DNA of 64,000 bases from contig NZ_JALLAN010000010.1 in the NCBI RefSeq assembly GCF_023062595.1, forward strand, positions 124,001 to 188,000. The letters run 5' to 3'. A model generated the notes under the pieces. That model was given only the letters and a program-made list of their open reading frames with translations, searched no databases and was not told the origin of the DNA. This document shows, piece after piece, positions 1 through 64,000 of the stretch; position 1 is the first letter of the stretch; every line of letters begins with the position of its first letter. This DNA is from Arthrobacter rhizosphaerae (GTDB lineage Bacteria > Actinomycetota > Actinomycetes > Actinomycetales > Micrococcaceae). The position numbers and the translations under genes are program-made.

Positions 1-2768
1 AGCTCCACGAAAAGGGCCTCACCTATAACGGCTACCGGGTGCTGCCATATTGCTGGAAGGACGAGACACCGCTCTCCAACCATGAACTGCGCATGGACGA
101 TGACGTCTACAAGAACCGCCAGGACCAGACCGTCACCGTGACGTTCCCCATCAAGGCAGGAGCATCCGAACTGTCCCGGCGCCTCGAAGGGGTACAGGCG
201 CTCGCCTGGACCACAACGCCCTGGACGCTGCCCACCAACCTGGCGCTCGCCGTCGGGCCCTCCATCACGTATGCCGTGCTTCCGGCCGGTCCCCACGGGA
301 TCAAGGCCGCCTCCCCTGAAGCGCCGGTGACCGGAAGCTTCCTTCTTGCTGCAGACCTTCTGGGCATGTACGCAAAGGACCTTGGATACGGCGATGGCGC
401 GGCAGGCGTTGAAGCCGCCCAGGCCTCGGTGACGGCCACTGTCACGGGAGCCGAGCTTGACGGCCTTCAGTACCAGCCGCTTTGGAACGACTTTAGCGAT
501 GCCGAAAAATTCGGCACGGAGAATGCCTGGCGGTTCCTGGTGGCCGACTACGTCACCACGACGGACGGTACGGGCATCGTCCACCAGGCCCCTGCCTACG
601 GTGAAGATGACCAGAAGGTCTGTGAAGAGGCCGGCATTCCAGTGGTGCTGTCAGTGGATGAGGGCGCCAAATTCCTGCCGCTGTTCTCCCACGGAGACCT
701 CCACGACATTGTGGGGCTTCAGGTGTTCGACGCCAACAAGCCCATCACGCAGGTGCTCCGCGCCCAGGGCCGCATGGTCCGCCAGGCCAGCTATGAGCAC
801 AGCTACCCGCACTGCTGGCGCTGCCGCAACCCCCTGATCTACCGCGCCGTGTCCTCCTGGTACGTGGAAGTCACCAAATTCAAAGACCGCATGTCCGAGC
901 TTAACCAGGAGATCAACTGGATCCCGGGCAATGTGAAGGACGGGCAGTTCGGCAAGTGGCTGGAAAATGCCCGCGACTGGTCAATCAGCCGGAACCGCTA
1001 CTGGGGCAGCCCCATCCCGGTGTGGCAGTCGACTGACCCCGAGTACCCGCGCACTGACGTCTACGGCTCGCTCGCCGAGATCGAGGCCGATTTCGGCCGG
1101 CTGCCGCTGAACAAGGACGGTCAGGTTGACCTGCACCGGCCCTTCATCGACGAACTGACCAGGCCCAACCCGGATGACCCCCGCTCCCCGGAAGAGGGCC
1201 AGTCGGTCATGCGCCGCGTTGAGGACGTCCTGGACGTCTGGTTCGACTCCGGCTCCATGCCCTACGGCCAGGTCCACTACCCGTTCCAAAACGAGGAATG
1301 GTTCGACACCCACAACCCCGCAGATTTCATCGTGGAGTACATCGGGCAGACACGCGGCTGGTTCTACATGCTGCACATCCTCTCGACTGCGCTGTTTGAC
1401 CGCCCGGCTTTCCGGAACGTCATCAGCCACGGCATCGTGCTGGGCTCTGACGGGCAGAAGATGTCCAAAAGCCTTCGGAACTACCCCGACGTGTCCGAGG
1501 TGCTGGACCGCGACGGCTCTGACGCTATGCGTTGGTTCCTGATGTCCAGCCCCATCCTCCGCGGTGGCAACCTTGTGGTCACCGAACAGGGAATCCGCGA
1601 CGGCGTCCGCCAGGTCATCCTGCCGCTCTGGAACGTTTACAGCTTCTTCACGCTGTACACCAACGCTTCCGCTGGTGGCGACGGCTACGAAGCCAGCCTC
1701 CGCTACGACGGCTACACGGACACCATGGACCAGTACCTGCTGGCCAACACCGGTGATCTGGTGCGGAACATGACCGCGCAGCTGGACAGCTACGACATCT
1801 CAGGTGCCTGCGATGAACTCCGCAGCTACCTGGACATGCTCACCAACTGGTACGTCCGCCGCAGCCGTCAGCGCTTCTTCGACGAGAACGTTGACGCCTT
1901 CGACGCGCTCTACACCGCGCTTGAGGCTGTTTGCCGCGTCTCGGCATCCTTGCTGCCGCTCGTGTCCGAGGAGATCTGGCGCGGACTGACAGGCGGGCGC
2001 TCCGTGCACCTGGCCGACTGGCCGGACGCAGGGCTGTTCCCCGCAAATGCCGGCCTCGTCGAGGCCATGAACCGCGTGCAGCAGATCTGCTCAACGGGCT
2101 CGTCCCTGCGCAAGGCAGCAAACCTCCGTGTCCGCCTGCCGCTGCAGGAACTCACTGTGGTGGCATCCGGCGCGGATGCGCTGGAAGGTTTCGCCGCCGT
2201 CGTCGCCGATGAACTGAACCTGCGCTCCGTTCGGCTGCTCGACGCTGCCAGCGCCTCTCCGGAGGAATTCGGCATCGAGCAGAAGCTCGTGGTCAACGCG
2301 AGGGCCGCGGGTCCGCGTCTCGGGAAAAACGTCCAGCAGGCCATCAAGGGCTCAAAGTCCGGGGACTGGTCGGTAGACGAAGCCGGGGTGGTTACTGCCG
2401 GCGGGCTGGAACTTGAGCCGCAGGAGTACGCACTGGAGACAGTGGTTGCCGAGTCCGACGGCGGTTCGGCCTCCGTCGCGGTATTGCCCGGCGGTGGATT
2501 CGTGGTCCTCAACACCGAAGTCACGCCCGAACTCGAGGCCGAGGGCCTTGCACGCGACATGGTCCGCGCCATCCAGCAGGCACGCAAGGATGCAGGACTG
2601 AACGTCAGTGACCGTATCCGGACCACTGTCACAGCAGCGCAGGGCGTCGTGGACTCCCTGCTGGCCAATGCGGACCTGGTCAAGACCGAGACACTCACCG
2701 TGGATCTCGTGGCTACTCCCGCCGATTCAGCAGAACCGCGAATCTCCGTCGAAAAAATAGGGGCCTGA
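1..2768 (+). CDS. ileS: Isoleucyl-tRNA synthetase, 3' part (5' end outside window)
   Basis: The enzyme charges tRNA-Ile with isoleucine in the cytoplasm. The frame is open from base 3, so the gene begins upstream and the HIGH-containing N-terminus is missing. Visible are the threonine-rich CP1 editing signature ([11 protein letters not shown], near bases 208-240), the class Ia signature KMSKS at 1458-1472, and an anticodon-binding helical domain after it. The C-terminal region ([11 protein letters not shown]) resembles the DUF5915 tail of the eukaryote-like type 2 IleRS common in actinobacteria; that subtype call is inference. folC follows after only 3 bases, so the two are probably co-transcribed. 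Confidence 0.97.
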
Positions 2769-2771
2769 GCA

Positions 2772-4133
2772 ATGACCGACGAATTCTCCGTAGAAAGCGT
2801 CTACGCCGAGCTGTTGGGCCGTGCCCCGGAAAACAAGATGGAGCCGCGGCTTGCTCCCTTGTTCCGGGCAATGGAAATCCTGGGGGAGCCTAACAAGGCG
2901 TTCCCCATCATCCATATCACGGGCACCAACGGGAAGACCTCTACCGCCCGGATGATCGAGGCCGGCCTGCGCGCCCATGGCCTCAGCACCGGGCGCTACA
3001 CCAGCCCGCACCTCTCCAAGGTGACGGAACGGATCAGTATTGACGGCTCGCCGGTACCGGATGACACCTTCGTGCGGATCTGGGACGAGATCAGGCCCTA
3101 CCTGGAGATAGTGGACAAAGAGCTCGTTGCCGAAGGCCAGCCCAGGCTGACCTACTTCGAATGCCTCACCATCCTCGGCTTCGCCGTATTCGCGGACCAG
3201 CCGGTCAACGTTGCTGTGATGGAAGTCGGTTTGGGCGGCATCACCGACGCCACGAACGTGGGCGACGGGCAGGTTGCCGTCGTTACGCCGATTTCGCTGG
3301 ACCACACCGACCTCCTTGGCGACACCACCGAGGACATCGCGTACGAGAAAGCGGGCATCATCAAGCCCGGCGGATTCCTGGTCAGCGCAGCCCAGCCCGT
3401 GGACGCAGCACAGGTGCTCCTGGAAAAAGCGAAGGAAGTCCAGGTTCCGTTCCGCTTTGAGGGTGTTGAGTTCGGTGTAGCGTCACGCACTGTTGCTGTC
3501 GGCGGCCAGGTCGTCACCATCCAGGGACTCGCAGGGCGCTACGAGGACCTGCTGTTGCCGCTGCACGGCGCGCATCAGGCTGAGAACGCTGCTGTGGCCG
3601 TGGCAGCTCTTGAGGCATTCCTCGGCGGAGGGGAGAAAGAGCTCGACGCCGAAATCCTCCAGGAGGCCTTCGCATCCGTGACCTCGCCCGGCCGGCTGGA
3701 AGTGGTGCGGACTGCGCCCACCATCATCGTGGATGCCGCCCACAACCCCGAAGGAATCCGGGTCTCGGCCGAAGCCATCCATGAAGCCTTCACCCTGACA
3801 AAACTCGTGGTGGTGGTGGGCGTGCTCAAGGAAAAGGATGCTGAGGAGATTCTCCGTCAGCTCAAAGAGTCACTTGGAGACCTCGCGGCTGAATACTGTT
3901 TTACGCAGTCCAACTCGCCCCGTGCTGTCCCGGCGGAAGACCTTGAAGAGCTGGCCCTGGACCTGGGATTTGGCGAGGACAACGTCCACGTCGCGGCCCA
4001 ATTGGACGACGCCCTTGAATGGGCCGTGGAGCGCGCCGAGTCTAATGATGACCTCTCCGGTGGCGTCCTCGTGACCGGCTCCATCACCCTCGTTGCAGAA
4101 GCCCGCATCCTGCTGGGGAAGACCGAGGTATAG
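2772..4133 (+). CDS. folC: Bifunctional folylpolyglutamate synthase / dihydrofolate synthase
   Basis: A cytoplasmic ATP-dependent ligase that adds glutamate to dihydropteroate and then to folates. At 453 residues it has normal family length. The P-loop GTNGKTS lies at residues 51-57, followed by the Mur-ligase central domain with DHTDLLGDT and YEKAGIIKPG, and the C-terminal domain with DAAHNPEG. It starts with ATG three bases after ileS and ends three bases before the DUF4233 gene, forming a compact operon that probably continues through ndk. Confidence 0.96.
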   Translation: MTDEFSVESVYAELLGRAPENKMEPRLAPLFRAMEILGEPNKAFPIIHITGTNGKTSTARMIEAGLRAHGLSTGRYTSPHLSKVTERISIDGSPVPDDTFVRIWDEIRPYLEIVDKELVAEGQPRLTYFECLTILGFAVFADQPVNVAVMEVGLGGITDATNVGDGQVAVVTPISLDHTDLLGDTTEDIAYEKAGIIKPGGFLVSAAQPVDAAQVLLEKAKEVQVPFRFEGVEFGVASRTVAVGGQVVTIQGLAGRYEDLLLPLHGAHQAENAAVAVAALEAFLGGGEKELDAEILQEAFASVTSPGRLEVVRTAPTIIVDAAHNPEGIRVSAEAIHEAFTLTKLVVVVGVLKEKDAEEILRQLKESLGDLAAEYCFTQSNSPRAVPAEDLEELALDLGFGEDNVHVAAQLDDALEWAVERAESNDDLSGGVLVTGSITLVAEARILLGKTEV

Positions 4134-4136
4134 GCG

Positions 4137-4601
4137 ATGGCCAGACTCACCAAGGCCCAGCGTGAATGGCAGCCGGGCATGCCAAAGAAACGCCGCTCCA
4201 CCAAAGTGATGTTCGCCTCGACGGTCCTGTTGCTTGAGGGCTTCGTGGCGTTCTTCGCAACACTGGCGGTATTTGGCCTGAGGCGTGGGGAGATTTCTCC
4301 CGTACTCATTCTTTCCGTCGGCATCGCCCTAAGCCTTGTCCTGGTTTTCACGTGCGCTGTGCTGTCCAAACCCTGGGGCGTAGGCCTCGGCTGGGTGCTG
4401 CAGCTTGTGTTGATCCTTACCGGACTCGTGGAACCGATGATGTTCCTCGTTGGCGGACTGTTTGCCCTTGCCTGGTGGTACGGCATCCGTACGGGCATCC
4501 GGCTCGATTCTGAAGCCGCCCAGCGGGAGCGTGAACAGGCCGAATGGGAAGCCTCCCATCCGGTCGGGAGTGAGCCCGAAGCCGGCAGCGAAACCCCGTA
4601 G
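4137..4601 (+). CDS. DUF4233 small integral membrane protein
   Basis: A 154-residue protein with a basic N-terminus (about residues 1-22), then roughly three to four hydrophobic helices between residues 23 and 118, and an acidic hydrophilic tail rich in Glu and Pro. This matches the actinobacterial DUF4233 family, which is typically encoded between folC and ndk exactly as here. Its function is unknown. It starts with ATG three bases after the folC stop, so it is almost certainly co-transcribed. Confidence 0.85.
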
Positions 4602-4641
4602 ACTTACGGAGAACCCCACCACCAACTACTTTGGAGCACCT

Positions 4642-5058
4642 GTGAGCGTTGAGCGCACCCTCGTTTTGATCAAGCCCGACGGCGTTGTCCGGAACCTGAG
4701 CGGCATCATCCTGAGCCGGATTGAGGCCAAGGGCTACACGCTGGCCGAGCTGAAAAAGGTCAATGCCAGCAGGGAACTGCTCGAGCAGCACTATGCCGAG
4801 CACGCCGGCAAGCCGTTCTACGAGCCCCTCGTGGAATTCATGCTTAGCGGCCCGGTGGTTGCTGCCATCTTCGAAGGCCACAAAGTGATCGAGGGCTTCC
4901 GTTCGCTGGCGGGCACCACCGATCCCACCACCGCGGCCCCCGGAACCATCCGTGGCGACTTCGGCCGTGACTGGGGCCTGAAGGTCCAGCAGAACCTGGT
5001 CCATGGCTCCGATTCCATCGACTCGGCCGAGCGCGAGATCGGCATCTGGTTCCCGTAG
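4642..5058 (+). CDS. ndk: Nucleoside diphosphate kinase
   Basis: Transfers the gamma-phosphate from ATP to other NDPs through a phospho-histidine, balancing NTP and dNTP pools. The chosen start is GTG at 4642, preceded by a GGAG at 4633; it gives [13 protein letters not shown], the normal family N-terminus, and 138 residues, the usual length. The frame is open upstream to 4450, but that stretch overlaps the DUF4233 gene and is unlike NDK. The catalytic histidine is H121 in NLVHGSDS. A strong hairpin follows the gene. Confidence 0.97.
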
Positions 5059-5084
5059 GCACCCCTCACTCCTGCGCGAGATGA

Positions 5085-5125
5085 CAGATAAGGCCAATGT
5101 CCGGCGCGGACATTGGCCTTATCTG
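5085..5125. terminator. Bidirectional hairpin terminator between ndk and the VKOR gene
   Basis: Perfect 18-bp inverted repeat (arms 5085-5102 and 5108-5125, core AAGGCCAATGTCC) around a 5-nt GC-rich loop. It lies between two convergent genes, so it can stop transcription from both sides. There is no run of T after either arm, so it is not a textbook intrinsic terminator. Confidence 0.8.
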
Positions 5126-5151
5126 CACTTTCGGCGCGTGAGGAACCCGGG

Positions 5152-5829
5152 TTACATTCCCGAGTTGCCAACAAACATGTTCAGGAAGGCAAAAAAGATC
5201 GACGCGATCGCGGCTACGTACAGGAGTGCCGTGATGATCCAGCCATAATCGCCAAGTGTCTTTGCCAGGCCCGCGGAAACAGGGATGACCTTGTGGGCCA
5301 CGTTGCGGATCGTCACCCAGACGAACAGCGGAATCATGGCCGCCCAGACAACCATGCAGAAGGGGCACAGGACATGGATGTCGTACAGTGCCTGAGACCA
5401 GAGCCAGATCACGAAAATGAAGCCTAAGGTCACGCCGGTCTGAAGGCCCAGCCAGTACCACCGGCCGAACGTGGCCCCGGCGAGCAACCCCATGCCCGTG
5501 GTGATAATGATGGCGAACGCCACGATGCCGATGAACATGTTGGGGAAGCCGAAGACAGAGCTTTGCCACGTCTGCATGACCTGACCGCAGGAGATCCACG
5601 GGTTGATGTCGCATACGGTGGTGTAGTTGGCGTCTTTGAGCGTTTCGAGTTTCTCAAGAACCAGAATTCCCGAGGCGAGCCAGCCGATGATGCCCGTGGT
5701 AACCAGAAGCCAGGCGAACGGGCGGGCACGGGTCATCGGAGGCAACCCCTGCTCCTCGGGGTTTCCGGCGGAGTCGGTGAAACCCTGTGCAGGCGCAGCG
5801 CCGCCAGTGGTCTTGGAGATGCTGGGCAT
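5152..5829 (-). CDS. Vitamin K epoxide reductase (VKOR) family membrane protein
   Basis: A multi-pass membrane quinone reductase that in actinobacteria re-oxidises a DsbA-like partner and so supports disulfide formation outside the cytoplasm. The start chosen is ATG at 5829 (225 residues); the frame stays open upstream to 6150, but that part is hydrophilic and not family-like. The loop cysteines C73 and C81 (CDINPWISC) and the active-site pair CPFC at 155-158 are all present. Hydrophobic segments occur near residues 40-58, 95-117, 126-146, 155-175 and 196-222. A DsbA-like partner is not encoded nearby. Confidence 0.88.
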   Translation of the reverse strand: MPSISKTTGGAAPAQGFTDSAGNPEEQGLPPMTRARPFAWLLVTTGIIGWLASGILVLEKLETLKDANYTTVCDINPWISCGQVMQTWQSSVFGFPNMFIGIVAFAIIITTGMGLLAGATFGRWYWLGLQTGVTLGFIFVIWLWSQALYDIHVLCPFCMVVWAAMIPLFVWVTIRNVAHKVIPVSAGLAKTLGDYGWIITALLYVAAIASIFFAFLNMFVGNSGM

Positions 5830-6318
5830 GAGCTTGATGCGTCCTTTGTGTTGAGTGGTCCTTGCCCGATTGTAACGCCGGACTCTGGGTGCGCGGTGTG
5901 ACGGCGGTGTCCCGGTGTGGCAGTCCACCCGGAGTCGCCGGCACCGTGGCCGCTGTTGTGCGCGTCCCCCGTGAATCGACTCCTCGTGTGAGAGAATGAA
6001 CGTGGCTGGAAGACGAACCACATTCGGATTCCGGTCCGGTGACTTGTTTCCCAAGACCGCCAATGATGAGCAGGGCACGCCGGGGATCCTTCGATCACGG
6101 CCTATCACGCAATGCCATTGGACGGCACCTGGTTGTGGCTGGTAGAACAACGGGTTTTCAGAACAATTTCGCCGGCCCTCCAGGGCTGCCGCACCCCACT
6201 GCCGGTGCGAACCTGAGGGTATTCAATTGACTTCTGTCAATGCCTGCGGGTTTTGACAATATGTGCCCCAATGGGTGCCGAATGTGGCGGTACGTCAGGG
6301 GCAGGAGTATCGCCACAT
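5830..6318. promoter_or_regulatory. Divergent intergenic region of VKOR and rne
   Basis: 490 bases without a convincing gene, separating the reverse-strand VKOR gene from rne, so promoters for both should lie here. Visible are an inverted repeat TTGAC-TTCT-GTCAA at 6227-6240 and a consensus-like -35 hexamer TTGACA at 6253-6258, about 60 bases before the rne start. No good -10 hexamer at the right distance was found. On the reverse strand a TACAAT hexamer near 5868-5873 could be a -10 for the VKOR gene. Confidence 0.35.
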
Positions 6319-9300
6319 ATGGATAAAGACCAAGTTGTAGCCGTTAACGTCGAAGCTGCGGAAGCTCCCGAATCGCCAAAGAAGGCCACCCGGACCCGCC
6401 GCAAGGCCATACCTAAGACCCAAGCCGTCACCGCAGAAGGCATCCCCATCGATCCGGCCGCTGCTGCCGCGGACACGGGTGAAGCAACCGGGGCACCGGA
6501 AAAGGCCGCTCCCGCAAAACGCAGCCGTGCACGCAAGCGCGTTGAGTCCGCCGTCGCTGAGGAAGCCGCCGTGGCCGAAGAAGCCGCCGCTGAGGACGCA
6601 GCCGCCGCTGGAGAAGCAGCAGTCGCCGAAGAACCCGCAGCGTTGGACTCTGCGGTGGAAGACGCCCCGAAGAAGAAGCCTGTACGTCGGCGTGCCAGCC
6701 GCGCCAAAGTAGCTGGTCCCGCAGTTGACGAGGAAGCCGCCGAGGGGACTACCGAGCCTGAAGAAGCAGCAGTTGACGCTGTCCAGTCTGCCGGTGCCGC
6801 TGTTACTGCTCCGGGCCAGGAAACCGAGGCTGCCCAGGAACGCCCGGAATCTCCGGAAGTAGTGGCTGCCGAGCAGCCTAAGCCCGAGACAGCCGGCGCG
6901 GTGGGTTCCTTGTTCCTGGAGCCAGGTTCGGTAACCTCCATGATTTTCCAGGCGCCCGATCTCAGCACGGTCGTCCGGCCTGTCCCGGCACCTGTTGTTG
7001 AGGACGAAGATGAAACCGAGAACGCCTCTGACGAGGGCGAACTGGACGAATCCGGCAACCGCCGCCGTCGCCGCAGCCGCGGCCGCCGTGGCCGTAGCCG
7101 CGGAACCGACCGTGAGCCCGGAGACGATACAGAGGACACCGACGGTGACGCCGGTGAAGCGGAAGCTGATGAGCAGGGAACTGCAGGTTTGGGTGACGGC
7201 GTGACGTCGCGTCGCCGTCGTCGTCGCCGCCGTGGTGACCAGGACATTGAACTTACCGGCGGGGGAGATGATGATCCTCCCAACACCGTAACGAGGGTCC
7301 GCGCTCCGCGGGCCGTCAGCGAGGCGCCCGTAAACAACCGCGTCACGAGCGTCAAGGGTTCCACGCGCCTTGAGGCGAAGAAGCAGCGCCGGCGCGAGTC
7401 GCGCGATACGGGCCGTCGTCGCACGGTCATCACTGAAGCTGAATTCCTGGCACGCCGTGAATCCGTCGACCGGCAGATGATCGTCCGCCAGCGCGACGAC
7501 AGAATCCAGATCGCCGTTCTCGAAGACGGCGTCCTGGCCGAGCACTTCGTGTCCAAGACCCAGCAGGATTCACTGATCGGCAACGTTTACCTGGGTAAAG
7601 TCCAGAACGTGTTGCCGTCCATGGAGGCTGCCTTCGTCGACATCGGTCGCGGCCGTAATGCCGTGCTGTACGCGGGCGAGGTCAACTGGGATGTTGCCAG
7701 CCTTGAAGGCAAGCAGCGCCGCATCGAGAACGCCCTCAAATCAGGCGACTCCGTGTTGGTCCAGGTCACCAAGGACCCCGTAGGGCACAAGGGCGCACGC
7801 CTGACCAGCCAGATTTCCCTGCCGGGCCGCTACCTGGTCTACGTGCCGGGCGGCTCCATGACCGGAATCTCCCGCAAGCTTCCCGACGTCGAACGGAACC
7901 GGCTCAAGCGAATCCTCAAGGACCGCCTGCCCGAAGATGCGGGCGTCATTGTCCGCACTGCCGCGGAGGGGGCTTCCGAAGAGGAACTCACGCACGACAT
8001 CAACCGCCTCCGCGCGCAGTGGGAAGGCATCGAAAGCCAAGCGACCTCCACGAAAGTCCTGGCACCGGAACTGCTTTACGGGGAACCGGACCTCACCATC
8101 AAGGTGGTCCGTGACGTCTTCAACGAGGACTTCTCCAAGCTGATCGTCTCCGGTGAGGACGCCTGGGACACCATCGAGGCCTACGTGACCTACGTGGCAC
8201 CTGACCTTGTTGGCCGCCTGGAAAAGTGGACCAAGGACCAGGACATCTTCTCGGCCTGGCGCATCGATGAGCAGATCCACAAGGCGCTGGACCGTAAGGT
8301 CTTCCTGCCGTCAGGTGGCTCCCTGGTCATCGACCGCACTGAGGCGATGACGGTAGTGGACGTCAACACCGGCAAGTTCACGGGCAGCGGCGGAAACCTT
8401 GAAGAGACCGTCACCAAGAACAACCTGGAAGCTGCTGAGGAAGTTGTGCGCCAACTGCGCCTGCGGGACATCGGCGGCATCATCGTCATCGACTTTATCG
8501 ACATGGTCCTGGAGTCCAACCGGGATCTGGTACTCCGCAGGATGGTCGAGTGCCTGGGCCGTGACCGGACCAAGCACCAGGTGGCTGAAGTTACCTCACT
8601 GGGCCTGGTCCAGATGACCCGTAAGCGGATGGGTACCGGCCTCCTTGAGGTCTTCGGCGAGCAGTGCGAGCATTGCGCCGGCCGCGGCGTTGTCACCCAT
8701 GACGAGCCAGTGGAGCACCGCAGGGCCAACACCGTTGCCGCCGAGCACTATGTGCCGCGCGCCGAAGTGCAGCCGGCTGCGCGGACAGAGCGCAAGCGGC
8801 GCCGCGGCAAGGGCGGGCAGGGCCTTGGAGAGCCGCTGACGCTTCCGGCACCGGTTCACGCCGAACCCACTGAGGCCGAACGTCACGCTAAGGCCGAAGC
8901 AACCCGGGCAGCGCTGGCCAACATCGCCGCCGCGGCGCATGCCGCCCACCTTCATGACGACGACGTCCAGGCGGCCCGTGCCAACGCAGCCACTGCCGAA
9001 CGGGAAGCTGTTCGCTCGGAATCCGTTGCCCACGCGCCGTCCCGCTCCCGCGAAACGTCGCGGGCGCAGGCAACAGAGCCTGTTCAGGCAGGTTCCGACG
9101 CCAGCCGCTCCGGCCAGGGCGACGACACCTCCGGTGGACGTCCCGCCGCTGTCCTTACCTTCGGTGGTGAACGAGTGGTTCTTCCGTTCGTGGACCACGC
9201 TGGTGAGGCGTCAACGGGGACACCTGAGTTGACTTTGGACCTGTTGGCGGAGGCCTTTGCCCACCTGGGTGAGCAGAGTGATCAGCCACAGGAGACTGAG

Positions 9301-9576
9301 GAAACACGGAAGCCTGAGGAAGCCCGTAGGCCTGTAGCCGAGGTCCACGCCGCTCCGATCGCAGCTGGATCGTCCTCCAGGCGGGGGCGCCGTAACCGCA
9401 GCGCCAGCCGTGCGCAGGGGGCTGCGAACGAGACCGCCGTCGAGCAGAACCAGGATGCGCCTGCCGCCACCGGTTCCACTTACGCGGCCAAGGTTCCGCT
9501 GGCGCCCGCGAAGCCGGCCGCCTCGGCAAGCGAGCCCATCATCCTCGGTGTGGGAGTGCCCGCCTCAGAGCTGTGA
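6319..9576 (+). CDS. rne: RNase E/G family ribonuclease with long basic and acidic arms
   Basis: An endoribonuclease for rRNA maturation and mRNA decay. The start chosen is ATG at 6319 with a GGAG at 6304; the frame is open to 6253 but lacks a ribosome site there. Residues 1 to about 390 are low complexity: Ala/Glu-rich with two Arg-rich blocks (near 7063-7100 and 7207-7235). The S1 domain starts near residue 404. Catalytic metal-site motifs are VDVNTG (about residue 676) and VIDFIDM (about 720), and the zinc-link CEHC lies near 782. Residues after about 810 form a second disordered arm. At 1085 residues it has the actinobacterial layout, with the catalytic core flanked on both sides. Confidence 0.94.
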   Translation: MDKDQVVAVNVEAAEAPESPKKATRTRRKAIPKTQAVTAEGIPIDPAAAAADTGEATGAPEKAAPAKRSRARKRVESAVAEEAAVAEEAAAEDAAAAGEAAVAEEPAALDSAVEDAPKKKPVRRRASRAKVAGPAVDEEAAEGTTEPEEAAVDAVQSAGAAVTAPGQETEAAQERPESPEVVAAEQPKPETAGAVGSLFLEPGSVTSMIFQAPDLSTVVRPVPAPVVEDEDETENASDEGELDESGNRRRRRSRGRRGRSRGTDREPGDDTEDTDGDAGEAEADEQGTAGLGDGVTSRRRRRRRRGDQDIELTGGGDDDPPNTVTRVRAPRAVSEAPVNNRVTSVKGSTRLEAKKQRRRESRDTGRRRTVITEAEFLARRESVDRQMIVRQRDDRIQIAVLEDGVLAEHFVSKTQQDSLIGNVYLGKVQNVLPSMEAAFVDIGRGRNAVLYAGEVNWDVASLEGKQRRIENALKSGDSVLVQVTKDPVGHKGARLTSQISLPGRYLVYVPGGSMTGISRKLPDVERNRLKRILKDRLPEDAGVIVRTAAEGASEEELTHDINRLRAQWEGIESQATSTKVLAPELLYGEPDLTIKVVRDVFNEDFSKLIVSGEDAWDTIEAYVTYVAPDLVGRLEKWTKDQDIFSAWRIDEQIHKALDRKVFLPSGGSLVIDRTEAMTVVDVNTGKFTGSGGNLEETVTKNNLEAAEEVVRQLRLRDIGGIIVIDFIDMVLESNRDLVLRRMVECLGRDRTKHQVAEVTSLGLVQMTRKRMGTGLLEVFGEQCEHCAGRGVVTHDEPVEHRRANTVAAEHYVPRAEVQPAARTERKRRRGKGGQGLGEPLTLPAPVHAEPTEAERHAKAEATRAALANIAAAAHAAHLHDDDVQAARANAATAEREAVRSESVAHAPSRSRETSRAQATEPVQAGSDASRSGQGDDTSGGRPAAVLTFGGERVVLPFVDHAGEASTGTPELTLDLLAEAFAHLGEQSDQPQETEETRKPEEARRPVAEVHAAPIAAGSSSRRGRRNRSASRAQGAANETAVEQNQDAPAATGSTYAAKVPLAPAKPAASASEPIILGVGVPASEL

Positions 9577-9625
9577 GAGTTGAGCTGTTCCAAAGCGAAC
9601 TGCAGCCAATAGGCATTAGATAGGG

Positions 9626-9663
9626 CTGAAGCCCGGACTGGAATCTCCCGGTCCGGGCTTCAG
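9626..9663 (+). terminator. Hairpin terminator after rne
   Basis: 13-bp perfect inverted repeat (9626-9638 with 9651-9663, core AGCCCGGAC) with a 12-nt loop, about 50 bases after the rne stop and followed by a weak T-containing stretch. It separates rne from the riboswitch-controlled thiamine gene. Confidence 0.75.
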
Positions 9664-9697
9664 CTGTTTAACACCGGCTCACACCAGCTAGGCTGGG

Positions 9698-9780
9698 ATC
9701 CTGACACGGGGTGCCGCGCAAAGGGCCGGCTGAGATCCACACCCGTTGAACCTGTCCGGTTAGCACCGGCGAAGGGATGT
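9698..9780 (+). promoter_or_regulatory. TPP (thiamine pyrophosphate) riboswitch
   Basis: The conserved aptamer blocks are readable in order: ACACGGGGTGCC at 9704-9715, GGCTGAGA at 9728-9735, then ACCCGTTGAACCTG, and GGTTAGCACCGGCGAAGGGA ending at 9777. These are the hallmark P2/J3-2 and P4/P5 sequences of the THI element. It sits directly upstream of a thiD-tenA fusion, the expected target. The 3' edge of the aptamer carries the purine-rich AAGGGA, which could itself be the ribosome-binding site, so control is probably at translation initiation. Confidence 0.95.
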
Positions 9781-11348
9781 CTCCTTTGTCCTCAACGTTT
9801 TTGCCGTCACCTGCGCCTGCCGATTCCGTCAGAGCTGTTCTCCGGACCATCCCCCGAGTACTGGCGATAGCAGGCTCAGACCCGTCAGGCGGCGCCGGGA
9901 TCCAGGCAGACCTGAAGAGTATTGCGGCCAATGGTGGCTACGGAATGGCAGTTGTTACGGCACTTACGGCGCAGAACACCCAAGGCGTCCGTGCCGTCCA
10001 TGTGCCGCCCGCCTCCTTTTTAGCCGAACAGCTGGATGCCATCAGTGATGACATCGTCGTGGACGCCGTGAAAATCGGGATGCTGGGAGACGCTGACGTC
10101 ATCGGGGTGGTCAGGAGCTGGCTTACTAAAGTACGCCCCGGCGTCGTGGTCCTGGATCCTGTCATGGTGGCCACCAGCGGGGACCGGCTGCTCCAGGAAT
10201 CCGCTGAAGCAGCACTGCGTGCTCTGCTGCCCCTGGCTGATCTGCTCACGCCGAACCTCGCGGAGCTCGCCATGCTGCTGGAGGAGCCCCTGGCGAAGAA
10301 CTGGGACGCGGCGCTGGAGCAGGGCAGGCGCCTCGCAGCCGTCACGGGCGCCACAGTGTTGGTTAAGGGCGGGCATCTCGACGGCGGGGAATGCCCGGAT
10401 GCCCTCGTGAGTGCTTCGCCCGGATTCGAGGCGGAGGTGGTGGTGGTGCCGGGTGACCGTGTGCCGACGAGGAACAGCCACGGAACCGGATGTTCACTGT
10501 CGTCAGCTTTGGCGACCGCCCAGGCGCGGCTGGGAAGCTGGGAAGAGGCCCTGCGGGAGGTCAAGCCCTGGCTCCGCGGAGCCTTGGAAGAATCAGAGAT
10601 CCTCGAGGTTGGCAGGGGAGCCGGCCCTGTCCATCACTTTCACCACTTTCAGGCCAACACCGCAAGGGAGCTCGCAGGGCAGCCAGCAGGGCAGTCCGGA
10701 AAAGACTTCATGGAGGAGCTGCGCGAGAGCGCGGACCATCATTTGTCATCCATCTACCGCCTCGAGTTCATCCGTGGCCTCGTTGAAGGCTCCCTGCCCG
10801 AAGAGCAGTTTGCCTACTACCTCAGCCAGGACGCGATCTACCTGAACGGATATTCGAGGGTGCTCGCAAGGGCCTCGGCAATGGCTCCCACCGAAGAGGA
10901 ACAATTGTTCTGGGCACGGTCCGCACAGCAGTGCCTGGAAGTCGAATCCGAACTCCACCGCAGTTGGCTCAGCACACGCCCCGTCCAGTCGGGGCTGGGG
11001 CCTGTGACAAAGTCGTACGTGGACCACCTCCTTGCCAGCTCACTTGCGGGAAGCTACGGAGTGCTTGTTGCTGCTGCTTTGCCATGTTTCTGGCTTTACG
11101 CTGAAGTAGGAGCCACCCTCCACACGGAATTCCAGGCCACCGGTGCTCCGGCGGGACATGCCTACGCCGACTGGCTGCGGACGTACGCGGACGAGGAGTT
11201 TGCCGCCGCAACACGCCAGGCCATCAAGTTTACGGAGAGGGCCGCACGGGCAGGTTCCGAGGCCGAGCGCCAAGCAATGGTGGCGGCGTTCGGGCAGTCC
11301 TCCCGCTACGAGGTCGAATTCTTTGACGCGCCACGCCTGCACGCGTGA
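9777..11348 (+). CDS. thiD: Fused HMP/HMP-P kinase (ThiD) and thiaminase II (TenA)
   Basis: The N-terminal half (about residues 25-280) is ThiD, which phosphorylates hydroxymethylpyrimidine for thiamine synthesis: RVLAIAGSDPSGGAG at residues 27-41 and the anion-hole region NSHGTGCS near 240. The C-terminal half (from about residue 312) is TenA, an HMP-salvaging aminohydrolase: MEELRESADHH, YLSQDAIYL and the LPCFWLY region carrying the likely catalytic Cys. Listed from ATG 9777, but that codon touches the AAGGGA of the riboswitch; the in-frame TTG at 9786 has better ribosome-site spacing and costs only three residues. Expression should fall when TPP is abundant. Confidence 0.93.
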   Translation: MSPLSSTFLPSPAPADSVRAVLRTIPRVLAIAGSDPSGGAGIQADLKSIAANGGYGMAVVTALTAQNTQGVRAVHVPPASFLAEQLDAISDDIVVDAVKIGMLGDADVIGVVRSWLTKVRPGVVVLDPVMVATSGDRLLQESAEAALRALLPLADLLTPNLAELAMLLEEPLAKNWDAALEQGRRLAAVTGATVLVKGGHLDGGECPDALVSASPGFEAEVVVVPGDRVPTRNSHGTGCSLSSALATAQARLGSWEEALREVKPWLRGALEESEILEVGRGAGPVHHFHHFQANTARELAGQPAGQSGKDFMEELRESADHHLSSIYRLEFIRGLVEGSLPEEQFAYYLSQDAIYLNGYSRVLARASAMAPTEEEQLFWARSAQQCLEVESELHRSWLSTRPVQSGLGPVTKSYVDHLLASSLAGSYGVLVAAALPCFWLYAEVGATLHTEFQATGAPAGHAYADWLRTYADEEFAAATRQAIKFTERAARAGSEAERQAMVAAFGQSSRYEVEFFDAPRLHA

Positions 11349-11455
11349 ACCTGAAGCGGCCGGGGAGCCTGTAAGATCATGGGGCAAGGTTCGGGAAGTC
11401 GTCAGGTCAGCCGTTGTGGCCCCTATCACGTACTCAGCCCCGGAACCAGCCTCAT

Positions 11456-11485
11456 TTGCGGCCGAAGGCAAAATTAGCGTAAACT
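11456..11485 (+). promoter_or_regulatory. Putative promoter of rplU-rpmA
   Basis: TTGCGG at 11456-11461 and TAAACT at 11480-11485 with an 18-bp spacer resemble -35 and -10 hexamers. They lie about 200 bases before rplU, implying a long leader. Assigned by eye only. Confidence 0.45.
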
Positions 11486-11489
11486 AGAT

Positions 11490-11690
11490 CTTCGGTGCTT
11501 ACGCCAACACTTGGGTTTTGACCTCGGGAACCGGCCACTTGGAAAACAAGTGGACATTGTTTCCGGGCTAGCTCACGGATTTCCTTGAGGAATCCACGGC
11601 GTTGAGGCACAGCGTGAGCCAGGCCAAATATCCGGACCCAGGTTCCGCACGCAAATTTAGTAAGAAACGTCGAGAGAAGTGAGTTCCCAA
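11490..11690 (+). promoter_or_regulatory. Possible structured 5' leader of rplU
   Basis: About 200 bases between the putative promoter and rplU contain a perfect 7-bp hairpin (CCACTTG 11535-11541 with CAAGTGG 11547-11553, loop GAAAA) and a second imperfect stem at 11577-11595 (GGATTTCC, TTGA, GGAATCC). Ribosomal protein operons often have autoregulatory leaders; whether this is one is inference. The rest of the gap from 11349 shows nothing recognisable. Confidence 0.35.
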
Positions 11691-11999
11691 GTGGTGTACG
11701 CGATTGTCCGCGCAGGCGGCCGCCAAGAGAAGGTTTCCGTTGGAGACTTCGTTACCCTGAACCGCGTCACCGGTGGAGCCGGCAGCACTATTCAGCTGCC
11801 CGCACTGCTCCTGGTAGACGGTGACAAGATCACGTCCGCAGCTGCGGATCTGGCTAAGGTAACTGTTACGGCTGAAATCCTTCAGGACCTCCGTGGTCCG
11901 AAGATTGTCATCCAGAAGTTCAAGAACAAGACCGGCTACAAGAAGCGCCAGGGTCACCGTCAGGAATTGACCAAGGTCAAGATCACCGGTATCAAGTAG
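11691..11999 (+). CDS. rplU: Large-subunit ribosomal protein bL21
   Basis: A structural protein of the 50S subunit that binds 23S rRNA. The start is GTG at 11691, giving [15 protein letters not shown] and 102 residues, the usual length; the frame extends four codons further but with no advantage. The C-terminal signature KKRQGHRQ is present. It is paired with rpmA 60 bases downstream, the near-universal bacterial arrangement. Confidence 0.97.
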
Positions 12000-12059
12000 C
12001 CACTGGTTACTGTTCAGGTTTTCAGCAGATTCCCCAGAATTTAGAGGCAGGCATTTCAA

Positions 12060-12323
12060 ATGGCACATAAAAAAGGCGCGAGTTCCACTCGCAACGGTCG
12101 TGACTCGAACGCACAGTACCTTGGCGTCAAGCGCTTCGGTGGCCAGGTCGTTTCGGCAGGCGAAATCATCGTCCGCCAGCGTGGCACCCACTTCCACCCG
12201 GGCGCCGGCGTAGGACGCGGCGGCGACGACACCCTGTTCGCACTGCAGGCAGGCGCTGTTGAATTCGGCACCCGCCGCGGCCGTCGGGTCGTGAACATCG
12301 TTACTGCTGCAGCTGCAGAGTAA
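12060..12323 (+). CDS. rpmA: Large-subunit ribosomal protein bL27
   Basis: An 87-residue 50S protein whose N-terminal tail reaches the peptidyl-transferase centre. The N-terminus is [16 protein letters not shown], the canonical start without the cleavable extension seen in Firmicutes, and [10 protein letters not shown] follows. It is followed by a strong terminator, so rplU-rpmA is a closed transcription unit. Confidence 0.98.
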
Positions 12324-12337
12324 CAAATAGTTTTTGA

Positions 12338-15173
<2,836 letters not shown>

Positions 15174-15199
15174 CCCGCGTGCTCGCCTAAACTTGAACC

Positions 15200-16555
15200 A
15201 TGACTGAGGCCCTGATTCCCAATGCACCTGCGATTTCCGAGGAAACCCCCCTGGTTGCCCCGGCTCCGGACGCTGGAATTACGCCGTCGACTCCTGCTGA
15301 AGTAGAAGCCGCCGTCCACGCAATCGCAGACCGCTCCCGCCACGCCGCACGGCGGATGGCGCGCGCCAATCGTGCGTGGAAAGACCGGGCACTCCGGGCC
15401 GTCGGTGATGCCCTGCTTGAGCACCGTGGCCGGATTTTGGCCGCTAACGCAAAGGATGTAGCCGCGGGCAAAGCCAACGGCACCTCAATTGCGCTACTGG
15501 ACAGGCTGACGCTGGATGAAAAGCGCATCGAAGCCCTCGCCGCGGCGCTGGAGAGCCTCGCCAATCTGCCTGATCCCGTGGGAAATGTGGTGCGGGGGCA
15601 GACGCTGCCCAACGGTTTGCGCCTGCGCCAGATTAACGTGCCCATGGGCGTGGTTGCCGCGATTTACGAAGCCCGACCCAACGTCACTGTCGATATCGCC
15701 GGCCTCGCGCTCAAGAGCGGAAACGCCGTTATTCTTCGTGGCGGAACGGCAGCGGCCTCAACAAACGACACCTTGGTTCAGATCCTGCGCGATGCCCTCG
15801 AATCAGTAGGCCTTCCGGCGGATGCAGTCCAGACTGTTGACCAGTACGGGCGTGAAGGCGCGAATGCACTGATGCGTGCACGCGGACGTGTGGACGTGTT
15901 GATTCCCCGGGGCGGCCGGGAGCTCATCCAGACGGTGGTGGCGAACTCCTCGGTTCCTGTCATCGAGACAGGCGAAGGAAACGTCCACATCTTCATTGAC
16001 GAATCCGCCGATGAAGAGATGGCAACCGAGATCCTCCTCAACGCCAAGACGCAGCGTCCCAGTGTCTGCAACACCGTGGAGACCCTCCTGGTCCATTCCG
16101 GATCGAGTGTCCTCCCCGCTGTTGCCGCGGCGCTTCGCAAAGCAGGGGTTACCCTTCACACTGATGAACGGACCCGCGCAGCTTTGCCTGCCTCGGTTGA
16201 CACTGTTCCTGCCACGGACGAGGACTGGGCCACCGAATACATGGACCTGGATCTCGCAGTGGCCATTGTGGACAGCCTGGACGACGCCGTGAAGCACATC
16301 CGGACGTGGTCCACTGGCCATACTGAGGCGATTCTGACCAACAACCTCGCCAACGCGGAGCGGTTCATCGCCGAGGTGGATTCGGCCGCAGTGATAGTGA
16401 ATGCGTCAACGCGGTTCACTGACGGCGGTGAGTTTGGTCTCGGGGCCGAGGTGGGAATTTCCACCCAAAAACTGCACGCGCGCGGACCGATGGGCCTGCC
16501 CGAACTGACCACCACCAAGTGGATCGTCCAGGGCGAGGGCCAAATCCGCAGCTAG
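15200..16555 (+). CDS. proA: Gamma-glutamyl phosphate reductase
   Basis: Second step of proline synthesis: NADPH-dependent reduction of glutamyl-5-phosphate to the semialdehyde. The ALDH-like fold carries the catalytic cysteine in [10 protein letters not shown] (about residue 290). The protein is 451 residues with an extra, poorly conserved N-terminal 35 residues. It starts with ATG at 15200, 26 bases after proB. Confidence 0.96.
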
Positions 16556-16635
16556 CAAAGCTGTAACATAGAACAGAAGTCCTGAACGGTGGGACCGCCC
16601 GCCGTCGTCATCCTTTGTACTCAGTAGGGGAGAAA

Positions 16636-16881
16636 ATGCTGCTTCAGCAGATCGCCACGTCCATCGCTGCCACCGCCGGCGGCGAAGCCGGCCATGAGGA
16701 GCTCGCTCCATTGTGGGCCGAGCCCTGGGTGTTCGGCGCGGTGATTTTTGCCATCCTCGTAGCGCTGATGTTCGTGACCCTGTCCTACACCAACCTCGGC
16801 AGGCGCCACGAAGCTGTTGACGAACATGCGGATCCCCACCGTCAGCACCCGAACAAGCACGATCACGGCCAGGGTCACTAA
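16636..16881 (+). CDS. Small single-pass membrane protein, unknown function
   Basis: 81 residues from ATG 16636, preceded by an AGGGGA at 16626. There is one clear hydrophobic segment ([20 protein letters not shown], about residues 33-52), then a His/Asp-rich tail ending HDHGQGH that could bind metal ions, though that is only a composition argument. Actinobacteria often carry a comparable small membrane protein between proA and nadD. The 3' end overlaps the longest nadD frame. Confidence 0.75.
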
Positions 16882-17551
16882 CATTTCCGCCAAACTGCAG
16901 CAGAGCGGTGCGAAGCGCCGCCTGCGTCTGGGCGTGATGGGCGGCACATTCGACCCCATCCATCACGGGCACCTTGTCGCGGCCAGCGAAGTGGCCGCGC
17001 AGTTTGGCTTGGACGAAGTTGTTTTTGTGCCCACCGGGCAGCCTTGGCAGAAAATGACTAAGAAAGTCAGTGAGCCGGAGCATCGTTACCTGATGACGGT
17101 CATCGCCACGGCATCCAACCCCCGCTTCACTGTCAGCCGTGTCGACGTCGACAGGCCCGGACCGACCTACACGATAGACACGCTCCGCGACCTTCACATC
17201 CAGCGTCCCGACGCTGATCTTTTCTTCATCACCGGCGCTGACGCCATGGCGCAGATCCTGTCATGGAAGAACATCGAGGAACTCTGGTCCCTCGCACACT
17301 TCGTCGGGGTGACAAGGCCAGGCCATGTGTTGGATGGAATGGGCCGCGATGACGTCAGCCTCCTTGAGGTGCCGGCCATGGCGATTTCCTCAACGGACTG
17401 CCGCAGCAGAGTGGCCGCAGGGGAGCCTGTCTGGTATCTCGTACCCGATGGCGTCGTCCAATACATTGCCAAATACGGGCTCTACGCCGGGACTCAGCCC
17501 GGCCACGAGCACCGCGCACAACCCACCGCCAGACAAACCAGCCAGCACTGA
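16826..17551 (+). CDS. nadD: Nicotinate-nucleotide adenylyltransferase
   Basis: Converts nicotinate mononucleotide to deamido-NAD in NAD synthesis. The nucleotidyltransferase motif [12 protein letters not shown] is present (about residues 39-50 from this start), as is [10 protein letters not shown] (ISSTxxR) near the C-terminus. The start is uncertain: ATG 16826 overlaps the small membrane protein by 56 bases, while GTG 16934 or ATG 16937 would begin right at GVMGGTFDP but have no visible ribosome site. Confidence 0.93.
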
Positions 17552-17562
17552 ATGAGTTTTAA

Positions 17563-18864
17563 ATGAGTCAGGAACAGCCACCCGTCCGCAGCCGTCGTGA
17601 ACTACGACAGGCAAGAGATGCGCGTCTGGAAGAAACCCGCGACGCCGGAGCACAGGCACCCGGTCAGGTTCCTCCTGTCTCGAAACAGCCAGCAGCCCCC
17701 CAGCCCGAAGACAGCCAGCACACGGACAGCCCGGACACCGAATCTCCGGACACCGGAAGCACGGGCCGGGTGCGGCGGGTTGCGACTGAGCCAGTGGATT
17801 CAGTCAGGACATCTGCTGAACGTTCTTCCCAGATCCGCGCCAGGGACCGTGCCGCGCTGCGGACGATCAAAGAATTGGCCGAGAAGGAAGAGCAGCTTTC
17901 AGCTGGCGGGCCGCCCACGCGGCGTCAGCTGAGGCTTCAGCAGTTGAGGGCTGAAGCTTCTCCGCCGACTGCTGCGAATCCGGTGATCCCGGCACCCCGG
18001 GGTGGCGCGAGTGCCCCAGCCGAAGGTGACAAGTCACGGCGCCAGGAATCGCATGGAGGGTCCCCTGCTGAACGTCAGGATGCCGGTTTAGACGGTTTGA
18101 ACGTTCCGGACGGCATGACTGTGGAGCAGGCTTTGGCCACCCGCACGCTTATTGCCGAACAGGCCAGGAACCAGTTGGCCAAAATGGAGCACATCGCGGC
18201 GAATGATCCGGAGGCCGTGGACCCCGAGATCCTGGCCCAGCAGATTGCCTTGGCCGAGCGTGCCGCCGTGCTCAACAAGCGTGCCATGGCAAAGCAGAAG
18301 CTCGCGGAGCAAGCGACGGCACCCCAGCAGCCACGCCACGACCCTTCAGCAGCCAGCAACCTTGCCATGGTGACGCCGCTCGAATTTGTGCAGGTCCCAG
18401 GCATCGACCGCCCGGTCATGAAGAAGCCGGCCACGTCCTACGTGCCGGTGGTGACCCACCCGGGACCCCGCGTCCCGGCAAAACGGCAGTCTGGTCCACG
18501 AAAGCCGGGAGCGCCTCGGCTGAACACCAGCGGTCCCGTCACCGGTCGCTCCGGAGTGTTGGCTCGTGCTGAGGCCGTGGCGCAGGCAGCATCCTCACCC
18601 GCGGCCCCCGCGGCCCCGCAGACAACACCCGTCAGCGTTCAGCGCAGACAGGCACAGACCTGGGACGCAGAGGCAGAGGAAAATTACACCGAGCATCCGC
18701 GTGTCAGCGCAAATGCAGCGTATGGCCTTGAACCGCTGGACGCCGTCACTGCAGGCCTGGGCAGGGCCCACCGCCTGCGCCTGCTTCAGTTGGCTGTACT
18801 CGCCATTGGCATCGTTGCGCTGATTGCCGGCGTCACCATGATTATCAGCGGCCTGACCCGCTGA
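17563..18864 (+). CDS. Disordered protein with C-terminal membrane anchor, unknown function
   Basis: 433 residues, mostly low complexity: Pro/Ser/Thr/Asp-rich early, with a charged helical stretch near residues 185-250 (EQALATRTLIAEQ, EILAQQIALAE). A single hydrophobic helix near the C-terminus (about residues 408-430, LLQLAVLAIGIVALIAG) suggests a tail anchor with the long part in the cytoplasm. It lies between nadD and rsfS, as in related actinobacteria. No enzyme motif is visible. Confidence 0.8.
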   Translation: MSQEQPPVRSRRELRQARDARLEETRDAGAQAPGQVPPVSKQPAAPQPEDSQHTDSPDTESPDTGSTGRVRRVATEPVDSVRTSAERSSQIRARDRAALRTIKELAEKEEQLSAGGPPTRRQLRLQQLRAEASPPTAANPVIPAPRGGASAPAEGDKSRRQESHGGSPAERQDAGLDGLNVPDGMTVEQALATRTLIAEQARNQLAKMEHIAANDPEAVDPEILAQQIALAERAAVLNKRAMAKQKLAEQATAPQQPRHDPSAASNLAMVTPLEFVQVPGIDRPVMKKPATSYVPVVTHPGPRVPAKRQSGPRKPGAPRLNTSGPVTGRSGVLARAEAVAQAASSPAAPAAPQTTPVSVQRRQAQTWDAEAEENYTEHPRVSANAAYGLEPLDAVTAGLGRAHRLRLLQLAVLAIGIVALIAGVTMIISGLTR

Positions 18865-18894
18865 ACCCCGCTTTAACCCACTACAAGGAGTCCC

Positions 18895-19296
18895 GTGACT
18901 GCATCTGAATCATCCATCGCCACAGCCCGTCTCGCAGCCAAGGCTGCGGCGGAGAAAATCGCCGAGGACATCGTTGCCCTCGACGTCAGTGAGCGCCTGG
19001 CCCTCGCCGACGTGTTCCTGATCGCGTCAGCACCGAGCGAGCGTCAGGTCAATGCCATCGTTGACGGCATCGAGGAGGAGCTCTCCAAGCAGGAACTGCG
19101 CCCGGTCCGCCGCGAAGGCAGGTCCGGCGGCCGCTGGGTGCTGCTGGATTACTCGGATATCGTCATCCACGTCCAGCATGAGGAAGACCGGGTTTTCTAC
19201 GCCTTGGAGCGCCTGTGGAAGGATTGCCCTGTGGTGGATCTGCAACTGGGAAATGACACGTCTGCCAAAGCTGCTGTCTCCTCCGAGACCGAGTAA
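18895..19296 (+). CDS. rsfS: Ribosome silencing factor RsfS
   Basis: A DUF143/Iojap family protein of 133 residues that binds L14 (uL14) on the 50S subunit and blocks subunit joining during starvation. Family features visible are ALDVSERLALADVFLIASAPSERQ in the N-terminal half and GRWVLLDYSDIVIHVQ followed by FYALERLWKDCP in the second half. GTG at 18895 has an AAGGAG eleven bases upstream. It follows nadD, its usual partner. Confidence 0.95.
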   Translation: MTASESSIATARLAAKAAAEKIAEDIVALDVSERLALADVFLIASAPSERQVNAIVDGIEEELSKQELRPVRREGRSGGRWVLLDYSDIVIHVQHEEDRVFYALERLWKDCPVVDLQLGNDTSAKAAVSSETE

Positions 19297-19442
19297 TAGC
19301 GCCAAAAGACGAATATGCCCGATTTGGAATTTTCCGAAGGGCTGATCTAAGATATTTGAGTTGCTCCGGAGAGATCCGGATCGGAAATCAGCTGGATGAG
19401 ACCGAATATCCGGTCGAATTTGTGCAGGGGCAACGAAAATTC

Positions 19443-19515
19443 GGGGCTGTGGCGCAGCTGGTAGCGCACCTGCATGGCATGCAGGGGGTCAGGGGTTCGA
19501 GTCCCCTCAGCTCCA
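19443..19515 (+). tRNA. tRNA-Ala (anticodon GGC), first copy
   Basis: 73-nt cloverleaf: acceptor GGGGCTG pairs with CAGCTCC (one G-U), anticodon stem CCTGC/GCAGG with loop ATGGCAT giving anticodon GGC, T-arm GGGGTTCGAGTCCCC, discriminator A at 19515. CCA is not encoded. Identical to the second copy 265 bases downstream. Confidence 0.97.
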
Positions 19516-19521
19516 CCGGAT

Positions 19522-19556
19522 ATCCGCCGGGACCGCAAGGTTCCGGCGGATTTTTT
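19522..19556 (+). terminator. Terminator after first tRNA-Ala
   Basis: 13-bp stem (19522-19534 with 19539-19551, one G-U) closed by the tetraloop GCAA and followed by a run of six T. Textbook intrinsic terminator. Confidence 0.92.
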
Positions 19557-19707
19557 GTTTCCCGATCCGCTGATGGCGGGCCGTTGATTTCTGGTGTTCC
19601 CGCATGGACGCGGAGGTTTCCTGTCCGGATTCGCATCCCGTCAGTTTGTGCATTAAGCTGGTCGAGTTGCTTCCGCAAAGAATAATTCTTCACGGGGGTC
19701 GGCATTC

Positions 19708-19780
19708 GGGGCTGTGGCGCAGCTGGTAGCGCACCTGCATGGCATGCAGGGGGTCAGGGGTTCGAGTCCCCTCAGCTCCA
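19708..19780 (+). tRNA. tRNA-Ala (anticodon GGC), second copy
   Basis: Same 73 bases as the copy at 19443, including the discriminator A. Each copy has its own terminator, so each is probably transcribed separately. The shared sequence extends four bases upstream (ATTC). Confidence 0.97.
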
Positions 19781-19786
19781 CCGAAT

Positions 19787-19828
19787 ACCGCTGGAACCGG
19801 GGACTATCCCTGGGGCTGGCGGTTTTTC
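19787..19828 (+). terminator. Probable terminator after second tRNA-Ala
   Basis: Imperfect inverted repeat starting ACCGCTGG and ending GGCTGGCGGT (19823), followed by five T. Several mismatches in the middle of the stem. Confidence 0.6.
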
Positions 19829-19900
19829 TTTGTCTTATTAACCCGGTTCTGGACCAGCAACCGGCATGGCGCCAGCCAGGCACTCGACTACGATGGCAAG

Positions 19901-20245
19901 GTGAATGAAGCTCTGCCCCCTTGCCCTGAATGCTCCAGTGAATACTCGTATGCAATGGGGGCACTCCTGGTCTGCCCCGAATGCGCTCACGAATGGTCAG
20001 ACGAGGCTGCTGCGGAGGTCCCTGAACGGGTAACGAGGGATGCAGTGGGCAACATTCTGGCGGACGGAGACACTGTCACCGTTATCAAGGATTTGAGGAT
20101 CAAGGGAAGTTCCACCGTCATTAAGGTCGGTACTAAGGTCCGAGGGATCCGGCTACTGGATGGGGTGGGAGACCACGATATCGACTGCAAAGTTGACGGT
20201 GTGGGGCCGATGCAGCTCAAATCGGGCGTGGTGAAAAAGGTCTGA
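19901..20245 (+). CDS. PhnA/YjdM-family zinc-ribbon protein
   Basis: 114 residues from GTG 19901. The N-terminal zinc ribbon has two CPEC pairs ([11 protein letters not shown] and VCPECAHEW), followed by the PhnA domain ([17 protein letters not shown], then [18 protein letters not shown]). Despite older names tying it to alkylphosphonate use, the family's biochemical role is unclear. The frame is open further upstream through the tRNA, but that part is not coding. Its TGA stop overlaps the first codon proposed for the next gene. Confidence 0.85.
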
Positions 20246-21375
20246 CCGCAACCCAGCCGGACGCGGAGGCCGACGTCCTTGTTATTGGCGCCGGCCAGGC
20301 AGGCCTGTCCGCTGCCTACCATTTGGCCCGCCGCGGTGTTGTTCCGGTCGCCAGCGTTGTTCCGTCGACAAGCCCGGCGGCTGCACCATGGACTTACGCA
20401 GTGCTTGATGCCGAAGAAGGACCCGGGGGAGCGTGGCGACACCGCTGGAAGAGCCTCCGTATGGCTACCGTCAACGGAATCAGTGACCTTCCTGGCATTG
20501 CGAAACCGGAAGTGGACGCGTCAGAACCGAGCTCGGAATTCCTCACCCGCTACTTCAGCGACTACGAGCAGCAACTGGGGTTGGCAATTCAGCGCCCGGT
20601 CAAAGTGCGGACCGTCTCCCGGCAGGATGCTGACCCTTCTGGGCGACTCCTCATTCAGACATCCGGAGGATCGTGGAGCGCACGCGCTGTGATCAATGCG
20701 ACAGGAACGTGGAGCCGGCCCTTCTGGCCCGTGTATCCAGGCCAATTCACCTTCCGCGGCAGGCAACTGCACGTGGCGGATTACGCCTCGGCGGAGGAGT
20801 TCCGCGGGCAGCACGTTCTGGTGGTGGGCGGCGGAATCTCGGCCGTAGGGCTACTGGATGAGATTTCCAAAGTCACCAGCACCAGCTGGTTCACCCGAAG
20901 GGAGCCCGTCTGGCGGGACGACGACTTCGACCAGAAGGCAGGCCACGACGCCGTCGCCCTTGTGGAAGAACGGGTCAGGCTGGGCTTGCCGCCGCAAAGC
21001 GTCGTAGCGGTAACCGGCCTTCTGTGGACGCCGACGCTCAGGGCCGCACAGAAGCGTGGTGCGCTTAACCGCAGCCAGATGTTTACTGCCATTGAGCCTG
21101 GCGGAGTCCGTCTGGCTGACGGCGGTTTCCTCGCCGCCGACGTTATTTTGTGGGCCACGGGGTTCAGGGCAGAACTGGAGCATCTGGCCCCGCTGCACCT
21201 TCGAGGCCCGGGCGGCGGAATCGCTATGGATGGAACGCAGGTGGCCGCAGAGCCCAGGGTGCACCTGGTGGGCTATGGCCCGTCGTCGTCCACCATCGGG
21301 GCTAACCGCGCAGGCAGGGCTGCCGTCGCAGGTGTCCTGCGCTTTCTTGAGGGGAAACATGAACGACACGACTGA
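20242..21375 (+). CDS. Flavin-dependent oxidoreductase (FMO/thioredoxin-reductase-like), non-standard start
   Basis: A two-dinucleotide-binding-domain protein: an FAD motif [10 protein letters not shown] right at the N-terminus, a second Rossmann motif [10 protein letters not shown] near residue 200, and the WATGF motif near 305. The substrate is unknown. The coding frame clearly begins before the FAD motif, but between the in-frame stop at 20194 and a TTG at 20323 there is no ATG, GTG or TTG; starting at 20323 would delete the FAD site. CTG at 20242, in the sequence CTGA overlapping the upstream TGA stop, is the most likely start; an indel or sequence error is the alternative. It overlaps the next gene by 17 bases. 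Confidence 0.78.
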
Positions 21376-22510
21376 GAGCGGAGCCGTTCCCCTGCTAAAC
21401 CGCCTCCGGAGGTTCCCCGATGTGGAGGCCGCCAACCTGCAGGCATGGGATGCCACGGACAGCCTGCTGCTCGACACGGCAGCCGAGTTCCTGCCGGGGG
21501 ACGGCAATGTGACGGTGATCGGCGACCGCTATGGGGCCCTTACTCTTTCGCTGGCAGAGTCCCAGGCCACCACAACGGGCGCAGTCCGTGTCCATCAGGA
21601 TCTTGTGACCGGGGAAAAAGCCCTGCGAAACAACGCTGACACCCTTGGCATCGGCGGATTTGAGCAATTGCCGCTGGGCCCGTCACTGCTGGCCGGAGCG
21701 CGCCTTGTAGTGATGCAGCTTCCCCGGACCCTGGCCGAGCTCGAAGAAGCAGCCGATGCCGTGGCGCGCTATGCCGAACCGGACGTGGTTCTCCTGGCCG
21801 GCGGCCGGATCAAACACATGAGCCTGGGTATGAACGATGTTCTTGCCCGCTGTTTCGAGGACGTAAAGCCCCAGCTGGCACGGCAGAAATCCCGCGTGCT
21901 GGTGGCGCGTACTCCCAAGCTCCGGACCCGGCCCCTGCCATATCCAATTGTTGAGGAAAACGCCGAGCTCGGCATTACTGTCTGCGCCCACGGCGCCGTG
22001 TTCTCCGGCACCAAACTGGACATCGGAACAAGGTTCCTTCTGACGTTCCTTCCCAAAATGGCCTCCGCTGCCCATGCCGTGGACCTGGGCTGCGGAACAG
22101 GAATTCTGGCGGCCATGTACGCCCGCAGCCATCCCGACGCCCAGGTCACTGCGACCGACCGCTCCGCTGCGGCAGTGGCCTCGGCCACCTGCACCGTCCA
22201 GGCAAACGGGCTGTCGGGTCGCATCAGAGTGCTGCAGGATGACGCCATGGAATCACTGCCCGAGGCCAGCGCCGGACTCATCCTGCTCAACCCGCCGTTC
22301 CATCTCGGAGCGAGCGTTCACGCAGGCGCCGGCATCAAGCTGTTTGAGGCTGCTGCAAGAGTCCTGGAACCGGGAGGCGAACTGTGGACCGTCTTCAACA
22401 GCCACCTGCCTTACTTACCTGCTCTGGAACGGCTGGTGGGACGGACGACGGTGCAGGGAAGGAACACAAAATTCACTGTCGCCAGGAGCATTTCGCGGGG
22501 ACGAAACTGA
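21359..22510 (+). CDS. RsmC/RlmG-like SAM-dependent methyltransferase
   Basis: 383 residues from ATG 21359. The C-terminal catalytic domain has the SAM motif VDLGCGTGILA (about residues 240-250) and the N6/N2-methyltransferase signature NPPFH (about 312). The N-terminal half looks like a degenerate duplicate methyltransferase domain, the layout of RsmC and RlmG, which methylate guanine N2 in 16S or 23S rRNA. Which rRNA position is modified cannot be told. A long open frame upstream to 21056 is a shadow of the oxidoreductase gene. Confidence 0.85.
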   Translation: MNDTTESGAVPLLNRLRRFPDVEAANLQAWDATDSLLLDTAAEFLPGDGNVTVIGDRYGALTLSLAESQATTTGAVRVHQDLVTGEKALRNNADTLGIGGFEQLPLGPSLLAGARLVVMQLPRTLAELEEAADAVARYAEPDVVLLAGGRIKHMSLGMNDVLARCFEDVKPQLARQKSRVLVARTPKLRTRPLPYPIVEENAELGITVCAHGAVFSGTKLDIGTRFLLTFLPKMASAAHAVDLGCGTGILAAMYARSHPDAQVTATDRSAAAVASATCTVQANGLSGRIRVLQDDAMESLPEASAGLILLNPPFHLGASVHAGAGIKLFEAAARVLEPGGELWTVFNSHLPYLPALERLVGRTTVQGRNTKFTVARSISRGRN

Positions 22511-22643
22511 AACCGGACAACCGACTTTGAGGGCGTCGGCAGACCTGATGGTCAACTGCGCGTGGGGTCGTGCCGGGACGCCCGGGAGTAACGTACGATG
22601 CAGAGATTACTAATAAATTTGCCGAGAAAGTGTAGGGGAATCC

Positions 22644-23903
22644 TTGACTGAGATCCGCCAGCCGTCCCCAAGGCGCGGAACCAATCTGCCCCGGATGGGT
22701 GACTTTAATCTCACGGTCATCCTGGATGCCATTCGCCGGTCAACAGCGGGACTGAGCCGGGTGGAACTTGCCCAGATTGTCGGACTTTCCCCGCAGACCA
22801 TCTCCAACATTTCGCGGCGGCTCCTGGACCAGCATCTGATCATCGAGGCCGGTAAAGAGGGCAACGGGCCTGGGAAACCGAGGACGATCCTGCAGCTGAA
22901 TCCTTCGGGAATGTACGCTGTGGGCGTTCACCTTGACCCTGCCGTAACGACGTTCGTGGTCCTGGACCTTGTGGGTGCAGTGGTAAAACACTCAAGGATC
23001 AACACGCCCGGAGGATCCGATCCCGCCGCCGTGATTGCGACGATCGCAGGTGAAATCAAAAAACTTGTGGACGAATCAGGAGTGGATGCCTCGAAGATCG
23101 CCGGACTTGGCGTCGCTGCGCCGGGGCCCATCGATTTGGAGCACGGCACTGTTGTGGCCCCTCCGCTCCTTGCCGGCTGGGACCGCGTACCCCTGCGGGA
23201 TGCTCTTGCCGAGGCCACAGGGCTGTCCACGCTGGTGGATAAGGACGTCACCAGCGCTGCTGTAGCGGAGACCTGGGCGGGTGGTCCCAGTGGCTCGGGG
23301 AGCTTCGTATTCATGTATATGGGTACGGGCATCGGCTGTGGAATTGTGCTCAATGACGAGTTGGTAAGAGGAACGTCCGGCAACGCGGGAGAGATCGGCC
23401 ACATCGTCGTCGATCCTGACGGCCCGCCCTGTGATTGCGGGCTCCGAGGCTGCGTTAAGTCTTCCTGCATCCCTCAGGTTCTGGTTGCCCAGGCCGTGGA
23501 GGCTGGAGTGCTGGAGCACGACGACGCGGGGGATTCAGGCGCGGCGTCCGCAATACAAAACAGCTTCGCAAAGCTGTTCGAGGCAGCGGAGGCAGGAAAC
23601 AGCACGGCAGCGGAGATTATTGACCGGTCGGCCGTCCTGGTCTCGCGGGCTGTAGCGGTGATCACCAACACACTCGACGTTGAACGCGTTGTATTTGGGG
23701 GCCCCTTCTGGAACCTCCTGTCAGAGCGCTATCTCAACCGGATCCCGGAACTGCTTGAAGGCAGCAGCGCCGCGCGGCAGATCCACGGCATCGAGGTCGT
23801 GGGCACCGGCGTCGGCGAGGACGTCGGTGCTGTGGGTGCCGCATGCCTGGTCCTGGAGCACACCCTCGCGCCGCGTTCCCAGCGATTATTGCTCGAGGGC
23901 TGA
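22644..23903 (+). CDS. ROK-family transcriptional regulator
   Basis: 419 residues with an N-terminal winged helix-turn-helix (about residues 20-75; LSRVELAQIVGLSPQTISNI) and a C-terminal ROK sugar-kinase-like domain. Ligand-binding residues are visible in GNAGEIGHI, and the zinc site is CDCGLRGC. The start is TTG at 22644 with GGGGAA upstream; no better start is available. It is probably a sugar-responsive repressor. No target operon adjoins it: the next gene is convergent. Confidence 0.88.
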   Translation: MTEIRQPSPRRGTNLPRMGDFNLTVILDAIRRSTAGLSRVELAQIVGLSPQTISNISRRLLDQHLIIEAGKEGNGPGKPRTILQLNPSGMYAVGVHLDPAVTTFVVLDLVGAVVKHSRINTPGGSDPAAVIATIAGEIKKLVDESGVDASKIAGLGVAAPGPIDLEHGTVVAPPLLAGWDRVPLRDALAEATGLSTLVDKDVTSAAVAETWAGGPSGSGSFVFMYMGTGIGCGIVLNDELVRGTSGNAGEIGHIVVDPDGPPCDCGLRGCVKSSCIPQVLVAQAVEAGVLEHDDAGDSGAASAIQNSFAKLFEAAEAGNSTAAEIIDRSAVLVSRAVAVITNTLDVERVVFGGPFWNLLSERYLNRIPELLEGSSAARQIHGIEVVGTGVGEDVGAVGAACLVLEHTLAPRSQRLLLEG

Positions 23904-23961
23904 CATCGCTCAGGCGAAATAGCCGGGTCAGTGAAATCGCCAGATCAGTGAAAGGTCCGCA

Positions 23962-25941
23962 TCAACCTACCCTCGTTGCCCGCAGATCATCGACCAACAC
24001 AGTCAGCGGAGCAGTGGTTGCGCTGCCTGAGAGGTAAGCCATCAGGCCGATGCTTCCGGGGACCTGAAGGGCTGCTGTCGAATCCGTGACAGTGCGCTGC
24101 CACGTTGTGGGTTCGGTGGTTCCGAGCTCCCACACCCTTGCGCTCACGGTCGTCGGGCCGGTTCCTGTCACCTGTAGCCGGACGGCGAGCTTGTCACCAA
24201 CAGCGTAGTTCAGCCCCGCAATTGTCAGGCCCGTGCCCAGGGTCGTCTCCGCGCCTGTGGACGATGCGCGTATCAGGTAAAGGCTGACAGCACCGTTTCC
24301 TGTCAGCTGAACCTTGGCCCTGTACTCCCCGGCACCCGCTACGCGTCGGCCTACCACTGAGAGGTACAGGCCTGACCCGCTTGCCGCCTTGTCCGTCGCC
24401 AACGTGAGGTAGAGGTCCGTGGTGGATGAACTGACCCCGTTCAGATAAACGTTATTGCCACTGCCCGCCGTCGGGATCCTGATCCTGCCCGCCCCGTCGG
24501 ACACTGCATAAGAAGATGTGGTTCCCGTAGTGCTCCAGGCGCCGCCGACGTCGGCCGTGCCAAACCCGTTTGCGACGGTCCGGCTAAACGCATCCGATGC
24601 CAGCACGGAAGCTGTACCAACATTGACCTGCCGGGCGGCCATTGCTGTGGCCCCGGCGTTGTCCGTAACGGTCAATGTGACAGTGTATGTTCCCGCGGCC
24701 GCGTAGCTGTGGGAAGGAGTAGCAGTGGTTGCGGTGCCGCCATCCCCGAAGTTCCAGGAATACGCAGCAATGCTTCCGTCAGGGTCGGAGGAAGCGGAAC
24801 CGTTGAAGTTGCAAGCCAGTGCTGTGCAGGATTCTGTGAATGACGCTGTTGGAGGGGCGTTCTCCCCGCTTGCGACGATAGTGAGTTCGTCTGTGAAGCC
24901 GCCTTGGGTCGCCACAAAGCGGGACGTTAACGAAGTAGCGGTGAATTGGAGATCAACGAGGCCATGACTCGGATTGGAGTTAAGTCCGGAAGAGGCTGCG
25001 AAATACCCCGCTTCGGCATCAGCGGGGAAGACGTCTCGCAGGGGGACACCGCCCGTGCCGACCGTTGAGATTACTGTCCCGGCACCCTTTACCAGGGAGT
25101 TGTCGCTGTCTCGGACGCAGGACGCGTTATAGAAGCCGGCTGCAATACCGGTGCAGCCAGCGGCCACGGAGAGCTGCTTGCTCCGTTGATAGATGTGCTC
25201 ATGGCCGTTCAGTACCAGGTCGACTTTCTTGCTCACGAGAAGGTTGATCACGTCTGTACCTGCCGTGCAGCCATACTGCCCCATGGAGATGCAGGGCATG
25301 TGCATTGCCGCAACAACCCAAGGAATGGAGGCAGCCCTGGCACCGTCGATCGCTGCTGCCGTCCAGTTGTAGCGCGCGGTCCCGACAGAGTAGTCCCAGG
25401 TGGCCTCGGTAAACGGTACGCCCGGAGAGATGAAGACGAAACGCGCCACGGGGTTCTGTTGGGGAACGTCAACATAGTATTGACGTCCGTAGCTGCCAAT
25501 CGCCCCCGGAAGCTGGTTCGGAAGGCATGCAGAGAAGTCGTTGATGTTGCCGTTCAGTCCATTGCTTTCATGGTTGCCGGCGATCAGTTGGAAAGGGAAG
25601 CCGGCTCCGGTTCTTGAGGTCACGAAATCGCACCAGCTTTGCTCAGCTCCCGTGGCACCATAGGAAAGATCGCCCAGAGCCAAGTGGAGATCGGGCTTAA
25701 TTGTGCCGATCCTGGACAGCACACCGGCTGCCTGTGTCGTGGATGAATAATCCCCTGCGGCGGTCACATGAAGTTGCCCCGGCACCGCGGGTATCACCGC
25801 CTGCGGAACAGCGGCCGGCTTAACCGCAGCAAGAGTGGGTCCGCTCGCGGCACTCAGGCCCGGAAGTGTTCCGAGTACGAGGGCGACGGTGGCAAGCGCC
25901 AGGATCCCGGTTCTGCCTTTGCGAAAGATTCCCCTGTGCAT
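23962..25941 (-). CDS. Secreted metallophosphoesterase with PKD domain
   Basis: 659 residues from ATG 25941 (GGAG eight bases before). The signal peptide has basic HRGIFRKGRTG and a hydrophobic ILALATVALVLGTLPGLSA. The catalytic domain (about 60-340) has GDLSYG, AGNHES, MHMP and NGHEHIYQR, the calcineurin-like metal-binding blocks. A PKD domain follows (about 350-430, WNFGDGGTATTA), then a C-terminal beta-rich domain of about 200 residues ending DDLRATRVG. It is probably an extracellular phosphatase or phosphodiesterase; no sortase or anchor signal is visible. The open frame upstream to 26103 is not family-like. Confidence 0.88.
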   Translation of the reverse strand: MHRGIFRKGRTGILALATVALVLGTLPGLSAASGPTLAAVKPAAVPQAVIPAVPGQLHVTAAGDYSSTTQAAGVLSRIGTIKPDLHLALGDLSYGATGAEQSWCDFVTSRTGAGFPFQLIAGNHESNGLNGNINDFSACLPNQLPGAIGSYGRQYYVDVPQQNPVARFVFISPGVPFTEATWDYSVGTARYNWTAAAIDGARAASIPWVVAAMHMPCISMGQYGCTAGTDVINLLVSKKVDLVLNGHEHIYQRSKQLSVAAGCTGIAAGFYNASCVRDSDNSLVKGAGTVISTVGTGGVPLRDVFPADAEAGYFAASSGLNSNPSHGLVDLQFTATSLTSRFVATQGGFTDELTIVASGENAPPTASFTESCTALACNFNGSASSDPDGSIAAYSWNFGDGGTATTATPSHSYAAAGTYTVTLTVTDNAGATAMAARQVNVGTASVLASDAFSRTVANGFGTADVGGAWSTTGTTSSYAVSDGAGRIRIPTAGSGNNVYLNGVSSSTTDLYLTLATDKAASGSGLYLSVVGRRVAGAGEYRAKVQLTGNGAVSLYLIRASSTGAETTLGTGLTIAGLNYAVGDKLAVRLQVTGTGPTTVSARVWELGTTEPTTWQRTVTDSTAALQVPGSIGLMAYLSGSATTAPLTVLVDDLRATRVG

Positions 25942-26145
25942 GGTGACTCCCTGTACCCGAAGAACCGGCACAAAAAAGCCGGAGCCAGGGCCCGGACCGG
26001 GCGTAGCCACCCTTGCTCTCCACGGGTACTGGACAGGCGGGCGTGAGACCGCGCGAGGCGTACTAGCCCCATGGTAACGCCCGCCTCTTACACTGACCAG
26101 CAAATCGGGTGGGGCATTTTTTCCAGGCCCGCTCCGGCAGCGTCT

Positions 26146-26448
26146 TTAGTCGATGTCCTCCACAATCGTCCCGTAAGGCACCGTCTCATCGAGATGGGCC
26201 TGGTGGCCGGTGGCCCCGGCGTTGTAAACCACCCGGACGCCATACTTCTGGTCGGCTGCTGACTGCATCAGGATAGGGCGGATCGTGTCCACAACGTGCT
26301 GGTCCTGTGCGGCGAGATACTGCTGGTAGCTGGCTGGAAGCTGAATCATGCCCTCAGGATAGACCTGCCGACCGCTCATGGGGAGAGGTCCCCATTGCCC
26401 AAAATGGCTGCTCCCGTTTGGATAGGATGGCCGGTGGCGGAGCTTCAT
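26146..26448 (-). CDS. Small protein, unknown function
   Basis: About 100 residues, with Met starts possible at 26487, 26448 or 26379. The C-terminal part (MSGRQVYPEGMIQLPASYQQYLAAQ and then DQKYGVRVVYNAGATGHQ, split here) reads like a real soluble protein with ordinary composition, unlike neighbouring shadow frames. It is transcribed away from the MoxR operon. No motif recognised; the start is uncertain. Confidence 0.5.
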   Translation of the reverse strand: MKLRHRPSYPNGSSHFGQWGPLPMSGRQVYPEGMIQLPASYQQYLAAQDQHVVDTIRPILMQSAADQKYGVRVVYNAGATGHQAHLDETVPYGTIVEDID

Positions 26449-26511
26449 TCCGCCGTCGCGCCGCAGGGAGGCAACTCCCTTCGGCAACCAGCAGCTCTCA
26501 GGGGGATTTCA

Positions 26512-27519
26512 GTGCTTCAGACGACGGCGCCCGCCAGGATCGAACCCGCGGAACTCGCGCTCGCCCAACAGATCATGGGGGACATCTCCCGCAGTTTTGA
26601 AGCGAAAGTAGTTGGACAGAAGCGGCTGCGCGAATCGCTCCTCATCGGCCTCATGACCGGAGGGCATATCCTCCTGGAGAGTGTGCCCGGGCTGGCCAAA
26701 ACCACTGCCGCCCAGACGGTAGCCGACGCCGTCAGCGCGGACTTCCGCCGGATCCAGTGCACGCCGGACCTGCTGCCCAGCGACATAGCCGGCACCCAGA
26801 TCTACGACGCCGCCAAGGGAACATTCGTCACCCAGTTGGGCCCCGTGCATGCCAACATCGTGCTCCTGGACGAAATTAACCGGTCGAGCGCCAAAACCCA
26901 GAGCGCCATGCTGGAGGCCATGCAGGAACGGCAGACCACCATCGGCGGCGTGGTCTATCGGTTGCCGTCCCCGTTCCTCGTGCTGGCCACCCAGAACCCA
27001 ATTGAGCAGGAGGGGACGTACGTTCTGCCGGAAGCCCAAATGGACCGTTTCATGCTCAAGGATGTGCTGGACTACCCAACGCCGGCTGAAGAGGCCGAAG
27101 TTATCCGCCGGATCGATGCCGGCATCTTCACAGAGGAACAAAGGCCTGCCGCAGCTGCATCCCTGGGGGCCATTTCCGAGGTCCAGGAAGTGGTCCGCCG
27201 GGTTTACATCGATCCCGCGATCGTCCGGTACATCGTCGGACTGGTCTACGTCACCAGGAACGCGGCTCAATACATTGACGCCAGGCTTGCCGGTTTCATC
27301 GAATTCGGCGCCAGCCCCCGCGCCAGCATTGCCTTCAGCCAGGCGGCCCGGGCGGTGGCCCTCCTGAACGGCCGCGACCACGTGATCCCTGAGGACGTAA
27401 AGTCCCTGGCACACCGTGTGTTCCGGCACCGGCTGATCCTTGGCTTTGAAGCGGTAGCCGAGCAGGTCCGGGTGGAGACAATCATCGACGCCATTGTCGC
27501 GTCCGTGCAAACACCATGA
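26512..27519 (+). CDS. MoxR-family AAA+ ATPase
   Basis: 335 residues from GTG 26512 with AGGGGGA nine bases upstream. AAA+ motifs: Walker A ESVPGLAKTT (about 54-63), Walker B VLLDEINRSS (about 119-128), sensor 1 LATQNPIEQEGTY. MoxR proteins act as chaperone-like ATPases together with VWA-domain partners. It is the first gene of a six-gene operon with DUF58, VWA and TPR proteins. Confidence 0.93.
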   Translation: MLQTTAPARIEPAELALAQQIMGDISRSFEAKVVGQKRLRESLLIGLMTGGHILLESVPGLAKTTAAQTVADAVSADFRRIQCTPDLLPSDIAGTQIYDAAKGTFVTQLGPVHANIVLLDEINRSSAKTQSAMLEAMQERQTTIGGVVYRLPSPFLVLATQNPIEQEGTYVLPEAQMDRFMLKDVLDYPTPAEEAEVIRRIDAGIFTEEQRPAAAASLGAISEVQEVVRRVYIDPAIVRYIVGLVYVTRNAAQYIDARLAGFIEFGASPRASIAFSQAARAVALLNGRDHVIPEDVKSLAHRVFRHRLILGFEAVAEQVRVETIIDAIVASVQTP

Positions 27520-27526
27520 GTCCGCC

Positions 27527-28402
27527 ATGACCACCAGCCTGGTGCAGCGGGTGAAGTCGAAGATGTCCATCTTCGCCCATCGCAAAGCCCGTGGAATGCT
27601 CGACGGCGAGTACGGTTCTGTCTTCAAGGGCCGCAGCCTGGACTTTGAGGACCTCCGGGCCTACGTTCCCGGTGATGAAGTCCGGGACATCGACTGGAAG
27701 GCGACGGCCCGCCACGGCTCACCGCTGATCAGGCGCTATGTTGCTGTCCGGCGCCAGACCCTGCTGCTGGTGACCGATACAGGCCGGAATATGGCAGCCA
27801 CGGCGGCTGACGGTGAGGATAAAAAGGACATCGCGGTGATGGCCCTTGGGGTCCTGGGGTATCTTGCCCTCCGCCACCGGGATGTCGTCGGCTTGGTCGC
27901 AGGAGATTCGACTGGTTCACGGTCACTGCCAGCCAAAGGGGGAGAGGCCCACCTGGAACGGCTTCTGCGCGAGGTGGATGCCCACGCGGGACTTTCAGCT
28001 CCTCCCAGTGAACTACGTGTCCAGCTGGAACATGTGGCCCGAAACTATCGGCAGCGGATGCTGCTGTTCGTCGTGGCGGACGAGTTTCTCCCGGATGCCG
28101 GACTGGAGGCTCTGCTGCGCCGGCTCCGGGCTCAGCACGAGATCCTGTGGCTGACCATACGCGATGCAAACCTGGGCCAGGCGGGGGAGCCGTACGACGT
28201 CGCCGATTCGCGCGTACTCATGAGCCATTTGGCCGGATCAGAAGCAGTCAGTCGCGCATATGGCGTCGCCGTTGCCGAGCGGACAGCCGCACGCGCCGGA
28301 ATGTTCCGCCGGCTCGGGATTGCTGAAGTGGCCGCCGGAAGCAGCCACGAGGTTGTTCCCGCGATTTTCTCCTTGCTGGAACGGCACCGCCATGGACGGT
28401 AG
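27527..28402 (+). CDS. DUF58 protein, MoxR partner
   Basis: 291 residues from ATG 27527, eight bases after the moxR stop. The DUF58 signature lies near the N-terminus: GEYGSVFKGRSLDFEDLRAY followed by RDIDWKATARHG. The rest has a VWA-like fold (LLLVTDTGRNM). Invariably linked to MoxR ATPases; the molecular role is not established. It overlaps the next gene by 11 bases, implying translational coupling. Confidence 0.9.
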   Translation: MTTSLVQRVKSKMSIFAHRKARGMLDGEYGSVFKGRSLDFEDLRAYVPGDEVRDIDWKATARHGSPLIRRYVAVRRQTLLLVTDTGRNMAATAADGEDKKDIAVMALGVLGYLALRHRDVVGLVAGDSTGSRSLPAKGGEAHLERLLREVDAHAGLSAPPSELRVQLEHVARNYRQRMLLFVVADEFLPDAGLEALLRRLRAQHEILWLTIRDANLGQAGEPYDVADSRVLMSHLAGSEAVSRAYGVAVAERTAARAGMFRRLGIAEVAAGSSHEVVPAIFSLLERHRHGR

Positions 28403-28856
28403 GGCGGACTTCTATGGACCACTGCTGTACAGTCCGTGGCTGCTGTGGCTCGGGCTCGGCCTGCTTGCCCTGGTGGCAGGCTGGTTCCTGTTTGTGTTTC
28501 TTAGTACCAGAAGTCCGGAGGTCCAGGCGGAGCGTTACATACCGACGTCGGACCTGAAAACTTTACAGAAGGAATTTCTGGAACGCATCAACGGAGTGGC
28601 CTCTGACGCGCACTCGGGCCGCTTACCTGCACGGCAGGCACATCAGGAACTGAGTCTCCTTGTCCGGATGTTTGTGCAGAGAGCTTCAGGGGTCGCCGCT
28701 CCGCGGATGACGCTAGCCGAGTTGCAGGAGAACGGCCCGCCCGCCCTGGTCACAGCCATAGCGCGGATCTACCCTGGCGAGTTCGCGGCGTATCCCCAGG
28801 ATGAACCGGCCGCTGCTGCGGAGACGGCCCGGGAGGTGGTCCGGTCATGGAGCTGA
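28392..28856 (+). CDS. Membrane-anchored protein of the MoxR operon (DUF4381-like)
   Basis: 154 residues from ATG 28392. One membrane helix (about residues 17-37, LLWLGLGLLALVAGWFLF) is followed by a soluble helical region with LPARQAHQELSLLVRMFVQRASG. Size, topology and position between DUF58 and VWA genes match the DUF4381-type subunit of MoxR/Bat operons; the family assignment is inference. It overlaps both neighbours by about 10 bases. Confidence 0.7.
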   Translation: MDGRADFYGPLLYSPWLLWLGLGLLALVAGWFLFVFLSTRSPEVQAERYIPTSDLKTLQKEFLERINGVASDAHSGRLPARQAHQELSLLVRMFVQRASGVAAPRMTLAELQENGPPALVTAIARIYPGEFAAYPQDEPAAAAETAREVVRSWS

Positions 28857-29863
28857 TTTTCTGGTGGGTTCTGCCTGCCGCACTGGTGATGGCTGGGGCC
28901 GCTGTCTGGTGGGGACTCAGACAGTACAAGGCCGGGAATGCCCGACGGCGGCCGGTGGCCCATGGCGATCGGCTCACCGCTCTGCCTGAGTACCAGGCAG
29001 CGGTCCGGCGGTATCGGCGCTGGCTCCTGGTCATGGCTGTGGCGGCGGGGTTGCTGGTCACGGCATGCACTGTGGCTGCGGCCAGGCCCGCCGAACGCAG
29101 CAACGTCCGGCCTGAGCAGCACAATCGGGACATAGTCCTCTGCCTCGATGCCTCGGGTTCGATGAGCAGTGCCGACTCTGCAGTCGTGGAGACCTTCGGC
29201 CGGCTCGCTCAGGAGTTCGACGGCGAGCGGATAGGGCTGACCATTTTCGACAGCACCGCCGTCCAGGTCTTCCCCCTGACGGATGACTACGAGTACGTCG
29301 CCGAACAGCTCAAGGAAGCACGACGGGCATTTGATGGGGAATCAGAGGCTGCCGGCTTCCTCGACGGAACCTGGGGCGGTGAGGGATCATCCCTCATCGG
29401 AGACGGTCTGGCATCCTGCGTGCGGAGCTTCCCCAAGACTGACGGTGAACCGGGGGCTGTGCAGCACCAATCATCACAACAGCGGTCACGATCCATCATC
29501 CTGGCCACCGATAACTATCTGTCGGGAAACCCGATCTTCACCCTCGACGAAGCAGGCGCGTTGGCCCTGGAAAGCGGCGTCCGGATCTATGCCTTGAATC
29601 CTGGCGACTACGATTTCGGCGGTGATCCGGGGCAGCCTGGAGCCCAGTTACGGTCTGTCGCCGAGAAGACCAATGGCGGCTATTACGTTCTGGACGATCC
29701 TGACGCCGTGGCGGGCATCATCCATAGTGTGCAGGCCACGGAGGCATCCAGGTTCCAAGGTTCCCCACGGGCAGTGGTTGCGGATCAGGCCGAGGTCCCG
29801 CTGGCCATTGCGCTGCTGTCCGGATTGGTGCTCGCAGGGGCGTCATGGCGGCTGAAGCCATGA
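28847..29863 (+). CDS. VWA-domain membrane protein (BatA-like)
   Basis: 338 residues with an N-terminal hydrophobic helix (about 5-22), a second helix near 62-80, then a von Willebrand factor A domain with an intact metal-ion-dependent adhesion site, DASGSM (about residue 101). A final hydrophobic segment near the C-terminus (about 315-333) matches the BatA topology. It overlaps the next gene by four bases (ATGA). Confidence 0.88.
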   Translation: MELIFWWVLPAALVMAGAAVWWGLRQYKAGNARRRPVAHGDRLTALPEYQAAVRRYRRWLLVMAVAAGLLVTACTVAAARPAERSNVRPEQHNRDIVLCLDASGSMSSADSAVVETFGRLAQEFDGERIGLTIFDSTAVQVFPLTDDYEYVAEQLKEARRAFDGESEAAGFLDGTWGGEGSSLIGDGLASCVRSFPKTDGEPGAVQHQSSQQRSRSIILATDNYLSGNPIFTLDEAGALALESGVRIYALNPGDYDFGGDPGQPGAQLRSVAEKTNGGYYVLDDPDAVAGIIHSVQATEASRFQGSPRAVVADQAEVPLAIALLSGLVLAGASWRLKP

Positions 29864-30891
29864 CGTTCAACCCGATTGCGCCCTGGTGGATGCTTGGCCT
29901 GGTCTTCGCGGTCTCCCTGGCGCTCGTTCTCCGGATCCTCCTGAGGGCACGCGTCGGCAGGGGGAGCGATGGCCGAGGCTATACCAGCAGGGCGGAAGCC
30001 AGGGACTGGCTGTTCCGCGGCAGCCTTGTGGCCCTGCTGATCCTTGCAGCGCTCAGGCCGGGATTGCCGGGCGGCCACTTGGCTGCTGCAGCCTCCGACC
30101 TCAACGTCTTCTTTGTGGTGGACACCACCAGCAGTATGGTGGCGGAGGATTTCGGAAACTCGGAGCCGCGGATGCAAGGAGCCAAGGCGGACATGCTGTC
30201 CATCGCGGGGGAACTCAGCGGGGCACGTTTTTCGGTCATCACGTTCGATTCGTCGACCACGGTGCGGATGCCGCTGACCGTTGACTCTTCGGCGCTGGAA
30301 ACAGTCGTTTCCATACTCGGTCCCCAAGTCACGGACTACTCCACCGGAAGCAGCGTCACGATGGCGGGGAAGGTGCTCCAGGCCCGGCTACAGGCCGCCA
30401 GGGAAAGCCATCCCGAAAGGCCCCGGATTGTCTACTACCTCGGTGACGGCGAGCAGACCAGTGCCGAGCGGCCGGCACCATTGGGAGTGGAGACTTCCCT
30501 TGTGGACGGCGGGGCGGTCTTGGGATACGGCACGCCCGAAGGCGGAAGAATGCTGGAAAACACCGGTTCGGCCGACGACGGCGAAAGGCGCTACATCAAG
30601 GACCGGTCCGGCGGCGAATCCCGTGATGCGATCTCCAAAATTGATGAGGACCAGTTACAGGAAATGGCAGGCCAGCTTGGGATCCCGTATGTGCACCGCA
30701 CCGAAGGCGATTCCACGGCATCGATGATGCAGGATGCCCGCCCCGGCAACCTGGACCGTACTGAACAGGTCCTGAACGGCCGGACCGAGTTGTATTGGAT
30801 CCCGGCGCTCGCAGCGCTCTTGCTCGCCCTGCGCGAGGGCATTTTGGTTATGAGGCAACTGAGGATGTTGAGGCCGCTCCGTGAGGGATAG
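29860..30891 (+). CDS. VWA-domain membrane protein (BatB-like)
   Basis: 343 residues from ATG 29860, which shares ATGA with the stop of the preceding gene; an in-frame ATG at 29845 is less likely. Membrane helices near residues 10-28 and 50-68, then a VWA domain with MIDAS-like DTTSSM (about residue 87; Thr in the middle position instead of the usual Ser), and a C-terminal hydrophobic segment. It is the second VWA protein of the pair found in Bat operons. Confidence 0.86.
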   Translation: MTFNPIAPWWMLGLVFAVSLALVLRILLRARVGRGSDGRGYTSRAEARDWLFRGSLVALLILAALRPGLPGGHLAAAASDLNVFFVVDTTSSMVAEDFGNSEPRMQGAKADMLSIAGELSGARFSVITFDSSTTVRMPLTVDSSALETVVSILGPQVTDYSTGSSVTMAGKVLQARLQAARESHPERPRIVYYLGDGEQTSAERPAPLGVETSLVDGGAVLGYGTPEGGRMLENTGSADDGERRYIKDRSGGESRDAISKIDEDQLQEMAGQLGIPYVHRTEGDSTASMMQDARPGNLDRTEQVLNGRTELYWIPALAALLLALREGILVMRQLRMLRPLREG

Positions 30892-31621
30892 GAATTCCAG
30901 CCCCGAAACTACCAAACGGCTGAGGCGGCGCCGCAAGCTGCTGATCTGGTCTGTGGTTCCTGTCCTCCTTGTTATTCTTACCGCGGCAAAAATATTCAGT
31001 CTCGGAATCCTGGCCGACACCGCAGCGGACGGTTTTGACCGAGGCGACTCTGCGGTTGTCTCCTCCGCTGCTTCGAGGTTGGCGTTCGCCAACATTTTCG
31101 AGCCTCATAAGGCCTTCTTTGCCGCCGGAGACGCCTTGGTGCTCGAGCAGGACTATGCAGGTGCGCGCGGGAGGTTCGAGGAAGCGCTGGCAGCAGCTCC
31201 GGCGTCGGACGATTGCAGGATCAGAGTGAACCTGGTGCTGACCATCGAGGCGCTCGGTGACTCGGCGCTGGAGTCAGGCGATAACTCGGAAGCTGCTCGC
31301 CTCTTTGCAGAAGGGCTCGCCCTGATCAAACAAGCACCACCGGAATGTTTTCCGGAGTCCCCAAGTGCGCAGGGTAGCGAAGGTGAGAAGCTCAATCGCG
31401 CCGACGCACGCCTGAAGCAGAAATCCGGGCAGAGCTCACAGCAGCAACCGGAGCAAGGTGACGACGGTGAAGGGCAGCCTGAGCCTTCCGATGAGGCCAG
31501 GCAGAGCCAGCTCCAAAAGCTCGAGCAAAGCGGTAAGGCAGCCCAGCAGGAACGCAACACAGGCCGGCAACGGGACGAATATCTCGACACCGACGGAGCC
31601 GGTACAGACCGGCCGTGGTGA
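30881..31621 (+). CDS. TPR membrane protein (BatC-like)
   Basis: 246 residues from GTG 30881, overlapping the previous gene by 11 bases. A basic N-terminus (KRLRRRRK) and a membrane helix (about 21-40) precede a short TPR-like region (ALVLEQDYAGARGRFEEAL, then GDSALESGDNSEAARLFAEG) and a Gln/Glu/Asp-rich tail (SGQSSQQQPEQGDDGEGQ). TPR followed by a charged Gln-rich tail is how BatC proteins look. It is the last gene of the operon; no BatD follows. Confidence 0.75.
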   Translation: MRDRNSSPETTKRLRRRRKLLIWSVVPVLLVILTAAKIFSLGILADTAADGFDRGDSAVVSSAASRLAFANIFEPHKAFFAAGDALVLEQDYAGARGRFEEALAAAPASDDCRIRVNLVLTIEALGDSALESGDNSEAARLFAEGLALIKQAPPECFPESPSAQGSEGEKLNRADARLKQKSGQSSQQQPEQGDDGEGQPEPSDEARQSQLQKLEQSGKAAQQERNTGRQRDEYLDTDGAGTDRPW

Positions 31622-31781
31622 GATATGGTTTGCAGCCGCCAGCGGAAGAAGTCCGACATGACCCCTGAGGCTGCTCCGGTCGAAGATTCTTCTGCTTCCC
31701 ACGTCAACTGACCGTAAAACTGCGTCTTAATTCGGAGGCTAACTTGAAGCCATCCGGTATGGCCCATAGAGTTCTATACAA

Positions 31782-31873
31782 GTTACCGAGGTAACGTGTC
31801 AGCGATCCTCCGCAGTGCCCGTCGCAAATGCGGCGTGTGAGGAGGGTGTGGGTGCCCCCATGTGGGCCTGACA
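31782..31873 (+). ncRNA. Predicted structured leader upstream of metF-metE
   Basis: A 14-bp palindrome GTTACCGAGGTAAC (31782-31795) is followed by a nested set of pairings: outer stem TGTCAG 31797-31802 with CTGACA 31868-31873, inner stem CCTCC 31807-31811 with GGAGG 31841-31845, and inside it CGTCGC 31820-31825 with GCGGCG 31830-31835 closing an AAAT loop. The result is a multi-branched element. It does not match the SAM-I, SAM-IV, SAH or cobalamin riboswitch consensus I know. The whole gap 31622-32041 has no convincing gene. Drawn by eye. Confidence 0.4.
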
Positions 31874-32041
31874 TTTGCTCACGGAGAACTTCCTTCCAGG
31901 CGTAACAGTCGCGGCTGCGTCCTGCGGGAGTTCCTTCGTGTTCCCCAAACTCCATTCATTGACGGCACTGCCGTACTGGTATCGGGCTTTCCAGCCACAG
32001 GACCGGACGACGTATCACCAATGTCAAAGCCAAGGACGCAA

Positions 32042-33010
32042 ATGTCACCACCAAGCCTTATTGAGGCACATTCAAATCTTTCGGAAACCGCGCCGGTGGC
32101 GCTCTCCTATGAGCTCTTCCCGCCCCGGTCGCCCGCTGCCGCCGAGTCGCTGTGGACCACCATCGGAGAGCTGGAGTCCACGGACCCCGACTACGTCTCC
32201 GTGACCTACGGGGCCAGCGGCTCCAACCGGGACACCGCCGTCGAACTGATCAACCGGCTCATCCTCGAAACCACGCTCCGCCCGTTGGCGCACCTGACCT
32301 GCGTGGGCAACACGCCCGAGGAGCTTGCCGGGATCATCGGTGAACTGCTCGACGTCGGCGTCCGCGGCATCCTGGCCCTCCGGGGAGACGAGCCCAAGGA
32401 CGGCGCTGCACCGGCAAGCGGTTCCCTTCGGTATGCCCAGGACCTCATCGAACTGATCCGCCGGGTGGAGCAGCGGCGTTCTGCCCTGCTCTGTGCAGGC
32501 AAGGTGGCTGTTGGCGTCGCTGCCTACCCCACACGGCATCCGGAATCACCGAACGAGGCCCACGACGTCGAGGTGCTGCTGGCCAAGCAGCGATCAGGGG
32601 CCGATTTCGCTATTACCCAGGTGTTCTTCCACTCTGAGCAGTACGCGGACCTGATGACAAGGGCACGGCGCGCCGGTGTAACCATCCCCATCATCCCCGG
32701 CGTTATGCCGCTGACGAGCCTCCGCCGTGTCACGCGGCTCGGCGAGCTTGCGGGTGTCGCACCGGATCCACGGCTGATGGAACGCCTTGCGGCCGCGGAC
32801 AACGACATCGAGCGCCGACGGATTGGTGTGGCTGCCACAGTAGACCTCGCCAATGCTGCCCTGGACGCCGGTGCTCCTGGCATCCACCTCTACACCTTCA
32901 ACGAGCATGCGTGCGCTCTCGACGTTCTCGACAAGCTGGCCTTGCCGCGCCCGGCACGTCCGGCCAGCAGGCTAAGTGCCATCGCCCGCCGGCAGGTTCT
33001 TGCCAGCTGA
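32042..33010 (+). CDS. metF: Methylenetetrahydrofolate reductase
   Basis: Reduces 5,10-methylene-THF to 5-methyl-THF, the methyl donor for methionine. A TIM-barrel flavoprotein of 322 residues: the catalytic Glu lies in SYELFPPRS near the N-terminus, and FAD-binding blocks include THLTCVG-like AHLTCVGNT and LALRGDEPK. ATG 32042 is chosen because AAGGA lies at 32032-32036; an in-frame ATG at 32021 lacks a good site, and the frame is open back to 31862. It feeds the metE enzyme encoded 107 bases downstream. Confidence 0.95.
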   Translation: MSPPSLIEAHSNLSETAPVALSYELFPPRSPAAAESLWTTIGELESTDPDYVSVTYGASGSNRDTAVELINRLILETTLRPLAHLTCVGNTPEELAGIIGELLDVGVRGILALRGDEPKDGAAPASGSLRYAQDLIELIRRVEQRRSALLCAGKVAVGVAAYPTRHPESPNEAHDVEVLLAKQRSGADFAITQVFFHSEQYADLMTRARRAGVTIPIIPGVMPLTSLRRVTRLGELAGVAPDPRLMERLAAADNDIERRRIGVAATVDLANAALDAGAPGIHLYTFNEHACALDVLDKLALPRPARPASRLSAIARRQVLAS

Positions 33011-33117
33011 ATACCCGCTGGCACCTGACGGATCAACACGTCGGCTGACGGGTGAACACCCGTCTGCGTTTGAATACCATCCAAGAATTTGACCAACACA
33101 TTTCAAGGAATCCTCAC

Positions 33118-35460
33118 ATGACTGAACAGACTGCCACCGCAGCCACAGCTTTCCCGTCCGCCTCCATCCTCGGCTACCCGCGCATCGGCCGCCGCCGCGA
33201 ACTGAAGAAGGCCATTGAGGCCTATTGGGCCGGCAAAATTGATGCCTCTGCCCTCGACACCGCAGCCAAGGAGATCCAGCTGGGTACGGCCAAGCGCCTT
33301 CAGGGCCTGGGCCTGACCGAGGCCGCCGCCATTCCGGGCACGTTCTCGTACTACGACCAGGTGCTCGACGCCGCTGCCCACCTCGGCGCCGTACCGGCAC
33401 GTTTCGGTCAGCTCCTCAACGCCGACGGCCAGCTGGACATCGACGGCTACTTCACTCTTGCCCGCGGGAACAAGGAACAGCAGCCGCTGGAAATGACCAA
33501 GTGGTTCGACACCAACTACCACTACCTCGTGCCTGAAATCGGCCCGGAGACCAACTTCGCCCTGACCTCCAACCGCATCGTTGAAGAGTTCGAGTACGCC
33601 CTGGCCAACGGCGTCGAAACCCGCCCGTACATTGTGGGCCCGGTCACCTTCCTGCTGCTCAGCAAGGCTTCCGACGACGCCCCTGCCGGCTTCAGCCCGC
33701 TGTCGCGTCTAGAGGACGTCCTGCCGGTTTACACTGCCCTGCTGGAGAAGCTGGCTGCTGCCGGTGCCAGCTGGGTCCAGCTTGACGAACCCTCCCTGGT
33801 GGTTGACCAGGACACCTCCGCCGAGGAGATCCAGGCCGCCGTCGCCCGCTCCTACGAGGTCCTTTCCGCGGCCGCCAACCGCCCGCAGCTGTTCGTCTCC
33901 ACCCCCTACGGTGCCCTCAGCGGCCAGTTCGCAACGCTTGCCGCCACCGAAATCGATGCCCTGCACATTGACGCCTTCAAGGGTGCGGTTCCGTCCGCCG
34001 AAGAGCTCGCCGCCCTGGGCAGCAAGACCCTCGTTGCCGGCGTCGTGGACGGCCACAACATCTGGCGCAACGACCTCCAAGCCTCGGCAGACAAGATCGC
34101 CGAGCTGAAGAAGTCGGTAGCCAAGCTCGCCATCAGCACCTCCACTTCCACCCAGCACGTCCCGCACGACGTCGAGGAAGAGGCCCAGCTGTCCGAACAG
34201 CTCCGCAGCTGGCTGGCGTTCGCGGACCAGAAGGCAGTCGAGGTTGTTACGCTTGCCGGCCTGCTGACCGATGCCGCTGCTGTTCAGCCCGCCATCGACG
34301 AAGCCACCCGCGTCATTGCTTCCCGCGCCGAAGCCGAAGGCGTCCGCCGCGCAGACGTCCGTGCCCGCACCGCAGCCCTGACTCCGGCTGACTTCAACCG
34401 CTCCGAGTACTCGGTCCGCGAAGCAGCCCAGGAAGAGGCCCTGCACCTGCCGCCGCTGCCCACCACCACCATCGGCTCGTTCCCGCAAACGTCCGAAATC
34501 CGGTCGGCCCGCGCCCGCAACAACAAGGGCGACCTCACCAACGAGCAGTACGAGCAGCTCATGAAGGACGAGATCAAGCGCGTTGTGGAGCTCCAGGAAG
34601 AGCTCGGCTACGACGTCCTGGTGCACGGTGAGCCCGAGCGCAACGACATGGTCCAGTACTTCGCCGAGAACCTCGAAGGCTTCGACGTCACGGTCCACGG
34701 CTGGGTCCAGTCCTACGGCTCACGCTGCACCCGTCCGTCCATCCTGTGGGGCGATGTCACCCGCAGCGCCCCCATCACGGTGGAATGGGCCAAGTACGCG
34801 CAGTCCCTGACCAGCAAGCCCATGAAGGGCATGCTCACCGGTCCGGTCACCATCCTGGCCTGGTCCTTCGTTCGCGATGACCAGCCGCTGGGCGAGACCG
34901 CCAACCAGGTTGGCCTGGCACTCCGCGACGAGATCGCCGACCTCGAAGCTGCAGGCATCAAGGTCATCCAGGTGGACGAGCCCGCACTGCGTGAGCTCCT
35001 GCCGCTGCGCAAGGCAGACCAGGCCGCTTACCTTGACTGGTCCGTGAACTCGTTCCGCCTCTCCACTGCCGGTGCAGCGGATGCAACGCAGATCCACACC
35101 CACCTGTGCTACTCGGAGTTCGGCGCCATCATCGATGCCATCGATGGCCTGGACGCGGACGTCACCTCCATCGAGGCTGCCCGCTCACGTATGGAGGTCG
35201 TCCATGACCTCGAGTCCCACGGTTTCGGCCGCGGCGTTGGCCCGGGCGTCTACGACATCCACTCGCCCCGCGTTCCGGGCAAGCAGGAAGTCACCGAACT
35301 GCTCAGCACCGCTGTCAAGCATGTCCCGTCACGCCAGCTCTGGGTCAACCCGGACTGTGGCCTGAAGACCCGCGGTTACGCCGAGACTGAAGAGTCCCTG
35401 CGCAACCTGGTTGAGGCCACCAAGACGGTTCGCGCCGAACTGCTGGAAACCGCCAAGTAG
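33118..35460 (+). CDS. metE: Cobalamin-independent methionine synthase
   Basis: Transfers the methyl group of 5-methyl-THF-polyglutamate to homocysteine without B12. 780 residues, normal length, from ATG 33118 with AAGGAA upstream. Two TIM barrels: an N-terminal evolved barrel (GYPRIGRRRELKKA) and a C-terminal catalytic barrel with zinc ligands in HTHLCYSEF (His and Cys), IEAARS (Glu) and NPDCGLKTR (Cys). With metF it forms the methyl-transfer module; the C-terminal stop is followed by a long hairpin. Confidence 0.97.
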   Translation: MTEQTATAATAFPSASILGYPRIGRRRELKKAIEAYWAGKIDASALDTAAKEIQLGTAKRLQGLGLTEAAAIPGTFSYYDQVLDAAAHLGAVPARFGQLLNADGQLDIDGYFTLARGNKEQQPLEMTKWFDTNYHYLVPEIGPETNFALTSNRIVEEFEYALANGVETRPYIVGPVTFLLLSKASDDAPAGFSPLSRLEDVLPVYTALLEKLAAAGASWVQLDEPSLVVDQDTSAEEIQAAVARSYEVLSAAANRPQLFVSTPYGALSGQFATLAATEIDALHIDAFKGAVPSAEELAALGSKTLVAGVVDGHNIWRNDLQASADKIAELKKSVAKLAISTSTSTQHVPHDVEEEAQLSEQLRSWLAFADQKAVEVVTLAGLLTDAAAVQPAIDEATRVIASRAEAEGVRRADVRARTAALTPADFNRSEYSVREAAQEEALHLPPLPTTTIGSFPQTSEIRSARARNNKGDLTNEQYEQLMKDEIKRVVELQEELGYDVLVHGEPERNDMVQYFAENLEGFDVTVHGWVQSYGSRCTRPSILWGDVTRSAPITVEWAKYAQSLTSKPMKGMLTGPVTILAWSFVRDDQPLGETANQVGLALRDEIADLEAAGIKVIQVDEPALRELLPLRKADQAAYLDWSVNSFRLSTAGAADATQIHTHLCYSEFGAIIDAIDGLDADVTSIEAARSRMEVVHDLESHGFGRGVGPGVYDIHSPRVPGKQEVTELLSTAVKHVPSRQLWVNPDCGLKTRGYAETEESLRNLVEATKTVRAELLETAK

Positions 35461-35474
35461 TAACTGGCTAAATG

Positions 35475-35516
35475 CGACGCCGGCCGGTCACCGTTAATGG
35501 TGACCGGCCGGCGTCG
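35475..35516. terminator. Bidirectional hairpin after metE
   Basis: Perfect 18-bp inverted repeat (35475-35492 with 35499-35516, core CCGGCCGGTCACC) with a 6-nt loop GTTAAT, between convergent metE and the DUF2004 gene. No T-run follows on either strand. Confidence 0.82.
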
Positions 35517-35541
35517 TACGTTAAAGCGTGTCTGGTTGAGG

Positions 35542-36048
35542 TCAGGACTCCCACACGATCTCGTCGTCCACAACGCCGTCTTCATCCGCCGAGGCAACCA
35601 GGACTTCATCAGTGAAGTGCTGGCCGAGGGTGAAATCGAGGACGAAATAACGCTCGGGCTGCCCGGGATAAATCCCGACATGGCCCAGTTTCAGGGCCTT
35701 CAGGAAAACGGCGCTGGTTAGCTCGCTCTTATCCGAGACGCCGAACACTTTCTGGAGGTGCTCCGCTTTGAGTGCGTTGCTGTGGAACCGGAGGTATTCC
35801 TGGGGGCTGGTTCCCTCTTGCTCGAGTTCGATGGCGATCATGTCCCGCACCTCGTCAACGAGCTCGGGAAGGAAGCGCAGCCGGTAGTCCACCTTGTGCA
35901 TGGCGGCTTCGTCGAAATGGTCATGTGCGTTGATGTTCAGGTCCAGCTCAAGGGTCTGACCCGCCAGCTCGTGTCTGGCCGCGATGTTGTGATCCCGGCC
36001 GTGATTGAGTTCAATCTCACCAAAGTGCTGGCTCGCTACCTTGTTCAT
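35542..36048 (-). CDS. DUF2004 domain protein
   Basis: 168 residues from ATG 36048. Family-like stretches are the N-terminal FGEIELNHGRD and LDLNINAHDHFDEAAM, the central DEVRDMIAIELEQEG and an acidic C-terminus. Soluble, no signal peptide, function unknown. The open frame upstream of 36048 is a shadow of the LysR gene, whose stop is 47 bases away on the same strand. Confidence 0.75.
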   Translation of the reverse strand: MNKVASQHFGEIELNHGRDHNIAARHELAGQTLELDLNINAHDHFDEAAMHKVDYRLRFLPELVDEVRDMIAIELEQEGTSPQEYLRFHSNALKAEHLQKVFGVSDKSELTSAVFLKALKLGHVGIYPGQPERYFVLDFTLGQHFTDEVLVASADEDGVVDDEIVWES

Positions 36049-36094
36049 GACTTCAACATAGTCCCCAAAAGCCCCGTATTTCCAGCATCCGGGA

Positions 36095-37012
36095 TTATTT
36101 CCCCTTCGAGCCCAGGTTGGTGAGTGTTTCAGCCAGAAGATCCACGAACAGCTGGACGCGGGCGGTCTTCTTTTCGTTGAACAACAGGGCAAAGACGTTA
36201 CGGGCCAGCCGAATTTCAGGGACGTCCAGTACGACGACGCCGGGTGGCTGGCGCAGGAGGGCGAGCTCGGGTACAAGTGCCGCGCCGAGTCCTGCAGCTG
36301 CCATCTCCAGGCTTGCGTGGAAGTCGTCGCTGTAGGCCACCACCCTGGGATGCAGGTTGCAGCTGGCGAACAGCCGCTCAATCACTGTGGCGTCGCTGGT
36401 TCCCGGGTGGTGTACGATCCAAGGCATTTCGGACAGGTGATCGGCGGCCATTTTCGCGTCAGTGCGGATTCCCCAGGCAGCAGGGAGCACAACCCTGAAG
36501 TTGTCGTCACCGATCCATTGGCGGTTCAAGGTGTGAGGCCAGGCCAGCCCGGACTGACCCACCTGATAGACAAGAGCAAGGTCCAGCTCGCCGCCAGTCC
36601 GCAGGCCCTGAATGGTCTGGGACGGTTCTGCCACCGAGACGCGCAGATCGATGCCGAGGTCTTTCCAGGCCGGCTTCTGCAGGATCTTGGGGAGAACGTA
36701 CGTGGCCAGGCTGGGGAAGATGCCCAGCCTCAGCTCCTGGCTCGTGACATCGTGCGTTCGGGTGGCTGCCGCCATGAGAGCTTCAATGTCGGTCAGCACT
36801 TTGGAAGCATGCCGGGTCATCACCACAGCAGCCTCCGTGGGCAGGATGCTCTTCGCTGAACGATGGAACAGATCCACCCCCGTGTCACGCTCCAGGGCGG
36901 ACATTTGTTGTGAGACAGCGGACGCTGTATAGCCCAGGCGGGTGGCGGCCGCTGCAAAGGATCCCAGCCGAACCACTTCGACCAGGGTTCGGAGGTGAAC
37001 GGGGTTGACCAT
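36095..37012 (-). CDS. LysR-family transcriptional regulator
   Basis: 305 residues. N-terminal winged helix (HLRTLVEVVRLGSFAAAATR and GYTASAVSQQMSALE) and a C-terminal LysR substrate domain (about 90-295). The effector and target are unknown; the gene is not divergent from an obvious target, and the DUF2004 gene follows it. Ribokinase lies upstream, 87 bases away in the same direction. Confidence 0.9.
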   Translation of the reverse strand: MVNPVHLRTLVEVVRLGSFAAAATRLGYTASAVSQQMSALERDTGVDLFHRSAKSILPTEAAVVMTRHASKVLTDIEALMAAATRTHDVTSQELRLGIFPSLATYVLPKILQKPAWKDLGIDLRVSVAEPSQTIQGLRTGGELDLALVYQVGQSGLAWPHTLNRQWIGDDNFRVVLPAAWGIRTDAKMAADHLSEMPWIVHHPGTSDATVIERLFASCNLHPRVVAYSDDFHASLEMAAAGLGAALVPELALLRQPPGVVVLDVPEIRLARNVFALLFNEKKTARVQLFVDLLAETLTNLGSKGK

Positions 37013-37099
37013 CAGAAGTCCTTTCCTTGACGGCGTACTTGCAACAGCCTTGCTGATGCATCGGCCCGTCCGAACATCTTAGTTCAAAGAGGAGTCGAG

Positions 37100-38065
37100 T
37101 CAGCTCAGAGCAGGTGCATTCCCCGAACGCCAGGGATAGGACTCCTGTGCGCCGTATGAGATCACCGATTGTGCGGCGACGGCCACTGCCAGTTCCGCAG
37201 CTGCGTGCAGCGTCAGGCCTTCAGCCAGTCCGGCAGCCACGGCGCCCACAAAAGCATCGCCTGCGCCCGTGGTATCCACTGCATCCACGGCAACCGGCGG
37301 AACGTGGACCGAGCCTTCCGACCTACCGACGACTGCCCCGCGGGCGCCCAGCGTGACGATGGCGGAAGGAATGCCGCTGGAAACCAGTGAGTCCGCCAGG
37401 GCCACCCCAATGCGCACGGCATCGTCGTCGTCGTCCATTTCATGCCCTGCTTGGATTTTTGTTTCCTTCGAGAGCAACCGCAAGGCCTCAACGGCCTCAT
37501 GTTCGTTGACGATCAGCACGTCGACCGACCGGATGCTTTCGGCAGGAAGGGGAATCACCGGGGCAAGATTTAAAACAACCAGGACTCCCGTGCCGCGCAA
37601 TTCCCGGAGGGCGAAATCCGTGGTGGCAAGGGGCAGCTCACCCTGGAGCACAACAACGTCGCAAGAGCGCAGGCGGGGAAGTGCCACCGAAACCGCTGAG
37701 GCATCCACGTGCTGATTGGCCCCGGGAATCACCACGATGCTGTTCTCGGCGTTACGGTCAACGCTCACCACCGCCAACCCGGTGGGGCCTCCAGCAGTAG
37801 CTACCAGATCCAGGCTGACTCCACTTTTATGGAGCAGTCTCGTTGCTTCTGCGGCGTTGGCATCACTGCCGACCGCACCGACCATCAGCACGCTTGCGCC
37901 TTGACGCGCAGCAGCGACCGCCTGGTTGGCGCCTTTGCCGCCTGGCGAAAGCGTGCCGCCAGTGCCCAGGACGGTTTCACCCGCGGCCGGGAGGCGATCA
38001 ACCATCAGCAAGAGGTCGACATTGATGGAGCCGATAACGGCAACAGTTCCCCGGGCAGGTGCCAT
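37100..38065 (-). CDS. rbsK: PfkB-family sugar kinase, ribokinase-like
   Basis: 321 residues. PfkB signature 1 is GGKGANQAVAAARQG (about residues 42-56) and signature 2 DTTGAGDAF (about 264-272) carries the catalytic Asp. The NIDL-like opening GSINVDLL is typical of ribokinase, which phosphorylates ribose at O5. No ribose transporter adjoins it, so another nucleoside or sugar substrate is possible. It lies 38 bases after the RibD-like gene on the same strand. Confidence 0.85.
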   Translation of the reverse strand: MAPARGTVAVIGSINVDLLLMVDRLPAAGETVLGTGGTLSPGGKGANQAVAAARQGASVLMVGAVGSDANAAEATRLLHKSGVSLDLVATAGGPTGLAVVSVDRNAENSIVVIPGANQHVDASAVSVALPRLRSCDVVVLQGELPLATTDFALRELRGTGVLVVLNLAPVIPLPAESIRSVDVLIVNEHEAVEALRLLSKETKIQAGHEMDDDDDAVRIGVALADSLVSSGIPSAIVTLGARGAVVGRSEGSVHVPPVAVDAVDTTGAGDAFVGAVAAGLAEGLTLHAAAELAVAVAAQSVISYGAQESYPWRSGNAPALS

Positions 38066-38103
38066 GATTTTCCTTTCGTGCGCCGCGTTGCGGCGATCCC
38101 CGC

Positions 38104-38661
38104 TCAGGACCTGGTGCGGTACCTGAGATAGACCACGCCGCTGGCGAAGCGGCGCTCCTCCAGTAATTCGACCCCGAGACGGACGTCGTCGGGCAGGAAC
38201 TGCTTGCCCCCTCCAACGATCATCGGCGTGACGTAGACGCGGTACTCATCCACCAGCCCTGCCCTGATGGCATGGGAAGCAAGATCCGGGCCGGCAATAC
38301 CAATATCCCGGTCGGCCATTTCCTTCAGCTGCCGCACTGCTCCGGGGTCGAAGCCCCGCTCGATGCTGGTCCTGGTGCTGGACACAGCGTCGAGCGTGGT
38401 GGAGTAGACCACCTTATCTGCCTCCTTCCAGATCCGGGCGAACTCCCGTATGGCAGGGGGTTCGTCGGCGAGCGGAAGAGTCTCCCACCAGACCATCACC
38501 TCATACATCCGGCGCCCCAGAAGGAATGTGCCAATCAACCTTTCATTCGCGTTGATGAACGTGTGGACTTCATCGTCCGGAGCACTCCAGTCGAAGTTGC
38601 CTTCGCGGTCCTCGATGTAGCCGTCCAGGGACGTGATCCCGGTGTAGATCAATTTCGCCAT
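38104..38661 (-). CDS. Dihydrofolate reductase / RibD C-terminal fold protein
   Basis: 185 residues from ATG 38661 (the frame also has a GTG two codons earlier). The N-terminus KLIYTGITSLDGYIED and the block LLGRRMYEVMVWWE identify the RibD C-terminal/DHFR-like family, with the NADPH-binding IGIAGPDLASHAIRAGLVDEY (given here in part: GPDLASHAI). These proteins are NADPH-dependent reductases of unknown substrate; it is not the housekeeping DHFR. Confidence 0.85.
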   Translation of the reverse strand: MAKLIYTGITSLDGYIEDREGNFDWSAPDDEVHTFINANERLIGTFLLGRRMYEVMVWWETLPLADEPPAIREFARIWKEADKVVYSTTLDAVSSTRTSIERGFDPGAVRQLKEMADRDIGIAGPDLASHAIRAGLVDEYRVYVTPMIVGGGKQFLPDDVRLGVELLEERRFASGVVYLRYRTRS

Positions 38662-38835
38662 GGCCACTCGGCCTTCCCTATCCGTTGCAGCTGATCCGTT
38701 GCAGGCTGGTGTGCAGTTGGTTCGACCCTAGGTCAGGGCAAACGGCGGCGTCCAGATGCTTCAGGGGACGTGCCGCGACACGCCGTCCACGAGGCGACAC
38801 GCTGGGGTTTAAATGTGGCTAAGTACTCCACAGGG

Positions 38836-38900
38836 TGTGGATTAAGTCCGTCAAAACAGGAGAAATCCGGACATTTTGAAAGACCTTGCCTGTGGATTAA
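38836..38900. promoter_or_regulatory. Two DnaA-box-like repeats upstream of nrdHIEF
   Basis: TGTGGATTAA occurs twice in the same orientation, at 38836-38845 and 38891-38900, exactly 55 bases apart. The complement TAATCCACA differs from the DnaA-box consensus TTWTNCACA at one position. The surrounding intergenic region 38662-39131 carries no convincing gene. Binding is inference. Confidence 0.4.
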
Positions 38901-38958
38901 CGGTGCATTAAATGACATACTTGTAATACATCATCTTGGGGTTCCACGGAGGAACGTG

Positions 38959-38973
38959 CACTACATGTAGTAT
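38959..38973. promoter_or_regulatory. Candidate NrdR box upstream of nrdH
   Basis: CACTACATGTAGTAT contains the perfect palindrome CTACATGTAG at 38961-38970, similar to NrdR boxes upstream of ribonucleotide reductase genes. NrdR usually binds two boxes about three helical turns apart; a weaker partner, ATACATCATCTTG, lies at 38926-38938, 35 bases upstream. Confidence 0.5.
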
Positions 38974-39131
38974 CGACTTACTGATTGATCGGGGAATCAG
39001 CGAAGACAAGAAACTGGTTCAGTGTGGCTCAGGCAGCTTGAACCAGGGGCAGTAACGGACAAGGAATCCCAGTTCCGGTTGCGGCCTACGGATAACGAAG
39101 AGCTAAGAGTTCAACAAAGGGGACAGGGACC

Positions 39132-39377
39132 ATGACCGTTACGGTTTACACGAAACCGGCCTGTGTTCAGTGCAACGCGACTTACCGCGCGCTGGACAAG
39201 AAGGGCATCACATACCAGAGCGTCGACATCTCGCAGGATGCGGATGCCCTCGAGCGCCTGAAGGCCCTTGGCTACATGCAGGCACCAGTTGTGGTCACCG
39301 ACCAGGATCACTGGTCCGGCTTCCGTCCGGACAAGATCGAGGAACTGGCCATGCTGGCCACTTCCTCCGTCGCATAG
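39132..39377 (+). CDS. nrdH: Glutaredoxin-like NrdH
   Basis: 81-residue electron donor to class Ib ribonucleotide reductase. A thioredoxin fold with the redox pair C11-V-Q-C14 and the C-terminal SGFRPDKIEELA typical of NrdH. It starts with ATG behind GGGGACAGGGACC. First gene of nrdHIEF; probably controlled by NrdR from the palindrome about 160 bases upstream. Confidence 0.96.
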   Translation: MTVTVYTKPACVQCNATYRALDKKGITYQSVDISQDADALERLKALGYMQAPVVVTDQDHWSGFRPDKIEELAMLATSSVA

Positions 39378-39454
39378 GACCGGGGCTCAAACCCCGACCG
39401 CTGCGGCACCGAGACAGCCGCAGTACATGAACAAGCACAGGTGAGGTGACTCCC

Positions 39455-39928
39455 ATGGCAGCACTGGCAGTGGCCGATGCTCCGCTTGGGGCTCAGGCCA
39501 TCAACACCACGCACAGCGCATTGATCTATTTTTCCTCCACGTCGGAGAACACCAAGCGCTTCGTCGACAAGCTTGGACGGGATTCGGCGCGGATTCCGCT
39601 CTACGCGAGCGAGAGTCCTTTGGTCGCTACTGAGCCTTTTGTGCTGGTGCTGCCAACATACGGCGGGAGCGGGGGAGAGGGCTCGGTTCCCAAGCAGGTC
39701 ATCCGTTTCCTCAACAATCCGCAGAACAGGAAGCTGATCCGCGGGGTCATTGGCGCCGGAAACACGAATTTCGGGGACAACTACTGCATGGCCGGCGACA
39801 TCGTCGCGGCCAAATGCAAGGTCCCACACCTCTATCGATTTGAACTTATGGGGACGCCAGACGACGTCCGCCTGGTCAACCAAGGATTGGACAAGTTTTG
39901 GACACGACTGTCGCAGATACAGAAGTAA
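39455..39928 (+). CDS. nrdI: Flavodoxin-like NrdI
   Basis: An FMN protein that supplies the oxidant for assembling the dimanganese-tyrosyl radical cofactor of NrdF. 157 residues from ATG 39455 with GAGGTG at 39443; a GTG at 39446 is in frame. The FMN-phosphate loop is [11 protein letters not shown], followed by PTYGGSG and [10 protein letters not shown]. Its last 31 bases overlap nrdE. Confidence 0.95.
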
Positions 39929-42075
39929 CCGCCGTCGCCCCCGCTAAAAAGGCGCTGCCGGCTGCCTACAAGGGCCTCGGCTATCACGAACTGAACGCGA
40001 TGCTGAACCTCTACGGTCCCAACGGAGAGATCCAGTTCGAGGCGGATCGTGAAGCGGCGCACCAGTACTTCCTGCAGCACGTGAACAACAACACGGTCTT
40101 CTTCCATGACCTCGAGGAGAAGCTCGACTACCTGGTGAAGAACCAGTACTACGAGCGCGAAACCCTCGACCAGTACACGATGAACTTCATCCGCGACCTC
40201 TACAAGCGGGCGTACCAGAAGAAGTTCCGCTTTGAAACCTTCCTCGGAGCGTTCAAGTTCTATACCTCGTACACGCTGAAGACCTTTGACGGCAAGCGTT
40301 TCCTGGAGCGCTACGAGGACCGCGTTTGCATGGTGGCCCTGCACCTTGCCCGCGGCGACGAGCAGCTTGCCCTGCAGATGGTGGACGAAATCATCGAGGG
40401 GCGTTTCCAGCCTGCGACTCCGACCTTCCTGAACGCCGGTAAGCGCCAGCGCGGCGAGCTCGTGTCCTGCTTCCTGCTGCGTATCGAAGACAACATGGAA
40501 TCGATCGGCCGCTCCATCAACTCGGCCCTGCAGCTCTCCAAGCGCGGCGGCGGCGTGGCCTTCGCGCTGACCAACATCCGCGAAGTGGGCGCGCCCATCA
40601 AGCAGATCGAGAACCAGTCCTCCGGCGTCATCCCCGTGATGAAGCTTCTCGAGGACAGCTTCTCCTACGCCAACCAGCTCGGTGCCCGCCAGGGTGCCGG
40701 AGCGGTGTACCTGCACGCCCACCACCCGGACATCTACCGGTTCCTGGACACAAAGCGGGAGAACGCTGACGAGAAGATCCGCATCAAGACCCTCTCGCTC
40801 GGCGTCGTGATTCCGGACATCACCTTCGAGCTGGCCAAGAAGGACGAGGACATGTACCTGTTCTCGCCGTACGACGTCGAACGCGTCTACGGGATGCCGT
40901 TCTCTGACGTCTCGGTAACCGAGAAGTACTACGAGATGGTGGACGATTCCCGGATCAAGAAGACCAAGATCAAGGCGCGCGAGTTCTTCCAGACCCTCGC
41001 CGAGATCCAGTTCGAATCCGGCTACCCGTACATCATGTTCGAGGACACGGTGAACCGGGCCAACCCGATCGACGGCAAGATCATCATGTCCAACCTGTGC
41101 TCGGAGATCCTCCAGGTTTCCCAGCCCACCACGTACAACGATGACCTCTCCTACGCGGAGACCGGCAAGGACATCTCCTGCAACCTGGGCTCGCTGAACA
41201 TTGCGAAGACCATGGATTCACCGGACTTCGGCCTGACCATCGAGACGGCCATCCGGTCCCTCTCAGCGGTTTCGGACATGTCCAACATCACCTCGGTTCC
41301 CTCCATCGCCAAGGGCAATGACCAGTCGCACGCCATCGGCCTGGGCCAGATGAACCTGCACGGTTACCTTGCCCGCGAGCGGGTCCACTACGGCTCCGAA
41401 GAGGGCCTGGACTTCACCAACATCTACTTCTACTCGGTGGTGTACCACGCAGTCCGCGCCTCCAATAAGCTGGCCATCCAGACCGGCGAGACCTTCGGCG
41501 GCTTCGAGAAGTCCAAGTACGCAACCGGCGAGTTCTTCGATAAGTACACCGAGCAGGAATGGGTTCCGCAGACCGAGAAAGTCAAGGAACTCTTCAAGAA
41601 CGTCCACATTCCCACGCAGGATGACTGGCGTGAGCTGAAGGCTTCGGTCATGGAGCACGGCATCTACAACCAGAACCTGCAGGCTGTTCCGCCGACGGGC
41701 TCCATCAGCTACATCAACAACTCCACCTCCTCGATCCACCCGGTGGCATCCAAGATCGAGATCCGCAAGGAAGGCAAGCTGGGACGCGTGTACTACCCGG
41801 CGCCCTACCTCACCAACGACAACCTGGAGTACTACCAGGACGCGTATGAGATCGGCTACGAGAAGGTCATCGACACGTACGCCGCTGCCACCCAGCACGT
41901 GGACCAGGGCCTGAGCCTGACGCTGTTCTTCAAGGACACCGCCACCACCCGCGACATCAACAAGGCCCAGATCTACGCGTGGCGCAAGGGCATCAAGACC
42001 ATCTACTACATCCGTCTCCGCCAGCTCGCGCTGGAGGGCACGGAGGTGGAGGGCTGCGTTTCGTGCATGTTGTAA
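39898..42075 (+). CDS. nrdE: Class Ib ribonucleotide reductase, alpha subunit
   Basis: Reduces NDPs to dNDPs. 725 residues from TTG 39898, the only start upstream of the conserved [11 protein letters not shown] region; it lies inside nrdI. Active-site cysteines are visible in GELVSCFLL, in SNLCSEI and in ISCNLGSLN, and the C-terminal shuttle pair is CVSC in the last six residues. There is no N-terminal ATP-cone, as expected for class Ib. Confidence 0.96.
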
Positions 42076-42090
42076 CCGAAATCGGTTGAT

Positions 42091-42120
42091 TACGACGGCG
42101 GGCCACCGCCCGCCGTCGTA
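42091..42120 (+). terminator. Hairpin between nrdE and nrdF
   Basis: Perfect 12-bp stem (TACGACGGCGGG 42091-42102 with 42109-42120) and 6-nt loop, no T-run. A smaller AACCGA/TCGGTT hairpin lies just before it (42074-42087). As nrdF must be co-expressed with nrdE, it may attenuate transcription or protect the upstream mRNA end rather than stop it fully. Confidence 0.55.
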
Positions 42121-42133
42121 CGCTTTACCTTAA

Positions 42134-43135
<1,002 letters not shown>

Positions 43136-43148
43136 GAACAACAAAGTT

Positions 43149-43167
43149 GGTCGCCGATCAGGCGGCC
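43149..43167. terminator. Possible short hairpin after nrdF
   Basis: GGTCGCC and GGCGGCC (43149-43155, 43161-43167, one G-U pair) around GATCA, in the 167-base gap between convergent nrdF and the SCO1664 gene. Weak; nothing else is seen in the gap. Confidence 0.35.
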
Positions 43168-43302
43168 TAGCTGACTTCTCACTCGCGCAGTCACAGGTCC
43201 CGTGCTTTCCAGCGCGGGGCCTTCTGCGCCTTCTGGCCGGTGAGCGTTGACCATGTGGCCATCAACGTGGCGCAGCCTGCGAAGCTCGTAGCCGTAACTT
43301 CT

Positions 43303-44070
43303 TCAGAACAGCGGCCAGGGTACCGCCGACATCTCACCACTCGGAGCCGGAAGCCGCCCTGCCAAACGCAACCGGGCGCAGCGCGCGGCGAGCGAAGCGA
43401 TTTCTTCGACGCTGAGCAAATCTGCCAGGTTTCGGCCCAGCTCATCGCTCAGTCCTTCGCTGACGCGATCGATGCCGTCGCGTTCCTCCGCGGTCAGAGC
43501 ATCTCCTAGCCACCCCCACAGCACCGTGCGCAGCTTATGGTCACGGTGAAACGTGAGCCCATGGTCCACACCACGCCGGTGTCCGTCTGACATCGCCAGG
43601 ATGTGGTCGCCTTTGCGGTCGGCGTTGTTCACGACGACATCGAACACCGCCATGCGTCTGAGCGCCGGAGAGTCCTCGTGGATGAGGACGACCATCCGTC
43701 CGTTCTCATCCTGACCCTCGAGGACGTGTTTCCAACCAATCGCTGGTACGTCGTTCGATGCAACGAGGTCCACCGCGTTCTGGTCTGGGTCAGTCTCCTG
43801 CCACAGCTGCACCATCCCTTCGCCGAACGGACCATCGCGCAGCCAGGTGCATGGCACCACGTTCCAGCCGAGGACCTCCGAGACGAGGTAGGCCGCAACT
43901 TCCCGGTGAGCAAGGAAGCCGTTGGGAAAATCCCAAAGCGGTTTCTCCCCGGCCATCGGCTTATAGACGACCGTCGTGTCGCCGATGCTGCCCAGGAAGG
44001 TGGCGTTCGACGCCGTCGTAATGCGCCCAGTGAGCGTCAGCTCGGCCGTCAACAGGTCTGGCGCCGGCAT
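43303..44070 (-). CDS. SCO1664-family protein (PI3/PI4-kinase-like fold)
   Basis: 255 residues from ATG 44070. It resembles the actinobacterial SCO1664 family: TTVVYKPMAGEKPLWDF (possible ATP-contacting Lys), VVNNADRKGDHIL (catalytic-loop-like Asn/Asp) and GVDHGLTFH. The fold is kinase-like but the substrate is unknown. Its start overlaps the DUF3090 stop (TGATG), so the two are translationally coupled. Confidence 0.86.
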   Translation of the reverse strand: MPAPDLLTAELTLTGRITTASNATFLGSIGDTTVVYKPMAGEKPLWDFPNGFLAHREVAAYLVSEVLGWNVVPCTWLRDGPFGEGMVQLWQETDPDQNAVDLVASNDVPAIGWKHVLEGQDENGRMVVLIHEDSPALRRMAVFDVVVNNADRKGDHILAMSDGHRRGVDHGLTFHRDHKLRTVLWGWLGDALTAEERDGIDRVSEGLSDELGRNLADLLSVEEIASLAARCARLRLAGRLPAPSGEMSAVPWPLF

Positions 44071-44624
44071 CAGACCTCGGGAAGAGTGCAGACGTGCCCG
44101 TCGGCGTCTAGGGGGTAACCGCAGAGCGAGCATGCGGGACGCCCGGCGCCCACCACCTCACGGGTTCGCTTGGCGAATGCGCGGGCGGTGCCAACCGGCA
44201 TCCGCACCAGCAGCATTTCGGGCACGTCAGCGCCGTCCTCATCAAGGGATTCCTCGTTGTAATCAGGGTCGACATCGGTGATTGGGTAGGCCTCTATCAC
44301 AACCTGCGCCGTCGTCGGGTCCCAACCTAATCCCATGGCGCCGGTGCGAAACTGCTCCTGAACGGCCTCGAGCTGGTCATTGTCGACGAGTTCGATGGGA
44401 GTACCGGCGGGAACGCTGTGGGGGTTGCCCTCGACGGTGAGAAGCTGGTCGAGAATTTCATCGATTTTGTCGGCGAGCAGAGCGGACTGCTGCTTCTCCA
44501 AGGCGATACTTACGATTTGAGTCCCTGTGCGCACCTGCAGATAGAACGTGCGGGCCCCCGGGATGCCAATGGTGCCGACGACGACCCGATCAGGCCAGGC
44601 GAATTCGTGAACACGTGTAGGCAT
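44070..44624 (-). CDS. DUF3090 protein
   Basis: 184 residues. Opening ARTFYLQVRTGTQIVSIALEK, an acidic middle and a C-terminal zinc-finger-like CSLCGYPLDADGHVC. An actinobacteria-specific family almost always sandwiched between the histidine-phosphatase gene and the SCO1664 gene, as here. Function unknown. Confidence 0.9.
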   Translation of the reverse strand: MPTRVHEFAWPDRVVVGTIGIPGARTFYLQVRTGTQIVSIALEKQQSALLADKIDEILDQLLTVEGNPHSVPAGTPIELVDNDQLEAVQEQFRTGAMGLGWDPTTAQVVIEAYPITDVDPDYNEESLDEDGADVPEMLLVRMPVGTARAFAKRTREVVGAGRPACSLCGYPLDADGHVCTLPEV

Positions 44625-44648
44625 ATGAGTATTTTAGGCATATGAGCT

Positions 44649-45341
44649 TCATGGCGCCTTCTGCCCTGCACCGCCGCCCACCGGCGCATCGCCTGAGTGG
44701 AGTGCGTTCGTCAGCCACGACAGATCTCCCGCGTCGGTGTTGGTCGCGTAAACGCTGGGCCGACTAGCACCGTAGCGCACGATCGATACGGAGGCGGGGC
44801 CCACGTTAATCCGCTGGAATAGGTCAAGGTGCATGCCGAGCGCGTCGGCGAGGATTGATTTGATGATGTCACCATGACTCACCGCCACCCACACGGCTCC
44901 TTGTCCGTACTCGGCTTCGAAGGCTGCGTCGTGGCGTCGAATCGTTGCTACCGCCCGAGCCTGCATCGAGGCCATAGATTCACCGCCGGGAAAAGTGACG
45001 GCGGACGGCTGGGACTGCACAACCGGCCACAAATCCTCGGTCTCGAGATCACTGAGCGTGCGGCCCTGCCACTGACCGTAATCGCACTCGGTGAGATCGG
45101 GATCGACCGGCGCATAGGGATTGCCAGCCTGACGATCGAGGATGAACTGGGCGGTCTGCTGACAACGCTCTAGAGGGCTGGATACCACCCCAGCCAAGGG
45201 CACGACCGCGAGTCGGCCTCCTGTCAAAGCCGCCTGCTCGCGCCCGATCTCGTCCAGGCTGACGCCAGCGGCCCGACCAGCCAACAGTCCAGCGGCATTG
45301 GCTGTGGTGCGGCCGTGCCGCACGAGAAGAACTGTCGCCAT
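44649..45341 (-). CDS. Histidine-phosphatase superfamily protein (MSMEG_4193 type)
   Basis: 230 residues. The phosphoglycerate-mutase-like signature LVRHGRTTANA lies at residues 5-15, and the second histidine is in VAVSHGDIIKS. Annotated elsewhere as a putative phosphomutase; the true substrate is unknown. First gene of the three-gene reverse-strand operon, 24 bases before DUF3090. In many actinobacteria the mycothiol ligase gene mshC adjoins this trio; it is not in this window. Confidence 0.9.
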   Translation of the reverse strand: MATVLLVRHGRTTANAAGLLAGRAAGVSLDEIGREQAALTGGRLAVVPLAGVVSSPLERCQQTAQFILDRQAGNPYAPVDPDLTECDYGQWQGRTLSDLETEDLWPVVQSQPSAVTFPGGESMASMQARAVATIRRHDAAFEAEYGQGAVWVAVSHGDIIKSILADALGMHLDLFQRINVGPASVSIVRYGASRPSVYATNTDAGDLSWLTNALHSGDAPVGGGAGQKAP

Positions 45342-45417
45342 CCACCTAGCCTAACCACCCGCTCGACAGCCGTCCCCATCCCCCGCTTCGCAAGCTGAGG
45401 CTTCAAGCAACCTGGGT

Positions 45418-45707
45418 CTACAAGGAACGCCACAGCAGGTCCTGCTTCTTCCATTCGAACTCGTCGGGCGTGATTAGGCCACATCCCTCAGCCGGGCTAG
45501 CTCTAGGATCTGGCTAGCGGCCGTCGGCGCCCTCTTAGCCGATGGGATGGCGGCGCGGGAAGCAGGCTCTGACCTGAGTATTGCCATAGTGATGGCACTG
45601 CCAAGGATCAGGAGGACGCCGATAAGAATGCGGACCCAAACGGTCGCGTAGGCAATGCTTTCCTTGCAGTCGGCAGCATAGGTGGTCCGTCCGAGCCCTA
45701 TCTCCGG
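45418..45707 (-). pseudogene. Frameshifted SHOCT-domain membrane protein remnant
   Basis: Reading down the reverse strand from 45707 gives a membrane helix (VWVRILIGVLLILGSAITMAI) and a linker, then SQILELARLRD. At 45481-45482 the frame breaks into a stop (GTGGCCTAA). Moving one base restores GLITPDEFEWKKQDLLWRSL and a stop at 45418, the standard SHOCT C-terminus. Adding one base would read LRDAGLITPDEF, so a single-base deletion is the simplest explanation. No start codon lies in frame upstream before a TGA at 45708, so the 5' end is also damaged. Confidence 0.75.
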
Positions 45708-45839
45708 TCAGGCAGATCTCCGACAAGGTCGTCTACACGCTCTGAACCGGGCAGCTTGAGCGATCACGTCTACAGCAGCACGCCGAAGCAGTGACTGTGC
45801 CCAGCCGCCGTTCGGACACACAGCTGAAGGCCACTTCCC

Positions 45840-47233
45840 CTAACTGGCCCGTCCGACTCTTCTCGGCGGCTTGAATGATGCGTCCGCTCCATGCGTTCCG
45901 GGCAGGGGAGGAGCCGTCGAGTAGTAGCTGTGGCCCGTAGGGGTAGTAAGTAGGAAGGTATGCCGGGGTCCCGGCCGCGGTCTCGCCTTCCAGCCCGATA
46001 TTTCCTTGGTGTGATTGCACGCTTCGCAGAGTCCCGCCCCGTTCGCGGCGGCGGTCAGCCCATCGTGGTGCCAAGGCACGACGTGGTCATAGTGCCGGAT
46101 AGGTGCGTCGCAATAGGGCGTGCGGCAGGTGTCGTCCCTGGCACTGATCAAACGGCGAAGCCCGCCGGGAACAGGCGCGCCCGGGAATCCATGGCCACAA
46201 GGTCCCCCGTTTCGGGAGCTGTGTAGAGCCGTCGAAGCCAAACGCTGAGGGCGCCCGTGCAGTGTCCGGAGCCTCCATCAGCGTCATTTTCTGTTCCTGA
46301 AGGGCTTTGCCCGTGCATGGCCATTCTGCGCGCCCAAACCGCCGGCACGATTCCGTAGCCTGCCAAGCGCATGGGTTCACTGTCACCCTGAAACAACGTT
46401 CTGTCGGTCATGACCAGTTGAATTTCGACGCCCGTGACGCCGCCAGGAGTGCCGGTGATACGTTCCACGAGGGCATCGGCCATTACCTGGCCGCGGGATC
46501 GTGTGTCCCCACCCGAGCGGAGGGCGTCGGCGTGGCGGGTAAGGGCTGCGTGCACTGCCACACCCTGCGCGACGGGCAAAAGGGCAGTGAGATAAGCCAT
46601 AGTGTCCGGTGCCGGGCGCAGGCTGACAGCCCGCTCCGATGCTGCATGGCTGGCCCGCTGGCTGATCGAACGCGGATCACGGCGATAGGAAGCGGCCCGT
46701 GCCGCCGCTATAACTGCCTGGTCGCCCGCTCCAATGAATGTCCCGGTATCTGCGGAGAGTTCCTCATCCACTGCACATCGGTCTTCGGCGCTCAGACACG
46801 CCGTCTCCTTCACCAGCAAGGTGGCCCGCCATTCGTTCAGTTGGCCACTGTCCAGGGCGGCCAAAGTGTGCGGCATTTCCGTCACCAGTGCTTTGGCCAG
46901 ACCCAGCAGGCGGCTACCACGGGCAGGGGATTCCCTCCGGGCGAGGGCAACTTGGGCGCTGACGCCTTGGCCTTGCTCGTCGGCCGGGAGCCCCTGTTCG
47001 GCCTGCTTCCAGCGTTCGAGGCCATCAAAGGCCACCGCAAGCCGCGCTTGCTCGCCACAGTTCGCCGACTTCAAGTCTTCAAGGCCGCGCATTTGATTGA
47101 TCAAACCGGCGCTATCGGAGGACAGTCGAGTGGTTCTTGCGGCAGAAATCAAGCCACGCACGGCCGCATTCCAGGAAGCAACGCCGGATGGCCCTGCCAT
47201 CCAACGGGGTTCTGTTTCCTGAGCGCCTTCCAT
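45840..47233 (-). pseudogene. Frameshifted DUF222/HNH endonuclease gene
   Basis: The first part, from ATG 47233, is a DUF222 domain (about 350 codons) that runs to [10 protein letters not shown] and a TGA near 46148. The rest continues in another frame from [20 protein letters not shown] through [12 protein letters not shown] and [11 protein letters not shown], a complete HNH nuclease domain, to 45840. One missing base at about 46163-46164 explains the break (LFPAGLRRLIS when restored). DUF222/HNH genes are multicopy in Arthrobacter relatives and often linked with mobile elements; none is seen here. Confidence 0.85.
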
Positions 47234-47290
47234 AACCAAAGTCTTCCGTCGACCACTGACATTATCGGAGCAGTAATTGGGAAATCCTGC

Positions 47291-47677
47291 ATGACTCCGT
47301 GCTCAAAGGTCAGTTACTTCTACTTCAGCCTGGTGACGACCGTCCTGCTGTTCCTACCGGCTGCGCTTGGCTGTCTGCTCTTGGCAGTCATCGCGTTATT
47401 CAAGCTCCCCGTGATGATCCTCGTCATGCTGTTCTTCGCAATGGTCTTTGGGCTTGTCGTTGTCCAGGGGTACTTCAATGTCACCCAGGAATGGCGGGGA
47501 AGGAAGGCCCGGAAGCTCAAAGGCTTACCGAAACCCTGGGTCACGGTCCACGATGACCACGCCTATGAATGGTTCCTGCAGCACCCCGCCAACATTCCAA
47601 TGACCCTGGAAAACCTCCCGGACTCCGGAATTCTCCGCGAACAAGCTCAGCTGAATTCGGGGGGAGGCGATGCCTGA
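47291..47677 (+). CDS. Small membrane protein, unknown function
   Basis: 128 residues from ATG 47291. Two adjacent hydrophobic helices ([20 protein letters not shown] and [17 protein letters not shown], about residues 9-58) are followed by a soluble tail with [19 protein letters not shown]. The same frame is open back to 46307, but that part is antisense to the DUF222 pseudogene and not credible. No recognised family. Confidence 0.6.
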
Positions 47678-47698
47678 AGGTCGCCTTGAAGTCCTGTC

Positions 47699-48124
47699 TT
47701 ACTGGAGCCCGCTCACCCCGGCTGTCACCAGGCTGATGCCCGCGGCGAGCAGGCCTGCCGTGAGGCTGGCAGCACCGAGCCACAACAAAGCGATGAGCCT
47801 GTTGGGGCGCTCCGGATCCTTTCCTGTCACGGACAGGAAGAAGCCAGCCGGCATCAGGATGGCCGCGAGAGGTACGCCGTTACGAGCGACTAGTTCCAGT
47901 GCCCCGATCGGCGCAACCTGATCCAGAACCAGCAGGATCAGAATGCTGAGTATCAGCAGCACGGCGGCGTGGGCGTGGCCTGCCCGGAAGAAGCCCTTCT
48001 GCAGGTCATTGGCCGGTACATGTTGGCGTACGACCTTGGTGAGGAAGTATCCGCCCGACTCGACGGTCACCAGGAACAGCAAAAGGATGCCAATGAGGAG
48101 GGCTGTTTGTGGTTGGATAGTCAT
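47699..48124 (-). CDS. Four-helix membrane protein, likely MerR target
   Basis: 141 residues with four hydrophobic segments (about 8-26, 51-70, 80-101, 111-137) and little else, resembling small DUF-type integral membrane proteins. It is divergent from a MerR regulator with only 46 bases between start codons, and its ATG lies one base from the palindromic operator, so the MerR protein probably controls it. Function unknown. Confidence 0.75.
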   Translation of the reverse strand: MTIQPQTALLIGILLLFLVTVESGGYFLTKVVRQHVPANDLQKGFFRAGHAHAAVLLILSILILLVLDQVAPIGALELVARNGVPLAAILMPAGFFLSVTGKDPERPNRLIALLWLGAASLTAGLLAAGISLVTAGVSGLQ

Positions 48125-48143
48125 AATATCCAGTATTGGATAT
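48113..48143 (+). promoter_or_regulatory. MerR-type promoter/operator
   Basis: Palindrome ATATCCA-GTAT-TGGATAT at 48126-48143, lying almost entirely in the spacer between a -35-like TTGGAT (48113-48118) and a weak -10 GGATAT (48138-48143). The spacer is 19 bp, the elongated spacing typical of MerR-regulated promoters. It sits in the 46-bp divergent gap. Confidence 0.6.
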
Positions 48144-48170
48144 CGGAACTATCCAAGCAAGGGGATTCCT

Positions 48171-48794
48171 GTGCGTATATCGGAAATAGTCGAACGTTCA
48201 GGCGTTCCGCTGGCAACCGTGAAGTACTACCTCCGCGAGGGGTTGCTACCTCCCGGGGAGTCGACGGGCGCGACCTCGGCCCGCTATGGGGAAGACCATG
48301 TGAGCCGGCTGGCCTTGATCCGTGCACTGACAGACGTCGCCGGGTTGAGCGTTTCGAAAACCAAGGTGGTGCTGGGCCTTGTCGACTCTCCGCCCGCGGA
48401 TCTCTATACGACGCTTGGCCAAGCGGTTGGTGCGCTCCCGCCCTACATTGACGACGACGTTGAAGATCATCCAAGGGCCCGAACGGCGATCGAGACGCTG
48501 GGATGGATCTATGACCCGTCCTATCCAGCCGTGGCGCAGCTGGAGCGGGCACTTGCCGCCGCTGAGTCGGTGGGGATGCCAATGAGTGACCAACGGCTGC
48601 TCGGCTACGGCGAGCACGTGCGTGCCATAGCCCGGATCGACATCACTCAAGTCCCGTCCGGTGATGCTAAGGCCGCAATTCAATACGCCGTGCTGGGAAC
48701 TGCACTCTACGAACCCATTCTTGCGGCGCTGCGGCGGCTGGCACACCAGGACGTCAGCAGCTCCGAACTCGGCGGACGCCCAGGTGGCATGTGA
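48171..48794 (+). CDS. MerR-family transcriptional regulator
   Basis: 207 residues from GTG 48171 with AAGGGGA ten bases upstream. The N-terminal MerR helix-turn-helix is MRISEIVERSGVPLATVKYYLREGLLPPG, shown here as ATVKYYLREGLL, followed by VSRLALIRALTDVAGLS. The C-terminal ligand domain (about 75-200) lacks a cysteine cluster, so it senses something other than the metals of classical MerR. The in-frame upstream extension to 47943 is antisense to the membrane protein gene. Confidence 0.88.
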   Translation: MRISEIVERSGVPLATVKYYLREGLLPPGESTGATSARYGEDHVSRLALIRALTDVAGLSVSKTKVVLGLVDSPPADLYTTLGQAVGALPPYIDDDVEDHPRARTAIETLGWIYDPSYPAVAQLERALAAAESVGMPMSDQRLLGYGEHVRAIARIDITQVPSGDAKAAIQYAVLGTALYEPILAALRRLAHQDVSSSELGGRPGGM

Positions 48795-48945
48795 ATACTC
48801 GGCTTTTTGTCAGTCCCTACCCATAAGCTTCGCAAATGCGCTCATCACAACTTCTCCATACACGAAGTTCTCGCCGACCATTCGGAGGGGACAACTGTCC
48901 CGAACCCGGGTTCCCGCCGTTGTGTTGACTGCGCGGGGGCTGATT

Positions 48946-49239
48946 TTGCGCCCCAAAGCACCGAGGAAGGACGCGTTCGCGCGGAGAGTTGCAGTCCTTC
49001 TCCTGTCAGTCGGGACGCTGCTACTGACGGGTTGCCAGACAGCTCCTGTACTGAACCGGACGGTGTATGTCACCCCTACTGCCACTCCGGCTGCCGAGGA
49101 AGACTCCGGGCACTCAGCAGGCGTGGATGTACCCTTCGGATCCGTCACGTTCGGAATCACGTGCGGCGCCGATTCCGTCGGTGACAGCACCCGAGGTACG
49201 GCGGCCCTGATGTGTACCTGGAGAACCGAGCACCGCTGA
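48946..49239 (+). CDS. Small lipoprotein, unknown function
   Basis: 97 residues from TTG 48946 with GGGGGC a few bases upstream (an in-frame GTG lies at 48922). The lipoprotein signal is clear: basic RPKAPRKDAFARR, hydrophobic VAVLLLSVGTLL, lipobox LTGC. The mature part is short and Thr/Ala-rich with two later cysteines. An overlapping 126-residue reverse-strand frame lacks such features. No family recognised. Confidence 0.55.
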   Translation: MRPKAPRKDAFARRVAVLLLSVGTLLLTGCQTAPVLNRTVYVTPTATPAAEEDSGHSAGVDVPFGSVTFGITCGADSVGDSTRGTAALMCTWRTEHR

Positions 49240-49338
49240 CAGTCATCGGGGGATAGGCAATTGTTCCGCCTTTCCAGAAGAGGACACAGCCATCTGGGAG
49301 CGACGCCGACCCCGGCCGGCCTTTTCGCCTATTATTGT

Positions 49339-49347
49339 TAAGCGCAT
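49339..49347 (+). promoter_or_regulatory. LacI operator box upstream of its own gene
   Basis: TAAGCGCAT, the same 9-mer found three times before the ABC transporter, lies 37 bases before the LacI start codon, suggesting autoregulation. Confidence 0.55.
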
Positions 49348-49375
49348 AGGCTGTAGCAAAAGGGGAGTGGTGACA

Positions 49376-50452
49376 GTGGCCAAGAGTCCGACTGTTTATG
49401 ACGTCGCGGAGCGCGCAGGGGTTTCAATAGCAACAGTTTCGTTTGCTTTCTCGCAGCCTCACCGCGTCAAGGACTCAACGCGAGTCGCTGTGCTTGATGC
49501 TGCGCGTGCACTCGGGTACGTGCCCAGTGCCAGTGCCCGTGGTTTGGCCAGGGGCCGTACGGGTGCCCTTGGGCTCTTTGCGTTCGACTTCCTGAATCTT
49601 CTCCCCGATGCCGAGGGCATGAAGAAAGACCGTGCCGCCGCGGTCGTGGCTCCCAATGATGATTGCCGGCTGTTCCCGGTGTGGGTTGACGAGGTCCAGC
49701 GGGGTGTCCAGCTGGAGAGCTTTAGCCGCGGCTATGCACTGATGATCGGCGGGGGGGACAAAGCCAGCAGCGAAAGGGCCGTGACTGACATTGCCGGCCG
49801 AGTCGACGGGCTCATCATTTTTCCGCGGACAATTCCTGCAGAAGTAACGCGGCGCATCTCTGCCCGCATTCCCGTTCTTGAACTCTCTGAACCCTCCCAT
49901 GATGACGGGCTTCATCACGTCACGGTGGACAACGCCTCGGGCATGCGCCAGCTCATGGAGCACCTTCTGGAAGTTCACGGATTTCGGAAGCTGATGTTTG
50001 TCAGCATCCCGAACGTCGAGACGGAAGCAAGATACGAGGCTTTCAGCGCCGTGCTGCAGGACCGCGGCTTAGAGGTTCCGCCTGTGGTGGAGAGCAGACC
50101 CGGCGCCAGCGGCGTGACCGCCGAGCTGGTCAGGAACCTCCTGGGCTCCGGCTCCCTTCCCGACTGTTTCGTCTGCGCCAATGATGACGAAGCGATGGCG
50201 GTGATGGAGACACTCAAGACAGCCGGAGTCTCAGTACCGGGACAAGTGGCTGTTACCGGGTTTGACGGCGTCGTCGCCGGCCGGCTTGTCAGCCCCCCAC
50301 TGACCACAGTCCGCCAGCCGATGGAACTCATGGGGCGCACGGCCGTGGAAATCCTCGTCGACGCCATCTCACAGCCCCTTGCCCCTCTCGTCGAGAGGCA
50401 ATTGCCGGTTCAGCTTGTAGTCCGCGAAAGCTGCGGCTGCACGAAAACGTAA
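49376..50452 (+). CDS. LacI-family sugar-responsive repressor
   Basis: 358 residues from GTG 49376, nine bases after AGGGGAG; GTGs at 49367 and 49370 are alternatives. The HTH is TVYDVAERAGVSIATVSFAFS, seen as AGVSIATVSFAFS, then a hinge YVPSASARGLARG and a periplasmic-binding-protein-like effector domain (about 70-350). It carries an insertion relative to short LacI proteins between residues 80 and 105. It is followed by the ABC importer, whose promoter contains three copies of the putative operator. Confidence 0.9.
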   Translation: MAKSPTVYDVAERAGVSIATVSFAFSQPHRVKDSTRVAVLDAARALGYVPSASARGLARGRTGALGLFAFDFLNLLPDAEGMKKDRAAAVVAPNDDCRLFPVWVDEVQRGVQLESFSRGYALMIGGGDKASSERAVTDIAGRVDGLIIFPRTIPAEVTRRISARIPVLELSEPSHDDGLHHVTVDNASGMRQLMEHLLEVHGFRKLMFVSIPNVETEARYEAFSAVLQDRGLEVPPVVESRPGASGVTAELVRNLLGSGSLPDCFVCANDDEAMAVMETLKTAGVSVPGQVAVTGFDGVVAGRLVSPPLTTVRQPMELMGRTAVEILVDAISQPLAPLVERQLPVQLVVRESCGCTKT

Positions 50453-50475
50453 TCTCACCATTTCCGGAAAAACTG

Positions 50476-50563
50476 TTGTCAAAGTCACAGTAATGCGCTT
50501 AGATTGAGTCAGCACCCCGATCTAAGCGCATTGAGAACACCTTTTCTCGATATCTAAGCGCAT
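50476..50563 (+). promoter_or_regulatory. Promoter and triple LacI operator of the ABC importer operon
   Basis: -35 TTGTCA (50476-50481), 17-bp spacer, -10 TTAGAT (50499-50504). Operator boxes: ATGCGCTTA at 50493-50501 (inverted), TAAGCGCAT at 50523-50531 and 50555-50563. The first two form perfect 12-bp arms (50493-50504 with 50520-50531). The first box overlaps the -10, so repressor binding would block RNA polymerase; the 32-base step between boxes two and three is about three helical turns. Confidence 0.7.
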
Positions 50564-50620
50564 ATATCAGGTTTAGCTGATAAATCGGCGCTGCGAAGCG
50601 CTTGACCGAAGGGAACAAAG

Positions 50621-51916
50621 ATGATCCAAACCACTGTGGACACACGTGTCCGCATCAGGAAAATCGCGGCGCTTGGCCTTGCTGCCGGGCTGCTGCTTAC
50701 CGGTTGCGGCCGGGACAATGCACCCACGAACGCTTCGGAGACCGGCAAGGCTGTCGCGGGCGGCGCCGCTACCGGCACGATCAATGTGTGGGCCCAGGGC
50801 GGAGAAGCGACGATACTTCCCGAGCTTATGAAGGGATTCGAGGCCGAGAACCCAGGGGTGAAGGTCAACGTCACGGCCATCCCCTGGGATGCAGCACACA
50901 ACAAGTACCAGACGGCCATCGCAGGCGGTACCACCCCGGACCTTGCCCAGATGGGCACCACCTGGATGACTGACTTCAACGATGCCTTCGATCCGAAACC
51001 GGCCGAGATTGATACGGCCGGGTTCTTCGCCAGCTCGGTTAAAACAACCGAGGTCAACGGGGCCGCTCTGGGCGTGCCGTGGTACGTCGACACGCGGGTC
51101 GTCTTCTACCGCAAGGACCTGGCCGCCAAGGCAGGTTACCCGGAATTCCCGACCACTTGGGAGGGCCTGACCTCGATGTCGAAGGCCTTGAAGTCGCAGG
51201 ACGGCGTGAAGTACCCACTCCAGCTGCCGGTGTCCGGTGCCGATTCCTTCATGAACATCCTTCCGTTCCTTTGGTCCAACGGCGCACAGTTCATCAGCGA
51301 GGACAACTCGAAGTGGACGTTCGACACCCCTGAGGTCGTGGAGGCGCTGAAGTACTACCAGGGCTTCTTCACCGAGGAACTGGCCAACAAGAACCCCGCA
51401 ACAGGGGCAGGCTCCGGCGAAGCGGCCTTTGTCAACGGCGAGGCCCCGGTGCTGATCGCAGGACCTGGCCTTCTCGGGCAGCTCAACAAGGCAGGCGGTC
51501 CCGGTTTCGAGGACCAGTACATGGTGGCGCCGTTCCCCAAGAAGGTCAGCGGAACGTCCTTCATCGGCGGGTCCGACCTGGTGGTCTTCAAGGACGCCAA
51601 GAACCGGGATGGGGCCTGGAAGCTCGCACAGTGGCTGTCCAAGCCGGAAGTCCAGATCAAGTGGTACAAGGCATCAGGAAGCCTCCCCGCGCTGCAGAGT
51701 GCGTGGAAAGACCCCAGCCTGGCCGATGACAAGAAGCTCGCGGTCTTCGGTGAGCAGCTGAAGGACACCAACTTCCCGCCCACCATCTCCACCTGGACCG
51801 AGGTCGCCGCAGCAGCAGACACGCAGCTTGAGCAGATCGTCAAGGCAGGCAAGGACCCCGCGGCGGCAATGAAAGAGCTGCAGGCCACTGCCGACTCCAT
51901 CGGTACCGGGAAGTAA
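50621..51916 (+). CDS. ABC sugar importer, substrate-binding lipoprotein
   Basis: 431 residues from ATG 50621 with GAAGGGAAC upstream. Lipoprotein signal: RVRIRKIAALGLAAG then LLLTGC. A family 1 extracellular solute-binding protein (TINVWAQGGEATILPE, WYKASGSLPA). It delivers a sugar or oligosaccharide to the two permeases encoded next. No ATPase is encoded here, so a shared MsiK-type ATPase elsewhere is likely (inference). Confidence 0.93.
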   Translation: MIQTTVDTRVRIRKIAALGLAAGLLLTGCGRDNAPTNASETGKAVAGGAATGTINVWAQGGEATILPELMKGFEAENPGVKVNVTAIPWDAAHNKYQTAIAGGTTPDLAQMGTTWMTDFNDAFDPKPAEIDTAGFFASSVKTTEVNGAALGVPWYVDTRVVFYRKDLAAKAGYPEFPTTWEGLTSMSKALKSQDGVKYPLQLPVSGADSFMNILPFLWSNGAQFISEDNSKWTFDTPEVVEALKYYQGFFTEELANKNPATGAGSGEAAFVNGEAPVLIAGPGLLGQLNKAGGPGFEDQYMVAPFPKKVSGTSFIGGSDLVVFKDAKNRDGAWKLAQWLSKPEVQIKWYKASGSLPALQSAWKDPSLADDKKLAVFGEQLKDTNFPPTISTWTEVAAAADTQLEQIVKAGKDPAAAMKELQATADSIGTGK

Positions 51917-51918
51917 CC

Positions 51919-52878
51919 ATGGCCACCGCAACGGCCACGGGGCAGACCGGCAGGACTCCGTCCGCCGGCCTGCCCCGGACGCCGGAATACCGCAGTCCTG
52001 CCTCGAGGCGCCGACGGAAGACACTGGTCGCCTGGATGTTCGCTTTACCGTTCGTCCTCATTTTCGGGCTCTTCATGCTGATGCCTTTGCTGTCATCTTT
52101 CGTGATGTCCTTTACGGACTTCACGAGCAAGGACGTCCGGAACCCGTTCGCTGTGGGCTTCGTCGGTCTGGACCAGTTCGTGGAGCTCTTTGGCAACGAG
52201 CAGTTCCTTCACTCAATGGCCAACACGGGCTACTTTGTGATCGCCGGCATCCCGTTGACCATGGCGGCGGGACTGGCCTTGGCGGTGGCGTTGAACAACG
52301 GGATCACACGGTTCCGGAGCGCCTTCCGGGTGGGCTTCTACACACCGGTGGTGACCAGCATCGTGGCCATCGCGGTCGTGTGGCGGTTCATCCTGCAGCC
52401 GGACGGGCTGCTGAACCTTGTCCTGGGCTGGGTGGGTATCGCGGGGCCGGATTGGCTGAACAGTACCGAATGGTCCATGCCTGCGATGATCCTGATGGCT
52501 GTCTGGCGGAACATGGGCACCTTGATGATCATCTTCCTGGCCGGGCTGCAGAACGTCCCCACCGAGGTTCTGGAAGCTGCAGAGGTGGATGGCGCCAATG
52601 CCTGGCAGCGGTTCTTCACGGTCACGCTCCCGATCCTTCGTCCTACCCTGCTGCTGGGCGCGGTCCTGCTTTCGGTCGGGTTCCTGCAGTTCTTTGAGGA
52701 GCCGTTCGTGATGACCAGGGGCGGTCCGCTGGATTCCACGCTCTCGGTGAGTTACTTCACCTTCAACCAGTTCGGGTTCGGTAAGTACGGTTTGGCTTCG
52801 GCTGCCAGCTACGTGCTGTTCATAGCCATCGCCCTGCTGAGCCTGTTCCAGTTCCGTACCCTCCGCTCCAAAGACTGA
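51919..52878 (+). CDS. ABC sugar importer, permease 1 (MalF-like)
   Basis: 319 residues with six hydrophobic helices; the ATPase-contacting EAA loop reads EAAEVDGANAWQRFFTVTLP (seen as EVDGANAWQRF). It starts two bases after the binding-protein stop. Carbohydrate uptake CUT1 type. Confidence 0.93.
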   Translation: MATATATGQTGRTPSAGLPRTPEYRSPASRRRRKTLVAWMFALPFVLIFGLFMLMPLLSSFVMSFTDFTSKDVRNPFAVGFVGLDQFVELFGNEQFLHSMANTGYFVIAGIPLTMAAGLALAVALNNGITRFRSAFRVGFYTPVVTSIVAIAVVWRFILQPDGLLNLVLGWVGIAGPDWLNSTEWSMPAMILMAVWRNMGTLMIIFLAGLQNVPTEVLEAAEVDGANAWQRFFTVTLPILRPTLLLGAVLLSVGFLQFFEEPFVMTRGGPLDSTLSVSYFTFNQFGFGKYGLASAASYVLFIAIALLSLFQFRTLRSKD

Positions 52879-52890
52879 AGCGAGTACACG

Positions 52891-53787
52891 ATGACCGATA
52901 CAAAAACTGCCCCTGCGTCACCGGCTCGCCCGGCGGCCCGGCGGGCGGTCACAGTCCGCAAGCAGCGTTCCGCCGTCGGAAAACAGGCCTGGGTTTACGG
53001 GGGCCTGATACTGGCCGGAGCCGCGACGATACTGCCCTTTGTGTGGATGCTGCTGGGATCCTTCAAGACCCAGGGAGAGCTCCTGCGCAGGCCTGTCACC
53101 TGGTGGCCGCAGGATCCCACCCTGGATAACTACGTGCGCTGGTTCAGTGATCTGCACATAGATCTCTTCTTTATGAACAGCCTCATTGTTGCTGTCGTGA
53201 CGGTGCTGGGGAACCTGCTGTTCTGTTCAATGGTGGGCTATGCCCTGGCCAAGATGGACTTCGCAGGGAAGAAGGTCCTGTTCCTGCTGGTGATGGTGAC
53301 CCTCATGGTTCCGGGCGTTGTGACATTCGTTCCGTTGTTTGTCATGGTCAGCAAGCTGGGCCTGGTCAACACCTACCCGGCGCTGATCCTGCCGTTCCTG
53401 GTCTCACCACTGGGCGTCTTTCTGATGCGGCAGTTCATGATGGGGATACCGGACTCCCTGATCGAGGCCGCCAGGATCGACGGAGCCGGCGAGTTGCGGA
53501 CCTTCACCGGGATCGTTATGCCATTGTGCGGGCCGCCGCTGGCAACACTGGGGATCCTCACGTTCCTGGGATCGTGGAACAACTTCCTCTGGCCGCTTGT
53601 AGCGGCCCAAAGCGAAGACAAATACACGTTGCCCGTCGCGTTGTCGCTGTTCTCCACCGGTCAGAGCGCAACAGACTACGGGCTGCTGCTGGCAGGCTCG
53701 GTGCTTGTCATCGCCCCCATCGTGGCCCTGTTCATCTGCCTGCAGCGATTCTTCATCCAGGGAGTCGCATCGACCGGCATCAAGTAA
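52891..53787 (+). CDS. ABC sugar importer, permease 2 (MalG-like)
   Basis: 298 residues, six helices, EAA loop EAARIDGAGELRTF, and an Arg-rich cytoplasmic N-terminus of about 40 residues. 12 bases after permease 1. With the preceding two genes it makes a CUT1 importer lacking its own ATPase. Confidence 0.93.
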   Translation: MTDTKTAPASPARPAARRAVTVRKQRSAVGKQAWVYGGLILAGAATILPFVWMLLGSFKTQGELLRRPVTWWPQDPTLDNYVRWFSDLHIDLFFMNSLIVAVVTVLGNLLFCSMVGYALAKMDFAGKKVLFLLVMVTLMVPGVVTFVPLFVMVSKLGLVNTYPALILPFLVSPLGVFLMRQFMMGIPDSLIEAARIDGAGELRTFTGIVMPLCGPPLATLGILTFLGSWNNFLWPLVAAQSEDKYTLPVALSLFSTGQSATDYGLLLAGSVLVIAPIVALFICLQRFFIQGVASTGIK

Positions 53788-53837
53788 GCCCTTGGGTTCC
53801 TGCCCGCCGCGGCTACCCAGCGCACCAGTTCGGCGGG

Positions 53838-53885
53838 CTTGGGGTTGGATGAATAATCCAGCAGGATCATCCATCCAACCCCAAG
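53838..53885 (+). terminator. Hairpin after the importer genes
   Basis: Perfect 14-bp arms CTTGGGGTTGGATG (53838-53851) and 53872-53885 around a 20-nt loop, in the 275-base gap before the isomerase gene. No T-run. It may reduce read-through so the importer is made in excess over the enzymes. Confidence 0.55.
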
Positions 53886-54062
53886 ACCGGGGCTGACGCG
53901 TTCCAGTGCGAAATTGTGAGACCGCTGCGTGGAGGCCTTTGCACCCCTTCCTTTCGCCGTTGCTCCAACGGGAAAGAGCCTCTTCATCCAAGGGCCCGCC
54001 CCAAGGGAACTCGGTGGTACCCGACCGTTTTTCCCGTCACAGCCCACCTCCAAGGAAAACGA

Positions 54063-54827
54063 ATGTCATATTCAATTCAGCTGTTCACCCTCCGCAACGC
54101 CATTCAGGACGACCTTCCGGGCACCATCCGCAAGGTCGCCGAGATCGGCTTCACCCAGGTTGAGCCCTACGACTTTGTGGCCACAGCCAAGGAGCTTGGC
54201 GCCGCACTTGCGGAGAACGGGTTATCGGCACCTTCCGGCCACGCACCGCTGCTGAGCCAGGATCAGGATGAAATCTTTGCGGCTGCCAAGGAATTGGGCA
54301 TCAGTACCGTGATCGACCCCTTCCTGCCGGCCGAGCACTGGCAAAAAGCCGAAGACATCCGGGCCACGGCCGAAAAGCTCAATGCCGCAGCGAAGAAAGG
54401 CGCCGCATACGGCATCCGCGTGGGGTACCACAACCACCAGTGGGAGCTGGAGTCGGTGATCGAGGGCCAAACCGCCCTCGAATACTTCACCGGGCTGCTG
54501 GACCCGGAGGTTGTCCTTGAGGTGGACACCTACTGGGCGGCAGTCGGGGGCCAGGACCCCGAAGCCCTCCTCCGGCGCCTCGGTGACCGGGTGAAGTTCA
54601 TCCACATCAAGGACGGGCCAATAAACACCGATACCAAAGCCCAGCAACCCGCAGGCCAGGGCCGTATCGCCGTCCTGGACGTCATCGCGGCGGCCGGGTC
54701 CCTCGAGGTGGGGGTCGTTGAATTTGACGACTACGCAGGGGACATCTTCGATGGCATCACGCAAAGCCTCCGCTACCTCGAGAATGCCGCAGCGGACGCA
54801 TCAGTGAACGCAGGAGAGCCGGCATGA
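54063..54827 (+). CDS. TIM-barrel sugar phosphate isomerase/epimerase-like protein 1
   Basis: 254 residues from ATG 54063 with AAGGAAAAC upstream. AP-endonuclease-2 type TIM barrel: QLFTLRNAIQDDL, GYHNHQWELE (metal-binding His), EVDTYWAAVGG and FIHIKDG. Such proteins isomerise or epimerise sugars, or act on 3-keto sugars when paired with Gfo/Idh enzymes. Its stop overlaps the start of a Gfo/Idh/MocA gene (ATGA), which supports a coupled two-step reaction. The frame open to 53916 is not coding. Confidence 0.85.
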   Translation: MSYSIQLFTLRNAIQDDLPGTIRKVAEIGFTQVEPYDFVATAKELGAALAENGLSAPSGHAPLLSQDQDEIFAAAKELGISTVIDPFLPAEHWQKAEDIRATAEKLNAAAKKGAAYGIRVGYHNHQWELESVIEGQTALEYFTGLLDPEVVLEVDTYWAAVGGQDPEALLRRLGDRVKFIHIKDGPINTDTKAQQPAGQGRIAVLDVIAAAGSLEVGVVEFDDYAGDIFDGITQSLRYLENAAADASVNAGEPA

Positions 54828-55942
54828 ACGGCGTCGGCACCGGCAGCGGGCCAGTCGGCGTCGCCGTTATTGGCGCGGGAAACATCAGCAAGCAATACCT
54901 GGACAACCTGACCGTCTTCCCCGACATAAAGGTCCATGTCATCGCGGACCTTTTCGAGGACGCCGCGCAAGCACGGGCGAAGGAGTACGGCATCCCGGAG
55001 TGGGGTGGGGTTGAGGCCGCGCTGAACCATCCCGACGTCGAAATAATTGTGAATCTGACCATCCCGGCAGCGCATGTGGAAGTGGCAACCGCCGCGGCCC
55101 AGGCGGGGAAGCACGTCTGGACTGAGAAGCCGTTTTCGCTGGACCGGGAGTCGGGGCTTGGCTTGCTGAAGGCTGCCGACGCCGCAGGCCTCCGGCTCGG
55201 CTGCGCCCCGGACACATTCCTCGGGGCGGGGCTGCAGACCGCGCGGCGGATCATTGAGCGGGGGGACATCGGCACACCGCTTACGGCCATGACCACGTTC
55301 CAGACGCCCGGCCCGGAATCCTGGCACCCCAACCCCGGCTTCCTGTTCCAGTATGGTGCAGGCCCACTGTTCGACATGGGCCCGTACTACCTCACGGCCC
55401 TCGTCCAGACCTTCGGATCAGTCCGACGTGTGGCAGCCCTCGGGTCCAAAGCCAAGGAAGTACGTGTGATCAGCTCCGGCCCGAAAGCAGGCGAGGAGTT
55501 CACTGTCGCAGTCCCCACCCATGTCTCCGCCATGGCCCAGTTCGACGGCGGTGCGTCCTCCCACAGTATCTTCAGCTTCGAATCCCCTCGCGAACGAATG
55601 GGATTCGTGGAGATCACAGGAACGGACGCCACCATTTCCCTTCCTGATCCCAACGAATTCGACGGCGCTGTCCGGATCTGGAGGGCAGGGGACCAGGACT
55701 GGACCACCATCCCCGCCACCGGACCTGCAGATGGCCGCGGTTTGGGAGTACTGGACATGGCCCGCTCAATCAGGGCAGGCGTTCCACACCGGGCCACCGG
55801 CAACCTCGCCTACCACGTCCTCGACACCATGGTCTCGATCTCCGAATCCATCGAATCCGGAGCCTTCATAGACGTTGAAAGCTCCGCCCCGGCCTCCCCT
55901 GCACTGCCAGAGGACTGGGAACCGGCAGCCCAAACACTCTAG
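54824..55942 (+). CDS. Gfo/Idh/MocA-family dehydrogenase (gene A)
   Basis: 372 residues. Rossmann motif VAVIGAGNISKQY at the N-terminus, the nicotinamide-site motif WTEKPFSLD (about residue 101), and a C-terminal alpha/beta domain with FDMGPYYLTAL. It probably oxidises a sugar hydroxyl with NAD(P). The last 100 bases are duplicated, diverged, at 57732. Confidence 0.9.
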   Translation: MNGVGTGSGPVGVAVIGAGNISKQYLDNLTVFPDIKVHVIADLFEDAAQARAKEYGIPEWGGVEAALNHPDVEIIVNLTIPAAHVEVATAAAQAGKHVWTEKPFSLDRESGLGLLKAADAAGLRLGCAPDTFLGAGLQTARRIIERGDIGTPLTAMTTFQTPGPESWHPNPGFLFQYGAGPLFDMGPYYLTALVQTFGSVRRVAALGSKAKEVRVISSGPKAGEEFTVAVPTHVSAMAQFDGGASSHSIFSFESPRERMGFVEITGTDATISLPDPNEFDGAVRIWRAGDQDWTTIPATGPADGRGLGVLDMARSIRAGVPHRATGNLAYHVLDTMVSISESIESGAFIDVESSAPASPALPEDWEPAAQTL

Positions 55943-56117
55943 GGAACCCCGCCATGTCAGCAGAACAGAACCGCGAGCAGGAACAGGCCCGCCCCCGGGC
56001 GTGGCCATTATCGGTTGCCCCTTTATGGGCAAGGCCCATTCGAAGGCCTGACGGAACGTTGCCAGCTTCTTCGACGTCCCCGCCTGCGAGCGGAAGATCC
56101 TGGTGGGCCGCGACGCC
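55842..56117 (+). repeat. Direct repeat copy 1 flanking the GH32 gene
   Basis: 276 bases covering the tail of dehydrogenase A, the intergenic gap and the first about 55 codons of dehydrogenase B. About five of six bases match 57732-58007 when compared by eye, including CCAGAGGACTGGGAA and AGAACAGAACCGCGAGCAG. One base is missing near 55999 relative to copy 2. Confidence 0.85.
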
Positions 56118-56160
56118 GCCAACGTCGCCGGGCGAAGCGCCACACTGCCATGACTGACTC
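55954..56160 (+). pseudogene. Relic of dehydrogenase B, N-terminal fragment (copy 1)
   Basis: Starts ATG 55954 as MSAEQNREQEQARPR, then loses one base near 55999; the other frame continues with GVAIIG-like and FMGKAHSKA, where a TGA replaces the Trp codon found in the second copy (near 56050), then NVASFFDVPAC and ILVGRDAANV before similarity ends. Frameshift, nonsense codon and truncation together show it is dead. Confidence 0.85.
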
Positions 56161-56175
56161 CAAGTCCAACCCCAT

Positions 56176-57693
56176 ATGAAAGAGGCCCCGAGCAACATGA
56201 CAGCCGTTTCTTCCCCAGTGTCCGAAGCCTTCCGGCCGGCAATCCACTATGCCTGCAAGAACACCTGGCTTAACGATCCCAACGGGTTGATCTTCCACGA
56301 CGGCACCTACCACCTGTACTACCAGAACAACCCGTTCGGGAACATCTGGGGCAACATGTCCTGGGGCCATGCCACCTCAACCGACCTCCTCAACTGGATC
56401 GAACAACCAGTCGCCATCGCATGCGATGAATCCGAAGACATCTTCTCCGGCAGCATTGTCTGGGACCAGTACAACACCAGCGGCTTCGGCGGCCAGCACA
56501 CTGCCCCCCTCGTGGCCATCTACACCAGCTTGTTCAAGAAAGACTCCCCTCACTACGGCCGCCAGGCCCAGTCCCTTGCCTGGAGCACGGACGGCGGCTA
56601 CAGCTGGACCAAATACCACGAAAACCCGGTCCTGGACCGCAAATCCGCAAACTTCCGGGACCCGAAGGTGTTCCGCTATAGCGGCCCGCGTGGCAGCTAC
56701 TGGGTCATGGTCGCCGTCGAGGCCCACGACCACACGGTGGTCCTCTACCGTTCCGATGACCTGAAAACGTGGGAATATCTGAGCAGTTTCGGCCCGGCCA
56801 ACGCCACCGGCGGCGTGTGGGAGTGCCCGGACCTGTTCCCCCTTCCCCTGGACGGAAATGAGGACAACATCAAATGGGTCCTCACCGTCAACCTCCATCC
56901 CGGCGGGCCCAACGGAGGCTCAGCCGGACAGTACTTCGTCGGCCACTTTGACGGCGTGACGTTCACCGCGGCATCCACAGTCACCGACGGACTGCAGGAT
57001 CCGGCACGAATGGACGAGTATCTTTGGCTCGACTGGGGCAGGGACTACTACGCAGCCGTGTCCTTCAACAACGTCCCGGACGGGCGCCGGCTCATGATCG
57101 GGTGGATGAACAACTGGCAGTACGGCAACGAAATTCCAACGTCGCCGTGGCGGAGCCCGATGTCACTTGTGCGCGAAGTCTCGCTCGTAAGCTCCAACGG
57201 ACAACCCCGTCTCAGCCAGCGTCCAGTGTGGGAAGACCCGGGGTCGGACACCGGCACAGTGTCTTATACAGGGCTCGACGTCGACGGCTTCCACCCGGTT
57301 GAGGGCGGCGCCGCAGTGCAGCTCATCGAGGCCACGTTTGTGCCCGGCTCAGCGGAAGAGTTCGGCCTGGTGATCCGCGGCAACGGGGCTGAAGGGACAA
57401 AGATCGGCATCCGCCCCGCCGACGGCCGACTCGCAGTAGACAGGACAATGTCGGGCAACACGGACTTCCACGAGACCTTCCCATCCATCGACTCCGCGCC
57501 TCTCCAAGCCCCAGGAGGAACCTATGATCTGCGGATTTTTGTCGACCACTGCTCAGTAGAGATTTTCGCCCAGAACGGACAGGTCACCATGACAGAACTG
57601 ATCTTCCCGGACCCGGAAAGCATCAGTGTATCGGTGTACGCCTCCGAAGGGACTGCGACAGTTTCCTCACTGAAGCTCACCACGCTGCCCTGA
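56176..57693 (+). CDS. Glycoside hydrolase family 32 fructosidase (levanase/invertase type)
   Basis: Hydrolyses beta-fructosides such as sucrose, inulin or levan fragments. 505 residues from ATG 56176; ATG 56197 (MTAVSSP) has the better purine-rich upstream sequence and is a likely true start. Catalytic residues: nucleophile D34 in WLNDPNG, transition-state stabiliser in FRDPKVF (about 160), acid/base E216 in WECPDLF. A C-terminal beta-sandwich follows (about 360-505; DHCSVEIFAQNG). No signal peptide, so it acts inside the cell on imported sugar. It lies between two direct repeats of dehydrogenase sequence. Confidence 0.93.
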   Translation: MKEAPSNMTAVSSPVSEAFRPAIHYACKNTWLNDPNGLIFHDGTYHLYYQNNPFGNIWGNMSWGHATSTDLLNWIEQPVAIACDESEDIFSGSIVWDQYNTSGFGGQHTAPLVAIYTSLFKKDSPHYGRQAQSLAWSTDGGYSWTKYHENPVLDRKSANFRDPKVFRYSGPRGSYWVMVAVEAHDHTVVLYRSDDLKTWEYLSSFGPANATGGVWECPDLFPLPLDGNEDNIKWVLTVNLHPGGPNGGSAGQYFVGHFDGVTFTAASTVTDGLQDPARMDEYLWLDWGRDYYAAVSFNNVPDGRRLMIGWMNNWQYGNEIPTSPWRSPMSLVREVSLVSSNGQPRLSQRPVWEDPGSDTGTVSYTGLDVDGFHPVEGGAAVQLIEATFVPGSAEEFGLVIRGNGAEGTKIGIRPADGRLAVDRTMSGNTDFHETFPSIDSAPLQAPGGTYDLRIFVDHCSVEIFAQNGQVTMTELIFPDPESISVSVYASEGTATVSSLKLTTLP

Positions 57694-57731
57694 CAAAGGC
57701 CGCCGCATGCAGACAGATGATGCCTCCTGGG

Positions 57732-57836
57732 CCGAATCCTTCGTATCCGGCGCCTTCATAGAAGTTGAAGGCCCCGGCCATGCCTCCGCTGTACTCCCAG
57801 AGGACTGGGAACGTCACCCCAAACACTTTAGGAGAG
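57732..57836 (+). pseudogene. Relic of dehydrogenase A, C-terminal fragment
   Basis: Encodes ESFVSGAFIEVEG and VLPEDWE, matching the last about 33 codons of the intact dehydrogenase A (ESIESGAFIDVES, ALPEDWE), but nothing of the preceding 340 codons is present and the stop codon has slipped out of frame. A pure remnant. Confidence 0.8.
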
Positions 57837-58007
57837 TTGCCAATGTCAACAGAACAGAACCGCGAGCAGGCACAGGCTCGCCCCCTCGGCGTGGCCATGA
57901 TTGGCTATGCCTTCATGGGCAAGGCTCACTCGAATGCCTGGCGGAACGTCGCCAGCTTCTTCGACGTCCCCGACTGCGAGCAGAAGGTCCTGGTAGGCCG
58001 GGACGCC
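57732..58007 (+). repeat. Direct repeat copy 2 flanking the GH32 gene
   Basis: 276 bases matching 55842-56117: tail of dehydrogenase A, AGGAG ribosome site and start of dehydrogenase B. One base is missing near 57820 relative to copy 1, so the two copies end up equal in length. Confidence 0.85.
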
Positions 58008-58236
58008 GGCGCCGTGGCAGAGGCAGCAGGGAAGTATGGCTGGGCTGAATCGGCCACGGACTGGCGTTCTGTGATTGAGCGGGACGACATCGACATTGTC
58101 GATATCTGCGCGCCGGGCTGGATGCAGACGGAACCGAGCCGTCGCCGTCGTTCGAGGAAGGCCTGAATGTCCAGCACATCCTGGCCGCCATCGAAGAGTC
58201 AGCCAATAACAAAAGCACGCTCACCGTGGTGAACAA
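57843..58236 (+). pseudogene. Dehydrogenase B with internal deletion
   Basis: From ATG 57843 (AGGAG upstream) comes an intact Gfo/Idh N-terminus: GVAMIGYAFMGKAHSN, VLVGRDAGAVAEAAG, DIDIVDICAPGWM. After about codon 93 it jumps, out of frame, to a C-terminal end (SPSFEEGLNVQHILAAIEES, then STLTVVN) near 58127-58230. About 250 codons, including the EKP motif, are missing. The N-terminal frame stops at 58166; the C-terminal frame runs without a stop into the next gene's frame. Confidence 0.85.
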
Positions 58237-58264
58237 GACAGCCTTTAGCTCTGAAGGAGCTGAT

Positions 58265-59266
58265 ATGCCCCGCCCTTACACGCTGTTTACCGGCCAGTGG
58301 GCTGACCTTCCGTTTGAGGAGGTCGCGCGTCTGGCGTCCGGCTGGGGCTATGACGGCCTGGAAATCGCCGTTTCGGGGGACCATCTGGATGCTTGGCGCT
58401 GGGATGAGCCCGGCTACGTCGAGTCCAGGCTCGCGGTCCTGGAGAAGTACAACCTGAAGGTCTGGGCCATCTCCAACCACCTCAAGGGCCAGGCCGTGTG
58501 TGATGACCCCATCGACTTCCGCCACGAGGCCATCGTCGGATCCAGGGTCTGGGGAGACGGGGAACCCGAGGGCGTCCGCCAACGCGCCGCCGAGGAAATG
58601 AAACACACCGCACGGCTCGCCCGGGCCCTCGGTGTCAACACCGTCGTCGGGTTTACCGGGTCCTCCATCTGGCAGTACGTGGCAATGTTCCCGCCGGTCC
58701 CGGATAAGGTGATCGAGGCCGGGTACCAGGACTTCGCCGACCGCTGGAACCCCATCCTCGATGTCTTTGACGAGTGCGGCGTCCGGTTCGCCCACGAAGT
58801 CCACCCCTCCGAAATCGCCTACGATTACTGGACCACCGTCAGGACCCTCGAGGCCATCGGGCACCGCGAAGCCTTTGGCCTGAACTGGGACCCGTCCCAC
58901 TTCATGTGGCAGGGCATCGATCCCGTCTCCTTCATCTGGGACTTCAAGGACCGGATCTACCACGTGGACTGCAAGGACACCAAGCTCCGGTTCACCGGCC
59001 GGAACACCGTCATGGGCTCCCACTTGCCCTGGGGCGACCCCCGCCGCGGCTGGGACTTCGTCTCTGCAGGCCGGGGCGACGTCCCCTGGGAATCCTCCTT
59101 CCGCGCCCTCACCGCGATCGGCTACAACGGGCCCATCTCCATCGAATGGGAGGACGCCGGCATGGACCGCCTCCACGGCGCCCCCGAAGCCCTCGCCGCC
59201 CTCAAGAAGTTCGACTTCCCCGCGTCGAGCACCTCCTTCGACGCCGCCTTCAGCACCAAGGACTAG
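58265..59266 (+). CDS. TIM-barrel sugar phosphate isomerase/epimerase-like protein 2
   Basis: 333 residues from ATG 58265, ideal AAGGAG upstream. AP-endonuclease-2 type barrel: GYDGLEIAVSGDHLD, HEVHPSEIAYD (metal-binding His/Glu), LNWDPSHFMWQG, YHVDCKDTK and ISIEWEDAG. In relatives it usually follows a Gfo/Idh gene; here that partner is the broken dehydrogenase B, so it may now depend on dehydrogenase A. The exact reaction is unknown. Confidence 0.88.
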   Translation: MPRPYTLFTGQWADLPFEEVARLASGWGYDGLEIAVSGDHLDAWRWDEPGYVESRLAVLEKYNLKVWAISNHLKGQAVCDDPIDFRHEAIVGSRVWGDGEPEGVRQRAAEEMKHTARLARALGVNTVVGFTGSSIWQYVAMFPPVPDKVIEAGYQDFADRWNPILDVFDECGVRFAHEVHPSEIAYDYWTTVRTLEAIGHREAFGLNWDPSHFMWQGIDPVSFIWDFKDRIYHVDCKDTKLRFTGRNTVMGSHLPWGDPRRGWDFVSAGRGDVPWESSFRALTAIGYNGPISIEWEDAGMDRLHGAPEALAALKKFDFPASSTSFDAAFSTKD

Positions 59267-59276
59267 CAAGTGGAAG

Positions 59277-60413
59277 GTGGATGAGGTGGACGAAGGTCAG
59301 GGCGTTGCGTTGATCCCGCCGGCTGCTAGACAAGCGCGCGCGCACCACCCTCGGCCCAGCATTGAAGATGTGGCGGCTGCTGCGGGTGTTTCCACGGCCA
59401 CCGTCTCCCGTGCAATCAGAGGACTTCCCCGCGTTGCTCAACCCACACGAATGAGAATTCTAGAAATCGCCCAAGCCCTGGGCTACGCTGCATCAGCCTC
59501 CGCGGCAGGGCTGGCCACCGGCAGGACTCGAAGCGTTGGCGTTGTGACTCCTTCGCTCCGCCAGCCTGCCTACAGCGCTGCTGTTGAAGGAGCCGAGCGG
59601 GCACTCCGCGGCCGCGATTACTCTCTGGTTCTGCTCCATCTCCCGCATCGGTCTGCCAGCCCACAGCTTTCTACGGACCTGAACATGCTCCGCCGACGCG
59701 TGGACGCGCTTCTGGTTCTGGGAGCTGACACTCTAGGGAAGGATCAGATCAAGCAACTGCAGCGAAGCGGGATGCAGCACATTGTGATTGGTCTGCACGG
59801 AGAGCACGTCGATGGTGAGGCAGAGGCGGCAACCACGGCAATTCGCCATCTAGTTCAGCTCGGGCACACGGATCTGGCCTTTTTCCTTGGCGAACCAGGG
59901 GCCCCGTCCTGGGCGAATCCGCAGGCAAGGGGATTGGAACACTGCACGAGCGCTTTGAAAACTGAGGGCATAAAGCTAAAGGAAATCAGGATTGAAATTG
60001 GAGCCGGGGCAATCCGCAACAGCCGGAGGGCGTTCAGCCGTCTTTGGGCAGGTCCCGGGTCAAAGCCGACCGCCATCGTCTGCGCATCCGACGAGATGGC
60101 TCTGGGCGTGTTGTTGGAAGCCGCGCGGGAGGGCCTGAGTATTCCTGAGGATCTGTCGATCGTGGGAATGGACGGCCAGGACCTTGGCGAATCACTGGAA
60201 TTGACCGCGGTCATACAAAATTCAGCCCTGAGGGCGGCACGGGGAGCACAAAGTCTCCTGGCTGCCTTGGAAGGCGAGCGCAGCGTCACTTACTCGGCCG
60301 CCTGGTCTCCAGAACTCATGATCAGGCAGTCAACAGCAAGGCGTGCAAGGAATCACAGTGCCGCCGGCATGGTTGAGACCGAACCCGGCCGGCAGCCCCG
60401 CGATTATGGGTGA
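59277..60413 (+). CDS. LacI-family transcriptional regulator, second
   Basis: 378 residues from GTG 59277; GTG 59286 has better spacing to GAAGG. HTH VAAAAGVSTATVSRAIRGL, then a periplasmic-binding-like effector domain (about 90-350). 10 bases after the isomerase gene, so probably in the same transcript. No TAAGCGCAT box is visible nearby, so it need not share the first LacI's operators. Confidence 0.9.
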   Translation: MDEVDEGQGVALIPPAARQARAHHPRPSIEDVAAAAGVSTATVSRAIRGLPRVAQPTRMRILEIAQALGYAASASAAGLATGRTRSVGVVTPSLRQPAYSAAVEGAERALRGRDYSLVLLHLPHRSASPQLSTDLNMLRRRVDALLVLGADTLGKDQIKQLQRSGMQHIVIGLHGEHVDGEAEAATTAIRHLVQLGHTDLAFFLGEPGAPSWANPQARGLEHCTSALKTEGIKLKEIRIEIGAGAIRNSRRAFSRLWAGPGSKPTAIVCASDEMALGVLLEAAREGLSIPEDLSIVGMDGQDLGESLELTAVIQNSALRAARGAQSLLAALEGERSVTYSAAWSPELMIRQSTARRARNHSAAGMVETEPGRQPRDYG

Positions 60414-60471
60414 CTTCAAGATCCCGCCTTCAAGCTATTCCGACAGTTCCCTGGTGTAGTCATGGATGGTT

Positions 60472-62010
60472 TTAGAGGAACTTCACCCCTTGGGCGAGCG
60501 GCAGTTCGCCCGAGAAGTTGATGGTGTTGGTGGCCTGGCGCATGTACACCTTCCAGGAATCGGAGCCGGACTCGCGTCCGCCTCCGGTTTCCTTTTCACC
60601 ACCGAAGGCGCCCCCAATTTCGGCCCCGGACGTTCCAATGTTGACGTTAGCGATCCCGCAGTCGGATCCGCTGGCTGACAGGAACCGTTCGGCTTCGGAC
60701 TGGTCCTGCGTGAAGATTGCCGAGGACAAGCCCTGGGGAACATCGTTGTGGATCCCGATGGCCTCATCCAGGGAGTCGTATGTCATGACGTACAGAATGG
60801 GAGCGAAGGTTTCGTCGTGCACGACGGCGGTCTGGCCAGGCATGCGTACGACAGCCGGTTCCACGTAGAAGGCCTCGGGCTGGTCTTCAGCCAGAACGCG
60901 GTTGCCGCCGTAAACCACCTCGCCGCCTTCGGCCACGGCCCGGGCGAGGGCGTCCTGCTGGGCCTCGAAGCTGCTGGCGTTGATGAGCGGTCCCACCAGG
61001 GTTTCTTCCAAGGTGGGGCTGCCAATGTTCAGAGTGCGGTATGCATCCACGATCCGGCTAACAAGCGTGTCGGCGATGGAGGAGTGGACAATGAGCCGGC
61101 GCAGCGAGGTGCAGCGCTGGCCCGCAGTCCCGGCGGCGGAGAAGACAATGCCGCGCAAGGCAAGGTCCAAGTCCGCGGACGGGGCCACGATCGCCCCGTT
61201 GTTGCCGCCGAGTTCCAGCAGGGCCCGGCCGAAGCGTCCGGCGATGATCGGCGCGATCTCCTTGCCCATGCGCACGGAACCGGTGGCTGAGACGAGGGCG
61301 ATGCGAGGGTCTTCAACCAGCTTCTGTCCGCCCACCCGGTCAGTCAGGATCAGCTGGTGGATGCCTTCCGGAGCTCCGACATCCTTGACAGCCCTTGCCA
61401 GAAGGGTGTCGACGGCGAGGGCGGAGAGGCGTGTCGCGTCTGCGGGCTTCCACACAACCGTGTCTCCCGCCACCAGAGCCAGCGCGGTGTTCCAGGCGTA
61501 CACGGCAACGGGGAAGTTGAAGGCTGAGATGATGCCGACGACGCCGAGCGGGTGCCAGGTTTCGGCCAGTCGGTGGCCCGGCCGCTCAGAGGGCATGGTC
61601 TTGCCATACAGCTGACGGGACTGCCCGACAGCAAGATCAGCGATGTCGATCATTTCCTGGACTTCGCCGAGGGCCTCGGAACGGATCTTCCCCACCTCGG
61701 CGGTGATGAGGGCAGCGACATCTTCCTTGTGCTCGGTCAGCAGCTGACCCCAGCGCTTAATAAGCGCCCCGCGGACGGGTGCCGGGACATTGCGCCACGT
61801 CTTGAAGGCCTCGGACGCCTGGGCGATGGCCCCTTCGATTTCCTCATCGTTGTGGACTTTGGTGTGCAGGAGGACTTCCCCGGTGATGGGGGAGCGCGTT
61901 TCGTGAGTCCCGACGAGCGCGACCGGATCGACTCCGATTGCCTGGAGGCCCTTGCGGACCTCTTCGGTGACTTCGGCCGTCGCCGGGATGGAGGAGGTAA
62001 GGGTGGTCAT
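60472..62010 (-). CDS. amaB: L-piperidine-6-carboxylate / alpha-aminoadipate semialdehyde dehydrogenase
   Basis: 512-residue ALDH7-type enzyme oxidising the semialdehyde in lysine/pipecolate breakdown to 2-aminoadipate. Catalytic Cys in AGQRCTSLRR, Glu in LLELGGNNGA, cofactor site AFNFPVAVY. The C-terminal IGGAFGGEKETGGGRESGSD and YMRQATNTINFS are hallmark ALDH7/AmaB. It is 29 bases after hglS on the reverse strand. Confidence 0.93.
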   Translation of the reverse strand: MTTLTSSIPATAEVTEEVRKGLQAIGVDPVALVGTHETRSPITGEVLLHTKVHNDEEIEGAIAQASEAFKTWRNVPAPVRGALIKRWGQLLTEHKEDVAALITAEVGKIRSEALGEVQEMIDIADLAVGQSRQLYGKTMPSERPGHRLAETWHPLGVVGIISAFNFPVAVYAWNTALALVAGDTVVWKPADATRLSALAVDTLLARAVKDVGAPEGIHQLILTDRVGGQKLVEDPRIALVSATGSVRMGKEIAPIIAGRFGRALLELGGNNGAIVAPSADLDLALRGIVFSAAGTAGQRCTSLRRLIVHSSIADTLVSRIVDAYRTLNIGSPTLEETLVGPLINASSFEAQQDALARAVAEGGEVVYGGNRVLAEDQPEAFYVEPAVVRMPGQTAVVHDETFAPILYVMTYDSLDEAIGIHNDVPQGLSSAIFTQDQSEAERFLSASGSDCGIANVNIGTSGAEIGGAFGGEKETGGGRESGSDSWKVYMRQATNTINFSGELPLAQGVKFL

Positions 62011-62039
62011 GGTTGCCTTCTTTCAGTGCCAGGGGTGGG

Positions 62040-63452
62040 TTAGGCGGGGAGGCCGGTAATGGTGACGCCGAGTCTGCGCTCGACCTCTTTGATGGACGCC
62101 GTTTGTTGCCCGGCATAGAGGGAATTGGGGTCAAAGATTCTGCTGCCCAGGACCTCTGACAGACGGTCGATGTCGTAGGGGGTGCCCAGTTGCTCGTCGT
62201 CGCGTGAGCCGTCGTCAATGAGGTTTGACTGGAAGATCCCGGCTGCTGAGCGGGGCAGGAAGTCTTCGTAGACGATGGGCTCGGGGATCAGGACGCCGGC
62301 CTCCACGAGCTCACGCAGGGAAGCGGGCCGCTGTGTGAGGGTGCGCTTGGGATCAGCCACACGGTAGGTGAAATACCCCAGGCCCTGAAGAGCGAGCTCC
62401 TCGTCGCTGTCCGGGAGGTTCTTGCGCCAAATCTGCTCGGCTATCTGTACACGGGTTGCTCCCGGCGGGGCTTCGGCGAGACGGTTGTCGACGTCGGCCA
62501 CCATCCGGTCATAGAGGTCCCTGCCGTGCGGGGTCAAAGCGATGCCTCGCTGCTCCACCTCGCCGAAGCGCACGCGGAGCGAACCGGGGCGGACACCGCC
62601 GTCAGGATGCCGGAAGTTCCGATCCTCGGCGAGGGCGCGGAAGGATGTCTGGCGAAGCAGGACATCGGGTCCTTCCCAGTTCGGTGGGCCCTGAATCTCA
62701 TCGATCATGGCGATTCCGCGGGCTTCCATCCGGGCGTAAAGGTCATCAATGTCCAGGACACGCGGGGTGAGGTGATTGATGTGGGTGGAGGGCACGCCGC
62801 CGATGTCCGCGGCCACTGCGGAGATGCGTTCGAGTCTGAAGTACCAGTCATGGTCGACAGGTTCCTGGGACAGTTCGAAAGCCGCCGTCGCAAGGTCCAG
62901 AAGGCGGGCGGCCTCTTCCGCAGCCAATTCCTTCTCTGCGCTCGCCGTGTCCGCCAGCTCAAGAAGGTCCTCGCTGAACAGCGTGCGGGCGCCGATGAAG
63001 GACTCAAGTAGTTTCTCGGTTTCCTCATCGAAGAACCGCCGGTCGTCGTGGGTGAGCATGGAGGTGAACACCCGGAACGGGTTCCTGGACAGCTCGCCGG
63101 CGTCGACAGGACGGAAGGCCGTGGAGACGACAGGAACTGAACTTTTGGAGGCGTCCCGCAAGTCATAGAAGCCCACCGGATACATCCCGAAGGCTGCGAA
63201 GAGCCGGGCCGCCTGGGCGAGTTCCCTCGCTGATCCGACGCGGATGGCGCCATGGCGTTCTGCTGTGACGCGTTGGATGCTCCCCAGTCGTTGGGCATCT
63301 TCTCCGTTCTTGCTGATGAAGTCATCGTTGACCTCCCGGGATACATCGACGAGGGTGTTGTAGGCCGGAACTTCGTCGCCGTATAGCGTGGCCAGACGAA
63401 GGGCGAATTCGGCCCTGAGTTCCCACAGCTGCAGTTTGGTTGCAGTTGGCAT
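62040..63452 (-). CDS. hglS: 2-oxoadipate dioxygenase/decarboxylase (HglS, DUF1338)
   Basis: 470 residues. An Fe(II) enzyme converting 2-oxoadipate to D-2-hydroxyglutarate in D-lysine/pipecolate catabolism. VOC-like fold: metal-ligand region STHINHLTPR, substrate region GMYPVGFYDLRDA and conserved VSTAFRPV. It sits between a flavin oxidase and AmaB, the pathway context expected for HglS. Confidence 0.9.
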   Translation of the reverse strand: MPTATKLQLWELRAEFALRLATLYGDEVPAYNTLVDVSREVNDDFISKNGEDAQRLGSIQRVTAERHGAIRVGSARELAQAARLFAAFGMYPVGFYDLRDASKSSVPVVSTAFRPVDAGELSRNPFRVFTSMLTHDDRRFFDEETEKLLESFIGARTLFSEDLLELADTASAEKELAAEEAARLLDLATAAFELSQEPVDHDWYFRLERISAVAADIGGVPSTHINHLTPRVLDIDDLYARMEARGIAMIDEIQGPPNWEGPDVLLRQTSFRALAEDRNFRHPDGGVRPGSLRVRFGEVEQRGIALTPHGRDLYDRMVADVDNRLAEAPPGATRVQIAEQIWRKNLPDSDEELALQGLGYFTYRVADPKRTLTQRPASLRELVEAGVLIPEPIVYEDFLPRSAAGIFQSNLIDDGSRDDEQLGTPYDIDRLSEVLGSRIFDPNSLYAGQQTASIKEVERRLGVTITGLPA

Positions 63453-63500
63453 GGGCTCTTGTCCTTTCTGATGCTGTGCTTGGGGGGTCCGTTGAGCGGC

Positions 63501-64000
63501 TCAAATGATGTGTACTTCCCTGACCCGGGTGAGCTCACCTGCAAACCTTGCGGCGCTGAAATGTGTCGGGTCCATAAACGACTGTCTCCCCAGATACATG
63601 TCCCGGATGAGTTCGCCAACCGCCGGCCCCTGCAGGAAACCGTGGCCTGAGAATCCGGTGGCGTACATGAAGCCGTGCACTGTGTCCGAGCTGCCGATCA
63701 TCGCGTTGTGGTCCGGGGTGTTTTCGTACAGCCCTGCCCAGCCGACTTCCAGTTCCCGGTTTGCCAGGGACGGCGCCACAACTTCCGCGGCGGCGTTGAA
63801 GGCCGGCAGCCACTGGTAGTCGAACTCCCGGCAGAAACCCGGTTCCTGGTCCTGGTTCGAAATCCCTAAGAGCATTCCGTTCAGGTAGTTGTGGAAATAG
63901 AGCGTGGTCGAGAGGTCCAGTGTGAACGGAACGGAGGGGAATGGCTTGGCCCCCTGCGGTGTCATTCCGATTTGGCGCCGGACCGGCTCAATTGGCAAAT
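63501..64000 (-). CDS. FAD-dependent amine/amino-acid oxidase, C-terminal part (cut by window end)
   Basis: At least 166 residues of a DAO-superfamily flavoenzyme; the 5' part lies beyond 64000. Visible are VGWAGLYENTPDHNAMIG and YATGFSGHGFLQGPAVGEL, the C-terminal FAD-contacting region shared by sarcosine and pipecolate oxidases. With hglS and amaB downstream, an L-pipecolate oxidase role is likely but inferred. Its stop lies 48 bases before the hglS start. Confidence 0.85.
   Translation of the reverse strand, partial: LPIEPVRRQIGMTPQGAKPFPSVPFTLDLSTTLYFHNYLNGMLLGISNQDQEPGFCREFDYQWLPAFNAAAEVVAPSLANRELEVGWAGLYENTPDHNAMIGSSDTVHGFMYATGFSGHGFLQGPAVGELIRDMYLGRQSFMDPTHFSAARFAGELTRVREVHII

Follow-up and report, generated by a model that had tools for sequence, protein, structure and literature searches.

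The DNA ahead of metF and metE encodes a conserved RNA leader element, spanning ~31779-31878 of the window (the whole stretch of DNA analysed, 64,000 nucleotides of a 5.0 Mb genome), which we regard as a real, family-restricted cis-regulatory RNA that is undescribed as far as searched. At a probability of roughly 0.6, we read it as the leader with which the metF-metE mRNA begins and as an RNA switch, of a class so far undescribed, that acts on translation. Conserved, structured and covarying, and placed in a 5' leader by a conserved promoter, it resembles a riboswitch in these respects. A cis-regulatory RNA before metF-metE had been the core of the original prediction; the multi-helix leader and the lack of an Rfam match uphold that part, and its suggestion that a palindrome in the leader is a repressor operator has been weakened. 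Should the RNA respond to a ligand, the RNA switches of the methionine cycle would gain a class not yet described.

Architecture and covariation of the metF leader

The promoter, the RNA helices and both genes lie in the following order.

31744-31772, + strand: promoter predicted from conservation, with -35 TTGAAG (31744-31749), a 17-nt spacer and -10 TAGAGT (31767-31772)
31782-31795, + strand: P0, a 5' hairpin GUUAC-CGAG-GUAAC (the GTTACCGAGGTAAC palindrome), from covariation
31796-31802, + strand: P1 5' strand GUGUCAG, inner five pairs near-invariant
31805-31847, + strand: P2, AUCCUCC (31805-31811) with GGAGGGU (31841-31847), from covariation
31848-31853, + strand: J2/3, GUGGGU, invariant in 96 distinct sequences
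31854-31867, + strand: P3, GCCC (31854-31857) with GGGC (31864-31867) around the loop CCAUGU, 99.7% of cells paired
31868-31874, + strand: P1 3' strand CUGACAU, the proposed switching strand, from the alignment of loci
31880-31940, + strand: P4, a hairpin of CACGGAGAACUUCC (31880-31893) with GGGAGUUCCUUCGUG (31926-31940), from folding prediction
32032-32036, + strand: Shine-Dalgarno AAGGA of metF, from the sequence, with similar AGG/AGGA in homologs by eye
32042-33010, + strand: metF, methylenetetrahydrofolate reductase, 322 aa (TIGR00676, E 5.8e-77, 258.7 bits, under the curated cut-off of 293.7)
33052-35460, + strand: metE, B12-independent methionine synthase (TIGR01371, 1001.6 bits, above cut-off)

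The 14-bp palindrome and the outer stem of the original prediction are both present, and two helices, P2 and P3, lie within the latter (TGTCAG, 31797-31802, with CTGACA, 31868-31873). Downstream of metE, a LysR-type regulator (by eye) occupies 36095-37012 on the minus strand.

Comparative sequence analysis shows that helices P0 and P2 are real. We aligned 100 of 143 loci, or 96 distinct sequences, by fitting them to a covariance model, which biases the alignment toward the structure; across the distinct sequences, 94.8% of pair cells hold standard pairs, compared with 24-55% when the partners are slid by 1-3 columns. Changes on both sides of a pair occur at six of seven P2 pairs and at all five P0 pairs in the 96 distinct sequences of this model-fitted alignment, and at 6/7 and 3/5, respectively, in an unfitted alignment of 13 sequences. 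We then placed the changes on a tree of MetF proteins from 98 loci, having set aside two of the 100 aligned because their MetF reading was short. Pairing survived 30 double changes in P2 and 13 in P0; the slid controls gave 3 apiece for P2 and 0 for P0. Pair-breaking single changes in this alignment number 26 in P0 and 15 in P2; P0 is paired in 88.1% of cells, and certain loci (for example, L011, L013 and L147) do not form it in the drawn shape. The compensatory stem changes sought in homologs were therefore found for P0 and P2 and not for P1 and P3, which barely vary and show no covariation in the 96 distinct sequences. The inner five pairs of P1 are invariant save one G-U, and its outer U-A pair is unformed in 22/96; in P3, standard-pair changes are to G-U only and one cell is unpaired.

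The core downstream of P0 is far more conserved than P0 itself, and J2/3 and the P3 loop are near-invariant. These two segments could form a pseudoknot (GUGG/CCAU): the sequences are 99.2% compatible with it, near-invariance leaves no double change, and three sequences break one pair. The P2 loop is variable and holds an extra hairpin in the window's genome. A 5'-closing hairpin corresponding to P4 is predicted in 140/142 loci, a count made without a positional control; its energy is not exceptional (median z -0.97) and its covariation is weak. Folded as a single sequence, the window's own element is unremarkable (z -0.85, with 38 of 200 shuffles equally or more stable). Alone among the 96, element L148 (1301-1391, minus strand) has AUC where the others have (A/G)UG in the loop of P3, and its P3 closing position is A, not G.

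Given the conserved position of the promoter, we expect transcription to start near 31779, at the base of the P0 hairpin. The pattern TTGnnn-17/18-TAnnnT precedes the element in 136/142 loci, whereas shuffling the bases of these stretches produced it in 54 of 2840 cases, and where it is conserved its -10 box lies a median of 31 nt 5' of GTCAGCGA. A strict sigma-70 scan gave no match in the window. The 420-nt metF leader originally proposed shrinks on this basis to a predicted transcript leader of ~263 nt, 31622-31778 being intergenic DNA and promoter. A start downstream of 31873, which would have told against the leader reading, is unlikely with a promoter so widely conserved. No intrinsic terminator was found for the leader. 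Ahead of the -35 box, at 31723-31735, is a CGTCTTAATTCGG-like motif, and relatives have a similar motif upstream of the element: CGTCnnAwTY occurs there in 76/142 loci, a median of 75 nt 5' of GTCAGCGA, and in 68 of these 76 it stands 10-11 nt ahead of the -35 box. Motifs of this type are perhaps an activator site or an UP element.

Distribution of the element across the family

Searching with 31770-31885 by blastn gave matches in 17/61 family genomes and 10/32 genera. A first covariance model, built from 13 of those 17 genomes, matched 143/395 family genomes in 11/32 genera, with one match per genome; in the window's genus, 64/77 genomes carry the element. Eleven of 297 genomes matched in an order-wide sample, ten within the family and one judged false. 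With a second covariance model, 9/394 genomes of a class sample matched at E <=0.01; four belong to the family, and the five from outside it are weak (23-27 bits). A phylum sample gave 3/198, two in the window's genus and the third one of those five weak matches. The element is thus confined to this family as far as sampled, the wide searches having used strict filters that drop weak matches. Candidates outside the family were inspected and rejected. The 31-bit match L062 (genome G467) lies on the minus strand, where its neighbours resemble uppS and phoH (by eye) and no gene is placed for it to control. L335-L339 (23-27 bits), in whose 3 kb neither metF nor metE occurs, were judged false; three of them, L337-L339, read by eye like a single coding sequence.

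Gene context is uniform. We found metF next downstream of the element in 142/142 loci read (the 143 matches minus G339, which sits near a contig end). Named relatives contribute at least 115 stretches with the core pattern, overlapping with the 142 loci and including, among the matches listed, Arthrobacter, Pseudarthrobacter (which belongs to Micrococcaceae), Sinomonas, Paenarthrobacter, Specibacter, Acaricomes, Haematomicrobium and others. Among these listed matches, metF is downstream in 110/115 named loci, the other five having fewer than 260 bases left, and metE directly follows metF on its 3' side in 73/77 named loci with enough room. One carrier, L224, comes from a record named Sporosarcina beigongshangi, a name that looks wrong.

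Complementarity between the tail and the metF start

The element ends in a tail complementary to the start of metF, a feature that the original prediction had not seen. Its two strands are as follows.

31870-31878, + strand: anti-start strand GACAUUUGC (P1 3' strand plus UUUGC), complementary to the metF start and overlapping the P1 3' strand
32038-32046, + strand: metF start region GCAAAUGUC, complementary to 31870-31878

Across the 142 loci, metF starts 61-199 nt after CTGAC (the starts of L097, L147 and L148 were placed by hand from the sequence), and tail and start form a helix of at least nine contiguous pairs in 133/142 when G-U is allowed and in 117/142 when it is not. Helices of this length arose in 252/7100 shuffled start regions and 14/2807 linker segments. 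The 9-mers GACAUUUGC and GCAAAUGUC each occur once in the 64-kb window. In three loci (L123, L135 and L138) the helix is lengthened to 11 pairs, and starts reading GCAGAUGUC or GCAAGUGUC stay paired to the tail by wobble. Among the seven clear metF genes that lack the element, none has GCAAAUGUC at its start (by eye, with the start of L284 uncertain).

Variation in this helix is limited. Its last pair is C-G in 119 loci and U-A in 11 loci of one genus, which keep the rest of the helix, some via G-U. Tree reconstruction yielded no clean double change from C-G to U-A, and five single changes and one double change leave the pair unpaired. The tail pairs poorly with the metF start in L010, L014 and L091. 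Six loci of one genus (L017, L122, L124, L142, L154 and L158) have a changed tail, UUCGUACG, that pairs over 7-8 pairs with a complement, CGUACGAA, just upstream of the Shine-Dalgarno; this alternative pairing need not exclude P1. In most loci the P1 3' strand and the anti-start strand overlap, and P1 itself is without covariation. The counts across loci show that the start-codon complementarity is real, with few independent co-changes.

This geometry suggests a switch. In the free RNA, the tail GACAUUUGC would pair with GCAAAUGUC and hide the AUG, giving an OFF state. A ligand-stabilised junction would instead hold the tail strand in P1 and expose the metF start, giving an ON state in which metF, and metE behind it, would be translated. 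Whole-leader folding, a calculation that leaves out ligand, tertiary contacts and co-transcriptional order, assigned anti-start pairing a probability above 0.5 in 129/142 leaders (0.61 for the window's own) and P1 a probability above 0.5 in 3; forming P1 carried a median energy penalty of 7.8 kcal/mol in 135 leaders, and in the other 7 P1 was the more stable state. Because folding favours the anti-start pairing, the free RNA is predicted to be OFF and a stabiliser of the junction to turn it ON, and it is from this model that we infer ON switching.

Candidate signals and rival explanations

We compared 31600-32100 with 4227 Rfam 15 covariance models, T-box and THF included, at E up to 10 and obtained no family match; the only two Rfam matches at this threshold were on the other strand, at ~15 bits with E 1.8 and 2, and are attributed to chance. 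Ten homolog loci searched at gathering scores gave no match to SAM-I, SAM-IV or SAH models, and cobalamin RF00174 was absent both from the leader, whether scored at gathering or with E as high as 10, and from the window's own genome. This search bears out the earlier statement that the leader matches no SAM or B12 riboswitch.

Relatives lacking the element offer a guide to the signal. A metF search of 36 chosen from the 252 element-free family genomes found seven clear metF genes. Six of them, spread over six other genera, carry a SAM riboswitch in the leader: four SAM-I and one SAM-IV over the gathering score and one SAM-I just under it. In the locus L281, SAM-I stands before metF at 1277-1390 with 42.4 bits against a gathering score of 44.4. 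The seventh gene (G057) lies close behind another gene with no leader (by eye), and other members of its genus carry the element. In the window's genus itself, MetF went unmatched in 12 of the 13 element-free genomes, and the remaining one had remote matches only. SAM-I (RF00162) and SAM-IV (RF00634) therefore occupy the metF leader in those six genera, whereas the element matches neither model. If the element is ligand-responsive, their presence at the same gene in other genera of the family would amount to a natural experiment in regulatory RNA replacement.

Each of the 61 family genomes tested has SAM-IV, whether or not it bears the element, and 48/61 have SAM-I. The window's own genome has no SAM-I match and three SAM-IV riboswitches, none at the metF element. 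One precedes metX, another a rhodanese-like gene (by eye) followed by metZ, O-succinylhomoserine sulfhydrylase, and the third a class V aminotransferase-like gene (by eye). With homocysteine synthesis under SAM-IV and homocysteine use under the element, homocysteine or S-adenosylhomocysteine (SAH) would fit as activator, and this division of genes hints that one of them is the ligand. The most plausible ligand would be a signal calling for homocysteine remethylation. We raise, tentatively, the possibility of a new Micrococcaceae riboswitch that senses homocysteine, or forms a second SAH class, and would free the start codon to activate metF-metE translation. If ligand-responsive, the element is a strong candidate for actinobacterial RNA sensing of homocysteine or SAH.

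SAM repression is the usual logic for methionine genes of the metF kind, and the element stands where related genera have SAM riboswitches, six of the seven element-free metF genes carrying SAM-I or SAM-IV there. Both points would suit an OFF switch sensing SAM or methionine, that is, a new SAM aptamer class whose bound form frees the tail to hide the start codon. However, since stem P1 closes the junction and has the tail as its 3' strand, stabilising the junction should free the start codon rather than hide it, and every family genome tested already has SAM-IV; we consider such an OFF switch unlikely. Leader control that involves no small molecule, with translation of a mini frame, a protein or a small RNA opening the anti-start helix, strikes us as rather improbable. 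Its main attraction is a short frame:

31860-31871, + strand: mini open frame AUG-UGG-GCC-UGA within P3/P1, conserved as (A/G)UG-NGG-GYC-UGA in 141/142 loci

The frame keeps an AUG or GUG start in those 141 loci, and a ribosome on it would cover the tail. However, codon 2 alternates between Trp and Arg, L148 lacks the start codon, no clear Shine-Dalgarno precedes the frame and most of its letters are shared with P1, P3 and the anti-start strand, so that its conservation may reflect RNA conservation only. As a sensing leader peptide we rejected it, codon 2 not being conserved.

The remaining proposal, in which the palindrome serves a repressor as its DNA operator while the remainder of the leader is unconstrained, draws on the palindrome's location at ~+3 to +16, a usual position for a repressor. 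The same location puts it at the predicted mRNA 5' end, where its stem covaries as P0. Loop length and stem letters differ between genera, with compensation, in place of the conserved half-sites and fixed spacing of a DNA operator, and conservation is far higher in the core downstream. Together these points weaken the operator claim of the original prediction, and we hold it to be very improbable.

The preferred reading, a translational switch in the metF-metE leader, has counterparts in known systems. SAH riboswitches use ON logic, as proposed for the element, but the SAH model (which we take to be Rfam RF01057) has no match in the leader. In proteobacteria, metF is a core member of the SAH riboswitch regulon, and homocysteine-sensing MetR acts on metE and metF (PMC4239095, in part). 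MetR shares the target genes and the proposed signal with the element; it is a protein activator acting at DNA, whereas the element is a leader RNA. If the homocysteine or second SAH class reading is true, the element would be an RNA counterpart of MetR.

Motifs from surveys of GC-rich intergenic regions (GC-IGR; PMC11109978, PMC8632094 and PMC6429828) are likewise, in the main texts, covarying leader RNAs with ligand unassigned. In the parts covered of the main texts of Narunsky 2024 (PMC11109978), Brewer 2021 (PMC8632094), Stav 2019 (PMC6429828) and Weinberg 2010 (PMC2864571), no such motif appears, and those of the first three have no mention of metF, metE, Arthrobacter or Micrococc-. In the parts covered of a review of riboswitch ligands (PMC9971707), homocysteine has no free-standing mention. 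We found no published description of the element in a search that left aside supplements and most subscription journals, and within that scope, with no Rfam 15 match, the earlier suggestion of an undescribed class stands.

Elsewhere in the window, a TPP riboswitch at 9697-9794 on the + strand scores over its gathering threshold, and two tRNA genes with equal scores lie at 19443-19515 and 19708-19780 on the + strand, 265 bases apart.
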